Source: Candidatus Poribacteria bacterium (lineage in GTDB: Bacteria > Poribacteria > WGA-4E > WGA-3G). Taken from it: a DNA stretch of 64,000 nt. Both the position numbers and the translations under genes were made by a program. The DNA is taken from the NCBI GenBank assembly GCA_022821965.1, contig JAJECN010000035.1, positions 1 to 64,000 of the forward strand, written 5' to 3'. Shown in pieces: positions 1 to 64,000 of the stretch; positions within the stretch are counted from its first letter, which is position 1; each line of letters begins with the position of its first letter. Under the pieces are notes generated by a model. It saw only the letters and a program-made list of their open reading frames with translations. It was not told the DNA's origin and did not search any database.

Positions 1-2526
1 CTTTTCGACAATAACATCTCGGATATATCCCCTCTCGTAGGACTTACACGACTGACAGACTTGTATCTTAAGGATAATCCGTTGAATGATGCTGCACTCA
101 CCACCTATATCCCTGCGATCCAAGCAAATGGCACTGAGGTCTCGTTTGACGACCGCACACCAACGACATCGCCCCCTCCGAGTATGGAGACGCATACACC
201 AACTGGACCAATAGATCCCTCGCAACCTGCCATATACTTAGGAGGGGGGGCTGGCATTCAACGTGCGAACCTTGATGGCTCAAACGTCCAAACCCTTGTG
301 GAAGGAGTGGACCCATTTAAACTTGCCTTGGATGTCGCAGAGCGGAAGATGTATTGGATAAACTGGGAGTCTATTCAACGTGCAAATCTCGACGGTTCCC
401 AGGTAGAAATCCTCGTCAAAACCCTTGGGACGCGAGGGGCCAGTGAATTTGAGCTTACGTTAGATGTGTTGGGCGGGAAGATGTATTGGAGACACTCGAA
501 GTGGGACGAGGGTACGTCTAAAATCCGGCGTGCCAACCTCGACGGATCAAATGTAGAAACCCTTGTGGAGATCGGTTTCCCAGTGTTCCCTAACTTAGAT
601 GTATCAAGCCGGAAGATGTATTGGGGAGACGACATTGGAATCCGGCGTGCCAACCTCGACGGATCAAATGTAGAAACCCTTGTGAGAGAAGAGTACGCAT
701 GGCAACTCGCCTTGGATGCGTCAGGTGGGAAGATATATTGGATAGGCTACGACGTGGATTCGACACCGTCTAAAATCCATTGTGCGAATCTCGACGGATC
801 AAATGTAGAAACCCTTGTGAGGGAAGAGTACACAAAGCACCTCACCTTAGATGTCGCAGGCGGGAAGATGTATTGGATAGGTGATGACGGAGAAAGCACT
901 AAAATCCGGCGTGCCAATCTTGACGGTTCAAACATTGAAGACCTCACCACAGCATCAATGTATGCAGATACCTTCGCTTTAGCACCGGCGGATGATGCAT
1001 CGCCACCAGTGGTCTCGAAAAAACCTGAAGTCGATACGCAGACGAAAACGACACAAATCCTCGTTGATGCAGCCGATAGCCCCTCAATGTATTGGATAGA
1101 CACAGCGGCAGGCACACTTCACCGCCTTGTCAATGCCGAAGTCGAAAATCTCGTGCCAAGCGTCCAGAACGCTACCAGTCTCACCGTGGATGTAGACAAC
1201 GACGCACTCTACTGGGCGGAGAAGACGAGTAACACAACTGGCAAAATCCAACGCGCAAACCTTGATGGCACAAACGTTCAGTTGGTTTTGGATCTAACGA
1301 GCGTTCCGTTCGATATTGCCCTTGATGCCGAGAAAGGTAAACTCTACCTGACGAACTCCTGGGGGAAAGTCCAACGGCTGAACTTAGACGGTTCAGGCTT
1401 CCAGTCCAACCTCATCACCGGCTTGGATATGCTAACAGGTATCGCCATAGATGTAGTGGGTGGCAAACTCTATTGGACGGAGAAGACCAGTAATACCACC
1501 GGCAAAATCCGGCGCGCAAACCTTGATGGAACAAACGTTCAGTTGCTGAGGGATTTAACAAGTATGCCGTTCGATATTGCCCTTGATGCCACGAACGGTA
1601 AACTCTATCTGACGAACTCCTGGGGGAACGTGCAGCGGCTGAAATTAGACGGCTCAGGTTTTGAACCCAACTTCATTACTGGTTTGGATACACCAATGGA
1701 TATCGCTGTAGATACAGTAGGTCAGAAACTCTATCTCACAAGTCCTGACGGCAAAATCAGCCAACGAAATCTAAGCGGTGGAGGCTCTGAAGAAGTCGTC
1801 ACAGGCTTAGGGAGTCCCGGCGCACTCGTGCTTGGCGATGCGATCCTCGACGATCAGATGGCAGTCACAACACCTCAGATGACCCCACCCGCCACTACCT
1901 ATCGGGCGGAGGATGTCAACCAGGACGGTAGGGTAGACGACGTGGACCTTGGCATCGTCGCAGCGGCACTCTTCGGTGAAAACCCGCCTGCCACTCCGGG
2001 ACGCCTGGATGTCAATGGCGATGGTAAGTTGACTATCGCTGATCTGAGGCAAGTCAGCAATAACCTTGATGATGATGCAGCGGCGGCACCGGCACTCGGT
2101 GTCCAACACAACGCTCTTGCCCGGGAGAAGATTCAGGCAGCAATCGACCTGCTGCTTGCGACAGACGATGGCTCGCTCGGTGTGAGACGCACATTGGCAT
2201 ATCTCCAAAACCTGTTGGCAGCGGTGCACCCAGACGAGACGCACCTGTTTGCGAATTACCCAAATCCGTTCAACCCAGAGACGTGGATCCCATATCAGTT
2301 AGCCACGGGTAGCGATGTGCGAATCACCCTCTACGATGCGAGTGGTAGGATCGTTCGGAAATTGGTGTTAGGGTATCAGTCTTCAGGCTACTACACCTCT
2401 CGCAGCCGTGCGGCATATTGGGATGGCAGAAATGTTGTCGGTGAACCTGTCGCGAGTGGACTTTATTTCTATACCTTCACAGCAGATGATTTCACTGCCA
2501 CGCGGCGGATGCTTATTTTAAAGTAA
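1..2526 (+). CDS. Secreted LRR / YWTD beta-propeller / EF-hand protein with FlgD-like C-terminus (5' end missing)
   Basis: The frame is open from base 1, so the gene begins upstream of the window. Numbering residues from base 1, residues 1-45 form an internalin-type leucine-rich repeat (LTRLTDLYLKDNPL). Residues about 75-330 and 360-600 are YWTD-type (LDL-receptor class B) repeats of the form MYW...IRRANLDGSNVETLV, enough for two six-bladed propellers. Two EF-hand/dockerin-like loops follow near 638 and 670 (DVNQDGRVDD, DVNGDGKLT). The C-terminus (about 755-841) has NYPNPFNPETWIPYQL and YWDGRN, the FlgD-like/type A sorting-like domain of exported proteins. It is probably a surface or secreted adhesion or ligand-binding protein. 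The ligand is unknown. Architecture is clear; function is inferred. Confidence 0.9.
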   Translation, partial: LFDNNISDISPLVGLTRLTDLYLKDNPLNDAALTTYIPAIQANGTEVSFDDRTPTTSPPPSMETHTPTGPIDPSQPAIYLGGGAGIQRANLDGSNVQTLVEGVDPFKLALDVAERKMYWINWESIQRANLDGSQVEILVKTLGTRGASEFELTLDVLGGKMYWRHSKWDEGTSKIRRANLDGSNVETLVEIGFPVFPNLDVSSRKMYWGDDIGIRRANLDGSNVETLVREEYAWQLALDASGGKIYWIGYDVDSTPSKIHCANLDGSNVETLVREEYTKHLTLDVAGGKMYWIGDDGESTKIRRANLDGSNIEDLTTASMYADTFALAPADDASPPVVSKKPEVDTQTKTTQILVDAADSPSMYWIDTAAGTLHRLVNAEVENLVPSVQNATSLTVDVDNDALYWAEKTSNTTGKIQRANLDGTNVQLVLDLTSVPFDIALDAEKGKLYLTNSWGKVQRLNLDGSGFQSNLITGLDMLTGIAIDVVGGKLYWTEKTSNTTGKIRRANLDGTNVQLLRDLTSMPFDIALDATNGKLYLTNSWGNVQRLKLDGSGFEPNFITGLDTPMDIAVDTVGQKLYLTSPDGKISQRNLSGGGSEEVVTGLGSPGALVLGDAILDDQMAVTTPQMTPPATTYRAEDVNQDGRVDDVDLGIVAAALFGENPPATPGRLDVNGDGKLTIADLRQVSNNLDDDAAAAPALGVQHNALAREKIQAAIDLLLATDDGSLGVRRTLAYLQNLLAAVHPDETHLFANYPNPFNPETWIPYQLATGSDVRITLYDASGRIVRKLVLGYQSSGYYTSRSRAAYWDGRNVVGEPVASGLYFYTFTADDFTATRRMLILK

Positions 2527-2564
2527 CGTCAACTGTCCTGACTGATAGCGTTTCAGGTTCTATA

Positions 2565-2590
2565 GTAGGGCTGGGTTACCCAGCCCCTAC
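2565..2590. repeat. GTAG/CTAC-bounded palindrome, copy 1 (REP-like)
   Basis: A 26-bp near-perfect palindrome begins GTAGGGCTGGG and ends CCCAGCCCCTAC, with centre TTA. It lies 39 bp after the stop of the preceding gene, between convergent genes, so it could also act as a bidirectional terminator hairpin. It has the same frame as the copies at 41009 and 56282, with different but complementary stem bases. Confidence 0.75.
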
Positions 2591-2616
2591 GGCCCCCACT
2601 CCATCCAAGAGGTTGA

Positions 2617-3084
2617 TTATCTGATAAAAGTCGTTGTTTCTTCACTATAGGCATCTTTGATCCGTTGCACATGGTTCAAAAGCAGATCCAATTCTTGTAT
2701 CTCTTGATAGGAGAAATATCCGTATTCGGTTGTTTCGCAACTCAGCCGAAGCACACCACCGACAATTTCCGCTTCAAAGCATAGAGCCACCAATTGGATT
2801 TTGTTCCCGTCTCGGTACACGACTAACTCGTGTGGGGTTGTGTAGATACCGATTAAGCGTCTTATTTCAACTTGCAAACCCGTTTCTTCTTCCACTTCTC
2901 GAATACATGTCTCACTCGCGCTTTCGCCTGGTTCCATCCCTCCACTGGGTAAACACCACTGGTTGTTATCTTCGCGTCTTGTTAATAGAATCTTTTTCTG
3001 ATCCTTATCAAAAATAACAGCCGAACATCCAACGCGGATTGCGCCATTTTGCCCAACACGGGGTCCCATAATAATTTTAGCCAT
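2617..3084 (-). CDS. Nudix hydrolase
   Basis: 155 residues with a complete Nudix box at about 48-70 (GGMEPGESASETCIREVEEE followed by TGL), matching GX5EX7REUXEEXGU. Such enzymes hydrolyse nucleoside diphosphates linked to another group. The substrate cannot be read from the sequence. The start is the ATG at 3084; a second in-frame ATG follows at residue 6. The gene is divergent from the DUF1549 gene and its upstream region carries two tandem palindromes (3113-3143) that may control it. Cytoplasmic. Two other Nudix genes are in the window (24684, 47606), not close paralogues. Confidence 0.92.
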   Translation of the reverse strand: MAKIIMGPRVGQNGAIRVGCSAVIFDKDQKKILLTRREDNNQWCLPSGGMEPGESASETCIREVEEETGLQVEIRRLIGIYTTPHELVVYRDGNKIQLVALCFEAEIVGGVLRLSCETTEYGYFSYQEIQELDLLLNHVQRIKDAYSEETTTFIR

Positions 3085-3112
3085 TTCCAGTTCTCCATCT
3101 GTTTCACAATAT

Positions 3113-3143
3113 TATACTCTAAAGTATAATACTCTGGAGTATA
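3113..3143. promoter_or_regulatory. Tandem ATACTC-N4-AGTAT-type palindromes (putative operator)
   Basis: Two adjoining imperfect palindromes, TATACTCTAAAGTATA (3113-3128) and AATACTCTGGAGTATA (3128-3143), repeat with a 15-bp period 29-59 bp upstream of the Nudix start. They overlap the place where its promoter must lie. They also contain TATAAT/TATACT hexamers on both strands, so part of the symmetry may be -10 sequence. The 12-mer ACTCTGGAGTAT recurs at 22533-22544. No regulator gene adjoins. Confidence 0.5.
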
Positions 3144-3170
3144 ATTAAAATCCAATCCATTTAATGGTGC

Positions 3171-3200
3171 TTGCAGATATTTTACTTTTAATGATATACT
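3171..3200 (+). promoter_or_regulatory. Sigma-70-like promoter of the DUF1549/DUF1553 gene
   Basis: TTGCAG (3171-3176), an 18-bp spacer and TATACT (3195-3200) preceded by an extended TGA. The predicted transcript start is near 3207, giving a leader of about 100 nt. Confidence 0.55.
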
Positions 3201-3306
3201 ATTGAGCAGCCTGGAGGGTAGTAGGACGGACGTTGATGTAGGGCACTGACAACCGGTGATCACTGGAATATTGTTCATACAGAAAAAATGGAGGAAACAT
3301 TCTATA

Positions 3307-6300
3307 ATGACACAGCTATTACGTTTGAACAGTTCGGCATCAGTTCGCAGGAGTTGCATAGGTCTCATAATACTTCTGGTGGGACTGGCAATTGTATTAC
3401 AACCCGCCGATGCTGAGAAACTTCAATTCGACCGAGATATTCTGCCAATCTTGTCAGATAAATGTTTTGCGTGCCACGGTCCTGATTCGGCGGTACGTCA
3501 AGCCAACCTACGACTTGACACTAAGGAAGGCGCATTCTCTGCACCGAGTGGCTATCCGATCATTGTTCCGGGTGAACCGGAAAACAGCGAACTGGTCCTG
3601 CGGATAACGCATGAGAATATTGACCAGCGGATGCCACCGCAGTTCTCCAATCGACAGCCAACACAGAAACAGATTGATACACTCATCCAGTGGATTGCCG
3701 AGGGTGCCGAGTGGGAAGAACACTGGGTCTACAATTTACCCGAACGGGCTGAACCACCTGTTGTCGAAAACGCAGCATGGGTCCGTAATCCTATTGACGC
3801 GTTTATACTTGGCAAATTAGAGATGGAAGGTCTTACACCGTCAGCGGAAGCAGATAAGCGGACGCTCATCCGTCGTTTGAATTTTGACCTCACTGGGTTG
3901 CTACCCACGCCTGCTGAGGTAGAGCATTTTTTAAGAGATGAGAGTCCTACTGCCTATGAATCACTTGTCAACAGACTTTTGTCTAAACCGCAGTACGGTG
4001 AGCAGTTGGCAATGTACTGGCTTGATCTCGTACGCTATGCGGATACGAGCGGTTACCACGCTGATGAAAACGTGAGCATCTGGCCCTATCGTGATTACGT
4101 GATAAAAGCGTTTAATGACAACATGCCGTTTGATCAGTTCACACTCGAAAATCTTGCAGGCGATCTCTTACCAAATCCAACAGTTACACAGAAGGTGGCT
4201 TCCGGTTATAACCGTCTGAATCAGACAACCTCAGAGGGCGGTGCACAAGCGAAGGAATATCTCGCAATCTACGCTGCAGATCGGGTGCGGACAACCGCCT
4301 CCGTCTGGTTAGGTGCGACGCTTGGCTGTGCGCAGTGCCACGATCATAAGTTCGATCCGTTCACAGCAAAGGATTTTTATAGTTTTGCTGCATTTTTTGC
4401 CGATGTTAAGGGACCTGGCGTATACGGCGGTGGTAGCAAATGGGCACCTGTCGTTATGTTACCTACCTCAATGCAGGAATCAACATTGCGAGAAATTGAC
4501 GACGAATTGGCAAAGTTAGAACAGGTGTTCAAGGCATCGTCCCCTGGGTTGGCAGCAGAACAGGCAGCATGGGAAAACGAGATTCTGTCACTTCTCGAAT
4601 CAACAGAACCCACTGATTTTGCTTGGGTGGACGACGCACAAGCAAATGGTGGTAGGACCGAAGGCACATGGACGTTTGTCGGTAAGAATGAAGCCCCTGT
4701 TTTCAGTAAACTGTTATCACGTCGCCAGACAGCGGAAGCTGAGCAGACAGTCCAGCACGCCTTCCGAGGTGCCAATCGGAAGTTCACTTTAGCCGAGGGC
4801 GATAAGTTATTTGCTTATATCTGGATTGATCCTGAAGCACCGCCAGAAACAGTCATGCTCCAATGGAACGACGGGAATTGGGATCACCGCGCTTTCTGGG
4901 GTGAGGACAAAATTGAATTCGGTGGGATTGGCAACGACATACCGGCTCATAAGCCCATGGGTCCCCTGCCTGCAGCAGGTGAGTGGGTGCGACTTGAAGT
5001 AGACCCCGCGGATGTTGGGTTGGAAGCCGGAAATGTCCTCAATGGGATGGGTTTCGCGCAGTTTGGTGGCACGGCTTATTGGGACGTGGCGGGCATCGAA
5101 ACTACTCGCGGTTCAGCAGTGAAACACACCCATACGGAACAGGTGATTGCAGCAATTCAGGTGGATGTCTCCGTTAGAACGACAAGCCAGCGCGAGCAGA
5201 TAGCAGCGGAATATCGCCGCATCACACCAGCACTTGACGGTATCCGCAATCAGATGGCGGATTTACGGAAGCAGAAATCCGAGATAGAAAAAGAGATCCC
5301 TTACTCACTCACGACTGAATCCACACAACCGCGTACGACACGTGTTCTACCACGAGGGAACTGGCTGGACGATTCCGGTGAGATCGTCGAACCGATGATA
5401 CCGACGTTCCTTGGGGACTTGGGTATCAAAAACCGCCGTCCGACTCGATTAGAGCTTGCACAGTGGGTCGTCTCAAAGGAAAATCCGTTGACGGCGCGTG
5501 CCTTTGTGAATCGTTTGTGGGCACTTTACTTCGGAACGGGATTGTCTCGCGTCTTGGATGATCTCGGTGCACAAGGTGAATCGCCGGTGCATCCCGAACT
5601 CCTTGACTGGCTTGCTGTCGAATTTATGGAGAGCGGCTGGAACGTCAAGCATATCGTAAAACTTATCGTTACCTCGAATGCCTACCGTCAATCCTCGAAA
5701 CCGACAGAGGCGTTGCGCGAAAAGGACCCTTACAACCGTTTGGTTGCCCGCCAGTCACGTTGGCGATTAGATGCAGAGACCGTCCGCGATAACGCGCTGT
5801 TTTTGAGTGGACTCCTTGCCCCCAAAATCGGCGGTCCGAGTGTGAGACCTTACCAACCGAAGGGTTACTATTCAAACCTAAACTTTCCGAAACGGGTCTA
5901 CGCCCATGATACAGGAGAAAATCAGTATCGCCGCGGGCTTTATACGCACTGGCAGCGCACTTTCTTGCATCCAAGTATGATGGCATTTGATGCACCGAGT
6001 CGTCAGGAGTGTACCGCTGAGCGTGCCACCTCTAACACACCGATGCAGGCACTGACTTTACTTAACGATCCAACCTACGTTGAAGTGGCGCGTGTCTTTG
6101 CGGCGCGGATTCTCAGTGAAGGCGGTGAATCCATTGCTGACCGTATCAACTGGGCGTACCAGCGGGTACTGTCTCGAATGCCACAACCGCAGGAACTGGA
6201 GATTATAACAAATCTCTATGAGAAACACCAAGCGGAGTATACCGCCAATCTTGACGCTGCTGGTGCGCTTGTCGCGACAGGCGAAGCACCTGTGACTGAA

Positions 6301-6384
6301 GAGATTGAACCGGACCAATTAGCCGCGTGGACTTCCGTAGCGCGGGTGATACTGAACTTGCATGAAACGATTACGCGATATTAA
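3307..6384 (+). CDS. Planctomycete-type cytochrome c-like DUF1549/DUF1553 protein
   Basis: About 1025 residues from ATG 3307. The frame opens earlier, but this ATG has GGAGG upstream and begins a clear signal peptide (hydrophobic GLIILLVGLAIVL, cut near ADA). Order: PSC1-type cytochrome module with CFACH at 53-57, DUF1549 at about 135-350 with a second CXXCH (CAQCH, 341-345), a middle region of about 420-650 resembling a carbohydrate-binding sandwich, a short coiled coil, then DUF1553 from about 695 to the end (FVNRLWALYFGTGL, SNTPMQALTLLNDP). In planctomycetes this family is periplasmic and paired with a DUF1501 protein. The partner here is at 8670, separated by an accessory insert. A redox or polysaccharide role is suggested for the family but unproven. 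Confidence 0.92.
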   Translation: MTQLLRLNSSASVRRSCIGLIILLVGLAIVLQPADAEKLQFDRDILPILSDKCFACHGPDSAVRQANLRLDTKEGAFSAPSGYPIIVPGEPENSELVLRITHENIDQRMPPQFSNRQPTQKQIDTLIQWIAEGAEWEEHWVYNLPERAEPPVVENAAWVRNPIDAFILGKLEMEGLTPSAEADKRTLIRRLNFDLTGLLPTPAEVEHFLRDESPTAYESLVNRLLSKPQYGEQLAMYWLDLVRYADTSGYHADENVSIWPYRDYVIKAFNDNMPFDQFTLENLAGDLLPNPTVTQKVASGYNRLNQTTSEGGAQAKEYLAIYAADRVRTTASVWLGATLGCAQCHDHKFDPFTAKDFYSFAAFFADVKGPGVYGGGSKWAPVVMLPTSMQESTLREIDDELAKLEQVFKASSPGLAAEQAAWENEILSLLESTEPTDFAWVDDAQANGGRTEGTWTFVGKNEAPVFSKLLSRRQTAEAEQTVQHAFRGANRKFTLAEGDKLFAYIWIDPEAPPETVMLQWNDGNWDHRAFWGEDKIEFGGIGNDIPAHKPMGPLPAAGEWVRLEVDPADVGLEAGNVLNGMGFAQFGGTAYWDVAGIETTRGSAVKHTHTEQVIAAIQVDVSVRTTSQREQIAAEYRRITPALDGIRNQMADLRKQKSEIEKEIPYSLTTESTQPRTTRVLPRGNWLDDSGEIVEPMIPTFLGDLGIKNRRPTRLELAQWVVSKENPLTARAFVNRLWALYFGTGLSRVLDDLGAQGESPVHPELLDWLAVEFMESGWNVKHIVKLIVTSNAYRQSSKPTEALREKDPYNRLVARQSRWRLDAETVRDNALFLSGLLAPKIGGPSVRPYQPKGYYSNLNFPKRVYAHDTGENQYRRGLYTHWQRTFLHPSMMAFDAPSRQECTAERATSNTPMQALTLLNDPTYVEVARVFAARILSEGGESIADRINWAYQRVLSRMPQPQELEIITNLYEKHQAEYTANLDAAGALVATGEAPVTEEIEPDQLAAWTSVARVILNLHETITRY

Positions 6385-6545
6385 TTGGACGAGTACAACG
6401 AAAGTTGGAATATCAGTAAGAGCAATTATCCCATAGAGACTTTTCTATCTGGTAACGTGCTTTTTGATCTTCTGGTGTGTTTGTCCTGTTTTATTGTTTG
6501 AGATTAGTGTTCTGTCAACCTTCAAATGATGGGTAAACCCGGTTC

Positions 6546-6597
6546 GTAGTTGTGCGATTCATCGCACGTCCCAAGGCGCAATGAATTGCGCCACTAC
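6546..6597. repeat. GTAG/CTAC-bounded double hairpin, copy 2
   Basis: GTAGT and ACTAC close a 52-bp unit containing two hairpins, GTGCGAT-TC-ATCGCAC and GGCGCAAT-GA-ATTGCGCC, so the strand can fold as a three-way junction. It lies in the 258-bp gap after the DUF1553 stop and may terminate transcription, though no T-run follows. Confidence 0.7.
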
Positions 6598-6642
6598 CAA
6601 CCATCTATCAGTTTAGAGGTGACAAAGCACTAGAAATTTGTT

Positions 6643-6909
6643 ATGTTAGATCCTTTAAAATATTTACTCATAATCGCTTTCTTAGTTTGTGTTTTCGTTA
6701 CACGAGAATCTAAATTGCGTGGAAAGTGGAACCTCGGGCGTTTGATGGGTATTATATATACTACTGGTTATATAATGATTGTGTTCTCAGGTTGTAATCC
6801 TGTAGGTTATAATCCATATGATAAAGATGCCACTATGCCTCTCTGGGCATTTATTGTGTTAGGGATTGTTTTTTTCTACCTTTATTTTCCTCCAGGGCGA
6901 CGGCGTTGA
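6643..6909 (+). CDS. Small membrane protein, unknown
   Basis: 88 residues with three predicted membrane segments (LLIIAFLVCVFV, GIIYTTGYIMIVFSG, LWAFIVLGIVFFYLYF) and a basic PPGRRR tail. I do not recognise a family. The base composition is clearly more AT-rich than the flanking large genes, as for the next gene, which fits acquisition as part of an accessory insert. No strong ribosome-binding site is visible. A real gene is likely but not certain. Confidence 0.55.
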   Translation: MLDPLKYLLIIAFLVCVFVTRESKLRGKWNLGRLMGIIYTTGYIMIVFSGCNPVGYNPYDKDATMPLWAFIVLGIVFFYLYFPPGRRR

Positions 6910-7091
6910 TAAACTCTCAATATGCTTATTGTTGGCTCATGAAAAAAATAAGTGCAAATGAAACTTTTTATCCCTATGACCCTTGACTTCGTGAAAACAA
7001 ACGCACACATTTTACATGAGCGTATTTGTTTCGTTTCGTCCTTTGTTGTATACTATCATTCACGTATTGAGATGAAGTTAGGAAATTATCA

Positions 7092-7379
7092 ATGAATGTC
7101 ATAAATTGGAAAAACAGATTTTTTAGGATAATAAGGTCCATAAATTGGAAAAGAGGGTTTTTCAGGATAACGCTGGTTGTGTCTATTCTAGGTTTTATTC
7201 TTGGAATTTATCTTATAATTCAAGACTATTATGATCCTACTTACGGTCTGGGACAATCTCCTTTTGAGATTTTGCTCACCTTTTCCGGGTTTCCTTGGCT
7301 TGTTTACATCATCGTTCGTTGGCCTATTTATTTTGCTGTCTACTTTGTTATAAAAGGTTTTAAAAATAAAGAAATATAG
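7092..7379 (+). CDS. Small membrane protein with duplicated N-terminal NWK-FFRI motif, unknown
   Basis: 95 residues. The N-terminus repeats itself: INWKNRFFRIIRS then INWKRGFFRITL, and the DNA (about 7103-7170) shows the matching direct repeat. Two or three membrane segments follow (LVVSILGFILGIYLII; LVYIIVRWPIYFAVYFVI), ending KGFKNKEI. AT-rich like its neighbour. Function unknown; the duplication suggests recent slippage or tandem duplication of an amphipathic, membrane-proximal segment. Confidence 0.55.
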   Translation: MNVINWKNRFFRIIRSINWKRGFFRITLVVSILGFILGIYLIIQDYYDPTYGLGQSPFEILLTFSGFPWLVYIIVRWPIYFAVYFVIKGFKNKEI

Positions 7380-7452
7380 CGAGGAAGTCTATAGCGAGTT
7401 GAATGCATGATAATTTATCATTAATTTAAACTCTCGTTAGTTGTAAGTTGTA

Positions 7453-7707
7453 ATGAATAAACGACATGAAAGAGTTTTAAACGCTATTTTTAGAACACCG
7501 GTCCCAGCAACGTTGAAATGGCGGCAAATAGAATCCCTCTTGATCTCATGTGGAGCAAGGGTCATTGAAGGTAGAGGGTCTAGAGTAAGATTTGAATTGA
7601 ATAATATCACCGCCACATTTCACCGTCCCCACAACCAAAAAGAAGCACGTTCCTACCAAGTGAGAGACGTACGGCGTTTTCTGGAGGAAGCAGGAATAAT
7701 TCCATGA
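7453..7707 (+). CDS. hicA: HicA-family toxin (mRNA interferase)
   Basis: 84 residues with the double-stranded-RNA-binding-like HicA fold signature: LKWRQIESLLISCGARV, GSRVRF, then TFHRPH, where His57 is the expected catalytic residue, and a C-terminal VRDVRRFLEEAGI. HicA proteins cleave mRNA until bound by HicB. The stop overlaps the next start (ATGA, 7704-7707), so toxin and antitoxin are translationally coupled, toxin first. No clear ribosome-binding site precedes the ATG, so the toxin may be weakly translated. Slightly longer than the minimal 55-60-residue HicA. Confidence 0.85.
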   Translation: MNKRHERVLNAIFRTPVPATLKWRQIESLLISCGARVIEGRGSRVRFELNNITATFHRPHNQKEARSYQVRDVRRFLEEAGIIP

Positions 7708-8066
7708 AGTACAAAGACTATAGTGCTGATATTGAGTACAGCGAAGAGGATAGATGTCTTATCGGCCATATTGCAGGAATCACCGACATCGTTGGGTTTC
7801 ACGCTGACACTGTCCCTGAACTTCAAGTGGCTTTTGAAGAAGCCGTGGAAGATTATCTGGAGACATGTGAGAAACTAAATAAACCGCCGCAAAAACCATA
7901 TTCTGGGAATTTGAGGTTGCGAATTCCGCCGGATATCCATGTAGCCATTGCAAAAGCTGCGGAAGCCAGTGGAAAAGATCTTGATCAATGGGCAGCGGAT
8001 ACTTTCAGTCATGCTGTAGGGCAGGGATCCCAGGTCGATACTCGGCAGTATCCAGATTCAAAATGA
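7704..8066 (+). CDS. hicB: HicB-family antitoxin
   Basis: 120 residues. The N-terminus (DYSADIEYSEEDRCLIGHI, AFHADT-type segment, VAFEEAVEDYLETCE) is the partly degraded RNase H-like HicB domain that caps the toxin. The C-terminus (LRLRIPPDIHVAIAKAAEASG) is a ribbon-helix-helix/Arc-like DNA-binding segment, so it likely autoregulates the pair. Four-base overlap with hicA. Confidence 0.85.
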   Translation: MKYKDYSADIEYSEEDRCLIGHIAGITDIVGFHADTVPELQVAFEEAVEDYLETCEKLNKPPQKPYSGNLRLRIPPDIHVAIAKAAEASGKDLDQWAADTFSHAVGQGSQVDTRQYPDSK

Positions 8067-8144
8067 GAAGCGGATAGAACCCCAGCCCCCTTAAATTTTG
8101 ACAAATTGCGTAAGTCTCCACCTAAAAAATAGGAGGCATTAAAA

Positions 8145-8558
8145 ATGGAACAGACAACGCGAATAGAACTAACAAATCAGAGCGATCTGGTTGCAGTTAG
8201 GTTAGGCGTTATGAACCCCGACGATGTGCGGCGACTTACCATTGAAGACGCACTCGTTGATACCGGTGCAACCGGACTCTGCTTACCAAGTCCGTTTATC
8301 AAACAACTCGGACTCACGCCAATCAGAAGCGCGCACGCCCAAACCGCCAAAGGTATTGTGGAGCGCGTCATTTATTCAGAGGTGGAGTATACCGTTCTGG
8401 AACGAAGCGACACCATCCGAGTGACAGACCTTCCTGAGAACATGCCCGTTTTTGTTGGACACATGATCTTAGAGGCTCTTGATCTTTGTGTGGACATGAA
8501 AAAAGGCTTAATCCATAATCCTGCACATGACGGGGCATGGATGATAAAAATCCTCTGA
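8145..8558 (+). CDS. Retropepsin-like aspartic protease family protein
   Basis: 137 residues with a single D39-T-G motif in DALVDTGATGLCLP and a C-terminal hydrophobic segment (VGHMILEALDLCVD), the layout of half-size clan AA proteases that work as dimers. AGGAGG precedes the ATG by a few bases. A close paralogue lies at 56337 with identical catalytic context. No signal peptide, so cytoplasmic. It directly follows HicAB, but a functional link is not shown. Substrate unknown. Confidence 0.8.
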   Translation: MEQTTRIELTNQSDLVAVRLGVMNPDDVRRLTIEDALVDTGATGLCLPSPFIKQLGLTPIRSAHAQTAKGIVERVIYSEVEYTVLERSDTIRVTDLPENMPVFVGHMILEALDLCVDMKKGLIHNPAHDGAWMIKIL

Positions 8559-8669
8559 CAACGACAGGTGCCAGCGCATACTATGAGTTTTTATCGCGCA
8601 AGGGAAACCCGCAGAAGAGTTTGAGACACTTCTGTAAATAGCGGAAATTACTGACAGGAGGTATCAAAT

Positions 8670-10109
8670 ATGTCTATGGATATTCATGAAGAGACCAATC
8701 TTCGCCTTACGAGGCGAACATTTCTGGGAAAAACGGTGCGGAGTGTTGGATCGCTCGCACTGGCATCTTTACTGACACCATCACTTGTCAATGCTGCGCC
8801 AGAGATTGAGAGATGGCAGGGAATTATTACCGAACCACATGTGCCGCCGAAAGCAAAAACTATTATCCATCTCTGTATGGCAGGCGGTCCATCACATCTG
8901 GAGACTTTGGATTACAAACCGAAACTGGCAGAACTCCACGGGCAACCGATGCCAAAGTCCTTCACTGAAGGTCAACCGATTGCACAACTCCAAGGACAAG
9001 CAGATTCGCTCAAGTGCTTAGGTCCAACACATGAATTCAAAAAGTATGGGCAATCAGGGCAGGAGATGAGTACAGCGTTTCCACACATCGGAAGCCTCGC
9101 TGATGATATTTGCATCGTTCGATCACTGAAAACCGAGCAAATTAACCACGATCCAGCACACACTTTCATGAACACAGGCACTGCAATCGCTGGCAGACCG
9201 AGCATGGGCTCATGGCTGCTTTACGGACTCGGCAGTGAAAATGAAAACCTGCCGGGCTATGTTGTCCTCATTTCTTCTGGTGGTGGTCAGGATCAACCCA
9301 TTGCAACCCGACAGTGGCATAGCGGGTTCCTCCCGGGGCAGTTTCAAGGGGTCCAGTTCCATTCAACCGGCGATCCGGTTCACTATGTCACCAACCCCGG
9401 CGGTGTGAACACCGAACAGCAACGCGATGTGGTAGATGCCGTACAAACATTGAACGGCATATTTGATGAGACTGTGGACGATCCAGCTATCTCAACACGC
9501 ATCAGTCAATACGAGATGGCATTCCGAATGCAGACGAGTGTCCCGGAGTTGACCGACATCTCCAAAGAGCCACAGCACGTTCTGGATGCGTACGGCGCGA
9601 AACCGGGTGACGGCTCCTACGCCTCAAACTGTCTCCTCGCGCGGCGGTTAGCCGAACGTGGCGTGCGATTTATTCAACTCTATCACCGTGGGTGGGACCA
9701 TCATGGCGGCATTGAAAACGCTATTAAGACAACCTCGGGTTATGTTGATAAGGCAACCGCTGCGCTCGTCAACGATTTGAAACAGCGTGGCATGTTGGAC
9801 GAGACCTTAGTGATTTGGGGTGGTGAGTTCGGTCGGACACCGATGGCACAAGGCACTGGACGCGACCACCATATTAAGGGATTCTCGATGTGGATGGCGG
9901 GTGGTGGTGTCAAAGGTGGTGTTAGTTACGGGAACACCGATGAGTTGGGATATAATGCCGTTGAAAATATTGTGCATGTCCACGACTTCCACGCCACGAT
10001 GCTACACCTCTTCGGGATTAACCACGAAAAACTGGTCTATCGCTTCCAAGGGCGAGACTTCCGTCTCACCGATGTCCACGGGCATGTCGTCCGCGACATT
10101 TTGGCTTAA
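8670..10109 (+). CDS. DUF1501 (sulfatase/phosphatase-like) secreted protein
   Basis: 479 residues with a twin-arginine-type export signal (TRRTFLGK at 14-21, then a hydrophobic LASLL stretch). Core motifs of DUF1501 are present: MAGGPSHLETLDYKP, NHDPAHTFMNTG, WGGEFGRTPM and HHIKGFSMWMAGGGVKGG. DUF1501 has the alkaline-phosphatase/sulfatase fold. AGGAGGT lies before the ATG. In Planctomycetes it follows the DUF1549/DUF1553 gene directly; here that gene ends 2.3 kb upstream. Likely periplasmic. Confidence 0.93.
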   Translation: MSMDIHEETNLRLTRRTFLGKTVRSVGSLALASLLTPSLVNAAPEIERWQGIITEPHVPPKAKTIIHLCMAGGPSHLETLDYKPKLAELHGQPMPKSFTEGQPIAQLQGQADSLKCLGPTHEFKKYGQSGQEMSTAFPHIGSLADDICIVRSLKTEQINHDPAHTFMNTGTAIAGRPSMGSWLLYGLGSENENLPGYVVLISSGGGQDQPIATRQWHSGFLPGQFQGVQFHSTGDPVHYVTNPGGVNTEQQRDVVDAVQTLNGIFDETVDDPAISTRISQYEMAFRMQTSVPELTDISKEPQHVLDAYGAKPGDGSYASNCLLARRLAERGVRFIQLYHRGWDHHGGIENAIKTTSGYVDKATAALVNDLKQRGMLDETLVIWGGEFGRTPMAQGTGRDHHIKGFSMWMAGGGVKGGVSYGNTDELGYNAVENIVHVHDFHATMLHLFGINHEKLVYRFQGRDFRLTDVHGHVVRDILA

Positions 10110-10114
10110 GGGTA

Positions 10115-10138
10115 GTAGGCACGCTCCGTCGTGCCTAC
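10115..10138. repeat. GTAG/CTAC-bounded palindrome, copy 3
   Basis: GTAGGCACG, a 6-nt loop and CGTGCCTAC, starting 5 bp after the DUF1501 stop. It may serve as the 3' hairpin of that transcript. The stem resembles the copy at 42057-42083. Confidence 0.75.
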
Positions 10139-10167
10139 CATAATGATAAGGTTGCAAAGTAGTTTGT

Positions 10168-11454
10168 ATGAAAAGAACAGTTAGGATTTTTTTAGTACAC
10201 ATCTCGTTCTTGTTCGCTCTGACAGTGTCTGCCTTCAGCGACAGTCTCCCTATAGTGGAGCCTGAAGCAGTTGGACTTTCTACCGAAAGGCTCTCAAGAA
10301 TTGATAAGGTTATGGAAAAGCACATCGCTGAAAAGAAAATCGCTGGCGGTGTCATACTGGTTGCGAGGCACGGAAAGATCGCGTATCTTGGGGCTCACGG
10401 TATGATGGATGTTGAGGCAGAAAAGCCGATGGCACCCGACACCATTTTCCGTATTGCGTCAATGACCAAGCAGATTACGAGTGTCGCCGTAATGATGCTT
10501 TATGAAGAAGGGCATTTTCGGTTACATGAGCCGGTCTCAAAGTTCATTCCCGCTTTCAAAGAGATGCTCGTGCTGCCACCAGAAGATGCCGAAGATTCGG
10601 CAGCCCCTGTACCAGCAACACGACAGATTACCATTTGGAACCTGCTCACCCACACCTCCGGTCTAACGTATCACTGGAATGAGCGACTCGGTCCGAAATA
10701 CAACGATGCGGGTATCACCCACGGGCTTTTGCAGGATGAGAGCACCCTTGCGGAAAAGATGAAAGTGTTGGCAACAATTCCGTTGTTGCATCAACCAGGG
10801 GATAGAGTTGAGTACGGTCTCTCAATAGATGTACTCGGTTATCTCGTTGAGGTCGTATCGGGGATGCCGCTTGATCAGTTTTTCTCTGAACGTATTTTCA
10901 AACCACTCGGTATGACAGACACACACTTCTTTATCCCGGAAGCGAAACGTGAACGGATCGCAACAGTGTACGAGCGAACTGGAGACGGTCCAATAATGCG
11001 AAAATCCCAAGAACCGACTGTAGATGGTTTGGTAATCTACTCAACCGACTATCCGTACAATGGTCCGCGAACCTATTTCTCTGGCGGTGCTGGGTTAGTC
11101 TCTACTGCCTCTGATTATGCCCGTTTTGCACAAATGATGCTCAACGGCGGAAATTTAGACGGTGTCCGATTGTTGAGCCGAAAAACCGTTGAATTCATGA
11201 CTACGGATCAGCTCACTCGGATGGATGTCAATTACGGATTTGGGCTCGGTTTTAGTATTGTTCGCGATGAGTCAGATCTCTGGGAGATCGGATCAGTTGG
11301 AACGTATAGCGGTGGTGGTTTCTTCTTTACCAGTTTCTTTATCGACCCCCAAGAACAGATGATTGGTATCCTCATGTGCCAATTGCATCCCACCGGCGGT
11401 TTGGATCTCGGAGGGAGGATTCGCACCCTCTGCTACCAAGCAATCACCGATTGA
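10168..11454 (+). CDS. Serine hydrolase, beta-lactamase / penicillin-binding-protein-like
   Basis: 428 residues with an N-terminal signal peptide (RIFLVHISFLFALTVSAFS). The SXXK motif is SMTK at 98-101 (catalytic Ser98, Lys101), followed by LLTHTSGLTY and a Tyr216 motif (VEYGLSIDVLGYLVE), as in class C beta-lactamases, esterases and D-amino-acid peptidases of the Beta-lactamase family (PF00144). The C-terminal GGGFFFTSFFIDP region replaces a KTG box. Periplasmic. The substrate cannot be deduced; antibiotic hydrolysis should not be assumed. Confidence 0.88.
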   Translation: MKRTVRIFLVHISFLFALTVSAFSDSLPIVEPEAVGLSTERLSRIDKVMEKHIAEKKIAGGVILVARHGKIAYLGAHGMMDVEAEKPMAPDTIFRIASMTKQITSVAVMMLYEEGHFRLHEPVSKFIPAFKEMLVLPPEDAEDSAAPVPATRQITIWNLLTHTSGLTYHWNERLGPKYNDAGITHGLLQDESTLAEKMKVLATIPLLHQPGDRVEYGLSIDVLGYLVEVVSGMPLDQFFSERIFKPLGMTDTHFFIPEAKRERIATVYERTGDGPIMRKSQEPTVDGLVIYSTDYPYNGPRTYFSGGAGLVSTASDYARFAQMMLNGGNLDGVRLLSRKTVEFMTTDQLTRMDVNYGFGLGFSIVRDESDLWEIGSVGTYSGGGFFFTSFFIDPQEQMIGILMCQLHPTGGLDLGGRIRTLCYQAITD

Positions 11455-11507
11455 AATTTTTCAGACTGTGCTCTATCACATCACGCGCAAGTTCTTGATA
11501 GGTTTCG

Positions 11508-11611
11508 GTAGCACATAACGAAGTGGCGTGCGGATATACGGGAAAGAGATTGAGACCTCCAACCCACCTCACCGAACCGCAAGGAAAATTAAAAAAAGGA
11601 AATTAATCAAT
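11508..11611 (+). promoter_or_regulatory. Structured leader element, copy A (before the MDR dehydrogenase)
   Basis: Ungapped alignment with the leaders at 30498 and 32957. It starts GTAGCAC, has hairpin GCAC...GTGC, then GCGGATA-ACGG, CCAAC-CACCT and CGAACCGCAAGGAAAATTAA. It then carries about 15 extra bases with a second AAAGGA before the ATG at 11612. It lies 53 bp after the previous stop. Confidence 0.65.
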
Positions 11612-12643
11612 ATGCTAAGAGAACTCATTGCACCGGCACAAGAACAGGTCGCTTTCCGAGAATATGAAAGCCAACCTTTGCAAGCCAATGAAATTCGGGT
11701 CAAGAGCCAGTTTGGTGCGGCTAAACACGGTTCAGAGATGGCATCATATAAGGGTTATGCCGGTCCGCGCGGTGGCTACGACGGAGAATATAAAATCTTT
11801 CGCGCAAACGGTTCTGGGATGGTGCACTACCCTTCAGGACTTGGGAACATGTGTGTTGGCGAGGTAACTGAGATTGGTGCGGACGTTACCGATGTCGAGG
11901 TCGGAGAGCGAGTTTTTCGGCACAGTTCCTTCCGCGAGGAACATGTTTGGAACGCAGCAGGTACCCGGAAACTGCCCGATGGGGTGCCTTGGCAGGCAGC
12001 CGTTTGTTTGGATCCAACAGATTTTGCCCTCGGCGCAGTGCGCGACGGTAATGTCCGCATCGGTGATGCTGTAGCTGTCTTTGGAATGGGTGGTATCGGA
12101 CTGATGGCACTGCAGCTTGCCAAATTCGCAGGTGCCTACCCAGTAATTGGCATCGATCCGCTCGAATTGCGCCGTAATGTCGCCCTCGAATGTGGTGCGG
12201 ATCTGGTTATCGATCCTACGACAGAGGATGCCGGTTTGGAGATTAAAAAAGCCACCAACAAACGTGGTGCCGATGTTTGCATTGAATATAGCGGACATCA
12301 TACGGCACTGCAAGACGCTATCCGCGGCGTGATGTATTTAGGGACGGTTGTCGCCGGTGCGTGGCCCGGTATCTACCCCGCAGGATTAGATCTCGGTGCG
12401 GAGGCACATTTCAATCGACCGACGATTGTCTTCTCACGCGCCTGCAGCGAACCGAATCCCGAATATCCGAATTGGAATGAAGGCAGACTCTTTGAAATCA
12501 GTTGGAGGCTCCTTTGCGATGGCAGCTTGAAATCTGAACCGGTTATATATCCTGTTGTCGATTTTGACGATCTATTGGACGAGTATCCGAAGATAGCAAC
12601 TGCCCCGGGTGAGAATGTCAAGTTAGGTGTTCGATTCGCATAA
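11612..12643 (+). CDS. Medium-chain dehydrogenase/reductase-family protein lacking canonical zinc ligands
   Basis: 343 residues from ATG 11612. The longer frame to 11528 is rejected because the leader element occupies it and AAAGGA precedes this ATG. The GroES-like N-terminal domain has GAAKHGSEM where catalytic-zinc members have a Cys motif, and there is no GHE. The four-Cys structural-zinc lobe is also absent. The Rossmann domain is intact (FGMGGIGLMALQLAKF, then GIDP). So it is an NAD(P)-binding MDR protein, probably zinc-independent or with a different metal site. Substrate unknown; cytoplasmic. Confidence 0.82.
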   Translation: MLRELIAPAQEQVAFREYESQPLQANEIRVKSQFGAAKHGSEMASYKGYAGPRGGYDGEYKIFRANGSGMVHYPSGLGNMCVGEVTEIGADVTDVEVGERVFRHSSFREEHVWNAAGTRKLPDGVPWQAAVCLDPTDFALGAVRDGNVRIGDAVAVFGMGGIGLMALQLAKFAGAYPVIGIDPLELRRNVALECGADLVIDPTTEDAGLEIKKATNKRGADVCIEYSGHHTALQDAIRGVMYLGTVVAGAWPGIYPAGLDLGAEAHFNRPTIVFSRACSEPNPEYPNWNEGRLFEISWRLLCDGSLKSEPVIYPVVDFDDLLDEYPKIATAPGENVKLGVRFA

Positions 12644-12725
12644 CCGCTATTTTCGTCGGGGCTTCGTCCCTTAGAGTTTCAGGTTATCAAGTTATTCTCC
12701 GTTCACCCTGGAGGAAAGGGAAGCT

Positions 12726-13664
12726 ATGACTGCTGGACTTATGCTGGTTTTAATGAGCATCACATCAGCCCAAATTATTGGCAATAATGTAATCGGAAGC
12801 ATTGAAGTAACGCCGAGAATCGAAATAGCAGAGATACCGAGTGAATTTTCTGCTTTCAGACAAGTAGGCTGTGACAAATATGTCAATGTTTTCGGCGTTC
12901 ACATCTTCGCAAGCCAAACGACCTCCGAAGATAAACTCTCTCACGCTGCAGGTGTTTTGGCACAATACCTCGATAACGACGAAGACGGTGTTCCTGACAA
13001 CACGTTGGTTCTTAGCCAATTGGTGAGCCGAAACGTCTTCATCATTATGCCCGGAACAGAGGCGGAGATGGAGCGGATGGAAATGGAACCGGTAGAAGAG
13101 GCGGGCTATCGATTCGGTCAAGGCCTATATGGCGAAGAAACCAAGCCAGATTTCCTTGTTGATGGCAAAATCAACGCTCCCGATGGTCACTACTACGACG
13201 GCGCATTAGAGGAAATTCTGCATCCCATTACACAACATGGATATGCCAATGCTTACCCCGAGGTGTTCGGGGAGGTACGGGGGTCCACCTTAGCGAAGTG
13301 CATGGATGCTGCCCGTGGTGGATATTTCGAGCGAGTGCCGAAAGGTGGACCCAAGAGCGGATATCCGGCAGAGGCTTGGTATCACTATACAGATGAAACC
13401 TGTGATTATGACTGCATGGTTACGGAATACATCTATTGGGCTTTGACCTCGATATTGGGGACACAGGACTTTCCAGGGCGACACGAGGCACTCGAAGTCG
13501 AATGGGAATTGAATACCAAAGAACGGGTTAGAACTGGTGATCCCAAAGTATACGAACTTCTGACAGACCCTCAATACAAATTCCCAACCAAAGCACCAGA
13601 TGGAAACTACAGCCCATCGGCATTTCCCGTTACAGTTGTCCCTATCATCGCTATTGAAGATTAA
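12726..13664 (+). CDS. Exported protein of unknown function with calcium-loop-like motif
   Basis: 312 residues with a short signal peptide (MTAGLMLVLMSITSAQ). CDKYVNVFGVHIFAS is followed by a Ca-loop-like YLDNDEDGVPDN. A segment LEEILHPITQHGYAN places E and H in a pattern that could bind metal, and a later conserved-looking part is EAWYHYTDETCDYDCMVTEY. GGAGGAAAGG precedes the ATG. I recognise it only as a type of conserved hypothetical protein. A zinc-hydrolase role is speculation. Confidence 0.7.
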   Translation: MTAGLMLVLMSITSAQIIGNNVIGSIEVTPRIEIAEIPSEFSAFRQVGCDKYVNVFGVHIFASQTTSEDKLSHAAGVLAQYLDNDEDGVPDNTLVLSQLVSRNVFIIMPGTEAEMERMEMEPVEEAGYRFGQGLYGEETKPDFLVDGKINAPDGHYYDGALEEILHPITQHGYANAYPEVFGEVRGSTLAKCMDAARGGYFERVPKGGPKSGYPAEAWYHYTDETCDYDCMVTEYIYWALTSILGTQDFPGRHEALEVEWELNTKERVRTGDPKVYELLTDPQYKFPTKAPDGNYSPSAFPVTVVPIIAIED

Positions 13665-13767
13665 TAGGGTAACAGTCCTTATTAAACGGGGAAACTCGGA
13701 AATAGTTCGTTGAGAGCATGTTTGTTCTCAAGAGTTCCCAAGAAGCTCTTTTTTCAGTTTTTGGCAT
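13651..13767 (-). CDS. Possible 38-residue small protein with strong ribosome-binding site
   Basis: Reading the minus strand, AAGGAGGTATT is followed by ATG at 13767 and 38 codons to TAG (13651), giving MPKTEKRASWELLRTNML.... The stop overlaps the 3' end of the plus-strand gene by 14 bp. It is divergent from the sigma-factor operon. It could be a real small protein or the surviving 5' end of a lost gene. No family recognised. Confidence 0.3.
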   Translation of the reverse strand: MPKTEKRASWELLRTNMLSTNYFRVSPFNKDCYPINLQ

Positions 13768-13927
13768 AATACCTCCTTCAAAATCCACTTAAAATCTGCG
13801 CCATCCGCGATTCAGAAATTACCGACCATATTCTCCTTTTTTTCCGATTTATGACAATCATGCAACCCGTGCCTCGTAAAATCGCGTCACCACAATTGTA
13901 AGTCTAAATTACTTATGGAGATCTCTG

Positions 13928-16804
13928 ATGGAAAAAGACGACGTTGAATTGATTTACAGTATATTAGCAGGGGATGAAGCTGCATTTAGCACGTTAGTAA
14001 AAAAATACCAAAAAAGCGTTCACGCACTCGCGTGGCGGAAAATCGGAGATTTCCATATCGCGGAAGAAATTACCCAAGACACTTTCCTGCAGGCACACAA
14101 AAAACTTGCCTCGCTAAAAAATCCGAGTCAGTTTGCCGGGTGGCTCTATGTGATCGCAGACCGACTCTGCAAAGCATGGTTCCGAAAAAAGCGACTAAAG
14201 AAACAACTGAACATGCAATCGCTCGAAGCCACCAGTGAAGAAACACTTGAAAAAACTGATTATTCAAACTACACCCGTGAACAGCGTGAAGATGCCGCAG
14301 TAGAGCATCAACGTCAGATTGTGCAAAGACTCATGGAAAAACTCCCTGAGAGTGAACGCACAGTGATGGTCCTTTACTACCTCGGAGAAATGAGTTGTGA
14401 AGAAATTGGTAGGTTTTTAGGCGTGTCCCCTAACACGGTTAAAAGTCGGCTACGACGGGCTCGAGAGAGTTTAAAGAAGCAAGAGCATATAATTAGTGAA
14501 ACCCTCAGTGGTATCCAGCTCCCCGCTAACCTTACTGAAAACATCATGCAGCAGATAGCCAAACTGAAAGAAGTACCTCCTCAGGGTGGTAACCGGCTAC
14601 CGTGGGCAGCTTTAGCTTCATCTGCTGTTTTGGCACTTTTACTGATAGGGACGGGCACTCAATTACTCATAAATTTTCAGCAGCCCTATAGTTTTGATGC
14701 CCAATCGGAAAGCACTATTGAAATAGTTGACGCGCCTATTGTTCTTGATATTCACTCAAAACCGGATTTGCGAAACCGAGTGGGCAACGATACGATCCCG
14801 GGTAAAAACAGCAATAAAGGTTTATCAACAGGAACTGAATCTATGCAAAACAGTATAGCACAAGATACAACACAATGGAGTCTACCGGAAGATGCCAAAG
14901 CGCGGTTCGGGAAAGGTTATCCCTATGACTTTGAATATTTTCCGGATGGCACGCGGCTTGCTGTGGGGAGCACCATAGGCATCTGGATCTACGACGCACG
15001 GACAGGTGAAGAACTCAATTTGCTAACAGGGCATACATACTACGTCAGTCGTGTCGTTTTTAGCACTGATGGCAGGACACTTGCAAGTATGGGCCGTTGG
15101 AATGACACAATTATCCGCCTATGGGATGTTGCCACCGGTGACTCCAAGGCGACCCTCACAGCACATACAGGCAATATCAATACTATCGTTTTCAGTCCTA
15201 ATGACAAAATGCTTGCAAGTGCAAGTGATGACCATACCGTCCGTTTATGGGATAGTGACAAGGGAGACTTGAAGACAACGCTGATAGGTCATACAGGTCA
15301 TGTTAAAGTGTTAGCGTTCAGCCCCGATGGTAGTAGACTTGCAAGTGGTGGTACCGACGAGGTCATCCGCCTATGGGATGTCACTACAGGTGAACTTCTG
15401 CTAACGTTTGCAGCACACGCGAATTCTGTTGATACCTTGATGTATTCACCAAACGGAGAACAAATTGCCAGCCAAGGTGGAGACGACAACGTTTGTTTAT
15501 GGAATGCTCAAACGGGTGAATTTCTGCACCTCCTCAGCGATCATACAAAAGAGGTGTCTTCCATCAATTTTTCAAAAGATGGTGAAACGCTTGCGACTGC
15601 AAATTACGATGGAACAATCGAATTTTGGCACGCACACACTGGAGAGCATCTGAAAACCGTCAATGTGAGTACAAAACCCTATAGTCTGTATAATATGTAC
15701 TACTCCCCGGATGGTAGCACTTATGTCTGTGATGACGATGAGGAGGGGAAAATCCTACTCTATGATGCTAACACCGACAAACTTTTACATACCTTCAAAA
15801 TGCCCAGCAGAGGTGTGGGTGACATGAGGTATTCTCCCGATGGACAGACACTTGTGGGTGCCGATCAATTTGGGCTGCATTTTTGGGATATCGACACCGG
15901 ACAGTTGCTGCAAACCATCCCTGGCTACTCGGATGTCATCAATTCCGTGGTCTACTCTCCAGATGGACGCACATTGGTGAGTTTAGCCGGTGTCCTCCGT
16001 TTTTGGGATGTTGAGACCGAAAAACTCCTACGAACCCTCACGCCTGAAAGCTCAGTCCGTTCTATGGCGTATTCTCCGGACGGACAGACGCTTGCCTGTG
16101 GAACCTACGACAACACGATCCTGTTATGGAACGTTAGCAGATGGAAACAGATAACAACGCTTGAAGGACATGCGGAGGGTATCTCATCGGTAGCCTTCAG
16201 TCCGGATGGACAAATACTCGCGAGTGGGAGCTGGGACCGGACGATCCGCTTGTGGAATCCACAAACAGGAAAGATATTAAAAGTCCTTACTGGACATTCG
16301 TCCAGTATTAACACTGTGGTCTTCTCTCCAAATGGAGAGACACTTGCAAGTGGTGATGATAGTGGAACAATCCGTTTTTGGAACGTGGATACTGGTGAAC
16401 TCCTAAAAACTATTGACACTGAGGCGGATACGATCGATTCTGTGGCATTTTCGCCGGATGGCAAGACACTAGCGAGTACGGACAACAACGGTAACGGTGA
16501 TGGTAATATTCGGTTTTGGGATGTTGCCACTGGTGAACTCCTAAAAACTATCACTGTGGAGGCAGGTGCTTATTCTGTCGTGTATTCACCAGATGGCAGC
16601 ACACTTGCGAGTGGTGGGTTGACCAAACTTGCGAGTGGTGGTTTGGGAAAACTTTCTATTTGGGATGTTGCCACTGGTGAACGCTTGAAAACCTTTATTG
16701 GGCATATAGATCCCGTCTCTTCTGTCGCCTATTCTCCTGATGGACGGACCCTCGCCAGCGGGTGCCGAGATAGCACCATAATTCTGTGGGATTTAACAAA
16801 ATGA
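13928..16804 (+). CDS. ECF-type RNA polymerase sigma factor fused via a membrane segment to WD40 repeats
   Basis: 958 residues. Sigma-70 region 2 lies at about 10-90 (FSTLVKKYQKSVHALA, DTFLQAHKKL, FAGWLYVIADR) and region 4 at about 138-190 (VLYYLGEMSCEEIGRFLGVS, TVKSRLRRARE). A single membrane segment follows at about 224-246 (AALASSAVLALLLIGTGTQL), then a Ser/Thr/Asn linker. About 15 WD40 repeats run from about 330 to the end, enough for two seven-bladed propellers. The predicted topology puts the sigma domains in the cytoplasm and the propellers outside the inner membrane. Sigma-WD40 fusions are known in Planctomycetes. Whether the sigma part is released by proteolysis is unknown. GGAG lies 7 nt before the ATG. 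The stop overlaps the next start (ATGA). Confidence 0.9.
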   Translation: MEKDDVELIYSILAGDEAAFSTLVKKYQKSVHALAWRKIGDFHIAEEITQDTFLQAHKKLASLKNPSQFAGWLYVIADRLCKAWFRKKRLKKQLNMQSLEATSEETLEKTDYSNYTREQREDAAVEHQRQIVQRLMEKLPESERTVMVLYYLGEMSCEEIGRFLGVSPNTVKSRLRRARESLKKQEHIISETLSGIQLPANLTENIMQQIAKLKEVPPQGGNRLPWAALASSAVLALLLIGTGTQLLINFQQPYSFDAQSESTIEIVDAPIVLDIHSKPDLRNRVGNDTIPGKNSNKGLSTGTESMQNSIAQDTTQWSLPEDAKARFGKGYPYDFEYFPDGTRLAVGSTIGIWIYDARTGEELNLLTGHTYYVSRVVFSTDGRTLASMGRWNDTIIRLWDVATGDSKATLTAHTGNINTIVFSPNDKMLASASDDHTVRLWDSDKGDLKTTLIGHTGHVKVLAFSPDGSRLASGGTDEVIRLWDVTTGELLLTFAAHANSVDTLMYSPNGEQIASQGGDDNVCLWNAQTGEFLHLLSDHTKEVSSINFSKDGETLATANYDGTIEFWHAHTGEHLKTVNVSTKPYSLYNMYYSPDGSTYVCDDDEEGKILLYDANTDKLLHTFKMPSRGVGDMRYSPDGQTLVGADQFGLHFWDIDTGQLLQTIPGYSDVINSVVYSPDGRTLVSLAGVLRFWDVETEKLLRTLTPESSVRSMAYSPDGQTLACGTYDNTILLWNVSRWKQITTLEGHAEGISSVAFSPDGQILASGSWDRTIRLWNPQTGKILKVLTGHSSSINTVVFSPNGETLASGDDSGTIRFWNVDTGELLKTIDTEADTIDSVAFSPDGKTLASTDNNGNGDGNIRFWDVATGELLKTITVEAGAYSVVYSPDGSTLASGGLTKLASGGLGKLSIWDVATGERLKTFIGHIDPVSSVAYSPDGRTLASGCRDSTIILWDLTK

Positions 16805-18696
16805 AAATTCTGAACTTATTATTGATAATTTTACCGTTGATTTCTGGACTCTGTTTATCAAATGCTTTTGCGCAGGCGAATGCTCTGTGGGGGTTGCCAC
16901 TCGGTGCCACAAATCGCATCGGAAAAGGCAGGGTCAATGAGATAAAGTATTTTCCGGACGGCACGAAGCTCGCCGTTGCAAGCACTATAGGCATCTGGAT
17001 CTATGACGTGCAGACCGGTGAACCGCTCGACCTGCTCACGGGACATACGGGGCCTGTCAATTCGATAGCATTTAGTCCTGATGGCACAATGTTTGCGACC
17101 GCCAGTGATGATAACACGGCTTGGTTGTGGGATACCAACACAAGTGAACACAAAGTAAGTGTCGTAGGGCATACGGATGATGTCAATGCAGTATCCTTCT
17201 CTCCAGAGGGTCAGATCCTTGCCACTGCAAGTGATGACGATACTGTGGGTCTCTGGAATCTCAACACAGGAGAGTGGAAAGCAAGGCTTGAAGGACACAC
17301 GCGGCATGTTTATTCGGTAGCGTTTTCTCCGGATGGAGCAGTCCTTGTGAGCAGTGCAGCTTGGGGAGATAGCGGCATTCGGTTTTGGGATCCGCGCACT
17401 GCAAAATCTCTCAACATCTCCATTGAGAATACGGATTGGGTAGAACACATTGTGTACGCACCCGATGGGGGTATGCTTGTCAGTGCGGATATCGATCAGA
17501 CCATCCGTTTTTGGGATATCGGCACCGGCGAACTTTTGAGAGCGTGTAAAACAGATGGTGAAATCAACGCTGTAGTGTTTGCCCCGGATGGGCGGACACT
17601 CGTTAGTGCGAGTAGTGACGCGCTTGTCAGTTTTTGGGATGTTGCCACTGGGGCACTCTTGAAGACACTTGAGCATGATGCTCCGGTCATCTCTGTGGCG
17701 TATTCGCCAGATGGAGAAACAGTCGCCAGTGCAAGTGAAGATGGTAAGATTCATTTTTGGGATATTGCAACCAGTAAATCCTTAAAAACCGTTACAGGAC
17801 ACTCGCTCCACGTCTTTTCTCTCGCATATTCCCCGGATGGTAACACGCTTGTGAGTGGGAACATATCTAAAATCAACTTCTGGAATCTCGAAGCTGGGGA
17901 ACACCTGAAAACCATCAGAGTTCTGCCAGAACACTTCCGTTCGGAAAACGTCCGTTCGGTAGCTTATTTCCCCGATGGCATCATACTTGGGAGTGCCAAT
18001 TCCTCGAAAGCTCGCTTATGGGACGTGGCAACAGGACGGTTTCTCGGAACCTTTTCTGGCCATAGAGATCTGATTTCTTCCGTTGCCTTTTCACCTAACG
18101 GTAGGATGCTCGCAAGCGGCAGCCACGATAATACAATTCGCTTGTGGGAGATCCGTACTGGTGAACTGTACCTCATCGGTGAGTTGTTGCAAATCCTGGC
18201 AGGGCACACAGAAGATGTCGCTTTTGTGGCGTTTTCACCGAACAGTAGGATGCTTGCGAGTGGTAGTCACGATAACACAATCCGTTTGTGGGATGTCCCT
18301 ACTGGAGAACTCCTAAAAACGCTTATCGGTCATACAGGAAAGGTCTACACTGTAGCATATTCACCCGATGGAAAGACAATAGCGAGTGGGAGTTCGGATG
18401 GCACGGTCTGCTTGTGGGACAGCCAAACAGGCGAACTGTTGCAAACGCTCAGAGGACCTACGCGGAATGTTGCTTCTGTGGCATTCTCACCTGATGGCGG
18501 TACACTCGCCTGTGGAAACGATGACACAATTCACCTTTGGGATGTACAGACCAGAGTACTTCTGCACTCGCTTACGGGACACACAGATTTGGTGGATAGT
18601 CTTGTGTTTTCACCTGACGGTAAGCAGCTTGCGAGTGGCAGTCGGGACGGGACGATCCTTTTGTGGAAACTCACAAAATTGGTTGCTGATCGTTAA
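16801..18696 (+). CDS. Exported WD40-repeat protein (two seven-bladed propellers)
   Basis: 631 residues from ATG 16801, inside the ATGA overlap with the sigma-WD40 gene; a longer frame exists but this start gives a clean signal peptide (ILNLLLIILPLISGLCL...AFA). Fourteen WD40 repeats of about 42 residues follow. The first, with IGIWIYDVQTGEPLDLLTGH, closely matches the first repeat of the upstream protein (IGIWIYDARTGEELNLLTGH), so the two propeller regions are paralogous. Translational coupling suggests a shared process, possibly ligand sensing for the sigma factor in the same compartment. No enzyme domain. Confidence 0.9.
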   Translation: MKILNLLLIILPLISGLCLSNAFAQANALWGLPLGATNRIGKGRVNEIKYFPDGTKLAVASTIGIWIYDVQTGEPLDLLTGHTGPVNSIAFSPDGTMFATASDDNTAWLWDTNTSEHKVSVVGHTDDVNAVSFSPEGQILATASDDDTVGLWNLNTGEWKARLEGHTRHVYSVAFSPDGAVLVSSAAWGDSGIRFWDPRTAKSLNISIENTDWVEHIVYAPDGGMLVSADIDQTIRFWDIGTGELLRACKTDGEINAVVFAPDGRTLVSASSDALVSFWDVATGALLKTLEHDAPVISVAYSPDGETVASASEDGKIHFWDIATSKSLKTVTGHSLHVFSLAYSPDGNTLVSGNISKINFWNLEAGEHLKTIRVLPEHFRSENVRSVAYFPDGIILGSANSSKARLWDVATGRFLGTFSGHRDLISSVAFSPNGRMLASGSHDNTIRLWEIRTGELYLIGELLQILAGHTEDVAFVAFSPNSRMLASGSHDNTIRLWDVPTGELLKTLIGHTGKVYTVAYSPDGKTIASGSSDGTVCLWDSQTGELLQTLRGPTRNVASVAFSPDGGTLACGNDDTIHLWDVQTRVLLHSLTGHTDLVDSLVFSPDGKQLASGSRDGTILLWKLTKLVADR

Positions 18697-19056
18697 ATTC
18701 ATATCACAACCAACAGCCGTTGTTAATTGGGTATGTGAGAACTCTGAATATTCCAATTTACTTTTTTTAAACTTTTTCCCCAAAAATCCCCTCTTTAAGG
18801 TAAAACCACTTATCGCCACTTCTACATCATACTAAGCCCTGGACAATTTTTTATGAATTCGCATTGATAGATTGGGTTAAAAAGGAATAGCCAAGATATC
18901 CTTCTAACTTAATTTTTTCTACACATACGTCCCTCCGCTGGGGCTGTGCTTTACCGCTGAAGTTGATGAACCTTAGCCTGATGAAAACTGGCAGATTTTC
19001 CAACCTAAAATTAGGGAGTGTTTAGAATTATACGATTCATTAAATCGTAGCAAAAA
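18697..19056. other. Intergenic region with a hairpin at the AAA gene start
   Basis: 360 bp without a convincing gene. At 19031-19049 TACGATT and AATCGTA form a 7-bp stem with a 5-nt loop ending 7 bp before the ATG at 19057. It lies where a ribosome-binding site would be expected, and no Shine-Dalgarno sequence is visible. Promoters could not be assigned. Confidence 0.5.
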
Positions 19057-20967
19057 ATGTTTTGGGATGAAATCAAAAAACACCATGATGCAGGTTCCGC
19101 CCATCAATTTCTGCTCCATTTTAATGTAAATGATCTGCTATACGACGATGTTTACAGTTATTTACCTACTGTGAACTATCTCATGGAGCAGCTCAATATA
19201 TTAGGATGCCAATTCGTTCTCGGATATAACACATCGGAAGGAATCCATTTCCCAAAAGTTAATCAATGGCAAGATACACAGAGAATGCTCAAAATCCTCC
19301 CAGCGTACAACAAAACCGGTGTTTTTCATTTCCAGACTATAGCGACATGGCTTCAGACACTTCAATACTTTAGAGAGGCGGAAGACGTTAACCTCATCGA
19401 ACAGGAAGTAGATCCGAAGCTTGTACGCCGAAGAATTAATGCCGATTTGGCATTTGACAAAGAACATGAAGATCCATTCGTGATGTTAGCCCCTGCACCC
19501 TCCGAGGAGTTACGGCAGAAGTTAAATAATCTCTTGCATCAAAGGAGAGCAAAAATCGGGTTGGTTATCAATTTTTTGGAGCAGCTTGCGCCGAATGATC
19601 CATCACTGAGCAACAGCACTGGAAATGAAATACAACTCTTGTTCAATCAGATCCAAAATTGGGCATCCGATCTGGAAATCCGAAGGAACGGACACATCGT
19701 CCTTCTCCTTACTCACAACACGTTTGACATACACCCGAATTTCACCGTGAATCCAGAAATTCCTATGATAGAAATTCCATTCCCAGACCATGCCGACCGC
19801 CTAAGGTTTATTGAACATCTGCATGACATCTCCGATGGTTCGTCACAGATGCGTAAAACCCTTGGGGATAATCGCGAGAGAGAAGCCTTAGCACAAGAAA
19901 CGGTAGGATTGAACCTCTTCGGTATCCATGATGTTGTGCAACAGGCGGAATCCATACAGCAGAAAGCCGGTGGTGAACCGTTGTTCAGATACCGGCGTGA
20001 GAGTATCAAGACCTTTAGCCACGGTGTTCTTGAACTCGGTGAAACTCAGAGGGGGCCTTCTGACGATGGTTGGTATGTAACGCGAATCATCAGGGATATT
20101 GCAGAGGGCATGAAAAATCGAGATCTGCGCCGTGTACCGCGGGGCATGCTCTTTCTCGGTCCACATGGGACCAGCAAGGTATACGCTGCAAGAGTACTCG
20201 CTGGTGAGGCGAACATGGCTTTCGTCCGACTCCGCTACGCCAATCAGGTCAGTGAAGTCACAATCAATATTAATGAAACCGGAAACACTTATGAACGCAA
20301 CTTGAATGCGGGCCTCAATTTTATCCGCGGTATTGCTCCCACGGTTGTTTTTATGGATAACATTGAGCAGGTATCGCCGTATACCACGATGAACCCTGAG
20401 GAACATGAGCGAACGTTTCCGCAAGCCCTCGTGAATGCTATGAACGATATGTCGTTGCACGGTAGCGTGATATGGGTGGGCGGATCGCAGCGACCGGACT
20501 TAATGCCGTCAATTTTTCGACGGTACGGTATTTTCGACACCAAAGTGATCATGCTGCCGCCTACAAGTGGTGGTAGAGCAGAAATTTTAAGGATACTCTG
20601 TCAAGGACAAACATCGGGGAATATCAATTTCCAAGCACTTGTGAGTGGCGCAGAAACAGATGGGTTGACTTGGCGAGACCTGCTCTTGATTGTTCAACGC
20701 GCAAATAATATCGCGAAACGCAATGGTCGCGATACCTTCACAGAAGACGAACTCCGCCAAGCACTGAGCGACTTCATACCAGACTATTCACGGGAGCTGC
20801 AAATCTTCATAGGACTATTAGCATTACGAGAGGCTAACTCCCGTATAATGGTTCCAGATGGGTTGTTGCCGGAATATCAAGAATTTGTGGATGGAAACCG
20901 AATTGATAAAACAGGCATTAATAAACGTTTGATTGACCTAAGTAAGCAACTCGGCTTGAGCGATTGA
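19057..20967 (+). CDS. AAA-type ATPase-like protein with degenerate Walker A and B
   Basis: 636 residues. The N-terminal half (1-300) has FLLHFNVNDLLYDD and CQFVLGYNTSEGIHFP, not recognised as a named domain. The C-terminal half is an AAA module: Walker A at about 368-375 reads GPHGTSKV where GPPGTGKT is expected, and Walker B at about 429-439 reads VVFMDNIEQV, with Asn replacing the catalytic Glu. A sensor/Arg-finger-like segment follows (IFRRYGIFDTKVIMLPP) and a helical lid to about 590. The Lys is kept, so nucleotide binding may survive but hydrolysis is doubtful. A regulatory or scaffold role is likely. Cytoplasmic. Confidence 0.82.
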   Translation: MFWDEIKKHHDAGSAHQFLLHFNVNDLLYDDVYSYLPTVNYLMEQLNILGCQFVLGYNTSEGIHFPKVNQWQDTQRMLKILPAYNKTGVFHFQTIATWLQTLQYFREAEDVNLIEQEVDPKLVRRRINADLAFDKEHEDPFVMLAPAPSEELRQKLNNLLHQRRAKIGLVINFLEQLAPNDPSLSNSTGNEIQLLFNQIQNWASDLEIRRNGHIVLLLTHNTFDIHPNFTVNPEIPMIEIPFPDHADRLRFIEHLHDISDGSSQMRKTLGDNREREALAQETVGLNLFGIHDVVQQAESIQQKAGGEPLFRYRRESIKTFSHGVLELGETQRGPSDDGWYVTRIIRDIAEGMKNRDLRRVPRGMLFLGPHGTSKVYAARVLAGEANMAFVRLRYANQVSEVTININETGNTYERNLNAGLNFIRGIAPTVVFMDNIEQVSPYTTMNPEEHERTFPQALVNAMNDMSLHGSVIWVGGSQRPDLMPSIFRRYGIFDTKVIMLPPTSGGRAEILRILCQGQTSGNINFQALVSGAETDGLTWRDLLLIVQRANNIAKRNGRDTFTEDELRQALSDFIPDYSRELQIFIGLLALREANSRIMVPDGLLPEYQEFVDGNRIDKTGINKRLIDLSKQLGLSD

Positions 20968-21058
20968 TGTATAGGTCTGAATGTTAAAAACACAAATATC
21001 CGTGCGGAATCTTATACCTCGGTTGTCCAAAAACTCAGCAGTGATAGAGAAGCGAAAA

Positions 21059-21101
21059 GGGTGTCCTCCTTGACACGATACCATATCCAGGAGGACATCC
21101 C
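21059..21101. terminator. Strong hairpin between convergent genes
   Basis: GGGTGTCCTCCT (21059-21070) pairs with AGGAGGACATCCC (21089-21101) over 12 bp with one bulged T and an 18-nt loop. It sits between the AAA gene (plus) and the oxidoreductase gene (minus). No T-run follows, so a bidirectional or processed terminator is inferred. Confidence 0.5.
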
Positions 21102-21121
21102 TCAACAGATAACAACTTAGA

Positions 21122-22111
21122 TTATTGCAGCCCTGCCGCTCGCAGCACCGTTTCTTGAACTGTGAACTCATGATCGAGTGAACGGTCGGGGGATTTCTCA
21201 CCCCGAATATCAGCGACAAACGCCCGAAGGCTTTCGACGTAACGCGGTCGCGGCTCCACAGATACTGTCTGCCAACCTTTCGCGTATCCGTCCCGTTCCT
21301 CGTCAAGACACAATCGCAACGCTGGCGGTTCGAGCGGCTCAAGAATCGCACTGCCACGTGTCCCGTAGACTTCCAATCGCCTTGCTTTGCCCGAATCAAC
21401 TTCTAACGACGTTGACTCAAGAATCGCCAATGCTTTCGGATATTCAAACACAGCCGCTGTGTTGTTTCGATACCACGGCACGTCATGTCCGTCGTGCCTT
21501 GAAAAAGGTGTCACCCGTGTCGGTCGTCCCAGCAATGCGACGATAATATCGGTGAGATGGCAGGCGAGGATAAACATAATGCCGCCTGAGTGTTCACCGA
21601 GTGAATCCCAACGTTGCCAATGTGCTTCACTTGAAATGCTTGACGAGATTCGCCCCCGCACTGAAAAAATATCACCGAGTTTGCCGGAGTTTGCCCAATC
21701 AAGGATAAATTGAAAACCAGCATTGTATCGGAACATATAACCGAGTTGGACGAGTAGGTTTCTGTCGCGTGCGATGTCCAAAACCTCTCGAAATTCATCA
21801 AGGTTATCACCAGCAGGTTTATCGAACCAAACATGTTTGCCGTGTTCAAGAATCTCCATCGCAAAGGTAAGATTCTGCGACACACGCCCCTGCGCTGCAA
21901 CCCCAACGATTGTCTCATCTTCGAGTATTTCTTCTTTGGATTCAAACCAGTGAACACCTTCGTAGGTTGCGGTTTGACCAAGCGTCTCCCGGACTTCGGG
22001 TGATGGCTCAAAGACACCAGCAAATTCAATTTCGTCACTTTCCTTCATCACGCGCGCTTTCCCGCCAGCGTGGTCGTGAGAAATACCGTATTGTGCAAGC
22101 CTCATTTTCAC
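21122..22111 (-). CDS. Gfo/Idh/MocA-family NAD(P)-dependent oxidoreductase
   Basis: 329 residues: N-terminal Rossmann domain (MRLAQYGISHDHAG), FDKPAG with the catalytic-type Lys of the EKP motif (HGKHVWFDKPAGDN), and the downstream MFILACHLTDII with the conserved His/Asp. The family oxidises or reduces sugars, inositols and related polyols; the substrate is not readable. Start taken as GTG 22111 (AGGAG 8 nt upstream); ATG two codons later is possible. Cytoplasmic. Neighbours give no pathway. Confidence 0.88.
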   Translation of the reverse strand: MKMRLAQYGISHDHAGGKARVMKESDEIEFAGVFEPSPEVRETLGQTATYEGVHWFESKEEILEDETIVGVAAQGRVSQNLTFAMEILEHGKHVWFDKPAGDNLDEFREVLDIARDRNLLVQLGYMFRYNAGFQFILDWANSGKLGDIFSVRGRISSSISSEAHWQRWDSLGEHSGGIMFILACHLTDIIVALLGRPTRVTPFSRHDGHDVPWYRNNTAAVFEYPKALAILESTSLEVDSGKARRLEVYGTRGSAILEPLEPPALRLCLDEERDGYAKGWQTVSVEPRPRYVESLRAFVADIRGEKSPDRSLDHEFTVQETVLRAAGLQ

Positions 22112-22181
22112 GTCTTTTTCTCCTGTTTGAAACCTATGATTGCCAAAAACATCGGGTAAATTCTAACACTGGATAGTTTCT

Positions 22182-22411
22182 GTAGGTTGGGTTGAGTGGT
22201 AAAGACCAACACCGCTGTGTTTATAGTAGAAATCTCACTTTTCCATGAGTTGTCAATGGACCCAGATATAGCGAAACCCAACAAATAAAGCACATCGGAA
22301 ATAGAAAGTGTTGGATTTCACTTGTCCTTTGATATGTTCAGGTTTCCTACTGAACTTCAAGGTCCCCCTCGTTATACACTTTTTAGGAGATTGTCGTTCA
22401 ACCCAACCTAC
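22182..22411. mobile_element. 230-bp MITE-like element with 14-bp terminal inverted repeats
   Basis: GTAGGTTGGGTTGA (22182-22195) is repeated as its exact reverse complement TCAACCCAACCTAC at 22398-22411. Inside, GAAACCCAACA and TGTTGGATTTC form a second inverted pair around 22270-22320. The ends carry the GTAG/CTAC signature of the small palindromes in the window. No transposase is encoded. It fills most of the 431-bp gap between the divergent oxidoreductase and thioredoxin-fold genes. Confidence 0.65.
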
Positions 22412-22542
22412 AAGACTCAAAATCTGTTATCAAACTCACGTTACTTATTTATAGACTTCAGCAATGATTCTACCATATAGTCCAGATTGGGTCACGTAAA
22501 AAGTGAGTGCCATTTTTGCCCATTTGTGCTAAACTCTGGAGT

Positions 22543-22827
22543 ATGGATTTCCCAATTCAACTTCAATTCTACACGAAACCGGATTGTCCACTCTGTGACG
22601 AGGCAAAGGTCGTGCTGCAAAGTATTGGGGCAAAGACATCATTTGTTGTGATAGAGGAAATTGACATCACGAAAAATCTGGGGTTATTCACGAAATATAA
22701 GCATCTGATTCCTGTGCTTGAGCTGGATGGACAGCAGCTTTTTGTGCATCGCATTGTTCAGAGAAAGTTGGTATGGCAGTTGCGATGGCATCGGTTTCGG
22801 AGGCTTTTGGCGAAGTTTGCAAGCTAA
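22543..22827 (+). CDS. Glutaredoxin-like thioredoxin-fold protein (DUF836 type)
   Basis: 94 residues from ATG 22543. The N-terminus QLQFYTKPDCPLCDEAK carries a C15-P-L-C18 motif on the first strand-helix of a thioredoxin fold. The cis-Pro region is LIPVLELDGQQLF. It would act in disulfide exchange in the cytoplasm. GGAG is only 1 nt from the ATG, too close for a normal ribosome-binding site, and an extended -10-like TGCTAAACT ends 7 nt upstream, so a leaderless mRNA is possible. The upstream in-frame GTG at 22507 is less likely. Confidence 0.8.
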   Translation: MDFPIQLQFYTKPDCPLCDEAKVVLQSIGAKTSFVVIEEIDITKNLGLFTKYKHLIPVLELDGQQLFVHRIVQRKLVWQLRWHRFRRLLAKFAS

Positions 22828-22866
22828 AACTTGCTATGACGTGAGTTCGATAAAAGGTCCCTGCTT

Positions 22867-22922
22867 GTAGAGCAAACTTTTAGTTTGCGTAGTACATGCT
22901 ACAAACTAAAAGTTTGTGCTAC
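22867..22922. repeat. GTAG/CTAC-bounded double hairpin, copy 5
   Basis: A 56-bp inverted repeat starts GTAGAGCAAACTTTTAGTTTG and ends CAAACTAAAAGTTTGTGCTAC. Each arm is itself palindromic (CAAACT/AGTTTG), so the unit can fold as two hairpins or one long one, as at 6546. It lies between the thioredoxin-fold gene and the gamma-glutamyltransferase gene. Confidence 0.7.
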
Positions 22923-23018
22923 AGTTTACGTCCTTGACACGTGAAAATGGAACCTTTAGCACTGACGAAGTGTTTAAGTCGAACTGACGTTGCTATAGAA
23001 AAAAACAAGGAGATACGC

Positions 23019-24638
23019 ATGGCTTTTCCATCTCATGGTACAACACACCGATCCACGGTAACGGGTACGCGCGGAATGGTGACAAGTGCTCACCCGCTTG
23101 CGAGTCTTGCTGGCGCACGCATGTTGCTTGCTGGAGGTAACGCGTTTGATGCAGCGGTCGCAGTGGCTTCAACACTCAACGTCGTTGAACCGTATATGTC
23201 AGGTATTGCTGGCAACGGGTATATGTTACTCTATAGTGCCAAGGAAAAAACACACCGCGTGATAGATTATCTGGGCACTGCCCCTTACGCAGCGACGCTG
23301 GATGTCTATCCGACACTCGAAAGTCAGCAGGTTGGCATCCGTGCGGGGATGGTCCCTGGTGGATGTGGTGGGTGGCTGGCACTCTTGGACCGCTACGGGA
23401 GCATGGATCGCGCCGACATCTTTGCCCCGGCGATTGAATCTGCCGAAAACGGATACGCCGTTACGGTCAAAAATGCGGAGTTCATTGCGGGCGCGCGTCC
23501 GTATTTTTCGGAAAGAGCCGAAGAGGTTATCGTCTCGCGCGGGAGAACACCACACCCCGGCGAACTTTTGGTGCAAGAGGATTTGGCAAATACATTCCGA
23601 CAGGTTGCCGAAGGTGGGGCTGAAGCATTCTATCAAGGCGACATTGCCAAAGAGATTGTGCGTTTTTCCGAGGAAACTGATGGACTGATTACCGAAAAGG
23701 ATTTGGCTGATTTTGAGGTGGAATGGCAGGAACCTATCTCTGTTACTTATAAAGATTACGAAGTCTACTGTCCACCCCCACCGTGTTCAGGTTTTCAGTA
23801 CTTAGAGACACTGAACATTTTAGAGGACGATGCCCTCGGTGAACTCGGACACAATACTCCGGAATACTTACATCTACTGATTGAAGCGATTAAATTAGCG
23901 AGTGCGGATAGAGCCGAATACGCTCCGCGTCCCAACCCTCCGATTGAACGCTTGTTGTCTAAAGACTATGCGCGAGCACAACGCGAACGCATCGGCGAAC
24001 AAGCTGCAGTCAGCGGTGGTGAGCGTTGGTCAAAGGACAAACTTCCCGGTGAGATCGTCGCGAGTAACTGGACAACCGAATGTACAACACACTTTGACAC
24101 CGCTGATGCAGAAGGCAATATCGTCGCTGTGACACAGAGTCTTGGACAACCCTTCGGCTCAGGCGTAATTCTCGGCTCAACAGGGATGTTCCTCAACAAT
24201 TTCATGAATTGGTTCGATAGAATTCCAGAGAGTCCGAATGCTGTTGGACCGCATAAACGGATAGAGATGTGCATGTCACCGTGCCAAGTTTGGAAGGATG
24301 ACAATCCGTTTGCAGCGATTGGCACACCGGGCAGCCACGGTATCCTTCAGACAACGCTGCAGATGGTTTTGAACTTGATTGAACACGGGATGAACGTTCA
24401 GGCAGCGATTGAGGCACCACGTATTAGGTTGGTAAACCCAGGTACGCATGTCAGTATGGAGGGACGTATTCCTGCTGCCGTTCGTGCAGCGTTAGAAGCG
24501 CGCGGGCATGAGGTAGAGGTGTTGCCCGATTGGACAGCAACTGTCGGCGGAGGGCACGGGATCGCTTTTGATACCGAAGAAGGAAGTTTCATGGGCGGTG
24601 CTGACCCGCGACGTGATGGATACGCGATAGGTGTGTAA
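23019..24638 (+). CDS. ggt: Gamma-glutamyltransferase family protein
   Basis: 539 residues from ATG 23019 (AGGAG 6 nt upstream; the frame is open further). Family hallmarks: GMVTSAHPLAS near the start, GNAFDAAVAVASTLNVVEPY, and the autoprocessing site ECTTHFD with nucleophile Thr357, followed by AVTQSLGQPFGSGV and a late GSHGI. These Ntn hydrolases cut themselves before the Thr and transfer or hydrolyse gamma-glutamyl groups, or acylate other substrates. No signal peptide is evident, unlike periplasmic glutathione-degrading Ggt, so a cytoplasmic or different substrate role is possible. Confidence 0.92.
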   Translation: MAFPSHGTTHRSTVTGTRGMVTSAHPLASLAGARMLLAGGNAFDAAVAVASTLNVVEPYMSGIAGNGYMLLYSAKEKTHRVIDYLGTAPYAATLDVYPTLESQQVGIRAGMVPGGCGGWLALLDRYGSMDRADIFAPAIESAENGYAVTVKNAEFIAGARPYFSERAEEVIVSRGRTPHPGELLVQEDLANTFRQVAEGGAEAFYQGDIAKEIVRFSEETDGLITEKDLADFEVEWQEPISVTYKDYEVYCPPPPCSGFQYLETLNILEDDALGELGHNTPEYLHLLIEAIKLASADRAEYAPRPNPPIERLLSKDYARAQRERIGEQAAVSGGERWSKDKLPGEIVASNWTTECTTHFDTADAEGNIVAVTQSLGQPFGSGVILGSTGMFLNNFMNWFDRIPESPNAVGPHKRIEMCMSPCQVWKDDNPFAAIGTPGSHGILQTTLQMVLNLIEHGMNVQAAIEAPRIRLVNPGTHVSMEGRIPAAVRAALEARGHEVEVLPDWTATVGGGHGIAFDTEEGSFMGGADPRRDGYAIGV

Positions 24639-24683
24639 CCTATAGTCATATTTCTTTTATTTACGGAGTGTCAATTATCATGG

Positions 24684-25157
24684 ATGTGCCCAAAAGTGGG
24701 GGTTTATGTGATTCATCCAAAACACATTGTTTCTGTCTCTGGGTTGATAAGTCATCCTAACAGTAAAATTTTGCTTATACGAGGTCCGCGCCGTGGGTGG
24801 GAGTTTCCTGGTGGTCAGGTAGAAGAAGGTGAAAACCTTATTGAAGCGTTGCAACGTGAAATTCAAGAAGAGGCTGGAGTTACCGCTTCAATTGGGTCGC
24901 TAATTGGTATTTACTCAAACGTCAAGTCTCCTACTAAATTGCACCTCGCTTTCTTGGGAGATTATACCTGCGGTGAATTAGGCACAAGCGATGAGAGTAT
25001 AGAAACTGAGTGGGTTTCACGCCATTCCGTTTTGCAACGTATATCGCATCCGGTTATTTATGACCGAATGAAAGATATGCTTGATTTTTCAGGACGTGTC
25101 ATTTATCGCGTTTACACCACTGATCCATATCGGATTTGTGACCAATATTTTCTATGA
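24684..25157 (+). CDS. Nudix hydrolase
   Basis: 157 residues with a full Nudix box (GGQVEEGENLIEALQREIQE followed by EAGV) at about 43-66. Upstream of it is the usual beta-strand LLIRGPRRGWEFP. Starts at ATG 24684; another ATG four bases upstream is in a different frame. ACGGAG lies about 15 nt upstream, a weak site. Substrate unknown. It could form a unit with ggt, 45 bp upstream. Confidence 0.9.
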   Translation: MCPKVGVYVIHPKHIVSVSGLISHPNSKILLIRGPRRGWEFPGGQVEEGENLIEALQREIQEEAGVTASIGSLIGIYSNVKSPTKLHLAFLGDYTCGELGTSDESIETEWVSRHSVLQRISHPVIYDRMKDMLDFSGRVIYRVYTTDPYRICDQYFL

Positions 25158-25221
25158 GATCAAAACAATTACTGAAAAATGCTCAAATTTATATCTATCA
25201 TATAGTTTTTAGGGAGGAAAT

Positions 25222-26271
25222 GTGAAAAGTTTTAACATTTTGAACAAATATCTTTTTTTTCTATTGGGCCTATTTGTAATCTGTGGTTGTGGTACGATTC
25301 AGGATGTAATTCTTTCTGAACCGTCAAGCGAAACCGATACTGCACCACTTCGCGTAACCATGATATATCCAAGCGATTGCGTTGGCACCGCGGCTTACTG
25401 CACTGCATTCCATATCGGTGTAAGAACTGCTGAGGAAGAACTTGGTATTACACTAACCGAAACAAACGGTAATGAAAATGATCCTGCAGCAACAGAGATG
25501 CTCATAAGAGATGCAGCGCAGAATTCAGAACTTGTCTTGACCGCAGGTTATCAAATGGGAGACGTACTTGCGCGCGTCGCACCGGAATTCCCTGATGTCA
25601 AATTTGCGATATTTGATGTTGTGCTTGATATTCCAAATGTGGCTTCTGTGAACTATAAATCCAACGAAGGATCGTTTTTGGTCGGGGCAATTGCGGCTTT
25701 AAAATCGGAAAGTAACAAGATCGGCTATATCGGAGGTGCAGATGTCCCACTGTTACAAGAATTTGAAGCAGGTTACGTTGCTGGGATTCACGCAATCAAT
25801 CCAGACGCGGAAGTCGCTGTGGAATATATTAGCAAGGATGCGACAGGTTTCGGTCAACCTAAAAAAGCAAAGGAACTGGCTTTAGCACAATATGTAAACG
25901 GGATTGATGTAATTTACGTCGCTGCTGGCGGATCCGGTCAAGGGGTCCTTGAAGCAGCACAAGAGCAACAAAAGTTCATTATTTGGGTTGACTCCAATGG
26001 TAACCACCTTGCCCCAGGAATTGTTTTGACGAGTATGACAAAAGAGATTCCAGCTTCCGTCCAGCGCATCATCCAAGAAGCCGCTGAAGACAATTTTATG
26101 GCGGGTATCCGATACTTCGGTATAGCAGATGGCGGTGTCAGTTATGCCCTTGATGAACACAACCAACCGCTGCTTCAGGACGACATCATAACGACTGTTG
26201 AATCGCTGAAGGCACAAATCATTGCTGGCGAAATTGTTGTTCCCGACACAGTTTCCCTTCCACGCGAATAA
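25222..26271 (+). CDS. BMP-family (PnrA/Med-like) substrate-binding lipoprotein
   Basis: 349 residues from a GTG start with GGGAGG 6 nt upstream. Signal peptide FFLLGLFVICGCG, with Cys as the probable lipidation site. The body is a periplasmic binding fold of the basic-membrane-protein family (PF02608): VTMIYPSDC, FAIFDVVLDIPNVASVNYKS, EGSFLVGAIAAL, IGYIGGADVPLL, VNGIDVIYVAAGGSGQG. Family members bind purine nucleosides or related ligands for ABC import. No permease or ATPase gene lies beside it, so it is an orphan here. Confidence 0.9.
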   Translation: MKSFNILNKYLFFLLGLFVICGCGTIQDVILSEPSSETDTAPLRVTMIYPSDCVGTAAYCTAFHIGVRTAEEELGITLTETNGNENDPAATEMLIRDAAQNSELVLTAGYQMGDVLARVAPEFPDVKFAIFDVVLDIPNVASVNYKSNEGSFLVGAIAALKSESNKIGYIGGADVPLLQEFEAGYVAGIHAINPDAEVAVEYISKDATGFGQPKKAKELALAQYVNGIDVIYVAAGGSGQGVLEAAQEQQKFIIWVDSNGNHLAPGIVLTSMTKEIPASVQRIIQEAAEDNFMAGIRYFGIADGGVSYALDEHNQPLLQDDIITTVESLKAQIIAGEIVVPDTVSLPRE

Positions 26272-26328
26272 TCCGTAACAAATCTTGTGTTCCTTCAAAA
26301 TTGATTTTACGATAGTGTGGTTCAAACC

Positions 26329-27270
26329 TTAATAACTCCGCAGAATCGTCCCCTTTGCACCGACGATCCAACCGGCGTTTTTGAGGAGATAAATGTCCTG
26401 CAAGTTGTGTTGCGCGGGAGTAGGATAACGGTTCCATGTGTTGCCGCTATCGGTTGTGTGAAGGATAAGTCCTTTTTCGCCGACTGCCCACCCGCGTTTT
26501 TCATCACGAAACGCGACATCTCGCAGATTTTGATTCACAGGTGTCCTTTGTCGAGTCCATGTTATTCCGCTATCCGCGGTATGAAGAATCAATCCGTTTG
26601 TCCCGACGATCCAACCGTGCGTTAGATTTGCGAAATGAACAGCGAATAAGGGTTGCTCGACGGTGCTTTTCTGCCGAACCCATCGTTTTCCGCCGTCTTG
26701 GGTGTGGAGCACTTCGCCCTCTTCGCCAACAATCCAACCGTGCTCCGGATCGACAAAATAGACACCCCATAGATGTTTATCTGACAAATCCAGTAGGTTT
26801 TCCCAACGACTCCCCCCGTTTTCTGTTCGAAGTATAGTCCCTTTTCCGCCGACTGCCCAGCCTTGGGTCGTATTGACAAAATGCAGATCCAAGATCCCCG
26901 GCGGTGTTTTGCTCTTACCGCGTGCTTGGTGTTGCAGACTCCACGAGGCACCACCACTGCCTGTATAATGCACCTTACCGATACTGACCGTCCAGCCATT
27001 GTTCGGTGTCATAAAATTAACCTGTGTCAGCGTGTCTGCTGAGACCGATGTCGCTTTCCAATTCATTCCACCGTCAACAGTGGATAGTACCGTCCCTCCA
27101 GTGCCGACTGCCCATCCGCGTTTCGGATCTACAAAATGAACGCCATAAAGATGTTCGCCTGTGTTGCTTTCGAGTTTTCGCCACTCAAATTGCATTGAAT
27201 CTTGCGAACAACCAAAGTAGGCAACAATTCCACATAGGATAAAGAACGCGACATAGTTTTTCTTCTGCAT
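26329..27270 (-). CDS. YCF48/Hcf136-like seven-bladed propeller lipoprotein
   Basis: 313 residues from ATG 27270 (AGAGG 6 nt upstream; the longer frame is less likely). Signal peptide NYVAFFILCGIVAYFGC with a lipidation-type Cys. Seven repeats carry the YCF48 pattern GWAVG..GTIL.T.DGG..W, consistent with a closed seven-bladed propeller. YCF48 itself helps photosystem II assembly, but bacterial homologues outside phototrophs are generic exported propellers. Convergent with the BMP gene. Confidence 0.88.
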   Translation of the reverse strand: MQKKNYVAFFILCGIVAYFGCSQDSMQFEWRKLESNTGEHLYGVHFVDPKRGWAVGTGGTVLSTVDGGMNWKATSVSADTLTQVNFMTPNNGWTVSIGKVHYTGSGGASWSLQHQARGKSKTPPGILDLHFVNTTQGWAVGGKGTILRTENGGSRWENLLDLSDKHLWGVYFVDPEHGWIVGEEGEVLHTQDGGKRWVRQKSTVEQPLFAVHFANLTHGWIVGTNGLILHTADSGITWTRQRTPVNQNLRDVAFRDEKRGWAVGEKGLILHTTDSGNTWNRYPTPAQHNLQDIYLLKNAGWIVGAKGTILRSY

Positions 27271-27369
27271 TTTGGGCCTCTCTGGGTAAATTTTTATTGC
27301 ATCCACTTTTGAATCATGATAAACTACATTATATGGAATTTACTGTGGATTGTCAAGTGCTTATCAGCG

Positions 27370-27461
27370 GTCAGTAATCGATAGACGGGGTTTCAAACTT
27401 CGCCAGCGAAGAATTTTGAGCGAAAATCGGAATTACGGGACAATGACCTCCGATTACTGAC
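27370..27461. repeat. MITE-like inverted repeat (GTCAGTAATCG ends)
   Basis: GTCAGTAATCG (27370-27380) recurs inverted as CGATTACTGAC (27451-27461), 92 bp overall. The flanks extend the similarity toward TTATCAG..GTCAGT, the same terminal motif as the element at 50076-50189. Non-coding. Confidence 0.5.
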
Positions 27462-27555
27462 AACTGTGTACGATTATAACTATAGCATAGCAAGTTTCGT
27501 GCCGATTTGGCTAATACCGCGCTGATAGGACGCTCTACAGAATAGCCATGAAATT

Positions 27556-27604
27556 TTGCACAAAATGGGGCATACTTTCGTTCCGAGTTGCACAAAATAG
27601 GGCA
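27556..27604 (+). promoter_or_regulatory. Paired direct repeat (putative operator) upstream of kinase-murQ
   Basis: TTGCACAAAATGGGGCA (27556-27572) and TTGCACAAAATAGGGCA (27588-27604) match at 16 of 17 positions with a 32-bp period, about three helical turns. Each has TGC/GCA ends. They lie 64-112 bp before the kinase start. Confidence 0.45.
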
Positions 27605-27667
27605 GTGCTAACGAACTGTTAATGCTGTGGGTTGTCTATTCTCTACGGAGGCATTCAGCTTTCGGTT

Positions 27668-28573
27668 ATGTACATCATCGGTATTGATGGCGGCGGGACG
27701 AAAACGGTTGGTATACTGACGACAGAAACGGGCCAACACCTCGCGCAAGCACAATCGGGACCAGCAAATTACCACGTCGTTGGTGAGGTGAAAACGCGGG
27801 AAGTTCTGGAAAGCATCATCAGTAAGCTCTTTGAAAAAGCGGGTATTCCATCAACGAGCCCCATCCGCTTCTGTTTAGGAATGGCTGGTTTGGGACGTGC
27901 CGAAGACCGAAGCGTAATTGGCGGGATTTGTGATAAACTTGGCATCAGCGAGGACCGTATCTTGACACACGATGCCCATATCGCTCTTGTCGGTGGTACG
28001 GAGAAACAGGAAGGTGTAATCGTCATCTCTGGCACTGGTGCGATTGTCTACGGTATCAACGCTGATGGCAAAGAAGCACGCGCGAGCGGTTGGGGGTATC
28101 TACTCGGCGATGAGGGGAGCGGTTACGACATCGCCATAAAAGGACTCCGCGCTGTTGCGCGTGCCGCTGATGGTAGAGATCGTCCGACCGAATTGACAAA
28201 TCAGATTCTCAGTAGACTTGGACTCAATGCCCCCAGTGAACTGATTCGCTGGGTGCACGCTGCGAGTCGAGATGCCATTGCACAGTTGGCAGAAATAGTG
28301 TTTGATACTGCCCAAACAGCGGATACGGTTGCAGAAGGTATTGTTGATGCGGCTGCTGACGAACTCGTCTGTGCTGCAGTTAGCGTGATTAAGCAGTTGG
28401 AATTTATAGAGCCGTTTGATATTATTCTCAGTGGTGGTAACCTCACTCATCAACCGGCGTTCGCGGATAAACTGTGCCACCGGTTTGCGAAGGTTCAACC
28501 GGAAGCATCAGTACAATTCCCGAAACATGAACCCGCGTACGGGGCAGTGTTGTTAGCACGGGCAACATTATAA
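27668..28573 (+). CDS. BadF/BadG/BcrA/BcrD-type sugar kinase, probably N-acetylmuramate/N-acetylglucosamine kinase
   Basis: 301 residues from ATG 27668, which places the phosphate-1 motif at the N-terminus (IIGIDGGGTKT) as in the family. The frame is open to 27632. Later ATPase motifs: ITHDAH-type segment (ILTHDAHIALVGG), VIVISGTGAIVYG, GWGYLLGDEGSGYDI and IILSGGNL. The ASKHA fold phosphorylates amino sugars. The murQ gene starts 28 bp downstream, which makes a MurNAc kinase role likely, providing MurNAc-6-phosphate to MurQ. Cytoplasmic. Confidence 0.88.
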   Translation: MYIIGIDGGGTKTVGILTTETGQHLAQAQSGPANYHVVGEVKTREVLESIISKLFEKAGIPSTSPIRFCLGMAGLGRAEDRSVIGGICDKLGISEDRILTHDAHIALVGGTEKQEGVIVISGTGAIVYGINADGKEARASGWGYLLGDEGSGYDIAIKGLRAVARAADGRDRPTELTNQILSRLGLNAPSELIRWVHAASRDAIAQLAEIVFDTAQTADTVAEGIVDAAADELVCAAVSVIKQLEFIEPFDIILSGGNLTHQPAFADKLCHRFAKVQPEASVQFPKHEPAYGAVLLARATL

Positions 28574-28601
28574 CTCAAAATTGTCACCAGCGAAGGGACG
28601 C

Positions 28602-29483
28602 ATGCAGCCAACAGAAAGTCAAAATCTGGATTCTACGAACATTGATCTGAAGTCAACATCAGAAATCGTTCAGATTTTTCACGAAGAAGATCGTAAAGCG
28701 GTTGCAGCGGTAGAAGCAGAATCTGAGGCAATTGCGCGGGCTATTGAGTTGTGTATCGATGCCTTTCGTTCTGGTGGGAGGTTGTTTTATGTTGGTGCGG
28801 GAACAAGTGGTAGGCTGGGGGTCTTAGATGCCTCCGAGTGTCCACCAACCTTTAGCACACCAGCGGAGATGGTCCAAGGGATAATTGCGGGCGGGGACGT
28901 TGCTTTGCGTCGCTCGGTAGAGGGTGAGGAGGATAAGCCTGAAAGCGGCGCGAGTGCTGTCCGAGAACGACAACTTACCCCGCAGGACGTGATCGTCGGA
29001 ATTGCGAGTAGTGGTCGGACACCTTATGTTATAGGTGCTTTGAAGGAAGCACACGCTGTCGGTGCGACGACGATGTTTCTCTGCTGTGTTCCACCCCCTG
29101 AGCAATTAAGGGAGTGGGTAACGCATTTCATCACACCCATCGTCGGACCGGAGATTATCGCAGGTTCCACCCGTTTGAAAGCAGGAACAGCCACGAAGTT
29201 GGTTCTGAACATGCTGACAACCGTTTCTATGGTCAAACTGGGCAAGGTCTACAACAATCTGATGGTAGACGTACACGCCTCTAATACGAAACTGGTCGCG
29301 CGGAGTATCCGAATCGTCCAAGCTGTCACCGGAGTAGACGCAGCGGCAGCTGAGGCGGCATTAGCAGAGGCGGGTGGTCGCGCAAAACTTGCCATTGTGA
29401 TGCTTACAAAAGGACTGAATCCAACAGACGCAAACGCACTCTTAGAAAAGCATTCTGGATTTCTGAGACAAATTCTTGATTAA
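28602..29483 (+). CDS. murQ: N-acetylmuramic acid 6-phosphate etherase
   Basis: 293 residues from ATG 28602 (AAGGGA upstream). SIS-domain signature GRLFYVGAGTSGRLGVLDASE near 60-80, then ECPPTFST, IASSGRTPYVIGAL, and ATKLVLNMLTTVSMV-KLGKVY. MurQ cleaves the D-lactyl ether of MurNAc-6-phosphate to GlcNAc-6-phosphate and lactate in cell-wall recycling. Length is typical. Directly downstream of the kinase gene, forming a recycling pair; both may be read from the repeat-bearing region at 27556. Confidence 0.94.
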   Translation: MQPTESQNLDSTNIDLKSTSEIVQIFHEEDRKAVAAVEAESEAIARAIELCIDAFRSGGRLFYVGAGTSGRLGVLDASECPPTFSTPAEMVQGIIAGGDVALRRSVEGEEDKPESGASAVRERQLTPQDVIVGIASSGRTPYVIGALKEAHAVGATTMFLCCVPPPEQLREWVTHFITPIVGPEIIAGSTRLKAGTATKLVLNMLTTVSMVKLGKVYNNLMVDVHASNTKLVARSIRIVQAVTGVDAAAAEAALAEAGGRAKLAIVMLTKGLNPTDANALLEKHSGFLRQILD

Positions 29484-29537
29484 AAGTTACGATCCTTGTA
29501 ACGTGCCTTTTAGGCGCGCAATTTAAAGGAGAAAGTA

Positions 29538-30488
29538 ATGGGTACCAAAGTTGGGCTTGCCAAAACCGGCAGGCGACGTTCTAATGTTTTTGAGGCGTTA
29601 GACAATATACGAGCGGAACTCACACCGAAGGTCCGTGAGCAGGTGCTGTTGAAACCGAATTTTCTCTCCAGCACAAATCAACTCGCTTCATCGCACGTTG
29701 ATGCGATGCGAGGCGCGCTTGATTTCCTCTTGAGCACACCACACCCCCCGAAAGAGGTAATTGTCGCCGAGGGTGCAAATGAAGCGTTTTCCGGTGAGGC
29801 ATTCCAGATTTTCGGCTATGAAGCACTACAAGCCGAATACGATGTCCCAATTCGACTCGTGGATTTGCATCAAGAGACCGAATGGGTAGAGACGAAAGTT
29901 TTTCTCGCCGGACGCGACGAAGAGACCGTCCGCATGCCGAAAACGGTCCTCGATTGCCCTTGTACCATCTCAGTCGCTATAGCGAAAACGCATGATGCCG
30001 GGGTCGTGACGCTCGCGATGAAGAATATGATTATGGGCACCCTGCATAAAGAGGATCGGATTAAAATGCACGGCTATCATAGCCACGCAGATCGAGTGCT
30101 ACCACGCGAAGCACAAACACTCAATATCAACCTGCTTCGTGTCTCGCGCCATCTCAGACCCGATATCGCTATCGTTGATGGCACTGTTGGATTACAGGGC
30201 AATGGACCCGGTGGCACCGACTCTGTCCCTCTCGGCATTGCAGTTGTGAGTGGAGACGTGTTTGCAGCCGACGCTGTTACGACAAAAGCAATGGGATTTG
30301 AGCCGTTGGAGATTGGGCTTTTCCATTATGCGAATGAATTAGGCTACGGTACTGCAGATTTAAATGAGATTGACATCGTTGGACCTTCTATTGAGACGGT
30401 CGCGACATCGTTTAAACCGCATGAAACGGCTGAACTTCAGTTCCAATGGCAAGAATCAAGCCCAGCGGAATATCTGGCGGCAGACTAA
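29538..30488 (+). CDS. DUF362 family protein
   Basis: 316 residues, AAAGGAG 7 nt before the ATG. DUF362 features: VLLKPNFLSSTNQLASSH, a middle KTHDAGVVTLAMKNM-IMG segment, and a late VDGTVGLQGNGPGGTDSVPLG. Members often carry ferredoxin-type clusters; none is visible here (no CX2CX2C). The function of the family is unsettled. A short stem GTGCCT-TTT-AGGCGCG precedes its ribosome-binding site. Cytoplasmic. Confidence 0.88.
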   Translation: MGTKVGLAKTGRRRSNVFEALDNIRAELTPKVREQVLLKPNFLSSTNQLASSHVDAMRGALDFLLSTPHPPKEVIVAEGANEAFSGEAFQIFGYEALQAEYDVPIRLVDLHQETEWVETKVFLAGRDEETVRMPKTVLDCPCTISVAIAKTHDAGVVTLAMKNMIMGTLHKEDRIKMHGYHSHADRVLPREAQTLNINLLRVSRHLRPDIAIVDGTVGLQGNGPGGTDSVPLGIAVVSGDVFAADAVTTKAMGFEPLEIGLFHYANELGYGTADLNEIDIVGPSIETVATSFKPHETAELQFQWQESSPAEYLAAD

Positions 30489-30497
30489 CAATCAACT

Positions 30498-30586
30498 GTA
30501 GCCTGCAACAACGGCGCAGGCGGATAGACGGCGATTAACGTCGTTAAACCAACTCACCTGAACGAACCGCAAGGAAAAATTAAAAT
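30498..30586 (+). promoter_or_regulatory. Structured leader element, copy B (before the S1/P1-like gene)
   Basis: Starts GTAG ten bases after the DUF362 stop. Hairpin GCCTGC...GCAGGC, then GCGGATAGACGGCGA, CACCTGAACGAACCGCAAGG and an A/T-rich run to the ATG. 60 of 86 positions match copy C without gaps, and the distance from GCCT to ATG is identical (86 nt). There is no room for a promoter between the stop and the element. Confidence 0.7.
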
Positions 30587-31465
30587 ATGAAACGTTTTTA
30601 TAGTGCGTTAATTCTGTGTTCACTCATTCTCACGACCCCGGTATGGGCATGGTGGGGCGGTGGCCACGATATCATGACACAGGCAGCCGTTAAATCACTC
30701 CCTGATGAAGTCCCCGAATTTTTCCGAAACGCCGGTAAAATGGTCGCTCACTGCTCTTATGACCCTGATCTATCTAAGGAGCGAGGCACGCCACACGCAC
30801 GGCAAGCCGAATACGGAGAACACTATATCGATGTAGAGCTCTTCGGAGAACATCCGATTCCAGACGGACGTGAAGCGCATATTCAGCTATGTGCCGAACT
30901 CGGATTTACACCGCGAGAAGTCGGTACACTTCCGTATGCCTTGGCGGAATGGACAGAACGACTGGCATTCGCTTTCGCTGAGCACCGTAAATGGCCCGAT
31001 AATCCGATGATCCAGTACAAGTGTTTCCTCTATGCAGGTTTCCTCGCACACTACGCACAAGATATGTGCCAACCGTTGCACCTCACTATTCATTTTGACG
31101 GGATTCGGCAGGAGGACGGGACACGTCTACATAAAGGCATCCATGAGAAGGTCGATTCAGCAATTGAGATCTTGGGATTGGACCCGATGGAACTCACAAA
31201 AGCACAACACATTGAACCCGTCGGTGATTTAATGCCCGCAATCATCGAACAGATCAAAACCGGACACAGTTTGGTAGACGATGTTTACGCAATCGCGGAA
31301 GATTGGAAAAACCTGAAAGATCCAACACCTGCCTTGGTTGATTTTACGAATGACCAGGCACGTGAAGCCGTGCGTTGGACAGCTTCGCTCTATTTGACTG
31401 CGTGGAAACTCTCCGAAGGGATCAGGCTTCCCGGTTGGCTTGACCGCGCAAAAAATGACCAATAA
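30587..31465 (+). CDS. S1/P1 nuclease / zinc phospholipase C-like exported enzyme
   Basis: 292 residues. A signal peptide (SALILCSLILTTPVWA) is followed at once by WWGGGHDIMTQAA, so the mature protein would begin with Trp. In S1/P1 nucleases and phospholipase C this residue binds zinc through its alpha-amino group. Further ligand motifs: FLAHYAQDMCQPLHLT and a His-containing HGIH-type segment (LHKGIHEKVD). Probably a tri-zinc periplasmic phosphoesterase; nuclease versus phospholipase cannot be told apart. Start ATG 30587 is fixed by the conserved leader. SBP56 follows 29 bp downstream. Confidence 0.85.
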   Translation: MKRFYSALILCSLILTTPVWAWWGGGHDIMTQAAVKSLPDEVPEFFRNAGKMVAHCSYDPDLSKERGTPHARQAEYGEHYIDVELFGEHPIPDGREAHIQLCAELGFTPREVGTLPYALAEWTERLAFAFAEHRKWPDNPMIQYKCFLYAGFLAHYAQDMCQPLHLTIHFDGIRQEDGTRLHKGIHEKVDSAIEILGLDPMELTKAQHIEPVGDLMPAIIEQIKTGHSLVDDVYAIAEDWKNLKDPTPALVDFTNDQAREAVRWTASLYLTAWKLSEGIRLPGWLDRAKNDQ

Positions 31466-31494
31466 CCGACAACTCTTAAAAAGGAGAAATAACT

Positions 31495-32886
31495 TTGTTA
31501 CAACAGTGGAAACCTGACCCAACTTTTTATCCGTCCCCCAAAATGGCGATTGAGGCACCTATTGAAGATGTCGCTTATGTCGCCGCACCGAGAGATGACG
31601 ACAAACCCGACGCGATGTGTGTGGTTGACCTTAACTCAGCATCTGATACCTACGGACAGATCGTTAACAAATTGGAACTCGGCGTTCGGGACGAAATTCA
31701 TCACTTCGGTTGGAACGCCTGTAGTGCAGCACTCTGTCCTTATGCCCCGCACCCTTATATAGAACGGCGTTACCTCGTCGTGCCAGCACTACGGGGTTCC
31801 AGTATCTACATCCTTGATGTGAAAGAAGACCCCAAGGCACCGAAACTCATTAAAACTTTGGACGCTAATGAAGTTGAGTCGCGTTCTGGATATACTCGTC
31901 CGCATACGGTGCATTGTGGTCCCGAAGGGATCTATGTCAGTGCTTTGGCTTCAGCCGGTTCAGAGGAAGGACCTGGTGGTATTTTCCTCATGGATCACTA
32001 TAACTTCAATATCCTGGGGCAGTGGGAAGTAGAGCGCGGTTCTCAATCCCTCTCTTACGATTTCTGGTGGCACTTGGGCTATGATGTTGCCGTCACCAGT
32101 GAATGGGGATATCCGGCAATGATTGAGAACGGTGTGAGCCTTGAAGATTTAGGTGAGCGCAAGTTCGGACATAAGATCCATATCTGGGATATCCGACACC
32201 GGAAGAACATCCAAACGTTGGATTTGGGGGACGACTATCAGATGATCTTAGAGTTACGTCCCGCGCACGATCCAACAAAGGCACATGGGTTCGTCAATGC
32301 AGTGTTGAATATGAACGATCTCTCCAGTTCAATTTGGACGTGGTACAAAGATGGAAACGATTGGGGAATTCAAAAGATTATTGATATTCCCGCACAGGCA
32401 CCTGAAAATCCAGATGACTTACCTCCGGCATTGAAGGATATCGGAATGATACCGCCGCTCGTCACCGATCATATTCTCTCGTTGGACGACCGGTTTCTGT
32501 ATGTCTCTTGCTGGGGTACCGGTGAGATGTTACAATATGACGTATCTGATCCGTTTAATCCCAAACATACAGGTACTCTCGAAATCGGCGGAATTACAAA
32601 ATCGCATCCGCACCCAGCTGCTGGACCCGTAAGTGGCGGTCCACAGATGGTTGAATTGAGCCGAGATGGCAAGCGTCTCTATTTCACCAATTCCCTCTAC
32701 GTCGCGTGGGATAACCAGTTCTATCCCGACGGCGCAAACGGATGGATGGTGAAGGCTGATGTGAACGTGGAAGACGGCGGGTTGGAATTGGATCCCAACT
32801 TCTTCGTGGACTTCGGCGAGAGTCGTGCCCATCAGATTCGGTTGCAAGGTGGCGACAGTTCTTCTGATACTTTCTGTTATCCGTAA
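31495..32886 (+). CDS. Selenium-binding protein SBP56 family (methanethiol oxidase-like)
   Basis: 463 residues from TTG 31495, with AGGAG 8 nt upstream and no good ATG near. Family motifs: DEIHHFGWNACSAALCP, IYILDV, RPHTVHCGPEGIYVSALA, WWHLGYDVAVTSEWG, HIWDI and a late PHPAAGPVSGGPQM. SBP56 is a propeller protein with His-coordinated copper; bacterial members oxidise methanethiol to H2S, formaldehyde and H2O2. The usual SCO1/MauG companions are not seen. No signal peptide. Ends just before a strong terminator. Confidence 0.92.
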   Translation: MLQQWKPDPTFYPSPKMAIEAPIEDVAYVAAPRDDDKPDAMCVVDLNSASDTYGQIVNKLELGVRDEIHHFGWNACSAALCPYAPHPYIERRYLVVPALRGSSIYILDVKEDPKAPKLIKTLDANEVESRSGYTRPHTVHCGPEGIYVSALASAGSEEGPGGIFLMDHYNFNILGQWEVERGSQSLSYDFWWHLGYDVAVTSEWGYPAMIENGVSLEDLGERKFGHKIHIWDIRHRKNIQTLDLGDDYQMILELRPAHDPTKAHGFVNAVLNMNDLSSSIWTWYKDGNDWGIQKIIDIPAQAPENPDDLPPALKDIGMIPPLVTDHILSLDDRFLYVSCWGTGEMLQYDVSDPFNPKHTGTLEIGGITKSHPHPAAGPVSGGPQMVELSRDGKRLYFTNSLYVAWDNQFYPDGANGWMVKADVNVEDGGLELDPNFFVDFGESRAHQIRLQGGDSSSDTFCYP

Positions 32887-32915
32887 AACGTGAAGGAAAA
32901 ACGACAAGATAGAAG

Positions 32916-32947
32916 AAAGGGGCTATTGCCTGCAATAGCCCCTTTTT
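32916..32947 (+). terminator. Rho-independent terminator after SBP56
   Basis: GGGGCTATTGC (32919-32929), loop CT, GCAATAGCCCC (32932-32942), then TTTTT. A preceding AAA gives added symmetry. A textbook intrinsic terminator. Confidence 0.92.
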
Positions 32948-32956
32948 AACGCAATT

Positions 32957-33045
32957 CAAGCCTTCAACAACGTTGAAGGTGCATCTACGGCGAGGGATCC
33001 CGTTTAAGGAATTCGCCTGAACGCCTCGTTAGGAAAATTAAAAAT
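32957..33045 (+). promoter_or_regulatory. Structured leader element, copy C (before the membrane permease)
   Basis: Hairpin GCCTTCAAC-AAC-GTTGAAGGT, then TCTACGGCGAGGGATCCCG, CGCCTGAACG and TTAGGAAAATTAAAAAT before ATG 33046. The spacing to the start codon equals copy B. It begins only about ten bases after the terminator T-run. Confidence 0.68.
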
Positions 33046-33687
33046 ATGGACACTGTCTCATGGTTGGGTTACACGCTCCTCGGCGTATATCACGGCATTA
33101 ATCCGGGGATGGGATGGCTTTTTGCAGTCGCTTTAGGCATGCAGGAAAAACGGAGAAGCGCGGTTATCGGTGCCCTTTTTCCAATGGCACTTGGACACGC
33201 AATATCCATCGCGGTCGTGGTTTTCATTATCGCCTTGGCACAACGGCAGTTGCCGGAAGATGTTCTTCGCATTGCCTGTGCTGTCATACTGTTCGGCTTT
33301 GGTGTGTACAAATTTTTCAGCGCGCGACACCCGAGATGGGTCGGAATGCGTGTTAACTTCAAAGACTTAACGATCTGGTCCTTCCTGATGGCATCCGCAC
33401 ATGGCGCGGGCTTGATGTTGGCACCGCTTTTGTTGAGAACGCCTGCTGCGGAGGCTTCAGGGCACATGCACCACGCACATGCAAGCATGGCGGGTGACGC
33501 TGCGATGTTATTATCAGCAGTCGGGGTACATACCCTCAGTTTTCTCCTTGTAACGGGAATTGTAGCGGTTATCGTTTACGAAGTGGTAGGACTTGCGCTG
33601 CTTCGCAAGGCGTGGTTTAACATGGATTTGCTGTGGTCCATCGCTTTGATGATTGCCGGTGTTGTTATTCTTTTCTGGAAGCATTAG
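33046..33687 (+). CDS. Integral membrane protein, putative metal permease-like
   Basis: 213 residues with about six membrane segments. The first loop region has YHGINPGMGWLFAVALG, reminiscent of the H-x-D/N-P motifs of NicO/RcnA/HupE-type transporters; the central loop is His-rich (HMHHAHASM), and a later SAHGAGLMLAPLLL adds another His in a membrane segment. These suggest metal or small-molecule transport, but I cannot place it in one family. The stop overlaps the convergent nucleotidyltransferase gene by 23 bp. Confidence 0.72.
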   Translation: MDTVSWLGYTLLGVYHGINPGMGWLFAVALGMQEKRRSAVIGALFPMALGHAISIAVVVFIIALAQRQLPEDVLRIACAVILFGFGVYKFFSARHPRWVGMRVNFKDLTIWSFLMASAHGAGLMLAPLLLRTPAAEASGHMHHAHASMAGDAAMLLSAVGVHTLSFLLVTGIVAVIVYEVVGLALLRKAWFNMDLLWSIALMIAGVVILFWKH

Positions 33688-34285
33688 AAGAAACTAAGTT
33701 TTCTGCCTTAATCTGTGCCGGGAGCAACTTAACCCCGTATTTCTCTTGCAATGCGCGCAGGTCGGCGAAGTCTGTGTCTGTTAGCGTATATCCAGTGTGT
33801 GAACGCACCTGGTAATCTACTGATAGACACCGTACTTTCCGTCCTCCGATAGTACCTATAGCACTCAGCTCCGATTCGGTGATGATCCAATCAATTTCCC
33901 CTGGACCGTAGATCGCGCCCCCATCTTCAGTCCGTTCAATCACATGAAAGTCAATCTTTCCGTGCAATCGGTGTCCCATCACGAAGTTTCGATCTTTACG
34001 GTCGTCGGTATGGATGTCAACAAAGCCGTGCGCGAAGAGTGCCTTGGTTAGAACTGCTGAATCTTCCCATGAGATAATAATATCCAGGTCTTGGTGCTTC
34101 CGAGTACACTCACCTAATAAGGCATCAACACCCCATCCACCGTCAATCCAGACTTCGATACCGAGTTCATCAAAGAGATCAAGGAACCAGTGAACTTTGT
34201 CAGCGGTCATAAGATTTTTGCATTCACAATCAGTGAATGCGTTAATTGTTTCCATACATAACATATAACTTATAGTTATGCTCAT
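33665..34285 (-). CDS. Nucleotidyltransferase of the aminoglycoside/lincosamide adenylyltransferase type
   Basis: 206 residues. The core VWIDGGWGVDALLGECTRKH then DLDIII is the GG..G...D.D pattern of ANT(2'')/LinB-type nucleotidyltransferases; a further Asp lies in KIDFHVIE. The N-terminus is uncertain: ATG 34285 has GGTG-like sequence upstream, but homologous proteins begin near MTADKVHWF (residue 26 here). The family adenylylates antibiotics or other hydroxyl acceptors; actual resistance is not implied. Tail-to-tail overlap with the permease gene. Confidence 0.82.
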   Translation of the reverse strand: MSITISYMLCMETINAFTDCECKNLMTADKVHWFLDLFDELGIEVWIDGGWGVDALLGECTRKHQDLDIIISWEDSAVLTKALFAHGFVDIHTDDRKDRNFVMGHRLHGKIDFHVIERTEDGGAIYGPGEIDWIITESELSAIGTIGGRKVRCLSVDYQVRSHTGYTLTDTDFADLRALQEKYGVKLLPAQIKAENLVSSNASRKE

Positions 34286-34296
34286 GCAATTATCAC

Positions 34297-34572
34297 CTAT
34301 GATGATTCGATCGATTGGAGGCGTTCAGCTAACCACAAGTTAACTAAGGTTTCGGGTAAGACCCCCTGTACCCTTGCCTGCTTCTCAATCTTTTCATAGA
34401 TATCTGGTGTAAGCGTTATACGGCATCTTCGCTGCATCCGCACCTCAAAATTAACTTCCTGTGTTTCATCCCAATGGTCAGCCAAGCTATGCGTATCCCA
34501 GAAATCAGCTATCTCTTCTAAAGTTTTCGCTTTAGATATACTGGTAACTTGTTCATCTTTATTTTCTTTCAT
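34297..34572 (-). CDS. CopG/BrnA-like antitoxin
   Basis: 91 residues from ATG 34572 (AGGAG 10 nt upstream). ADFWDTHSLADHWDET is characteristic of the CopG-type antitoxin family, followed by a ribbon-helix-helix RCRITLTPDIYEKIEKQAR. It would neutralise the neighbouring toxin and repress the operon. Its start lies inside the 3' end of the toxin gene (14-bp overlap), so the two are coupled, toxin first. Confidence 0.84.
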   Translation of the reverse strand: MKENKDEQVTSISKAKTLEEIADFWDTHSLADHWDETQEVNFEVRMQRRCRITLTPDIYEKIEKQARVQGVLPETLVNLWLAERLQSIESS

Positions 34573-34858
34573 ATCTTCTTCTCTCCTTTTGATCCATGTC
34601 GCGCGCACTCAAAATGAGTGCAAGATTGTTCGGTTTCTGAATGAAGAATACAATCAAATAGCGTCCAGCATCCGTCTGTCCAGCGGCAGAATACACATCT
34701 TCCCCTTTTCTATATCCTGATTCAACAAAACGGTATTTCGGACGGTTGAAAAATATCTCTTCAACTTCCTTTTGTGTAACATGATGTTTGACAAAAAGTT
34801 TAACCAAAATATCAGGCAGCCAGATGCAATCCTCAATATACATGTCGATTGGACTCAC
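34559..34858 (-). CDS. BrnT-like toxin
   Basis: 99 residues: KHHVTQKEVEEIFFNRP, then GEDVYSAAGQTDAGRYLIVFF and the C-terminal SARDMDQKERRRYERK. This is the BrnT/RelE-fold ribonuclease layout. With the CopG-like antitoxin it forms a type II toxin-antitoxin pair. The initial MSPIDMYIEDCIW is longer than in minimal BrnT, but the ATG at 34858 is the only near start. Confidence 0.84.
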   Translation of the reverse strand: MSPIDMYIEDCIWLPDILVKLFVKHHVTQKEVEEIFFNRPKYRFVESGYRKGEDVYSAAGQTDAGRYLIVFFIQKPNNLALILSARDMDQKERRRYERK

Positions 34859-34978
34859 TTAATCAACCAAGGTTTCCGGTGGTTCAAAGATATTCGGCTA
34901 TTCAGAGTCTATATCCTTATTGGTGAACTGTCTATCTTAAAATTGCGGGTTAGGTTTTACGAATATCTCAACATTTTT

Positions 34979-35001
34979 CGATAGGAGCGATCCTTCTATC
35001 G
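34979..35001. other. Imperfect hairpin in the gap before the HD gene
   Basis: CGATAG and CTATCG bracket GGAGCGATCCTT, which is itself partly self-complementary. Nothing else is recognisable between 34859 and 35102. Confidence 0.35.
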
Positions 35002-35102
35002 CGGCTTTCAACCACAATCTTGGACTGGACAATCCATTAGTATAGGGGACTCAGGTCGAATATTCAACGATTTTTCTCTCTATGGATTATATGAAATCTA
35101 TG

Positions 35103-35666
35103 TCAGAGTGTCTTCAACGCGGCTTCATACTTGTCTCTAACGAGGTCTTGAACATCTTCTCGTAACTTCTGCCAACTCCGTTGTAGTTTTGCCTTAACCC
35201 ACGTTTTTCCGTCATCGATTCCCATTCCATGATGAACATAAGCCAAGTATAAAAGCGAAGGAGTTTGTTCAATATGCGACAGCGCATCGGCATTGGCAAG
35301 GCACTCTCCCTCCGCACTCCGATGCTCAACTGTCACACTTGCGCGATGTGTCGCGATAGCGTCCTTGACAGCTTCCGTTTTTTCTTCTGGATAGCCGAAA
35401 CGCTTAAGGAGTTTTTCCGCTTCAATCGGACCGTGAATGTGATGATCCGCGTAGAGTGCTTTGTCTTTTATGCTGGCGTAATCATGAAGTAACGCAGCGA
35501 GTTCGACGATTTCGAGGTCAGCATTAAAGCGTGGGGCGAGTTGTTTTGCGTTTTGAACCACTGGTAGGATGTGATGAGTCCAAATGTCATAACCGAAAAT
35601 GTTGGTGTCAGCAGCACAAGCCTGTTCAACAATTTCCACAATTCTGTTTCTTATAGTTTCAATCAC
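35103..35666 (-). CDS. HD-domain phosphohydrolase
   Basis: 187 residues from GTG 35666 (AAGGA 7 nt upstream). Metal-site motifs: His31/32 (IWTHHILPVV), the HD pair at 61-62 in LAALLHDYAS, ADHHIHG and ATHRAS. This is the HDIG/YedJ-like group of metal-dependent phosphohydrolases acting on nucleotides or phosphate esters. Cytoplasmic. Substrate unknown. Confidence 0.88.
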   Translation of the reverse strand: MIETIRNRIVEIVEQACAADTNIFGYDIWTHHILPVVQNAKQLAPRFNADLEIVELAALLHDYASIKDKALYADHHIHGPIEAEKLLKRFGYPEEKTEAVKDAIATHRASVTVEHRSAEGECLANADALSHIEQTPSLLYLAYVHHGMGIDDGKTWVKAKLQRSWQKLREDVQDLVRDKYEAALKTL

Positions 35667-35776
35667 GGAGCGTTCCTTTTTTAGATATGAGCTTACAAAT
35701 CGTTTTCAGCAATATTAAGAATACCACAAAACTGAAACTTAGACAATTGAAAGTTGTGTCTTCCGAAACGAAACAC

Positions 35777-35805
35777 TTGCTTTTTTTTCCTAACTGTGCT
35801 ATAAT
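35777..35805 (+). promoter_or_regulatory. Sigma-70-like promoter of the DUF4432 gene
   Basis: TTGCTT (35777-35782), 17-bp spacer, TATAAT (35800-35805) with extended TGC. Leader of about 100 nt to the start at 35913. Confidence 0.72.
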
Positions 35806-35912
35806 TTCTTCGGTTTACACAAGACTTTGATTCCTCTTCTTAATATGGGCTTGAAAACAACGCCCTTAAATTGAAACTATCAAGCTGCACCCAAAAAGGA
35901 GAACCTTATTTA

Positions 35913-36998
35913 ATGAACCTATATGGAACAACGTATGACAGAATGCAACTGCTTCGTCACGTTGGAGATGTGTCACAAATTGCCCATGCCAAAATGTACC
36001 AGCTGACAGATGGCAACGAAAAGGGTGTTGACGCAATCGACTTCCGAACAGGTAGCGGTCTTAACTTCACTGTACTGCCAAGTCGAGGGTTAGATATCTC
36101 TTATGCGGAGTATCAGGGTGTTCCCCTTTGTTGGCGTTCAAGTACGGGTGATGTCAATCCCGCGCATTATGAACCCGAAGGACTCGGCTGGCTACGGGGT
36201 TTTTACGGTGGCTTGCTGACAACTTGTGGGATGCGGCAAGTCGGCGTGCCGAATGAAGATGACGATGAGGCATTAGGGCTTCACGGCAGAGTCTCATATA
36301 CCCCAGCAAAAAATGTTTGGGTCGACAGCCGGTGGGAAGGACAACGCTACATGCTATGGGCGCAAGGCAGGGTTAAAGAGACCGCTGCTCTGGGCGAAAA
36401 CCTCTCCCGCACCCGTAGAATTTGGACGGAGTTAGGTTCGCGGACGTTGCATGTTGAGGATATTGTCGAGAACTTGGGATACCACGATTCACCACACATG
36501 TACCTCTTCCATATTAATGTTGGATTTCCAATCCTTACGCAGGACAGCGAACTGCTTGCACCCTCCTCACAGGTCACACCACGGGACGAACACGCTGCCG
36601 CAAACTTGAATAATTACAATCTCTGCGACCCGCCAACTGTTGATTTCCAAGAGCAGGTTTTCTACCACGAAATGGAACCCGATGTTGATAATCACATCCA
36701 CGTCGCGCTTGTAAACAGAAATTTTAACAATGGACAAGGCATCGGGGTATCGGTACGCTACCACAAAACGCAATTTCCACGTTTTGTCCAGTGGAAAATG
36801 TGTGGCGAAGGCACCTATGTCCTCGGCTTGGAACCGTCGAATTGTGGTGTAGAGGGTAGGGCAAAAGAACGTGAACAGGGTGCCCTACAGTATATTGAAC
36901 CCGGCGGACGCAGACACTATGAAGTTGAAATCGGTGTATTAACCTCCAACGAGGAGATTGACGCGCTTCAAGAAAAAATTACACAAACCCAAAATTGA
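35913..36998 (+). CDS. DUF4432 (aldose 1-epimerase-like) protein
   Basis: 361 residues from ATG 35913 with AAGGAG 11 nt upstream. Features of the galactose-mutarotase-like sandwich: FTVLPSRGLDISYAEYQGVPL, GWLRGFYGGLLTTCGM, LGLHGRVSYTPA, and a late YVLGLEPSNCGVEGR. The family is linked to sugar epimerisation or isomerisation. His in LGLHGR and Glu in LEPSN correspond to catalytic positions. Cytoplasmic. Confidence 0.88.
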   Translation: MNLYGTTYDRMQLLRHVGDVSQIAHAKMYQLTDGNEKGVDAIDFRTGSGLNFTVLPSRGLDISYAEYQGVPLCWRSSTGDVNPAHYEPEGLGWLRGFYGGLLTTCGMRQVGVPNEDDDEALGLHGRVSYTPAKNVWVDSRWEGQRYMLWAQGRVKETAALGENLSRTRRIWTELGSRTLHVEDIVENLGYHDSPHMYLFHINVGFPILTQDSELLAPSSQVTPRDEHAAANLNNYNLCDPPTVDFQEQVFYHEMEPDVDNHIHVALVNRNFNNGQGIGVSVRYHKTQFPRFVQWKMCGEGTYVLGLEPSNCGVEGRAKEREQGALQYIEPGGRRHYEVEIGVLTSNEEIDALQEKITQTQN

Positions 36999-37055
36999 TA
37001 CGACTAATTGAGTGAGGACGTACCGATAGGTTGTCCCATGTCTTAGGAGAAATTG

Positions 37056-39059
37056 ATGATGAAGAAATGTTTGTCTTTACCCCTTATTGCGTTGGCACTA
37101 CTGGCGACGTTTATATTCGTTGGTTGCGGCGCGAAAGAGACACCCCCGACACCAGCTATCGCTGAAACACCACTCGTACAAGAATCGGACGAGAGCCACG
37201 AGGAACGGGAAGCTGTAGAACAGAAATCGGAAGAAACACACGAAGAATTACACGCCGCTGAAGAGGAAACGCATCGTGAAGCAGAACCTGAACAGATGAT
37301 GCCGATAGCAGAGATTCCGAGCAGCAGTGTTTTGCATCTGATACCACAACAAACATTTGGGATTGTCTATTGTCCGAGCTTGGCTGAATTAGACGATCGG
37401 GTTAATATGTTGGCAATGGACTTGATGCCAACCGCTGGAAATCCAGAGGTAATTGCCAAAATCTTGGCAGATACCTTCGGCGCAGGTTTTGAAAGTCTTG
37501 CCGAATTACAGGAAATTGGGCTGGATTTAGACCAAGATTTTGCAATCTTCATGACCTCCTTGACCCCACCTGATATCTCCGCAACCGTACATCTAACAGA
37601 TTCTGGAGCCATGAGACAGGTAATTGAGGCGGAAAGCGAAGGAACCCCCGCTACGGAATACAACGGCGTAAGCTATTGGAACGCGGCTGGAGGCGGTGGC
37701 AGCTTTGCTATCATAGATGACGTTCTCGTTTTCACTCGGTCTCCTGAGGTCTGCGAAAGCGTTATTGATACTTACAACGGAACGAAGCAGTCTATCACAA
37801 CAGATTCGGCTTACAGTTCGTTTCTCGGTGATGTTTCAGAAGGGAAAGCGCAACTCGCGGTGCACTTTGATTTTGCGTCAATTGCGCCTGCCTTGAGTAT
37901 TTCGATTGAAGAGCAGTCGGAATCAATAAAGGACGGTCTTGAAAGCGATCCCGCCGCTATGGCGGCAGCACCCTTTTTTGAGGGTATGTTCGCCACAGTG
38001 ATAGACACGCTTATGCAGCTGGAATCTCTAAGCGCGACGCTCGTAGTGGAAGGAACCGATGTACAACTCTCACCGTTCCTGAAATTCAAGAGCGATGGTA
38101 AAATTCAAAACGTGTTAAAAGAGATGGCTCCTAATGAATTAACACGCCTCGGTGAACTCCCAAGTCGAGCGTTTATGAATGGTGCTTTTCAAGGTAAACC
38201 CGAGTTGATGGTTCAGATGAGCATGTTCTGGCTAAAAATATTTTCACAAGACGCTGACCCCGAACAGGCTAAGATGCTTGAGTCGCTTGTTAAACAGTCA
38301 GAGGATTTTTATGAGGCTCTCGCTGAGGAATGGAGTTTCTCCGCTAATTTTGGCGATAGTCTCTTCCCCGACTATTTAATTGTCTATGGACTGAAAGACG
38401 AACAGAAGGCGAAAACCTATATGGAAGAGGAATTACTTAAACAACTCCAAACCGCAATGGAATTCGCTGAAAAGATGATAGGAGATGTTCCCAGTCTCAC
38501 CATGTACGAGGGCGCGTATCAAGGACACTCCACGATGCACAACGGCGTTGAGATCAAGAGTTACATCTTCCCTAACTTCGGTGCTGCCCTTGGAGAGATG
38601 CCGCCCGAAGCTGCTGGATTGATGCCTGATGAATGGCACTGGTACTATGCCTTTGCCAATGATCAATTGCTGATGGCTATCGGAAATCAGGAGTTAATAA
38701 CGATGAGTCTGGATAACAAAGCAGGGATTGATACTGGACCTCGTTTCTCTGGAGAGCCAAGTTATGAAAAATTGGTCGCGACCTTGGGACTGGAAAATAA
38801 CCTATTCTTAGCAATTTCGCCAATGACTATGGTTAAAGACCTCTTACCGATTATCGCGAAGATGTCAGATCCAAATACTGCTGCGGGGATGCAAATGATG
38901 TCCGGAATGTTTATGAACATGCCGGAAAATTACAGCTTCGGTTTATCTGCCAAAGTGCAGGAGGGCGGAATCGGCGCAACGCTGCTTCTCACGCTTGGGG
39001 ACTTTAAGCAGCTTCTCCAAATGGTTGCAATGATGCAAAGCATGGGGCAGATGCAATAA
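37056..39059 (+). CDS. Large lipoprotein of unknown function (DUF3352-like)
   Basis: About 667 residues from ATG 37056 (AGGAG 6 nt upstream; a TTG and a second ATG adjoin). Lipoprotein signal LIALALLATFIFVGCG. Residues 45-95 form a Glu-rich helical segment (EESHEEREAVEQKSEET-like). The rest alternates strands and helices (FGIVYCPSLAELD, SYWNAAGGGGSFAIIDDVLV) as in DUF3352 proteins. Many Met residues near the C-terminus. Anchored to a membrane, probably periplasm-facing. Function unknown. Confidence 0.8.
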   Translation: MMKKCLSLPLIALALLATFIFVGCGAKETPPTPAIAETPLVQESDESHEEREAVEQKSEETHEELHAAEEETHREAEPEQMMPIAEIPSSSVLHLIPQQTFGIVYCPSLAELDDRVNMLAMDLMPTAGNPEVIAKILADTFGAGFESLAELQEIGLDLDQDFAIFMTSLTPPDISATVHLTDSGAMRQVIEAESEGTPATEYNGVSYWNAAGGGGSFAIIDDVLVFTRSPEVCESVIDTYNGTKQSITTDSAYSSFLGDVSEGKAQLAVHFDFASIAPALSISIEEQSESIKDGLESDPAAMAAAPFFEGMFATVIDTLMQLESLSATLVVEGTDVQLSPFLKFKSDGKIQNVLKEMAPNELTRLGELPSRAFMNGAFQGKPELMVQMSMFWLKIFSQDADPEQAKMLESLVKQSEDFYEALAEEWSFSANFGDSLFPDYLIVYGLKDEQKAKTYMEEELLKQLQTAMEFAEKMIGDVPSLTMYEGAYQGHSTMHNGVEIKSYIFPNFGAALGEMPPEAAGLMPDEWHWYYAFANDQLLMAIGNQELITMSLDNKAGIDTGPRFSGEPSYEKLVATLGLENNLFLAISPMTMVKDLLPIIAKMSDPNTAAGMQMMSGMFMNMPENYSFGLSAKVQEGGIGATLLLTLGDFKQLLQMVAMMQSMGQMQ

Positions 39060-39069
39060 ATGCGTTTCT

Positions 39070-39108
39070 AACTCGCTCACAATCTGATTGTGGGCGAGTT
39101 TTTTATCA
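39070..39108 (+). terminator. Rho-independent terminator after the lipoprotein gene
   Basis: AACTCGCTCACAAT and ATTGTGGGCGAGTT pair with a CTG loop and one wobble, followed by TTTT. Confidence 0.88.
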
Positions 39109-39519
39109 GGATTAGTATAAAGACCGAAAATATGTTGACCTTCTGGTGAACAACAACCCCACAAATGCCGCTCCTTCGCTGGCGCGATTTGTAACTGGAG
39201 CCCACCCGTTACTGGGAAGCGGAAGGGCACTTATTTACAATGTTAAAGTAATAGCATTTTGATCGCATCCGTTCTACCTCGCCTACGCTACGATTTACAA
39301 GTTTTACAAGGACATTTATATATTTTTATTTTAATTAAAAAAAATATATCCTAACCTAACCGACGCTTAAACCCTGATACCCATTGACTTTATATCAATT
39401 TTAAAATTTGACCAAAAATGAGACTTTTGATAATATACATTTGTAACTTCTGTGAAAATGTGAAGTTTGTGAATGCCTTGTAATCAGTGGCAATCTATAG
39501 TTTTGACAATTTTCTGGCA
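39109..39519. other. Non-coding AT-rich region
   Basis: 411 bp between convergent transcripts, very A/T-rich from about 39300 to 39450. No open frame with a ribosome-binding site, no clear palindrome. Nothing recognised. Confidence 0.5.
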
Positions 39520-40461
39520 TCAACTGAGAACGGTAAGCGAAGCGTGCCGAATATCATTTAACTCCTCGGCACTGAAGACACCCGCCTGATAGAGGTTACG
39601 ATACTCTTCAGAAACGCTCTGACCGAATATCATTAGATCATCTGTGTTAATCGTCACCGGCACGCCGTTGTCAAACAAAACGCGGATAGGATGCGCGGCA
39701 AGCTCCGACACACCGTCCAACATCACATTGCTCGTTGGGCACACGTTCAACCGAATCTGATTCCCGGAAAGCCACTGCATGACTTCGGTCGATTCCGCGG
39801 CACCGATACCGTGTTGGACTTCGTCCAAGTCAAGAACTTTAACAGTTCGCCGAACCTCTTCTGCACCTCCGAACTCGCCAACATGTGCTTTCAGTTTCAT
39901 TTCTGCGGCGCGCGCTTTGGCATATAAGGATTGGACAGCTTCAGGCGCGCACGCTTCTTGATGGCTATACAGATCCATCGACTGAAATATGTCTAATTCT
40001 ATTGCTTCGTGTGCCGATTTCATCCATTTTGGGTCATTCGCACACTCTCGTGCAAAGCCAAGTTCTGGGCGCAAATCAACCTTCTCTCGATACCGCTCAA
40101 CTAACATTTCAATAAACGAACGAAGTTCAGTTAACCCATCCGGATAGAACTTAAGCAATCGGATGTCGAAACTCATCTCAAGCAGAACAACACCATCTTG
40201 GACCGCATCATCTATCGCCGAAGCAGCGATGAACTCAAAACCTTGGCGGTGTTCTAAGTGAGGTGCTAAGACCGCGTTCACGTATTCCATCATCCCCTCT
40301 AATCCTTTCATCTTGAGGGGCGGTTTGGTTAAAGGATAGCCCAGCCAACGTTCCGTATTTTCCCGGCGTGTGCTTAAGAAGGCGTGGGAATGAACGTCGG
40401 TTTTAGGGGCTGCCTTTATAGCCGTTAGATTATCTGTGGAAAGTGCTTTAACGAAATCCAT
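39520..40461 (-). CDS. Adenosine deaminase-family amidohydrolase, paralogue 1
   Basis: 313 residues from ATG 40461. Zinc-site motifs of the adenosine/AMP deaminase family: H24-S-H26 in TDVHSHAF, HVGEFGG, VQHGIGAAE, LNVCPTSNVML and TINTDDLMIFG. It would deaminate a purine nucleoside or related amine; the 'F' and 'R' substitutions around the entry loop prevent naming the substrate. Closely similar to the gene at 40994-41974; the last third is almost identical in DNA. Ends HASLTVLS. No strong ribosome-binding site; the GNAT stop is 40 bp upstream. Confidence 0.88.
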   Translation of the reverse strand: MDFVKALSTDNLTAIKAAPKTDVHSHAFLSTRRENTERWLGYPLTKPPLKMKGLEGMMEYVNAVLAPHLEHRQGFEFIAASAIDDAVQDGVVLLEMSFDIRLLKFYPDGLTELRSFIEMLVERYREKVDLRPELGFARECANDPKWMKSAHEAIELDIFQSMDLYSHQEACAPEAVQSLYAKARAAEMKLKAHVGEFGGAEEVRRTVKVLDLDEVQHGIGAAESTEVMQWLSGNQIRLNVCPTSNVMLDGVSELAAHPIRVLFDNGVPVTINTDDLMIFGQSVSEEYRNLYQAGVFSAEELNDIRHASLTVLS

Positions 40462-40501
40462 ATATAGTCCGTAACTATACTCAACTTTGAATCTACATAT
40501 T

Positions 40502-40990
40502 CTACGGTTTGTCCGATTTTTCCAGATTGATACAGAATATAGGAAGTTCACGGTTCGGAATACTTTCAGACTTCCGTGTACCGACCAGCAACCCGCCCGC
40601 TGAGCGATAAAATCGTTCAGCGTTCGGATCCCCCTGAATAATCATTTTACTGTATCCAAGCTGCCGCGCTTCTTCTTGTGCATGCGTTATTAACTTTCGA
40701 CCGTAGCCTTTTCCAATAAAATCCGGCTCAACAAATAGAAGACTCAACTCTACTTCGGCAGCAGAAATACGTTCTAAGGAATAGAACCCTACAGCGTTTC
40801 TTGCCGCTTCAATCACAAAAGTAGGATTGTTCTCAATATAGCACTTGTCAATAGTGAGTTCCTCAAGGCATGCCTGCATAAATCGGTCAGAATAACCCCA
40901 ATATGACTTAGAACGGAAGGCAAGTCCGCTCAAGTGCTCAACTTCACTCGGTAAAGCTTGTCGAATTTGCCATTCCTGTGTGTTAAACAC
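40502..40990 (-). CDS. GNAT-family N-acetyltransferase
   Basis: 162 residues from GTG 40990 (AGGAG 9 nt upstream). Acetyl-CoA binding motif A is VEPDFIGKGYGRKLITHAQEEA, followed by NAERFYRSAG. It lies between the two deaminase paralogues, 3 bp after the upstream stop, so it is in the same operon. Substrate unknown. Confidence 0.88.
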   Translation of the reverse strand: MFNTQEWQIRQALPSEVEHLSGLAFRSKSYWGYSDRFMQACLEELTIDKCYIENNPTFVIEAARNAVGFYSLERISAAEVELSLLFVEPDFIGKGYGRKLITHAQEEARQLGYSKMIIQGDPNAERFYRSAGGLLVGTRKSESIPNRELPIFCINLEKSDKP

Positions 40991-40993
40991 AGT

Positions 40994-41974
40994 TTATTTC
41001 TCCTTTATGTAAGGACGAGGTAACCTCGCCCCTACAGTCGCGAGGGATGCCCGCCGAATATCCTCTAATTCTTCGGCGCTGAAAACATCCGCTTGGTAGA
41101 GGTTCCGATACTCTTCAGAAACGCTCTGACCGAATATCATCAGGTCGTCTGTGTTAATCGTCACCGGCACGCCATTGTCAAACAAGACGCGGATAGGATG
41201 CGCGGCAAGCTCCGACACACCGTCCAGCATCACGTTGCTCGTTGGACACACATTCAACTGAATCTGATGCTCCGAAAGCCACCGCATGATTTCAACCGAT
41301 TCCGCGGCAGCGATACCGTGTTGGACCTCGTCCAAATCAAGGACTTCGACTGTCCGTCGGATTTCCTCAGCGTCTTCAAATTCTCCGACATGTGCTTTCA
41401 GTTTCATTCCGGCTGCGCGTGCTTTTGTAAACAACGGTTTCATAACCTCTGGCGGACACACCTCTTGACGGCTATACAAATCAATCGACTGGAAAAAACC
41501 TAATTCCACCGTTTCGTGTGCTAACGCCATCAGTTTTGGGTCGTCAGCACACCCACGTGAAAAGCCCAATTCTGGACGCAAATCCACCTGTGCCTTATAC
41601 CGCTCAACCAACGCTTCAATAAACGCGCAAAGCTCCTTTATCCCATTGGGATAGAACTCCGCCAGTCGGATGTCAAAACTCATTTCAAGCAGAACAACAC
41701 CATCTTGAACCGCATCGTCCATCGCCGCCCCTGCAACGAACTCGAAACCTTCTCGATGTTTGATGTGAGGTGCTAAAACCGCGTCGGCGTATGCCATCAT
41801 CCCCTCAACCCCTTTCATTTTAAGAGGCGGTTCGGTTAGGGAATGCCCCACCCAACGTTCCACACTCTCTCGTCGTGCACTGAAGAACGCATGGCAGTGA
41901 ACGTCAGTTTTAGGAGATGCTTTTATAGCCGTTAAGTTATCTGTGGAGAGTGCTTCAATGAAATCAATAGACAT
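40994..41974 (-). CDS. Adenosine deaminase-family amidohydrolase, paralogue 2 with repeat-derived C-terminus
   Basis: 326 residues from ATG 41974 (TTG 41983 also in frame). H25-C-H27 in TDVHCHAF, HVGEFED, VQHGIAAAE, NVCPTSN and INTDDLMIF are kept. Compared with paralogue 1, which stops at HASLTVLS, it continues ATVGARLPRPYIKEK. The added VGARLPRPY is encoded by the GTAG/CTAC palindrome at 41009-41035. The first two thirds differ more between the paralogues than the last third. First gene of a deaminase-GNAT-deaminase unit. Confidence 0.87.
   Translation of the reverse strand: MSIDFIEALSTDNLTAIKASPKTDVHCHAFFSARRESVERWVGHSLTEPPLKMKGVEGMMAYADAVLAPHIKHREGFEFVAGAAMDDAVQDGVVLLEMSFDIRLAEFYPNGIKELCAFIEALVERYKAQVDLRPELGFSRGCADDPKLMALAHETVELGFFQSIDLYSRQEVCPPEVMKPLFTKARAAGMKLKAHVGEFEDAEEIRRTVEVLDLDEVQHGIAAAESVEIMRWLSEHQIQLNVCPTSNVMLDGVSELAAHPIRVLFDNGVPVTINTDDLMIFGQSVSEEYRNLYQADVFSAEELEDIRRASLATVGARLPRPYIKEK
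41009..41035. repeat. GTAG/CTAC-bounded palindrome, copy 6, inside a coding region
   Basis: 27 bp reading, on the plus strand, GTAAGGACGAGG-TAA-CCTCGCCCCTAC. 25 of 27 bases match the copy at 56282-56308. Read on the minus strand it supplies the C-terminal codons of deaminase paralogue 2. Confidence 0.8.
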
Positions 41975-42056
41975 AATACCCAATTATACTCTACTGGTGG
42001 ATGGGGCGAGGTTAGGAAATCTCGCCAGAAAAAGGACGTGAATTTACATGCTCAAA

Positions 42057-42106
42057 CCATGGCACACGGCGTGTGCCTGCTACTTTAAAGATGGGCGATG
42101 TCGCCC
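42057..42106. repeat. Paired palindromes at the ydcF-like 3' end, GTAG-headed on the minus strand
   Basis: On the minus strand GTAGCA is followed by GGCACACG-C-CGTGTGCC (42061-42077), the stem type of the copy at 10115. The adjacent GGGCGA-TG-TCGCCC (42093-42106 on plus) lies within the last codons of the YdcF-like gene. A further decayed GGCGAGG...CTCGCC pair lies at about 42004-42026. Confidence 0.6.
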
Positions 42107-42711
42107 CGCCTTGTATATTCGATGACACGCAGGTATTCACCGTACACGCGACCTCTCGATACTTCGTGCTGATACCAATCTTCTTTGGATATTTTGACAC
42201 CTTCATATTCAGCAAGATATGTGACAGGCGAAAGTATTTGAGAAGGGAAGAATTTCCGCAAGGTTCGCAGGCAGCGACCGCTATGGTGCGCCTTGCATAG
42301 AAATGCGATACTATCGGGTGAAATGCTATACTTTTCTAAGACATCAAGGCTGAAGGTAACATCCTCAAGCGTGTTCGTTGATCTGTCCTGAACGAGGATT
42401 ACCTCTGATGGAACACCGCGGGCTATGAGTTCATCACGCATTATATGTGCTACAGGTTTGCCTGTTTCGGAATAGAGTCGTCCACTCAAACCGGTGACCA
42501 TGACTTTTGGAAAGCGACCTTTTTGATAATCACGCGCCACAGATTCTAAAATTTCATTATCAATAGTGGAAGTCCCAAAGATAAAAAGGAGATCAACTGG
42601 TTGGGACTCAGGCGCGACAAACACGGTTTGCGTGATGCGCTCAATCTCCTCTGGTGACAAATTTTCCACCGCAACTTCTCTCGGAATGGAACGATTCTTG
42701 AAATCACTCAT
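42085..42711 (-). CDS. YdcF/DUF218-like protein
   Basis: 208 residues. DUF218 motifs: DLLFIFGTSTIDNEI, GRFPKVMVTGLSGRLYSETG, RDELIARGVPSEVILVQDRSTNT and LEDVTFSLDVL. The family is implicated in envelope or vancomycin-sensitivity phenotypes (SanA/ElyC relatives), but this one has no membrane anchor, as for E. coli YdcF. Start ATG 42711 directly abuts the GNAT stop. The C-terminal RRGDIAHL is encoded within a palindrome. Confidence 0.85.
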   Translation of the reverse strand: MSDFKNRSIPREVAVENLSPEEIERITQTVFVAPESQPVDLLFIFGTSTIDNEILESVARDYQKGRFPKVMVTGLSGRLYSETGKPVAHIMRDELIARGVPSEVILVQDRSTNTLEDVTFSLDVLEKYSISPDSIAFLCKAHHSGRCLRTLRKFFPSQILSPVTYLAEYEGVKISKEDWYQHEVSRGRVYGEYLRVIEYTRRGDIAHL

Positions 42712-43164
42712 CTACTCACTCAATTTAGGTAACTTTTCCATCTGGAAGTATATCGAATCTTCACCGACGATTGTGAATCCCAACCGTTCATAGAGGTCAA
42801 TACCACGGGTATTGACCTTTAGGACTTGAAGCTCCACAGATCTCTGCTCAAGGTTGGCATTATCAATAATACGGGTCATGCACGCGGAACCGATGCCTCT
42901 CCCCTGATATTCAGGAAGAATAAAGATCTGATTGACTTTGAGCGTGTCGGAAGTAGAAGATGTTATGAAGAAACCGACATCAGTTTCACAAAATTGGATA
43001 ATGTGAAAATCGTGCGAAGCGAACTCTTTATTATGTCGTTCCCATTGATAATTATCATCCCAACCCCAGACCTGTTCTACATACTCCCTATATGCCGCCT
43101 TCTTTACCGTAAAAATGAATTCGCTGTCGCTGGCACGTGCCTTGCGAATACTCAACGCCTCCAC
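42712..43164 (-). CDS. GNAT-family N-acetyltransferase
   Basis: 150 residues from GTG 43164 (purine-rich GGTGGGGG upstream). Motif A: IFILPEYQGRGIGSACMTRI; C-terminal NTRGIDLYERLGFTIVGED. No gap to the downstream YdcF-like gene, so co-transcribed. Distinct from the GNAT at 40502. Substrate unknown. Confidence 0.88.
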   Translation of the reverse strand: MEALSIRKARASDSEFIFTVKKAAYREYVEQVWGWDDNYQWERHNKEFASHDFHIIQFCETDVGFFITSSTSDTLKVNQIFILPEYQGRGIGSACMTRIIDNANLEQRSVELQVLKVNTRGIDLYERLGFTIVGEDSIYFQMEKLPKLSE

Positions 43165-43187
43165 AGTAAAACCCCCACCTTCTTTCC

Positions 43188-43961
43188 CTACATTTCTTTC
43201 TTCGCAACAACGGCAAAACTTACATTGTAAGCCATTTCATGTGCCCAACTTCCCGGTGTAGCCTCAATATCTGGCTGCGTCCAAGCACGTTCCTCAACCC
43301 GCTCAATCCGAAAATCGTTGTCCACAAGTCCATTGAATATATCACTCAAATAGTGTCGAAAATCAAATGCACCGTCTGAATACCTGAAAACACGTTCAGA
43401 ATAAGGTTCGGTGACGCGATAGTATTCACCATCCCATTCCCAAAAATGATTGGCAGGATTGCCGAAATCTACACGATAGTGACCACCGGGGCGGATGATT
43501 CTCGACACGCCTCTATAGATTTCATGAACGGATGGCACCCAACTCATCGAAGGTCCTTGATAGACGAGGTCATACGAAGCCTCTTCAATTGCGGACAAAT
43601 CCCGGATGTTGGCGCAAATTGTCTCGACTGGATAGCCATAATGCTTCGCAGCAGTAATATCTCCGTCAAGCTGACCCTGCGTAAAGTCAATAACGGTTAC
43701 ACGGGCATCAAGCAAACCGAACACCGCAGACTGCTGTCCGCCGCCTGCAGCGAGACACAGCACGTCCTTGTCGGCAACGTCTCTGAGTAGGTAAGCAGGG
43801 TAGATTTGATAGAGGTGATACGGGACTGGATCGAGCTGATCCTCAGCATATCTCAGAATATCGTCTTTATCAAGGTCAAGCCACGGCACGGTAAAGCCGT
43901 TCTTTTTCACGACTTCGGCTTCCCAATGTGTTCGATTAGCAATCGTGATTTCGTCATTCAT
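43188..43961 (-). CDS. Class I SAM-dependent methyltransferase
   Basis: 257 residues from ATG 43961, in an ATGA overlap with the upstream dehydratase; the ATG at 43982 is less likely. Motif I is VLCLAAGGGQQSAVFGLL, then VTVIDFTQGQL, an acidic CANIRDLS and the post-II LVYQGPSMSWV, then IIRPGGHYRVDFGNP. Cytoplasmic small-molecule methyltransferase; the acceptor cannot be read. Confidence 0.87.
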   Translation of the reverse strand: MNDEITIANRTHWEAEVVKKNGFTVPWLDLDKDDILRYAEDQLDPVPYHLYQIYPAYLLRDVADKDVLCLAAGGGQQSAVFGLLDARVTVIDFTQGQLDGDITAAKHYGYPVETICANIRDLSAIEEASYDLVYQGPSMSWVPSVHEIYRGVSRIIRPGGHYRVDFGNPANHFWEWDGEYYRVTEPYSERVFRYSDGAFDFRHYLSDIFNGLVDNDFRIERVEERAWTQPDIEATPGSWAHEMAYNVSFAVVAKKEM

Positions 43962-45124
43962 ACCGTCACACTTTCTATCCATGCCTCATCAATTTCGAGA
44001 CCGAAACCGGGGGCATCCGATGGCGCGACATAGCCATCTTTGATGACAGAAGTACCGGGCAACTTGACCATCTCTTCAAGGGGTACACCGGGGGAAGAAA
44101 CGCCTTCAGAACGTTCACCCCACGTGATGGCTGGCATGGCAAATGCAAGATGCTGACCGTAGGGATAGTTCATGCCGCCGTGCGTAATCACGTTAATCCC
44201 ACTTGCCTCAGCGATGTGACAGATTTTCGCCGCCGATGTAATACCGCCACACCACAAGACATCTGGCTGGAAGATGTCAACCAATCGTCGTCCTGCCGCC
44301 TCCGCAAAGACGGTTGGCAGATACCAGTGTTCCCCTGTCGCAAGCGTTTGCCAAGGGAGGCGTTGACGCACCGTCTCGTAGCCAACAAAATCATCGGCAC
44401 GGATGTAGTCCTCCATCCACTTCAACCCGTAAGGCTTCATCGTTTCACAGACGCGCACCGTATGCTCTATGTCAAAACCGGTCCAGGCATCCAACATCAA
44501 GTCAACCTTATCACCAATCGCTTCCCGTGTCGTTGCTACCAATTCTTCGAGTTTACCTAAGCCTTCCTTCCCTTGCTCTGGACCCCACGGTGTGAAGAGT
44601 TTTGTGGCTTTGAATCCAAGCTCCATATACCATTCCTGATCGAAACCGGAGGCGTAGCAGAAAATCTTTTCTTTTTGCGGTCCACCGAGGAGTTCATAGA
44701 CAGGTCTCTTCAGAATTTTTCCCTTGAGGTCCCAGAGGGCGCAATCAACCGCACTGATGGCGTAACTCGTCAAGCCGGTCGCGCCAAAGGCGGCTGACAA
44801 TCGCACCATCATGTCCCACAATTTCTCAGTTGCCATGCAATTTTCGCCAACGAGAAAGGGGGCAAAGTGGTCTGAGATGATTCGGGTTACGGGACCACCG
44901 TAAAGCGAGATACCGAAACCCCAGGTCCCATCTTCTGCCGTTATAATGCATGCCGGACGTTTCCATTCTGAATAGGAGACATGTCCCTCTTTTCTGTTGA
45001 ATGACGGATAACGCGTAATGGGTCGGTTCAACTGATATGTTCTGGATCGACTCGGTGTGCGCGGCGTTGTCGTCGGTTTTGGGTTTAGCTCAATTTCTAC
45101 GACGCGGATATCTTTAATCTTCAT
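43958..45124 (-). CDS. Enolase-superfamily (mandelate racemase/muconate lactonizing group) sugar-acid dehydratase-like protein
   Basis: 388 residues from ATG 45124 (AGAGGA 5 nt upstream). Metal ligands are in LDAWTGFD, KWMEDYI and ATGEHWY; the catalytic Lys segment is GFKATKLF, and the late HGGMNYPYGQH supplies a His. The N-terminal capping domain has RPITRYPSFNRKEGHVSYSEW. It most resembles L-rhamnonate dehydratases, but other acid-sugar dehydratases are possible. First gene of the tightly packed minus-strand unit down to 39520. Confidence 0.85.
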   Translation of the reverse strand: MKIKDIRVVEIELNPKPTTTPRTPSRSRTYQLNRPITRYPSFNRKEGHVSYSEWKRPACIITAEDGTWGFGISLYGGPVTRIISDHFAPFLVGENCMATEKLWDMMVRLSAAFGATGLTSYAISAVDCALWDLKGKILKRPVYELLGGPQKEKIFCYASGFDQEWYMELGFKATKLFTPWGPEQGKEGLGKLEELVATTREAIGDKVDLMLDAWTGFDIEHTVRVCETMKPYGLKWMEDYIRADDFVGYETVRQRLPWQTLATGEHWYLPTVFAEAAGRRLVDIFQPDVLWCGGITSAAKICHIAEASGINVITHGGMNYPYGQHLAFAMPAITWGERSEGVSSPGVPLEEMVKLPGTSVIKDGYVAPSDAPGFGLEIDEAWIESVTV

Positions 45125-45193
45125 ACAATTCCTCTTCTGTAACCAATATGATGAATTATCAAAATAGGTAGACCTTTGAATGCGCAATAATCA

Positions 45194-45487
45194 CTAAGAC
45201 ACTTCGCTGTTCCTGCCGATGGAGGGGCCCCGCCCCAATATAGCGAGTTCATCACGAAAACGTTTCTCACTGGCGGCGAGCAAATCTTCGATGACTTTCT
45301 TCGTACTCCCACCTTCCGCAACAAGGGTTTCCATCTGCTCTACTGCGAAAGTTTGAACATGGCTAAAACAATTCTTAGTAGACTTGTCAAGATGATTCCC
45401 AATGTTTAAACTCAGCACCAACAAAAGTGCTCTTTCCAATTTTTCGATGCGCTCGTCACGCGCTTTTAGTTCTTCCAATATATCCAT
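45194..45487 (-). CDS. Small coiled-coil protein, unknown
   Basis: 97 residues if the ATG at 45487 is used (frame open to 45577). The N-terminus ILEELKARDERIEKLERALLL forms a coiled coil; later VEQMETLVAEGG and KVIEDLLAASEKRFRDELA are helical. No family recognised. It lies 69 bp upstream of the dehydratase start on the same strand and may head that transcript. Confidence 0.55.
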   Translation of the reverse strand: MDILEELKARDERIEKLERALLLVLSLNIGNHLDKSTKNCFSHVQTFAVEQMETLVAEGGSTKKVIEDLLAASEKRFRDELAILGRGPSIGRNSEVS

Positions 45488-45685
45488 TTGGTTTTCAAGC
45501 TCCAGTCCTTTTATCCCCCTGCTATATACGGTGGGAGAGTGGTAGAAGAGAGTGTAGGGTTTTCGTGGCGTTACCACCCAAAACTGGGTTTACAGAGTAT
45601 ATCACGAGCGGGGAAAAGATGCAATATTTTCCCATAGATTTTATAGATTGGGACAGTCAGACCTATGTTGTTTAGGCTAATCAGG

Positions 45686-46573
45686 TCAATTAGGATTGAT
45701 CTTCGAGTTCTTTATTCGTTGGTAGGCGCGTCCAATTTCAAAAACGAGAAGTCCAAACTTGATCTTCTCTATAATCGTAGTATCGTCTGTCTGATAGTAC
45801 TTCAGAACCGCATCAATTACCTTTTTGGCAACAATACCATCAGGCGGCAAATCTGAATACATCTCTATAGCAAACTCAGATAAATCTATAGCTGGATCGT
45901 GGAGCAAGGCATCAGCGAAATCAATAATGGTGAGTTGTTCAAGATTCTTTTGTACAAAAAACAGATGGTTTATCTGGAGATCAGTGTGAACGACAGCCCA
46001 TCTCTGGTCTAAGGATTCCTGCAGATTTTCCAACTTTTCACTCCATTGATGTATATCGATTTCTACGGTATCTTCTGCGATAAATGCAAGTTTTTGCCTT
46101 GTGTCACGGATTGCCATTGCGAAAGGATCAGCAGCGTGTGGGATATAGTCTAAGACCTCATCTGGAAATTTGTGCCTGTGTAGAAAGGTGAGAGAAGTAC
46201 CGAGAGATTTGCCAAAGGATTCTAATTCTCCAGCGGTAAATCCTTCAAGTGCTTCTATGGGTAGTGAAGCACCATTGATTTTTGAAAACATCGCATAGAA
46301 TCCGCTTTCGTGTACCATGATCGGCTTTGCTACAGTGAAAGGCATCGATAATGTGTGTAGGTATTCTGTGATTTTAAATTCTTTTAGAAGCAGGGGTCGG
46401 TAGGCGTTGCGCGCAACTTTGAGGATAGCATTGTCGCGGTAGTAGAAGGTAAAATTATCACCACCGCGGTGGCGGTTGGAGATAGGTTTTAGATTTTCAA
46501 TGGATATATCTGCAGCGAATTTTTTAAGAAAATCACACACGTTCTCTGCTGTAATCTCAGTTGTTTGATCCAT
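45686..46573 (-). CDS. Aminoglycoside phosphotransferase (APH)-family kinase-like protein
   Basis: 295 residues. Kinase-fold signature: N-lobe FTFYYRDNAILKVAR (Lys52), catalytic loop H196-T-D198-L-Q-I-N in VVHTDLQIN, and DFADALLHDP (metal Asp218) in place of DFG. APH-family proteins phosphorylate small molecules such as antibiotics, choline or homoserine; no specificity can be read. Weak ribosome-binding site. Confidence 0.88.
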   Translation of the reverse strand: MDQTTEITAENVCDFLKKFAADISIENLKPISNRHRGGDNFTFYYRDNAILKVARNAYRPLLLKEFKITEYLHTLSMPFTVAKPIMVHESGFYAMFSKINGASLPIEALEGFTAGELESFGKSLGTSLTFLHRHKFPDEVLDYIPHAADPFAMAIRDTRQKLAFIAEDTVEIDIHQWSEKLENLQESLDQRWAVVHTDLQINHLFFVQKNLEQLTIIDFADALLHDPAIDLSEFAIEMYSDLPPDGIVAKKVIDAVLKYYQTDDTTIIEKIKFGLLVFEIGRAYQRIKNSKINPN

Positions 46574-46653
46574 TGGAATATCTCTATATCAGGTAAGTTG
46601 AGAACGATTGTTAAGAGCGCGCTTGAATACAGTTAACCTTTTGTGTCTATCAA

Positions 46654-47577
46654 TTAGAGTTCGGCTCTTTTGATGTTTCCAAAGATGCGCTCCAACACTG
46701 TTTGAACTTCCTGATGTTGCTTGTCCCCGTGCGAAACAGCAGGCGTTCGGAGGCGAGGGTTGGGATAAAGACCGTGAAGATGGAGTGCTGATTTGATACT
46801 CGGTAACCACTCTAATCTTGTTGCCACCTCGAGCCAAGGCTCCTCATAGCGAAACACAATCTCACGTGCTTCATCGTTGCGTCCTGTGGTTAGAGCGTTG
46901 TAAAATTTCAGCGCAATGTCGGGTCGAAAAGGAGCGATGGTACAAAGATACGCCGTTGAGCCGATCGGGTAGCCGAACATGAAATTACGCATCTGTCCAC
47001 CACTGATGACTGCAAAATTTTCGTTGGCAGTCGCGCGAATGATGTCATAGTAGGCGTAGAAGGGATGACCGTCGTTTTTGATGCCTGCGATTTCTGGACG
47101 TTTTGCCAACTCTGTAACGATGTCCACAGGATAAGGGTCTTGCCATGCTCCCCAAACCAACAAAGGTATCGGTGCGGCATCCCGAACACTATTAAAGTAG
47201 CCAACAATGACCTCGCGTTTCACGCCTAATCCGGGATGAATTTGGACCTTGACAGCGTCCACTCCCGCACCATCACAGTGTTTCAAAAATTGTCGGCACT
47301 GCCCTGGATGCCACCATCCCGTTGAAGCGATAAACAATGAACGACCTGATATTTCTTCTGCCAGTTCTGAGGTCAATCGCCAAATTTCCTCATCCGTTAG
47401 GCTGCAAAACTCGCTACTGCCATACGTGAGGAGAATCACTGGAACGTTCTGCTCGCACAACCAGTTGACATACTTCCGCATTGCACCGACATCCAGTGAG
47501 TCGTCATTACCAAAGCAGGTATTTACCGGCACGACGGGACCTTTTAGACGTTCCACTACATGAATCGCTTGCTCCAT
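46654..47577 (-). CDS. Dihydrodipicolinate synthase (DapA/NanA)-superfamily protein
   Basis: 307 residues, GAGGAAG upstream of ATG 47577. TIM-barrel pattern GPVVPVNTCFGNDD, the GSSEFCSLTDEE segment replacing GTTGE, and Schiff-base Lys in IAGIKND. The strand normally carrying the catalytic Tyr reads PLLVWGAWQDP, so Tyr is replaced by Trp. It is therefore likely an aldolase or dehydratase of sugar acids, or an altered enzyme, rather than lysine-pathway DapA. Cytoplasmic. Confidence 0.85.
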   Translation of the reverse strand: MEQAIHVVERLKGPVVPVNTCFGNDDSLDVGAMRKYVNWLCEQNVPVILLTYGSSEFCSLTDEEIWRLTSELAEEISGRSLFIASTGWWHPGQCRQFLKHCDGAGVDAVKVQIHPGLGVKREVIVGYFNSVRDAAPIPLLVWGAWQDPYPVDIVTELAKRPEIAGIKNDGHPFYAYYDIIRATANENFAVISGGQMRNFMFGYPIGSTAYLCTIAPFRPDIALKFYNALTTGRNDEAREIVFRYEEPWLEVATRLEWLPSIKSALHLHGLYPNPRLRTPAVSHGDKQHQEVQTVLERIFGNIKRAEL

Positions 47578-47605
47578 AAGGCTTCCTCCCTCAAATAGGT
47601 AAGTG

Positions 47606-48007
47606 TCAGATTTCCTCAGAAAATTCAGGAATTGTCAACAAGCCAGCAGTCCACAGAAACGCTCTATCTCGCTCAGTGAGTTCATTCAGACCCATCCACG
47701 CAATGTCAACAAGGATTTGATTCTCTTCTAATTCAGGGTCGCTTCCCAAGGACACTGCCTGTGTACCTATCTCTATCAAATAGGTGTAGTATAGATCATC
47801 AGGTGCAAAGGTAACAACAGATGTTGGGCGGATCACTCTGCCCTGCACACGGCATTCCTCCCAAAGTTCTCTCAGTGCGGCTTGTTCCGGCGTTTCATCC
47901 GCTTCAATACGCCCACCGGGAAGGCACCACCACTCCTCTCCTTCATGGTGATGCTTGACCATCAGGATCTTTTTCTCCCTATGAACGATGCACTGTGCAC
48001 GCGACAT
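47606..48007 (-). CDS. Nudix hydrolase
   Basis: 133 residues. Nudix box GGRIEADETPEQAALRELWE followed by ECRV: all acidic residues are kept, while the Gly before the last position is Arg. CLPGG precedes it. Substrate unknown. 28 bp upstream of the DapA-like gene on the same strand. Confidence 0.9.
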   Translation of the reverse strand: MSRAQCIVHREKKILMVKHHHEGEEWWCLPGGRIEADETPEQAALRELWEECRVQGRVIRPTSVVTFAPDDLYYTYLIEIGTQAVSLGSDPELEENQILVDIAWMGLNELTERDRAFLWTAGLLTIPEFSEEI

Positions 48008-48164
48008 TCACAACTCCTTCATCCAATATCCTATCGAAAATGTAAGAAAACCTCTTTCAAATCTTCAAAATCTTGCTATACATGACCGCATCACCATCTG
48101 GATAGAAATCCTTCAAAACAGCCTCAGAACCTCTTGTAAATGGGGAGTAACTACGGACGCGCTG

Positions 48165-49067
48165 TTAGGTATCTGTTAATGTTTCCAGTCTGCGACAGGC
48201 TTTTAGCAATGCTTCTTGAATGTTTAGAAACTCAAGGGTGCCGGGCGGTAGTGGATATTTTGTAACGTCAAACGGCTCAAGCGGGTTATCAATCTTCCGC
48301 CTTGTAAAGGCGTAGAGAGCTTTCTGTTCCGATGTCGCTTTAACTACCTGTTCAAAAGGGAGGTCACAATTGTTTCGCCACAACTGAGGTTCAACTGCAT
48401 CAACCATCGCCTGAATTGGTGAAACCCGCTTTCCGTACTTTGAATTCAGAAAGCAAGCCAACCTCTCAGCTTGGACACGTGGATAATGCATAATATTTTC
48501 GTAACCAAGAAAAAGTCGATGCTGTGCATCTTCTGTGTGCTGCAGAATGAGCGTCATCATGTGCTGCCAACGGAGCAAATTCATTGCGATAAAGGAAATA
48601 CGGACTGGTACATTCGCTGGCATAATAAACTGCTGCCATGAGACTGCCGTGTCGAGAGGGTTACGAACCGTGATTATATAAACCGCATCGTCCCATATCT
48701 GTTTCCAAAACGGCAAAAAATGACTGAGGGCAGGATCTTTCCAAAACCAGGGACCTCCTTTGGACATTTCAGCCATCAGTTCAGTGGCTTTCTGTCTACA
48801 CGCAGAATCAGCAGCCTTTTTCCTTATTCGCTGTTGGAAGTCGCTATCCCACCAAGTTGCTCCAGTATCAAAATCCCCTAACTCAGCAAGCAGATCCCAC
48901 AAGGGCAGGAATTCCCAATATCCTCTGGGAGCATGGACATCAGCCTTGTGTAACTTCTCAAAAGGACCCGCATAAGCACCCCATCTGTGTAACATCTCAG
49001 CAACAACAGATGTTCCGCTACGTTCAACACCGAGCACGATAATCGGATGACTTTTGGAGTCAATCAT
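48165..49067 (-). CDS. Sulfotransferase-family protein
   Basis: 300 residues, GAGGA upstream of ATG 49067. The PAPS 5'-phosphosulfate loop is LGVERSGTSVV (13-23) and the 3'-phosphate motif is ITVRNPLDTAVSW. It would transfer sulfate from PAPS to a glycan or small molecule; marine sponge-associated lineages often carry such genes, but the acceptor is unknown. No neighbours for PAPS synthesis here. Confidence 0.87.
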   Translation of the reverse strand: MIDSKSHPIIVLGVERSGTSVVAEMLHRWGAYAGPFEKLHKADVHAPRGYWEFLPLWDLLAELGDFDTGATWWDSDFQQRIRKKAADSACRQKATELMAEMSKGGPWFWKDPALSHFLPFWKQIWDDAVYIITVRNPLDTAVSWQQFIMPANVPVRISFIAMNLLRWQHMMTLILQHTEDAQHRLFLGYENIMHYPRVQAERLACFLNSKYGKRVSPIQAMVDAVEPQLWRNNCDLPFEQVVKATSEQKALYAFTRRKIDNPLEPFDVTKYPLPPGTLEFLNIQEALLKACRRLETLTDT

Positions 49068-49298
49068 TCAAATGTCCTCAAGTATTTCGTCAATGATGCC
49101 TCATACCAACGTAAGTTGTACGATTTTTCTTGCAAGAAACCATTTTTGACTGTATGATAAAGGCTTATGAAGACGCTGTTATTTTTTCGGACTGTGCTTA
49201 TTTAAAGTATAGCATCTTTCGTTGTTTTTCCCTAACAAAAACAGCGTTTCTAATTCCCACCACTGAAGGGTGGATGTAATAACATACGGAGGTAAGAA

Positions 49299-50057
49299 GT
49301 GAAACACAGCGTGAAAGTTATTATAGTTTTAGCCGTTGTCGTGAGTCTCTGGTCTACAAGCGCGTTCGCAGCGGATCTTACGGAAGGACTCGTCGGTTAC
49401 TGGCCCCTTGATGGCAATGGAAATGACGAATCAGGTAATGGAAACGATGCCAAATTGGAAAAGGGCGCGAAATGGTCTGACGACGGTTGGGTGAACGGTG
49501 CCGTTGATTTTGATGGCGGTGGTGGACACGTCGTCGTTGATAATACGTTTGAATTGACAACAACCGCAATCACGGTAATCGCCCGGATCAACGGTTGGAA
49601 AACGATAGATTGGTCAGGAATTGTCGTCGGTCGAAGTGATCCAGCATCGTGGTGGATGGATGTTGCTGCGAATAATACCCTAACCTACGTATGGAACAAC
49701 AATTCCGCACTGACGTGGAACTGGCAAGGCGCACCAGAAATCCCGGAAAATAAATGGGCGTTGGTCGCGATAGCAATTGAACCTGCTAAAGCAACGAGTT
49801 ACATTTATCACAGAGACAGGGACAAACTTGATTCTGAGGTAAACGACATTCCCCATATCGAGCAGACGGTTCGGAATTTAAAGTTCGGGTGGGATGAATG
49901 CTGCGGTGCCAGATACTTCAAAGGGCTGATTGACGAAGTAATGATCTATGACCGGACGTTGAACGCCGATGACCTTAAAAGATTGGCAACTGTCGGGCTG
50001 CCTGTCGAGAGTAAAGGGAAACTCGCAATCACTTGGGCAGCACTCAAACAAGATTAG
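49299..50057 (+). CDS. Exported LamG/concanavalin-like lectin-domain protein
   Basis: 252 residues from GTG 49299 (ACGGAGG 6 nt upstream). Signal peptide VIIVLAVVVSLWSTSAFA. LamG-type sandwich: GLVGYWPLDGNGNDESGNGN, VDFDGGGGHVVV, ITVIARINGW, then YFKGLIDEVMIYDRTLN. Such domains bind glycans or Ca2+. The C-terminal KGKLAITWAALKQD is outside the domain. A hairpin CCACC...GGTGG (about 49257-49275) precedes the start. Confidence 0.88.
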   Translation: MKHSVKVIIVLAVVVSLWSTSAFAADLTEGLVGYWPLDGNGNDESGNGNDAKLEKGAKWSDDGWVNGAVDFDGGGGHVVVDNTFELTTTAITVIARINGWKTIDWSGIVVGRSDPASWWMDVAANNTLTYVWNNNSALTWNWQGAPEIPENKWALVAIAIEPAKATSYIYHRDRDKLDSEVNDIPHIEQTVRNLKFGWDECCGARYFKGLIDEVMIYDRTLNADDLKRLATVGLPVESKGKLAITWAALKQD

Positions 50058-50075
50058 TTATCGGTTATCAGTTAT

Positions 50076-50189
50076 CAGTTGTCAGTGAAGAGGAGATTTT
50101 GTAACAATCATCGCCACTTTGGGACAAGCCCATGTGAAGTGAATTATTACCAGAAAACCTCTTAACCGAACGCCACAGACTGACAACTG
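50076..50189. repeat. MITE-like inverted repeat (CAGTTGTCAGT ends)
   Basis: CAGTTGTCAGT (50076-50086) and its exact complement ACTGACAACTG (50179-50189) bound 114 bp. A run of TTATCAG heptamers (TTATCGGTTATCAGTTATCA) precedes the left end. The terminal motif matches the element at 27370-27461. It fills most of the gap between the LamG and ABC genes. Confidence 0.5.
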
Positions 50190-50213
50190 ACCCCCTAAAG
50201 GATAACCTCCAAT

Positions 50214-51959
50214 TTGGAAAAAATCCCTTTCAGGCAATATGCCGCACTTCTTTCACAGTACCTGAAACCGCAGTGGGTGCGTATGACCCTACTCGCTGTG
50301 TTTATATTGGCTGGGGTCGGTTTAAACCTTGTTAAACCACAGATTCTGCGCTACTTTTTTGACACAGCAGAAGCAGGTGGAGAGACACGGAACTTACTGA
50401 TCGCTGCCGGTCTTCTGTACATTGCTGTAAGCTTCTTCAGGCAAGTTGTAACGTTAGTCAGCTCTTACCTTGGGCAAGATGTCGGCTGGCGAGCGACAAA
50501 TCAGATGCGGGGTGATCTCGCACACCACTGTCTGCAACTTGACATGCCGTTCCATCATGAACACACCCCTGGTGAAATGGTAGAACGCGTTGACGGAGAT
50601 ACGACGGCTCTCTCAAATTTCTTTTCTGAATTCATACTTCAGGTAATAGGAAGCTTTTTGCTGCTCGGTGGCGCGCTGGCTTTGGTCATTCGTGAAGATT
50701 GGCGGATCGGTATTGCACTGACCGGCTTTGTGATAGTTGCTATCCTGATTTACAATCTCACCCGAAACGTTGCCGTTCCCACCTACACAGCTGAACGAGA
50801 AGGTTACGCCAGACTCTTCGGATTTCTCGAAGAACGTCTAACAGGCGTTGAGGACCTGCGCACAAACGGTGGCATCAACTATACAATGGATCGGTTTTAC
50901 GATGTCAACCGTGATGTGTACGGTCAAGCCGTAAAAGCACACGTGATGGGCGAGGTTTTACGGATGATTAGCGGCGTTCTACTCGCCTTCGGGCAGGTAC
51001 TGACGATGGCGATAAGTATCTATCTGTTCAGGGAAGGGGTATTCACAATCGGGACCGTCCTTCTTGTTATCCAATACGTAGTCATGCTGCGAGGTCCGTT
51101 GGTCATGATGAACCGTCAGATTAACGATCTCCAACGGGCAACCGCTGGCTTGAAACGGATTGAAGAATTTTATCGGGTCACCTCAAACATTGTAGATGGA
51201 ACGGAAGCACTTTCGACCTCAGAAGCACTTGGTATTGAATTTGACGCGGTCACATTCGGGTACACCGAAGATGAATCTGTTCTGAAAGATGTTTCCTTCC
51301 AATTACAACCCGGCAAGTCACTCGGCTTATTGGGACGCACAGGTAGCGGTAAGACGACAATCACCCGCCTTCTATTCCGACTGTATGAGATTAACAACGG
51401 TCAAATTCGGATTGGAAACAAATCAATTGAGGATATTCAGTTGGAAGACTTGCGCAACCAGATCGGTCTGGTCACACAGGACGTGCAACTCTTCAATGCA
51501 ACGGTGCGCCAGAACCTAACGCTCTTTGATACCGGAATTTCCGATGACCGGATTTTGTCAGTGATTGAAGAATTAGGGCTATCAGAGTGGTACCAATCCC
51601 TACCAAATGGACTTGACACACTTCTTGAAGGTACCGGGCTTTCCGCAGGCGAAGCGCAGCTGCTGGCATTTGCAAGGGTCTTCCTTAAAGATCCGAAGAT
51701 TGTCATTCTTGATGAACCCTCCTCACGACTTGACCCAGCAACGGAACAACGCATTGACAACGCAGTCCGGCGATTGTTAAAGGGGCGGACCAGCATCATT
51801 ATTGCGCATCGGCTTGGAACGGTCCAACAGGTGGACGAAATTATGATTCTTGCCGATGGAGAGATTGAAGAATACGACGAACGAAAGCGGCTCGTCCAAA
51901 ATCCTGACTCCACCTTCTCGCAGCTGCTAAAAACTGGACTCGAGGAGATGATCCAATGA
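50214..51959 (+). CDS. ABC exporter half-transporter A (membrane and ATPase domains)
   Basis: 581 residues from TTG 50214. Six-helix exporter domain at about 15-310, ATPase from about 345: Walker [10 protein letters not shown] (about 374-382), signature LSAGE (altered from LSGGQ, about 475), Walker [13 protein letters not shown] with the catalytic Glu kept, and an IIAHRLGT switch His. The stop overlaps the next start (ATGA), so it pairs with subunit B as a heterodimer. The substrate could be a drug, lipid or peptide; unknown. Inner membrane. Confidence 0.92.
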
Positions 51960-53707
51960 CAACAGGGCAAGCCTCAATTCGCCTCATGCGCTACCGTCCG
52001 CTCCTCTTTCTCGGGACCATTCTGTTCCGTGGATTAGACGATCTAATGCCTTTCGTTGTCGGCATCATTATGAAGGCATTTTTTGACGCGCTCTCCGGCG
52101 AATCGGCAGCTGGAGCCAACCCTTGGACATTTGTTGCGCTCTTCGTTGTTGCCGAATTTGGTGACCGCGGTGTCCTCATATCCTCTGCGTTCGTATGGGC
52201 GCGCTGGCGTTACGCTATTTCAACACTGCTCCGAAAAAATCTGATGATATCTATCATGAACATGTCCGCGCCACATAGTGTCTCAACAGCCTCTGGCGAA
52301 GTGACAAACCGGCTGCGAGATGATGTTGAAGCGATTATAAGCTATCTGGAACAGTACATCCATTTGTGGGGCAATCTCATCTTCGCGACGTTGGCAATTA
52401 TCTGGATGGCTCGGATAGATGTAGCAATAACGGCTATCACGGTTATCCCGGCTATTCTCATTATTACAATCGTCAACATGTCAAGGCGGTATATTCAGCG
52501 GTATCGCGCAGCGCAGCGCGTTGCTACGGAACAGTCAACTAACTTCATCAACGAAATGTTCCAATCCATCTTGGCAGTGAAGGTCGCACGGACAGAGTCA
52601 AATGTAATCACACACTTTCGGGAGCTAAACGATGCGCGCCGCAAGGCGACACTGGTGGATAACCTGTTCAATCAGCTCCTACGATCCATCAGTTTCAATA
52701 TGAACGACTTTGCCGCTGGCCTGGTTTTGATTCTGATTGTGGAACAGGTGGCTGCAGGGACGTTTTCAGTTGGAGACTTCGTGTTGTTCTATGCCTACAT
52801 CGGCGAAGTCGCGAGAAGTGGATCACTCATCGGCAGTACAATGGCACAACACCAACGCGCAGAGGTCTCGTTCTCCCGTATGGAACAGACCGTTGACGAA
52901 ATGCCTCGAGAAGACTTAGTAGCACACACTCCGGTATATCTGCGAGAAAACCAACCGCCACTTTCTATCCCTCAGAAGACGGCAACGGATCGGCTGAATG
53001 AACTTACCGTTGACGGGCTTACATACCTCTACGACGGCGACGCATCTGGAATTGCCGAGGTTGACTTGAAAATCCCAGCAGGTTCGTTCACCGTTGTTAC
53101 CGGACAGATCGGTTCAGGTAAAACGACACTGGTGCAAGCACTCTTGGGTGTCCTACCGAAACAGGCTGGCGAGATCCGCTGGAACGGCGAAATCGTTGAG
53201 GATCCGAAGTCATTTTTCGTCCCACCGCGTTGTGCGTACACACCGCAAACGCCGAAACTCTTCAGCGAAAAACTGAGTGCTAACATTCTCATGGGTTTGC
53301 CGTGGGATTGGGATACCCTCAATCAAGCGATTCGGCTCGGTGTCATGGAGCAGGATCTGCCGACGCTTGAAGACGGTCTCGAAACCGTTGTTGGACCGCG
53401 CGGTGTGAAACTATCCGGTGGACAGATGCAGCGCACAGCGGCAGCACGGATGTTTATCCGAGACTCGGAGCTTCTCGTCTTTGACGATCTCTCATCTGGA
53501 CTGGACGTAGAGACGGAACAGACCTTATGGGAACGTCTTTTTGAAACGACGCGGGCGACGTGCCTTGTCGTTTCTCATCGGCGACCTGCACTGCGTCGGG
53601 CGGATCAGATCGTTGTTCTAAAAGAGGGTCGCGTTGAGGCAGTCGGCACGTTGGACGAACTGCTTGTCTCTTCCGAAGAGATGCGGAAGTTATGGGCAAG
53701 CGATTGA
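51956..53707 (+). CDS. ABC exporter half-transporter B (membrane and ATPase domains)
   Basis: 583 residues from ATG 51956. Walker [10 protein letters not shown] (about 383), canonical signature LSGGQMQRT (about 485), Walker [13 protein letters not shown] where the catalytic Glu is Asp, then VVSHRRPA. In heterodimeric exporters the Walker B lacking Glu faces the altered signature of the partner. Subunit A carries exactly that altered LSAGE, so one ATP site is degenerate and one is canonical. ATGA-coupled to subunit A. Confidence 0.92.
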
Positions 53708-53789
53708 AGTTACGTCAGGATTATTTACTTTTCCGATTTGGAAACTCATTTTCAGTACCAACTTCTATTACTGATACGCAGGGGTCCTT

Positions 53790-53815
53790 GTAGCATAGGC
53801 TGTTAGCTTGTGCAT
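53790..53815. repeat. Decayed GTAG-headed palindrome, copy 8
   Basis: GTAGCATAGGCT-GTT-AGCTTGTGC keeps a GTAG head and an imperfect stem, but the CTAC end has become CATTC. Confidence 0.45.
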
Positions 53816-53879
53816 TCAGGTGCCGTTAATGTAATATAAATTTTTAGAAATGGTATTACATACCCCGCGATCACTGGAT

Positions 53880-53908
53880 TTGATAATCACCTTGAAATAT
53901 GTTATACT
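53880..53908 (+). promoter_or_regulatory. Sigma-70-like promoter of the MNT-HEPN gene
   Basis: TTGATA (53880-53885), 17-bp spacer, TATACT (53903-53908) with extended TGT. The transcript would start near 53915, just before AAAGGAG. Confidence 0.7.
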
Positions 53909-53929
53909 TGGACTAAAAGGAGAATTCGC

Positions 53930-54715
53930 ATGGTTACCCGGAGAGAGATTCAAGCAACATGTGATGACATCGTGCGTGAGTTCGCACCGCTACAAGTTAT
54001 TCTCTTTGGCTCTTATGCGTATGGCACACCGACTGAAGACTCGGATGTGGATCTCCTTATAGTGATGGATATTCCCAAGTCGGAGTTTCGCAATAAGGCT
54101 GCAGAGATCCAGCAACGCATCCCGGACCGCTTCCGCATGGACGTGTTGGTGCGTTCTCCCGAAGAACTTGCTTATCGGGTCTCACATAACGATTGGTTTC
54201 TTCGTGAGATCACCGAAAGAGGAGAGTTGCTCCACGGTCCCAATATACATGCCAATACAAAAGAGATGCAAGCCGAAATCGGTGTTGGAAATCTTTCTCA
54301 AGTGAACGCTGCCAAAGAGGAGAAAGGCTGCATGAATCCATTGACGCTGGAATGGATAGAGAAGGCTGAAGGCGATTATATTACAACACAGAAACTTCTA
54401 CCCACAACAAATCCGCAACTGTATGATATTATCTGCTTTCATGCACAACAGTGTATTGAAAAGTATCTCAAGGCATGGTTACAAGAGGCAAATGTCCCTG
54501 TTCCAAGGACGCATAACCTTGAAGAATTACTGGCGTTGATTGTGCCGACCTTGCCTGTGTGGAGCAAATGGCAGCCTGATTTTAAGATAATCACCGAATA
54601 CGCAGTCGAATCTCGCTATCCTGGAGATTCAGCAACTGCCGATAATACAAAACACGCGATGCATATCTGCGATGAGGTGCGTCAAACTGTTCGTACACTG
54701 CTGAATCAAAATTGA
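53930..54715 (+). CDS. Fused MNT nucleotidyltransferase-HEPN protein (single-chain toxin-antitoxin)
   Basis: 261 residues, AAAGGAG 8 nt before the ATG. Residues 1-105 are a minimal nucleotidyltransferase with the GSX10DXD signature (GSYAYGTPTEDSDVD) and FRMDVLV. Residues about 135-258 are a HEPN domain (WIEKAEGDYITTQKLL, CFHAQQCIEKYLKAWLQ, PRTHNLEELL, ESRYPGD). MNT and HEPN are normally two adjacent genes in which MNT adenylylates and silences the HEPN RNase. Here they share one frame. An internal ATG at 54332 with AGGAG 9 nt upstream sits exactly at the HEPN start and could give a separate HEPN chain. Confidence 0.88.
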   Translation: MVTRREIQATCDDIVREFAPLQVILFGSYAYGTPTEDSDVDLLIVMDIPKSEFRNKAAEIQQRIPDRFRMDVLVRSPEELAYRVSHNDWFLREITERGELLHGPNIHANTKEMQAEIGVGNLSQVNAAKEEKGCMNPLTLEWIEKAEGDYITTQKLLPTTNPQLYDIICFHAQQCIEKYLKAWLQEANVPVPRTHNLEELLALIVPTLPVWSKWQPDFKIITEYAVESRYPGDSATADNTKHAMHICDEVRQTVRTLLNQN

Positions 54716-54752
54716 AAAAATAAGCACCTACATTTGAATCGAGGAAAACACC

Positions 54753-56285
54753 GTGAATTCAAACACCGTTCACACACTTGACCCCGGCACAGAACTGTTC
54801 GTTGATGACATGCTGATTGCTTCAAAGCAAGGCGTGACACGCACACTACATCAGGGCGTGAAGCACGATGTCCCCGTTCTTGAACCAGATCCCGATAACC
54901 CGTGGGAACACGGCGGACCCGACCAGTCCAGGCGCGTACACCTCTACGGCACCACGATGTACGATGCGGCGTACGGGAAATACCGCATGTGGTATATGTG
55001 TCGTATGGGACCGCACTGGCGATTTGAAGCGAACGAGATTCCGGGACTTTACGTCCCACGTACTGATCGAAATCCGTCAACATATAGGGGAAAGACACAC
55101 GATGCTTACGGACGAAAGTTCGTCGAAAACGACCGCGGCGACCTTACCTGCTACGCAGAAAGCGATGATGGATTGACGTGGACGAAACCGAACCTTGGTC
55201 TCTTTGAATTCAACGGAAACCCAAACAACAATATCGTGTGGGACCTCCACGGTGCCTGTGTCTTCCGCGATGACGACGAATCGGATCCGCAGAGACGGTA
55301 TAAGATGATCGGTTTTTGTAGACGGTATCGCAACATCTTCCTGCTCATGTCACCCGATGGCATCCGATGGGACGACTCAGATTTCCTCAAACCGATTGCG
55401 GATCGGGACAACGAAGGCGCGTTCAATGTCATCTACGATAAAAAAACAGATCTATTCCGAGCCTATGCCCTCATACGTGGTGACGATAAAGACGCAAGAC
55501 GTATGATCGCATACACCGAAAGCCAGCGTCTTGAAGGACCCTGGAAACCGCTCGAACCGATGTTCGGTGCCACGGATGAAGACGACGCAGTTGGTATACA
55601 GAGATACGGTGCTGACCGTGCCGAAATCCACAATATGTCTGGCTTCCTCTATCATAACATCTACATCGGTATCCCCGGTGTGTTATATGTGACGGGACCA
55701 GGTGCAGCAGAACATGAGATTCCTATCGATGGACCGATTGATGCACAACTTGTTAGCAGCCGAGACGGATTTAATTGGGACTATCCCGATGCCAACCGAA
55801 CCCCGATTATCCCACGTGGTGAGAGCGGCACATTCGACACCGGTATGATTATGGGAACCGCTATAGAACCGATCATCACCGACGATGAAATTCACTGGTA
55901 CTATACAGGGACAGAACATACCCACGGTGCCCAGATGAAAGATAGACACAAAGCGATCGGGCTTGCGAAGTGGCGATTAGACGGTTTCGTCTCGCTTGAT
56001 GCCGAGGTGGAGGAAGGGGTCGTTGAAACCGTCCCATTGCAGCTTCCGAACGGAGGGCTTGAAATTAACGCGGATGCGAGTGGCGGCCAGGTCGGTGTTG
56101 AAGTGTTAACCGCTGATGGACAGGTTCAACAAGGATTTTCGATTGATGATTGTGTCCCGTTGACAGGAGATAATGTCCGACACCCAGTGCGATGGAAGTC
56201 GGCGACATTAGCGGATACCACACAACCCCTGCGACTCCGTTTTGTCCTGAACCGTGCCAGACTTTACGCCTTCCGTATCGAGTAG
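54753..56285 (+). CDS. Five-bladed-propeller glycoside-hydrolase-like protein
   Basis: 510 residues from GTG 54753 (GAGGA 8 nt upstream). The start LDPGTELFVDDMLIAS and repeats such as YRMWYMCRMG, CYAESDDGLTWTKPN and YKMIGFCRRY, then SPDGIRWDDSD, show the GH32/43/68-like propeller seen in many planctomycete and poribacterial genes. The C-terminal 120 residues form a sandwich (EINADASGGQVGVEVLTADG). No signal peptide. Catalytic acids cannot be assigned. The stop TAG is formed by the GTAG head of the next palindrome. Confidence 0.8.
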   Translation: MNSNTVHTLDPGTELFVDDMLIASKQGVTRTLHQGVKHDVPVLEPDPDNPWEHGGPDQSRRVHLYGTTMYDAAYGKYRMWYMCRMGPHWRFEANEIPGLYVPRTDRNPSTYRGKTHDAYGRKFVENDRGDLTCYAESDDGLTWTKPNLGLFEFNGNPNNNIVWDLHGACVFRDDDESDPQRRYKMIGFCRRYRNIFLLMSPDGIRWDDSDFLKPIADRDNEGAFNVIYDKKTDLFRAYALIRGDDKDARRMIAYTESQRLEGPWKPLEPMFGATDEDDAVGIQRYGADRAEIHNMSGFLYHNIYIGIPGVLYVTGPGAAEHEIPIDGPIDAQLVSSRDGFNWDYPDANRTPIIPRGESGTFDTGMIMGTAIEPIITDDEIHWYYTGTEHTHGAQMKDRHKAIGLAKWRLDGFVSLDAEVEEGVVETVPLQLPNGGLEINADASGGQVGVEVLTADGQVQQGFSIDDCVPLTGDNVRHPVRWKSATLADTTQPLRLRFVLNRARLYAFRIE

Positions 56286-56308
56286 GGACGAGGTCACCTC
56301 GCCCCTAC
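56282..56308. repeat. GTAG/CTAC-bounded palindrome, copy 9, supplying a stop codon
   Basis: GTAGGGACGAGG-TCA-CCTCGCCCCTAC. Bases 56283-56285 are the TAG stop of the preceding gene. 25 of 27 bases match the copy at 41009-41035. Confidence 0.8.
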
Positions 56309-56336
56309 ATTAGAATCATAACAGGAGTTGAGAAAA

Positions 56337-56750
56337 ATGAGACACACTACGCAAATTGAACTCGAAAATCTATACGACCTAGTTGCCGTAAAGTTAGGTG
56401 TTATGAATTCCGAAGAGGTGCGGCGACTGACTGTCCCAGATGCTCTCGTTGATACAGGGGCAACGGGACTCTGCCTACCGACATCGGTCATTGAGCAACT
56501 TGGTCTCACCCCTATTGAAACGAGGCGAGCACGTACCGCTACCGGCCTCGTTGACCGCGTCCTTTATTCGGAAGTCCAATTTACAATATTGGAACGAACA
56601 GGGACGATGCAGATTACCGATCTGCCTGAGGGTTCACCTATCCTTGTCGGGCATATGGTATTGGAGCACCTGGACCTCTGTGTTGATATAAAAGAAGGGT
56701 TAATCTATAATCCAGCACACGATGGTGAATGGATTACAGAGATCCTCTGA
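56337..56750 (+). CDS. Retropepsin-like aspartic protease family protein, paralogue
   Basis: 137 residues from ATG 56337 (AGGAG 9 nt upstream; the TTG at 56328 would sit on the ribosome-binding site). D39-T-G in DALVDTGATGLCLP, IEQLGLTPIE, VGHMVLEHLDLCVD, ending YNPAHDGEWITEIL. Very similar along its whole length to 8145-8558. Cytoplasmic; probably a dimeric clan AA peptidase. No toxin-antitoxin neighbour directly beside it, although the MNT-HEPN gene is 1.6 kb upstream. Confidence 0.8.
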   Translation: MRHTTQIELENLYDLVAVKLGVMNSEEVRRLTVPDALVDTGATGLCLPTSVIEQLGLTPIETRRARTATGLVDRVLYSEVQFTILERTGTMQITDLPEGSPILVGHMVLEHLDLCVDIKEGLIYNPAHDGEWITEIL

Positions 56751-56859
56751 TAACCGGCATCAGGTATTTAACCGTATTATCTGTAATTACTTTCCAACGT
56801 CTGGGTCTAATTCCTTCTATAATTAAACAGCTTGAATTTCCTCGCCAAAGGAGAAGTGA

Positions 56860-57999
56860 ATGGATACGTTATCAACACACAGAGACTCCCCGGAGAATCG
56901 TGTGGCCAACCTGTTGAAACTGGAAGTCCTTGAAGCGTTTGACCGGACTGCGTTTGAGCGCGATGGATATTGGGTGTGGGAAGGGATACTAACGGATGCT
57001 GCCCGTAAGCAGTGGACAGCCAGCTTACAGAAGTTACAACAGATGAACGATGCGATCCTCATGGATACGGAGTGGAGTGCTATCGACTTTGAGGCGCGGG
57101 GGTTTCCGCAGCCTTTGCCAGAACAAATTGCGCCGGCGTTTTTGGCGGCGTGCTGCGGTGGTTCAGAGCAAATGCCCAGTTTCCTCAGAACCGCTGAATT
57201 GCGTCAATATATGCATACTCAGGGGCTGTTCGGACCGGGCAACGCGTTGGTCACACATGGGTTCAAGTCACAAGGTGTCATGCCGGAATACTTTCCTGCA
57301 GGATACGACGACTTTATAATGGATGTGACATCTGCTCATCCGCAGATGATGGCACTCTTCAGGAAACTTTTCGGAGACCGATTTATACTCGATCACTGCT
57401 TCATGCTCAACCGGGCACCGGGTTCAAAAGGGCGCCGGTGGCATGCACACCAGTATCGGGAGGGACAATACGAAGTTGAGGACCCGATTGGGACTGGACA
57501 CGCCTTTACCACTGATTTTCTACAACGGCAGTGTATTCGGACCTTGTGCTATCCAGAAGGTGCAACTATCGAGGATGGCGGCGAACTCGCGATTATCCCC
57601 GGGGCACATCTCTATCGGATTCCGTACAAATGGAGCACGGAACGACCCGATGATGACGCTGCCATGAAAGCGGGCTGGCTGAAAGGCAAACTTCACGCTT
57701 TCACAGGGAAGCCGTTGGAAATCGTACACCTCTCACTACCGCCCGGAAGCATGGTTTCGTTTGTCCATCACATGCCACATTATGTCGGCTATCGGAAGCC
57801 AGGGATGCCGACCCGATGGGGACTGCTTATGGCGTATCGAACGCCCGACTCAGAAGCAGATCCAGCCAAATGGACAAATGGCATTCCGACCCATTGGGTG
57901 GAACAGGCCGCGGCCCAAGGAAAACTACCCGCTGCGGCACAGCGTGTATTTGAGGCAGATAATCCCCTCAATATGGACCCACAGAGTCTTAACGAATAA
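56860..57999 (+). CDS. Phytanoyl-CoA dioxygenase (PhyH)-family protein
   Basis: 379 residues, AAAGGAG before the ATG. The 2-oxoglutarate/Fe(II) fold: FERDGYWVWEGIL at the N-terminus, WHAHQYREG where HXD is usual, then GGELAIIPGAHLYR, SMVSFVHHMPHYVG with the distal His, and MPTRWGLLMAYR with the 2-oxoglutarate Arg. The first metal motif reads H-A-H instead of H-X-D, so the metal site may be altered. PhyH genes are numerous in Poribacteria; substrate unknown. Confidence 0.85.
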   Translation: MDTLSTHRDSPENRVANLLKLEVLEAFDRTAFERDGYWVWEGILTDAARKQWTASLQKLQQMNDAILMDTEWSAIDFEARGFPQPLPEQIAPAFLAACCGGSEQMPSFLRTAELRQYMHTQGLFGPGNALVTHGFKSQGVMPEYFPAGYDDFIMDVTSAHPQMMALFRKLFGDRFILDHCFMLNRAPGSKGRRWHAHQYREGQYEVEDPIGTGHAFTTDFLQRQCIRTLCYPEGATIEDGGELAIIPGAHLYRIPYKWSTERPDDDAAMKAGWLKGKLHAFTGKPLEIVHLSLPPGSMVSFVHHMPHYVGYRKPGMPTRWGLLMAYRTPDSEADPAKWTNGIPTHWVEQAAAQGKLPAAAQRVFEADNPLNMDPQSLNE

Positions 58000-58170
58000 G
58001 ATTACCTTATTGGGAGGTCCCACCTCAAGGTAGAAACCGGGAGATTTCGAGTCCGGTGTTTCCGTATGCAAGACGTTCCATTTTACCCACCTTTACTCTA
58101 AAAGCCCATTTTCCTTGTACCATTGGGCGTTTGGATACAAAGCCATAATGGATACCTCTAATTTTATTAT

Positions 58171-59712
58171 TCAGCGTTGCTGTTCCGTATCTGATTTTAG
58201 TGCTTTAGCTTTTTGAAAATCCACCTGTGCGGCTTCCTCTTGCCCAAGTGCCTCTTTCGCACGCCCTCGATCGTAGTAGACTTCGGCATAATTAGGATTA
58301 ATCCGGAGAGCCGCATCAAAGTCATCTATTGCACCTTCAGCATTACCGAGAGCAGCTTTGGCAACACCCCGATTACCGTAAGCATAAGCATTCTCTGGAT
58401 CCAATCGTATCGCCCGTGTGCAGTCTTCAACCGCCGACCTATATAATATCCGTGCCGCTGCCATAGCTCCCTGATCCGCTTTCGTTTTGCCAAGACGGAA
58501 CCGCGCATATCCGCGATTGATGTACGGCTCAGCATACTCCGGGTATAATCGTATTGCCTGTGTACAGTCCTCAATCGCTGACGCATATAATGCCTGCGCG
58601 CCCGCTATGTCACCCTGACCTGCTTTAGATTCACCAAGGGTAGCCTTCGCGATCCCGCGATTGTTATACGGATCAGCAAGTTCCGAATCCAGCTCAATAA
58701 CTTGCGTCCAATCGTGAATCGCGCCTTGATAGTGCAGCTGTCCTTTGGCTACAGCGCCGCGATTCATTTCAAACTGACCGAGGCGGAACTTGCCGCCCGC
58801 GCGATTGTGGTAGGCGTAGGCATCTTCAGGGTTAAGTTTGATGGCTTGCGTGCTGTCTTCAATCCCGGTTTCATATAACTTCCGAGCTTTCTCCAGATTT
58901 CCTTGGGCGAATTCGATATCTCCAAGTGTGAATTTTGCGAGTCCTCGATTATAGTAAGCATCTACTTTCTCAGGGTTAAGTTTGATGGCTTTATCAAAAT
59001 CAGCGACCGCTTCGTTATAGTGATTCGCATTGTATTTACGTTGTCCTTGAACGGAATAGATATAGGCACGGATATGCTTTCGCTTACGCCACCGCGTCAA
59101 AGGCTCCGCAAGTCTTGATCGATCAATCAAAGTTCTTAGCGCGTTTGAAGGAATGGCGTAGCTGTAAGGATCTTCTACGGCAGAAACGACCCCGATGACT
59201 CGTCCTTTACTGTTCCGAACTGGACTACCGCTGCTGCCACCAGCAAGATTTATTTTCATCTGAAGCCACTTGTCGTTAGTGCGCACACGATGGACGATTC
59301 CTTGCGTGCCTCTGTACTTTCCATCCGGATAACCCGTGGCAATCACTGCGTCTCCTACGCCAACAGCATCGCTGTTGCCAAGTAGAAACGGTACGCCTTC
59401 ACCTATAACCTTTAAGACAGCAAGATCATTTCTAACATCAAACGCCATTACACCCTCAACACCCCAGACCTTCTGCTTGTCAGCAGATTTTATGAAAATG
59501 GAACCGGGGTGCGCAATAACGTGAATGTTCGTCGCAATTTTGTCCGGTGCCACGAAGAAGCCACTGGCAGCCCCAAATCTACCTTCTACACGGACCACCG
59601 TAAAGTCGATTCCCTTTTCAGGAGCTTCAATAATCTGTTGGGGAGCCCGCGCACATGAGAACAAGAAACTCAAAAAGAGCAAACCCAGTAAAAATATTCT
59701 GCTCATTTTCAT
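58171..59712 (-). CDS. Trypsin-like serine protease lipoprotein with TPR repeats
   Basis: 513 residues. Lipoprotein signal FLLGLLFLSFLFSC. Protease domain about 35-215 with His64 (TNIHVIA), Asp96 (VRNDLAVL) and Ser161 (AGGSSGSPV), a full DegP-like triad without PDZ domains. About 225-505 holds TPRs, several lengthened to about 50 residues with the insert LGXXXAXQGDXXXAXXLY (for example LGESKAGQGDIAGAQALY). Probably an outer- or inner-membrane-anchored periplasmic protease or assembly factor. Confidence 0.9.
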   Translation of the reverse strand: MKMSRIFLLGLLFLSFLFSCARAPQQIIEAPEKGIDFTVVRVEGRFGAASGFFVAPDKIATNIHVIAHPGSIFIKSADKQKVWGVEGVMAFDVRNDLAVLKVIGEGVPFLLGNSDAVGVGDAVIATGYPDGKYRGTQGIVHRVRTNDKWLQMKINLAGGSSGSPVRNSKGRVIGVVSAVEDPYSYAIPSNALRTLIDRSRLAEPLTRWRKRKHIRAYIYSVQGQRKYNANHYNEAVADFDKAIKLNPEKVDAYYNRGLAKFTLGDIEFAQGNLEKARKLYETGIEDSTQAIKLNPEDAYAYHNRAGGKFRLGQFEMNRGAVAKGQLHYQGAIHDWTQVIELDSELADPYNNRGIAKATLGESKAGQGDIAGAQALYASAIEDCTQAIRLYPEYAEPYINRGYARFRLGKTKADQGAMAAARILYRSAVEDCTRAIRLDPENAYAYGNRGVAKAALGNAEGAIDDFDAALRINPNYAEVYYDRGRAKEALGQEEAAQVDFQKAKALKSDTEQQR

Positions 59713-59998
59713 AAACGGACACCTTAAAGGATAGAAAAGAGAATGTTATTGTAAACATATCTCATTGTGCGGATGGCACTTGTGAATGCGTTAGTGGGGT
59801 TTCAGAACATGCCCTGTTACCTATTATAACCTACACCTGCTGTCTCGTCAAGTTTCCCGAAGTTGTAAAATCGAAACATGGCTGCTTATTTTCATTTTTA
59901 GTTATGAATCGCCTCGCTTTTCTTGAAAGAAATATGAATTTTTCAGAAACCCGAAGGTTAAACGCCTTTAGAGAACTCTGTAGGCACCGTAAAAAGAT

Positions 59999-60028
59999 TT
60001 GACATCCACCGACAGAGTGTGGTACAAT
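59999..60028 (+). promoter_or_regulatory. Strong sigma-70-like promoter
   Basis: TTGACA (59999-60004), 18-bp spacer, TACAAT (60023-60028). Predicted start near 60035, only about five bases before the ATG of the small ORF and about 300 bp before the next large gene. Confidence 0.72.
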
Positions 60029-60039
60029 ACTTAACATAT

Positions 60040-60177
60040 ATGAATTCAAAACAGGTTTATCAGATGTTTTATCTCTCGCTTACCACATTGATACATGAAA
60101 ATCGTCTTTGTATATTCATCGGTCTTGGTGCCGTGCTGACTGGTATTTCCATGTGTCGCGTAGGGGTGGGCTTATAA
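60040..60177 (+). CDS. Possible 45-residue membrane peptide, leaderless
   Basis: ATG 60040, 45 codons, TAA at 60175. The sequence begins MNSKQVYQMFYLSLTTLIHE and has a hydrophobic C-terminal half CIFIGLGAVLTGISM. No ribosome-binding site, but the strong promoter upstream places the RNA start within a few bases of the ATG, so translation would be leaderless. It could be a small membrane protein or an untranslated leader of the downstream gene. No family recognised. Confidence 0.32.
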   Translation: MNSKQVYQMFYLSLTTLIHENRLCIFIGLGAVLTGISMCRVGVGL

Positions 60178-60336
60178 GTAACGGATAAAACGTTTCCGAA
60201 TTCTACAACACAACGCCCATCACTGAACGTCACAAAACGAGATTTCGGTGAGGGTGTTTTCTTTTTTAAACGACAATAACGTAGTGGAACCATGCGTGCA
60301 GACCAATCATTTAAAATCCTTAAAAGAGGAGAAAAG

Positions 60337-62487
60337 ATGCGTTACAGAGCCGTCCTTCTGATACTCGCAGCGATCACTGCGATGAACTTAAACGCCGAAG
60401 CGAGCAAAGAAATTAAGGCGTTGTTAACTCGGCAGGCAATCGAAATCGATGGACACCTCAACGAGGAACCTTGGACAGAGACACAAGTTATTGACGACTT
60501 TACCCAACAATCTCCTGATGAAGGACAACCAATTACCGAACGTACAGAGGTTCGCATACTATACGATGCAGAGAAACTGTATATCGGTTTCGAGTGCTAC
60601 GACTCCCAACCTGAAAAGATAGTCGCAAATGAGATGCGGCGCGATGGGAGACTTTGGCAAAATGATAATGTTTATATCATGCTCGACACCTACGGTGATA
60701 AGCGGCAGTGCTTCTTCTTCCGAACGAACGCCCTCGGCGCGCTGTCAGACACCGCAGTCACTGATGGTGGCGAAAACCTCAACGGGAGTTGGGACTGTAT
60801 CTGGGAAGCCGCTGGACGACAACACGATAAAGGATGGACGGTCGAAATCGCTATCCCCTTTAACCAATTGCGATTCAAGAAAAAGGATTCAATGGTATGG
60901 GGTGTGAATTTTGGGCGCAATATTGCACGGACGAATGTGACATCACAATGGATACAGGTACCCCGAAGTGAAAGCTGGCCCGGCACTTACCACCCGACGT
61001 ATCAAGGCAAACTGATCGGATTAGAGGGCATCGCGTCGCCATCGTATTTTGATGTCAAACCGTATCTCCTCGGCGGTTTGGCGAGGAATCTTGAAGACGC
61101 AGATTGGCAGCGGACTACCGAGCGCGACCTCGGTCTGGATATGAAATACGGCGTAACGTCGAACCTGACATTAGATTTGACAGTGAACACCGATTTTGCA
61201 CAGGTAGAGGCGGACCGGGAAGAAGTTAATCTTACACGTTTCAGTCTCTTTTTTCCAGAACGACGTGAATTTTTCCTTGAAGGGAGTGGTCTGTTTGCGT
61301 TTGGAGCAGGCATCGGCGATTTTGGTCCTCCGCCCCTGTCGGTTTTTTACAGCCGACGCATCGGGATTGAAGATGAAAAACAGGTTCGGCTTCTTGGTGG
61401 CGGCAAACTGACCGGAAAAGTTGGAAATTACAGTGTAGGTGCGCTCAATATGACGACCGCCGCCTCAGCGGAATCACCGGTGACGAACTTCTCTGTGCTA
61501 AGGATGCAACGCGATATTCTCAGCGATTCAACCGTCGGCTTTATCCTTACCAACCGACAAAGCGACCTCGGCGATTATCATCGCAATGGAGGGGTAGACC
61601 TGTTTTTCAGACCTCACGATCAGTGGCGGATGCGCGCAATGACGGTTGGAAGTTGGTCTCCAGACCCAGATGAACGCGATTTCGCATGGTATCTTTCAAA
61701 TGACTGGCGCAATGATCACTTCCGTGTTAATGCCTCTTACCTCGACATCGGGCCCCAATTTACGAGTAAAATGGGGTTCATGCATCGGAGGGATATCCGC
61801 TCGTTAATGTTGAATGCCGATTATGAACTCCAAATCAGCCAGTACGGAATACGAGATGTTGGGGCAAACTTCTCTGGCGGTTATCTGTTGGATCACGATA
61901 ATAATCTCATCGGTTGGGATGTAGGCGTTGGTGGAGATATGATTTCGGAATCCGACGATGGACTCAACCTCGATTTCCGGCGGTTTTTCGATCGCGTTGA
62001 AGAATCTTTTAGTATCGGCGATGTTGAGATTCCCGCTGGAGATTACGAAATGAATCAGGTCTCACTGACAACTTTCACCGAGACCAGTCGCCCCTTTGCT
62101 CTATTCGGACAGATGGATTACGGGGATTATTTTCATGGCGACCGTGTGAGCCTCAGCATTCAGAGTCAGTGGCGGATGACCTACCAACTCGCCATTGAAA
62201 CGCGCTATCAACGCAATTGGATTAACCTACCTGAAATCGATCTATTCACAACAAATGTTGTCGGTACACGGATTAGTTATGCGTTGAACACCCGTTTCTT
62301 TACTAAATTGTACGCACAGTGGAACGACAGTGCAGAACGGGCAAGCGCGAATTTCTTGCTCAATTATATCTATCGTCCGGGGAGCGATTTTTACCTTGTG
62401 TTTGATCAAGGGTGGAACGCATCGGACGGCTTGCGAGATTATGAATGGACAGTCTTGAGTAAATTCACTTACCTGTTTAGCCTATAG
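60337..62487 (+). CDS. Exported CBM9-like / DUF5916 outer-membrane protein
   Basis: 716 residues from ATG 60337 (GAGGAG 4-5 nt upstream). Signal peptide VLLILAAITAMNLNAEA. Residues 25-215 are a CBM9-like sandwich (IEIDGHLNEEPWTETQVIDD, RILYDAEKLYIGFECYD, WTVEIAIPFNQLRF). The rest, from about 235, is DUF5916 with alternating amphipathic strands (FFPERREFFLEGSGLFAF, YSRRIG, FVLEQGW-type end), closing with TYLFSL, as a beta-barrel would. Likely an outer-membrane carbohydrate-related protein. Confidence 0.9.
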   Translation: MRYRAVLLILAAITAMNLNAEASKEIKALLTRQAIEIDGHLNEEPWTETQVIDDFTQQSPDEGQPITERTEVRILYDAEKLYIGFECYDSQPEKIVANEMRRDGRLWQNDNVYIMLDTYGDKRQCFFFRTNALGALSDTAVTDGGENLNGSWDCIWEAAGRQHDKGWTVEIAIPFNQLRFKKKDSMVWGVNFGRNIARTNVTSQWIQVPRSESWPGTYHPTYQGKLIGLEGIASPSYFDVKPYLLGGLARNLEDADWQRTTERDLGLDMKYGVTSNLTLDLTVNTDFAQVEADREEVNLTRFSLFFPERREFFLEGSGLFAFGAGIGDFGPPPLSVFYSRRIGIEDEKQVRLLGGGKLTGKVGNYSVGALNMTTAASAESPVTNFSVLRMQRDILSDSTVGFILTNRQSDLGDYHRNGGVDLFFRPHDQWRMRAMTVGSWSPDPDERDFAWYLSNDWRNDHFRVNASYLDIGPQFTSKMGFMHRRDIRSLMLNADYELQISQYGIRDVGANFSGGYLLDHDNNLIGWDVGVGGDMISESDDGLNLDFRRFFDRVEESFSIGDVEIPAGDYEMNQVSLTTFTETSRPFALFGQMDYGDYFHGDRVSLSIQSQWRMTYQLAIETRYQRNWINLPEIDLFTTNVVGTRISYALNTRFFTKLYAQWNDSAERASANFLLNYIYRPGSDFYLVFDQGWNASDGLRDYEWTVLSKFTYLFSL

Positions 62488-62528
62488 TGTTCACAAGGGA
62501 GTGCATTCCGTTAAACACAAATTCTCTG

Positions 62529-62558
62529 TTGATATTTCTTACGCGGATCGGTTATAAT
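62529..62558 (+). promoter_or_regulatory. Sigma-70-like promoter before the 62634 gene
   Basis: TTGATA (62529-62534), 18-bp spacer, TATAAT (62553-62558). Leader about 70 nt. Confidence 0.68.
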
Positions 62559-62633
62559 GACAAGTATCAAATAGACTGTTTCGTTTTCGGTAAAGATTTC
62601 ATAAACAGCAATCAAGAAAAAGGAGTTCGCCCC

Positions 62634-63119
62634 ATGCGAAAACAACAAATTGCAGCGAGTTACCAAAACTTCCACGTCATTGCCCACGATTTGGACGAGA
62701 CAGGCGACCTCAAAGCAGCATGTAAGGAAAAATTGGGCATAGGCGTTCGACTTGCTGATTGGAACGATATCCTCGCCTATTACCGAGAAGGCGGTTCGCT
62801 GGAGGATTTCATCAAGGCTCTTGAGATACCGCTTGAGTATGTCAATCCCGAAGATGTGGACCCGATACCGAATACCGCCTATCGAATTTCAATGAACGGC
62901 GAACTACGATGGGAGGGAGATCGCCACTATTTCGTTGCGCGACACGATCACACCAAACGGGTAGGTTTCTTGTCCCACAACGACATTGATAATTACCGTC
63001 TAACGCTGGGTTCCTGGTTCGGTAAGGGAGGTTTTGCGCTCTGCTACGGAGACCCGGATAGCACTGTGCCACCCCCAGAACCAGATACTACCGAACCGGT
63101 GCAGACATCGGGCGGCTGA
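62634..63119 (+). CDS. Conserved hypothetical protein
   Basis: 161 residues from ATG 62634 with AAAGGAG upstream; the frame opens at 62487, but the promoter at 62529-62558 excludes the longer form. Acidic N-terminal half with YREGGSLEDFIKALEIPLEY; then YRISMNGELRWEGDRHYFVARHDHTKRVGFL, several His in one strand-like stretch; C-terminal tail PPPEPDTTEPVQTSGG looks disordered. I do not recognise a family. No signal peptide. Confidence 0.7.
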   Translation: MRKQQIAASYQNFHVIAHDLDETGDLKAACKEKLGIGVRLADWNDILAYYREGGSLEDFIKALEIPLEYVNPEDVDPIPNTAYRISMNGELRWEGDRHYFVARHDHTKRVGFLSHNDIDNYRLTLGSWFGKGGFALCYGDPDSTVPPPEPDTTEPVQTSGG

Positions 63120-63170
63120 GGCTGAGGCTGAGGAGGCTAACGCAGTGGCGGTGCCATTGCTTATTTTTTC

Positions 63171-63212
63171 CCCGGTAAGTACGTTTACACAACGTACCTA
63201 CCGGGCTGTTTT
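63171..63212 (+). terminator. Rho-independent-type terminator
   Basis: CCCGGTAAGTACGTT and AACGTACCTACCGGG pair over 15 bp with one wobble and a TACAC loop, followed by CTGTTTT. The GGTAAGTACG/CGTACCTACC core resembles the GTAG/CTAC palindromes. Confidence 0.8.
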
Positions 63213-63337
63213 AATCAGAAATGAGATAAAGAAAATACAGCGTACGCTTCCGAAAATTGCGGTTAAAAGCAAAATATAATTTTTTTTGAATTTTATCCTG
63301 CCACTACGCAACTTTATTTATGAACCACCCTCATATA

Positions 63338-63391
63338 TATATTCCTGATAAAAGAACATCTAATTATATTCCTGATAAAAGAACATCTAAT
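63338..63391. repeat. Perfect 27-bp tandem duplication
   Basis: TATATTCCTGATAAAAGAAC followed by ATCTAAT occurs twice head to tail (63338-63364 and 63365-63391) with no mismatch. Confidence 0.9.
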
Positions 63392-63553
63392 GAAACCGAA
63401 TACCCGATTTATGTCGTATTATGAAAGTGGATTTCACCGTTTTTTTAATTTACATGGCGGCATATCAGTTTTGATATTTCGCATTTAAATCGACTATCAT
63501 TGTGGGTATCAAAACATAGCACACTTTCAAAATTGAAAAGGAAATTGGTAAAG

Positions 63554-64000
63554 ATGATACAACCAGATAACTTTGCATGCCACAATGTTCACTTGGAGAC
63601 TGAACGCCTGAAACTTCGACCCTTTAAGGATGCCGATTTTGATACTGCTGTCCCTTTCTACAGAGATCCCGAATTTCTAAACGCGATTGAGGAATCTCCT
63701 CCTGACGAACCCGTGACAAAGGAGTATCTTAAAAAAGCCGGTAAATTCATGAGGGATAGCGGATTTCTGTTTGCAATTGTAGAAAAGGCAAATGGACGAG
63801 CCATTGGCGAGGTATGTCTGCAATGGATGAACTTGGAACGGGCGAAAATTGCTGGAGAAAAAATAATGCGTCTACCCATTGCGATTTGGGACAAGACCTT
63901 GTGGGGCAAAGGCTACGGAAAAGAGGTCGTGCGATGCTTGATGGCGCATGCGTTTGGAAAATTGGAAATAGATCGGTTCTGTCCGGTGGACGTTCCGGTA
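63554..64000 (+). CDS. GNAT-family acetyltransferase, RimJ/RimL-like (3' end missing)
   Basis: 149 codons are open to the window edge from ATG 63554. N-terminus LETERLKLRPFKDADFDTAV is typical of RimJ/RimL-type acetyltransferases; motif A is WDKTLWGKGYGKEVVRCLMA with the GXGXG-like acetyl-CoA loop. It would acetylate an N-terminal or small-molecule amine. The gene continues beyond the window. Confidence 0.85.
   Translation, partial: MIQPDNFACHNVHLETERLKLRPFKDADFDTAVPFYRDPEFLNAIEESPPDEPVTKEYLKKAGKFMRDSGFLFAIVEKANGRAIGEVCLQWMNLERAKIAGEKIMRLPIAIWDKTLWGKGYGKEVVRCLMAHAFGKLEIDRFCPVDVPV

Follow-up and report, generated by a model that had tools for sequence, protein, structure and literature searches.

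The three similar leaders preceding unrelated genes in the analysed window, a stretch of 64,000 nucleotides from a Candidatus Poribacteria contig, are members of a real and large family of elements anchored at start codons, of which we found no earlier description in the literature searched. We consider it probable (about 0.7) that these copies, termed A, B and C, belong to an old and proliferated family of non-autonomous elements of about 95 nucleotides, MITE/REP-like in its character, which expanded within one genus and acts as a translation-start cassette. A mobile cassette of this kind was one of two readings offered in the initial annotation of the window, and it is now backed by about 160 copies in the source genome, by their anchoring at starts, by covariation, by empty orthologous sites and by copy numbers between 1 and at least 150 across the genus, whereas the actual transposition is something we infer.

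Results

The three copies in the window

Copy B (30493-30586; all copies, hairpins of copies, Shine-Dalgarno sites and genes described here for the window are located on the forward strand) is recognized by the covariance model R1 between positions 30493 and 30589 (E=3.8e-18) and abuts the ATG at 30587, which opens a gene of 292 amino acids (30587-31465) without Pfam match at E<=0.001 that was initially described as S1/P1-like. Its 5' hairpin, GCCTGC-AACAACGGC-GCAGGC (30501-30521), contains a covarying stem, and at its 3' end the element carries a Shine-Dalgarno sequence with an A-rich spacer, AAGGAAAAATTAAAAT (30571-30586), where the 16 nucleotides from AAGG to the ATG equal the modal spacing of the family. 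Copy C (32952-33045), with the hairpin GCCTTCAAC-AAC-GTTGAAGGT (32960-32980), abuts the ATG at 33046 of a gene of 213 amino acids (33046-33687), again without Pfam match at E<=0.001, in agreement with the equal distance to the ATG that had been noted for B and C. Copy A (11503-11597), with the hairpin GCAC...GTGC (11511-11531), precedes a gene of 343 amino acids encoding a zinc-binding dehydrogenase (11612-12643; PF00107) and ends about 15 nucleotides before its ATG at 11612. The gap arises from a native, second Shine-Dalgarno site with its spacer, AAAGGAAATTAATCAAT (11595-11611), which resembles the sequence of element-free orthologs and was kept downstream of the element.

The ungapped alignment of the three copies proposed initially proved to be right, with recomputed identities of 60/86 for B and C, 55/86 for A and B and 45/86 for A and C, compared to a mean of 21 and a maximum of 46 matches in about 20,000 random pairs of 86-mers from the window, and the stems quoted above bear out the claimed compensatory change of the first hairpin. 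A terminator-like hairpin, GGGGCTATTGCCTGCAATAGCCCCTTTTT (32919-32947), ends about 12 nucleotides before the hairpin of copy C, and the gene following this copy would thus need a promoter within the element or read-through.

Size and architecture of the family

The three leaders are real, but they represent a small part of the copies in the source genome. There, BLAST with copy B located 50 places and model R1, which was built after an alignment of 27 copies, at least 149. The core CGAACCGCAAGGNAAATTAAAA, with up to three mismatches, matched 156 times compared to 0 for the reversed pattern, and 161 distinct copies were obtained once the remaining ones had been collected. The covariance-model search of Poribacteria genomes that had been suggested as a check has thus revealed many further copies upstream of starts with a strongly covarying hairpin, clearly the reverse of the missing copies, location away from starts and lack of covariation that were named as speaking against the proposal. 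The hairpin pattern alone matched 61 times (control: 0), nearly always within element copies, which indicates that the hairpin and the 3' half travel as one unit. In the literature searched, which comprised papers accessible without subscription, we found neither a description of the element in Poribacteria nor one of spreading via gene starts as observed here.

From 5' to 3', the element consists of an A-rich shoulder, the motif TA(G/A), the hairpin, whose stem covaries and whose apical loop is small, then GGATATACGG, a variable segment for which AGAGGAACGT is a frequent beginning, and a 3' part reading CACCTNA(A/C)CGAACCGCAAGGAAAATTAAAAA; the 3' core CGAACCGCAAGGAAAATTAAAA terminates at the start codon. 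In the 27-copy alignment, stem cells are paired in 96% of cases, compared to 21-44% once the partners were slid, and six of the eight stem pairs vary on both sides. Among 195 non-redundant copies, the top covarying column pairs are the nested stem pairs 10-24, 9-25, 15-19 and 8-26, and strong covariation outside of the 5' hairpin was not detected. The hairpin is a genuine single-strand structure, either of RNA or of ssDNA, and the excess of GU (26) over CA (13) among stem mismatches is only suggestive of the strand that folds. It may have served mobility, in form of ssDNA, or the stability of mRNA.

Within copies, the core is about 97% fixed, with interleaved positions such as the N of CCTNA being randomised, and the elements thus look selected after dispersal. 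This conservation is nearly equal in copies that do not adjoin a start directly, which counts against our preferred reading and which translation alone does not explain. A leader peptide common to the copies (HLTEPQGKLK, coupled via ATGA) was considered and rejected: third codon positions are mostly fixed and 26% of the copies have a stop in this frame, so that in general the 3' half does not encode a peptide. Variant leaders (L224, L237, L225, L015, L063) share the 5' hairpin and a 3' CCGCAAGGTAAATTAAAAA and differ in their middle part, for example GGCGACTCCAGAGAAAAGTGTGTTATACTTAGATTCCACGTCGTTTCT, suggesting modular subfamilies, and a second insert of the type GGGGTTTTTGCTTGGGTATTTCTTCAGATATACGG, found between hairpin and core in L192, L206, L225 and L097, recurs at unrelated loci.

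Anchoring at start codons

In 104 of the 156 anchored copies of the source genome, a start codon follows 13-20 nucleotides after AAGG, and in 79 the spacing is exactly 16 nucleotides, compared to respective means of 14.3 and 1.9 in controls at shifted positions. A start was counted if an ATG, GTG or TTG opened a reading frame no shorter than 60 codons, or than 30 for frames that leave the retrieved locus. Fifteen further copies form the upstream partner in a tandem pair, and about 15 have a second start site 20-45 nucleotides downstream, which, like that of copy A, is frequently preceded by what looks like a native ribosome-binding site. The 102 downstream proteins with matches cover 130 Pfam families, among them recurring ones such as ABC-2 permeases and GFO/IDH/MocA; no function is common to these proteins, and the 25 families listed do not include a transposase.

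Distribution and age

Each of the 38 genomes of the genus that were examined contains the element, with numbers ranging from one copy in the complete genome G043 and eight in the complete genome G045 up to at least 150 in others, which favours proliferation over an inherited regulon. In nearby genera, it is found in both genomes of g7 (20 and 10 copies), in the single genome of g8 (1 copy) and in 2 of 18 genomes of g9. One strong match (E 2.3e-16) in a genome of another family (G060; family f4, genus g5), whose sister genomes have none, reflects either horizontal transfer or contamination, and the remaining genomes of the 85 searched across the phylum gave no match. A scan of public genomes for the exact core returned at least 101 stretches, and the 80 listed are all titled Poribacteria. 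Two exact cores are contained in the 33.9-kb viral-collection contig IMGVR_UViG_3300012932_000188 (L162/L163), which represents a provirus of Poribacteria or, alternatively, host DNA that was misassigned. In the source genome, the best identity between non-tandem copies has a median of 82% and a maximum of 91%, indicating that these copies are old and that no recent jump was caught.

Filled and empty orthologous sites

Orthologous sites with and without the element were identified for A, B and C, for trpB, for a gene encoding a FAD enzyme and for an ABC permease. At site B, the distance from the upstream stop to the ATG in genomes lacking the element is mostly 13-16 nucleotides, typically consisting of the 13-nucleotide CAAAAGGAGAATT, and this native site is gone when the element is present. 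Copy C is restricted, among aligned orthologs, to the source genome, G001 and G008, and other species contain other spacers such as AGAAAGGCGTTTTT-ATG. At site A, the native site, GGAAGGAAATTAACCAAT-ATG in element-free relatives, was kept downstream of the element.

The filled or empty status of site B requires nine changes on a gene tree of 28 genomes, with at least seven changes forced by supported branches, and it is scattered like shuffled labels, with the sister genomes G001 and G008 being filled and empty, respectively. The site-B elements of different genomes nevertheless resemble one insertion, sharing common sequence and some of the upstream flank. Part of this patchiness may thus originate from recombination of alleles between species rather than from new insertions, which we count against our preferred reading. 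Near this site (L203, L205, L202), the same intergenic location is occupied by other dispersed repeats with a hairpin, of the type CGCAATCTGTTAGATTGTGC, and additional repeat families may thus exist in these genomes.

Candidate start codons inside the element

In certain genes, the element appears to contribute the start codon and a candidate N-terminal extension of the host protein, notably in trpB and ruvC, where the ortholog frames were read by eye. The trpB gene of element-free genomes reads ATGCAACAA-CTCCCTGAC; in about 13 genomes, ATGCAACAA is replaced by ...AATTAAAAAA, resulting in ATGAAATCCCAGGTCCACCCAAACGAACCGCAAGGTATAATTAAAAAA-CTCCCTGAC and variants thereof. The predicted extension, MKSQVHPNEPQGIIKK-LPDAT, is in frame, and its ATG is located in the element after an ACGGAGA site. 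In ruvC of about 8 genomes, the sequence ATGCAAAAYCC is kept within the element, and the hairpin is degraded in some of them, as if the coding part had been retained; the predicted peptide of the extension is MQNPPHPTARNSKK, and the source genome contains ACG at the position of the element-borne ATG of other genomes. The FAD enzyme shows a conserved GTG start in most filled genomes.

In an rraA-like gene of five genomes (G000, G044, G030, G032, G029), the element is fused in frame without ATG, GTG or TTG. In the source genome and G032, a TAG in frame is located upstream, and the sole AUN before the gene is found in AAGGNAAA-AUU-AAA-AAG; murQ of G035 and G032 resembles this case, with AUA-AUU. 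An AUU in phase is present in 7 of 7 copies without internal canonical start. Initiation at AUU in the rraA-like gene and in murQ would account for these metagenome-assembled sequences, as would a start deeper inside the gene. The broader proposal that all copies without ATG use AUU was cut back, since trpB, ruvC and other genes contain upstream starts in frame.

Search for signatures of mobility

Among the 161 copies of the source genome, 99 have a complete 5' end and 153 a complete 3' end, an excess of 5' truncation that is partly due to ascertainment bias. It had prompted us to consider a retroelement spreading by target-primed reverse transcription, which we rejected as the reverse transcriptase domain RVT_1 (PF00078) is absent from this genome (95% complete). 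A composite element with terminal inverted repeats was equally rejected: such repeats are not general, an inverted partner being found upstream in 18 of 202 copies, compared to 3 in the control. Target-site duplications were not seen at site B, although the insertions there are old and have taken the place of the native site. The source genome encodes four Y1_Tnp proteins, and none of their genes has an element copy within 1.5 kb. One RAYT-like Y1 gene (at about 376 kb of contig C57; L252) has its own GTAG-type repeat, GTAGGAGCGATCTCCGAATCGCGAC...GTCGGGAATCGGAATTCCCTCCTAC (L252, about 1355-1430 and 2139-2204), which is unrelated to the leader element.

Tandem arrays are frequent, and those of G044 (L497, G044:C1:4576300-4578900; L498; L500) comprise 11 copies at a distance of 111 nucleotides, 7 at 142 and 5 at 120, and all three terminate at the start of a gene. 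By visual inspection of the 11-copy array and one other, about 20 nucleotides from the beginning of the gene seem to be part of the repeated unit, with the ATG altered to ATA or ACG in the inner copies.

Discussion

The described features can be combined into a scheme in which insertion would place the 3' end of the element at the start codon or a few codons beyond. The native ribosome-binding site would thereby be lost and the gene translated from the AAGG site of the element, and we expect that these sites are indeed used. If the native ATG were lost as well, translation could begin at an ATG, GTG or TTG of the element following an inner GGAG-like site, which would give the protein an N-terminal extension, or apparently at the AUU of the element (AAGGAAA-AUU-AAA). 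The stronger proposal that the element targets start codons when it moves, and that its Shine-Dalgarno sequence and its back-up starts including AUU capture translation in the recipient gene and can give rise to new N-termini, is tentative, and we would rather doubt than endorse it at this stage.

The initial annotation had also suggested a regulatory RNA class, where the hairpin and the conserved 3' half would bind a protein, an sRNA or a ligand and thereby gate ribosome access across a large regulon. The covarying hairpin, the invariant blocks with their fixed spacing, the apparent selection on a core whose interleaved positions such as CTN are randomised and the potential pairing between the CCU of CACCU and the AGG of the Shine-Dalgarno site would all suit such a function. 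Yet the copies tested match nothing in Rfam, neither at the gathering score nor credibly below, a single short covarying stem does not resemble the architecture of an aptamer, with the rest being conserved as sequence, and the downstream genes are unrelated, with 130 Pfam families and no coherent set kept across species. Together with the patchy presence at orthologs and the gap between the single copy of G043, a complete genome, and at least 150 in other members of the genus, this leads us to set the suggestion aside as unlikely. A chance similarity or convergence of ribosome-binding leaders, for which one could invoke that bacterial starts commonly show AAGG and A-rich spacers, has a negligible probability, as 95 nucleotides of common sequence with covariation and pattern controls of 0 already refute it.

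Concerning the mode of spread, a GTAG-type REP family moved by a RAYT (a transposase of the Y1 HUH type) that carried the 3' half along as a passenger would account for the TAG at the foot of the hairpin, the high copy number and the occasional inverted partner upstream, and a RAYT-like gene is present in the source genome. However, this gene is flanked by the different repeat GTAGGAGCGATCTCCGAATCGCGAC, no Y1 gene resides near a copy, the hairpin hardly ever occurs alone and the copies are located at gene starts, whereas REPs lie mainly downstream of genes (PMC3733652), which makes this origin decidedly improbable. Somewhat easier to envisage, although still rather unlikely, is a spread without transposase, where template switching or ectopic recombination via A-rich microhomology near starts would copy leaders between genes. 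It is consistent with 3' junctions in A-rich sequence at or just beyond the ATG, with the replacement rather than displacement of the native ribosome-binding site at B, C and trpB, with tandem arrays of up to 11 copies and with a cognate transposase not having been found, but by itself it does not explain why one leader reached more than 150 genes, and the 5' junctions lack common homology. We retain the reading of a proliferated, non-autonomous element, which presumably spread by transposition, although the scarcity of inverted partners, the failure to see target-site duplications, the lack of a reverse transcriptase gene, the distance of the Y1 genes from any copy and the age of the copies weigh against it.

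Small dispersed repeats of bacteria are known chiefly between or downstream of genes or inside open reading frames. Repeats at the starts of more than 100 unrelated genes that replace native ribosome-binding sites would constitute an unrecognised route to rewire translation and, where the element became N-terminal coding sequence, would create new protein ends. The annotation of start codons in Poribacteria is affected, as in trpB, ruvC, murQ and the rraA-like gene, the element offers a natural candidate case of AUU initiation, and the span between 1 and at least 150 copies in one genus permits comparisons before and after its expansion.

Mobile promoters are dispersed upstream control sequences that precede unrelated genes; unlike these, which we compare by description only, the Poribacteria element is a translation signal and not a recognisable promoter. 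With riboswitches and the leader classes of Rfam it shares a structured 5' leader near the start, although here it is one small hairpin without a regulon and without Rfam match. The Rickettsia palindromic elements, repeats of about 150 bp whose insertions in unrelated genes are translated in frame (reviewed in PMC10969869), sit inside open reading frames, whereas the element described here is placed at the start codon, brings a ribosome-binding site with it and turns into N-terminal coding sequence in some cases only. Like bacterial MITEs (ERIC, Correia, BOX and others), it is small, non-coding, non-autonomous and present in many dispersed copies that vary between relatives and can change neighbouring expression signals, but neither general terminal inverted repeats nor target duplications were seen, and it is precisely anchored at start codons. 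With GTAG-REPs and REPINs it has in common a short hairpin with TAG at its foot, a high copy number and a tandem and occasionally inverted arrangement. Its repeated unit of about 95 nucleotides with a conserved 3' translation-start half differs from the palindrome of 20-40 nucleotides in a REP, its TAG/TAAG is located at the foot of the hairpin with the G paired in the stem, in contrast to the unpaired tag of GTAG-REPs, no cognate RAYT was found and the copies reside at gene starts. Since the element departs from REP/RAYT systems and classical MITEs in features that were tested, we place the element as a new sort among the dispersed small repeats.

Follow-up and report, generated by a model that had tools for sequence, protein, structure and literature searches.

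The window, a stretch of 64,000 nucleotides from a sponge-associated bacterium, carries an adenosine-deaminase-like gene on its minus strand (paralogue 2; 40994-41983; Pfam PF00962, E 3e-33), which is matched by the NCBIfam adenosine deaminase models below their cut-offs. It is followed by a GNAT acetyltransferase gene (40502-40990, minus strand; Pfam and ORF reading) whose GTG start lies 3 nt past the deaminase stop, and beyond that by a second deaminase gene, paralogue 1 (39520-40551, minus strand; ORF reading and Pfam), which has no repeat and ends in RHASLTVLS*. The C-terminus of paralogue 2 consists of a GTAG-type palindromic repeat of 27 bp (41009-41035, minus strand; sequence, consensus scan and RNA fold) that reads VGARLPRPY in the deaminase frame. 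The protein ends in RRASLATVGARLPRPYIKEK*, and its C-terminal region with the tail lies within ATVGARLPRPYIKEK; given the open frame, the repeat is probably translated. The last codons and the stop (40994-41008, minus strand; read from the sequence) encode IKEK and contain AAGGAG, the probable ribosome-binding site for the GNAT start. An earlier note on this DNA had correctly given the SLTVLS end of paralogue 1 and the reading of paralogue 2 through the repeat, but had placed the stop six codons further on, where in fact four codons (IKEK) precede it.

A scan of positions 38500-43500 against Rfam gave no match. Just upstream of the deaminase lie two more short palindromes that belong to different types (42005-42026 and 42061-42077), and the end of a 208-codon gene finishing at 42085 also seems to be a short palindrome (RRGDIAHL).

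Within 3 mismatches of the consensus GTAGGGGCGAGGTNNCCTCGCCCCTAC, the window holds only the copy at 41009-41035 and a second one at 56282-56308 (plus strand; consensus scan), and 100 shuffles gave no match. These copies depart from the palindromic consensus by two and one mismatches, respectively, and differ from each other at two bases, as previously stated. In the whole source genome (G000), 20 copies were found at up to 3 mismatches, and a control pattern read backwards found none. At up to 2 mismatches, copies were present in 40 of 60 related genomes, mostly of the same genus, with up to 33 per strand. The consensus is a near-perfect palindrome that starts with GTAG on both strands; in the deaminase copy, the minus strand carries GTAG but the plus strand GTAA. 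As RNA, the repeat is predicted to form a stem of 13 bp if the outer U-A pair is included (-19.2 kcal/mol, z -3.80). It thus shares with GTAG-type REPs a stem-loop palindrome of 20-40 bp, a terminal GTAG and many dispersed copies, although the 20 copies of G000 are fewer than the more than 100 per genome given as usual for REPs in the abstract of PMC2817692. The deaminase repeat therefore belongs to a dispersed family of GTAG-tagged, palindromic (REP-like) repeats of Poribacteria. A GTAG...CTAC palindrome of another family was seen at 10115-10138, 6 nt past the stop of a 479-codon gene.

Homologues of the deaminase were gathered from 60 genomes (42 with a match), from named assemblies and from 38 genomes of the genus (35 with a match, at a stricter cut-off). 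The named assemblies contributed 59 loci, which by name were 47 from Poribacteria, 11 of Chloroflexota type and one from Ignavibacteriae. The nearer relatives of the deaminase belong to Candidatus Poribacteria assembled from metagenomes. When the orthologues were aligned, the full tail was found in seven of 76 distinct homologues (G000, G002, G003, G006, G008, G018 and G020), all of them with the palindrome. The contrary case that the earlier note had named, a palindrome-less orthologue with a VGARLPRPY-like tail, did not appear among the 76 sequences, those of Chloroflexota and Ignavibacteriae included, one end (L042) being unreadable because it is masked by Ns. An eighth palindrome-bearing deaminase locus was found in G014 on a contig fragment. 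An insertion peculiar to the source genome was rejected, as the event is old and common to eight genomes of the genus.

Two or three further homologues showed an eroded or possible half palindrome together with shortened tails (SLATVGAR*, SLATVVPT* and SLEKVPHPYNP*). In G017 the palindrome carries a stop in its loop and the protein ends in SLATVGAR*; in G015, 16 bp of the palindrome were lost and the end is SLATVVPT*; the deaminase of G033 may hold half a palindrome. One locus (L068) had been classed as eroded, but judging by its DNA it seems to have undergone a deletion that reaches into the GNAT gene. Other palindromes seem to fill the same deaminase end in G013 (L030, SLVGVTAQSR*), G035 (L039, SLVGATSRSR*) and perhaps G022 (L061, VRGVSNPDN).

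The state before insertion could be observed in the GNAT-linked, repeat-less relatives G011, G023, G019, G024 and G032. The empty junction reads GCACCT TAG CCAATTATG TAAAGGAG in G011 and GCGCCT TAG CAAACCGTG TAAAGGAG in G023, and the filled junction of G006 reads GCGCCT GTAGGGGCGAGGTTACCTCGTCCATACA TAAAGGAG. The CCT ahead of the repeat is retained in G006 and G020, and about 28 bp (the repeat plus an outer A) stand in place of about 12 bp that hold the native TAG stop. All full copies agree in the orientation of the centre (GGTT[A/C]CC), in both breakpoints, in their off-by-one register and in the leader of the gene that follows. These relatives support the earlier proposal that an insertion at the gene end altered a protein. 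Paralogue 1, which the earlier note had used as the repeat-less form, was rejected as the pre-insertion state because its 3' flank is different and it belongs to another clade of the deaminase tree.

As the breakpoints are common to the filled copies, we favour, with a probability of roughly 0.87, a single ancestral insertion of a GTAG repeat at the deaminase/GNAT junction, in which the native stop was replaced and the repeat came to be read through as a tail. This one insertion would go back to an ancestor shared by several species of the genus and would have removed about 12 bp including the native TAG. Its own TAG would end the deaminase if it were in register, but placed one base off it would be read through as VGARLPRPY, and reading would then continue over the GNAT ribosome-binding site (IKE followed by K, E or R) until a stop is reached 3 nt ahead of the GNAT start. 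That the tail is instead ancestral, the palindrome having arisen by mutation within a coding end, would agree with the variable length of the deaminase C-terminus in the family, but similar tails are missing outside the filled set, Chloroflexota and Ignavibacteriae relatives included, and the same palindrome is dispersed elsewhere, so that this origin appears extremely improbable.

The deaminase tree does not follow the distribution of the repeat in a simple manner. One supported clade, of ten rows, contains six filled genes, whereas the gene of the window falls in another, among genes mostly without the repeat. As the filled genes are split over two clades, a single origin requires that tandem paralogues recombined or that transfer took place. 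The simplest reading of this conflict is that tandem paralogues, which adjoin here, exchanged their gene bodies. The same split could also be produced if the repeat had entered the deaminase end independently in several lineages, the junction being a hotspot, and the other palindromes at the same gene end in G035, G013 and perhaps G022, as well as the patchy filling of two other gene ends (L008 and L016, below), point in that direction. However, repeated entry would have to reproduce in every full copy the centre orientation, breakpoints, off-by-one register and next-gene leader, and we consider it unlikely.

The repeat changes slowly. Among the seven filled genes the repeat differs by 4.6% compared to 34% at their 4-fold sites, that is, it changes about seven times more slowly than the surrounding synonymous sites, and the five GNAT neighbours of filled genes differ by 23%. 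The ratio of repeat to 4-fold divergence was 0.13 for the deaminase and 0.26, 0.16, 0.59 and 0.38 for other loci; in the L005 set one of 17 rows (L279) is blank at a contig end, which lowers the repeat mean somewhat, and in the L008 set two members (L235 and L249) hold a shorter copy read out of phase. That synonymous and other positions alike change slowly suggests maintenance of the palindrome itself, through selection on the hairpin or conversion between copies. The slow change could also be explained by ectopic gene conversion or by selection acting on the peptide, and the conserved entity would appear to be the hairpin rather than the peptide.

In the AlphaFold prediction (29 sequences; 327 residues submitted), the fold was confident, with a mean pLDDT of 91, and the tail (residues 318-327) fell below 50. 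The tail encoded by the repeat would most likely be a harmless or neutral disordered extension. At the nucleotide level, the distance from the deaminase stop to the GNAT start was 3 nt in all five filled genes with an intact GNAT gene in the locus, whereas of seven empty relatives six had 14 or 26 nt and one (L053) had 3 nt by its sequence; for L068 this distance is mis-set by the deletion. From this arrangement, coupled translation of the deaminase and GNAT genes is possible. The repeat could be imagined as a hairpin conserved for a regulatory role in the deaminase-GNAT transcript, its reading as protein being incidental or selected for coupling to GNAT. The predicted fold of -19.2 kcal/mol, the 3-nt spacing of the filled genes against the longer spacing of most empty ones, and the finding that only one of the six 4-fold sites of the tail varies in the seven genes, against an average of 34% in the gene body, would all agree with such a role. 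Nevertheless, the deaminase is kept in relatives with eroded copies (G015 and G017) or with no copy, and conversion between copies could equally hold the sequence constant; a regulatory function is a possibility to which we give less than even odds.

Copies of the same family were also found at the ends of other genes. The second copy of the window had been described as intergenic, which is not entirely so, as a 499-codon ORF (54786-56285, plus strand; ORF reading and genus comparison) stops at the TAG of this copy (56283-56285). In 33 of 36 genomes of the genus, its own among them, matches of at least 87% identity to this gene have the same end point or one no more than a few codons away. The orthologues of G010, G025 and G029, which lack the repeat, have their TAG stop at this very codon. 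In G008 the stop of this gene was lost and the repeat is now read as a tail, QQRRGDLASTLET. In four genes other than the deaminase, the GTAG of the repeat lies over a native stop: the 499-codon gene and three genes of the same genome, L008 (a protein weakly like hydroxypyruvate isomerase), L005 (a TolB-like propeller) and L016 (uncharacterised). The family matches of these three are below cut-off, and each of them has both empty and filled relatives, and in all four genes the empty orthologues stop at or near the same codon. At L016 (G000:C32:80220), two convergent ORFs both finish within the repeat: one stops at the repeat's TAG, the second at a TAA of the loop.

It was considered whether the GTAG merely represents a target present before insertion. 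This was weakened by L016, where empty sites have ATT followed by TAG or TAA and filled sites have ATG TAG, so that the G arrives with the repeat. The last residue is thereby changed from Ile to Met (ATG) in eight of eight filled copies and in none of 22 empty ones; a regular-expression count gives 7/7 versus 1/23, in which the single exception (L298) is itself a filled copy.

The position of the repeats relative to gene ends was analysed at 76 places, a convenience sample from seven genomes comprising all 20 copies of G000, all six of G004 and part of those of G005, G006, G014, G017 and G026. Among 34 gene ends located between -56 and +42, 11 had their stop on the repeat TAG. When orthologous loci were merged by eye, about seven of 28 ends lay at the repeat TAG (P 1e-8 versus a flat spread over 99 positions). 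Of ten merged ends at or past the repeat start, seven were in the stop register in a three-register test (P 0.02), which is small and partly circular. An ORF ended at the repeat TAG in seven places under a strict coding filter and in 11 under a looser one, and in 23 strand-registers ORF-like sequence ran in frame into the repeat (16 in the xGT/AGG register and 7 in GTA), so that under the stricter filter (7 stop, 7 GTA and 16 xGT/AGG) the stop register was not favoured overall. Tentatively, GTAG repeats may insert preferentially on native stops, laying their own GTAG over the N-TAG of the host and so sparing the gene. A slip of one base, as proposed for the deaminase, or a later loss of the stop, as in the 499-codon gene of G008, would then turn a repeat placed on a stop into a tail.

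Repeats inside genes were compared with orthologues in two cases. The transketolase gene of the source genome (L013/L014, G000:C12) has two copies in frame, located in a variable linker between conserved blocks; they are missing from most relatives, and G001 and G008 match one of the two. In the L126 gene (G000:C34), one in-frame copy occupies a variable linker, in which other relatives have peptides resembling other palindromes, for example VVGAGLPRPYGGD in G016.

Regarding the agent of mobility, two proteins of the source genome match the RAYT model NF047646 with 199.9 and 124.9 bits (cut-off 80). Both of their genes lie at one locus (L320, G000:C57:369000-378852), which has no copy of the repeat close by. 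In 12 stretches around Y1_Tnp/RAYT genes of seven genomes, no copy of the repeat was found within 5 mismatches. Of the two features of a REPtron, the genome has a RAYT gene, but the same repeat does not flank the RAYT genes in those 12 stretches. A RAYT-type transposase would nonetheless be the presumable mobiliser of the repeat. The likeness to the RAYT/TnpA-REP systems (PMC8266576, PMC2817692) lies in the GTAG tag and in the RAYT genes of the same genome, and the difference in that here no repeat copy stands beside the RAYT genes examined.

The results document clearly, through relatives from before and after the event, how a tiny dispersed palindrome rewrote the end of a protein. In the same genomes, other members of this repeat family end genes exactly at the stop codon or occupy linkers within proteins. 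Because copies of one family end genes at stops, aiming at stop codons by REP-like elements can be tested in Poribacteria through comparative genomics.

Stops at gene ends and fused tails derived from repeats have already been described (Di Nocera et al., 2013; Delihas, 2007). GTAG REPs are palindromes of 20-40 bp tagged with GTAG, whose ends often provide the TAG at which adjacent ORFs stop (Di Nocera et al., 2013, PMC3733652), and the Poribacteria repeat resembles them as a GTAG-tagged palindrome that provides TAG stops for ORFs. It differs in being near-symmetric, with GTAG on both strands, in its low copy number and in that the states before and after insertion are resolved; a term search of PMC3733652 found no mention of Poribacteria. 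In enterobacteria, an amidase gene with an RU-1 element at its 3' end has lost its normal stop to the element and encodes a longer C-terminus (Delihas, 2007, PMC2759123). There too, a small mobile repeat took out a stop and encodes a C-terminus, although RU-1 is a 127-bp MITE-like unit and not a GTAG palindrome. Rickettsia palindromic elements likewise lie in frame within protein genes, as do the two copies in transketolase and the one in L126, but they are 105-146 bp long according to the review by Delihas, compared to 27 bp here. What is new with respect to these systems is the resolution by orthologues of the states before and after insertion, the slowly changing repeat and a hint that repeats are laid on native stops.
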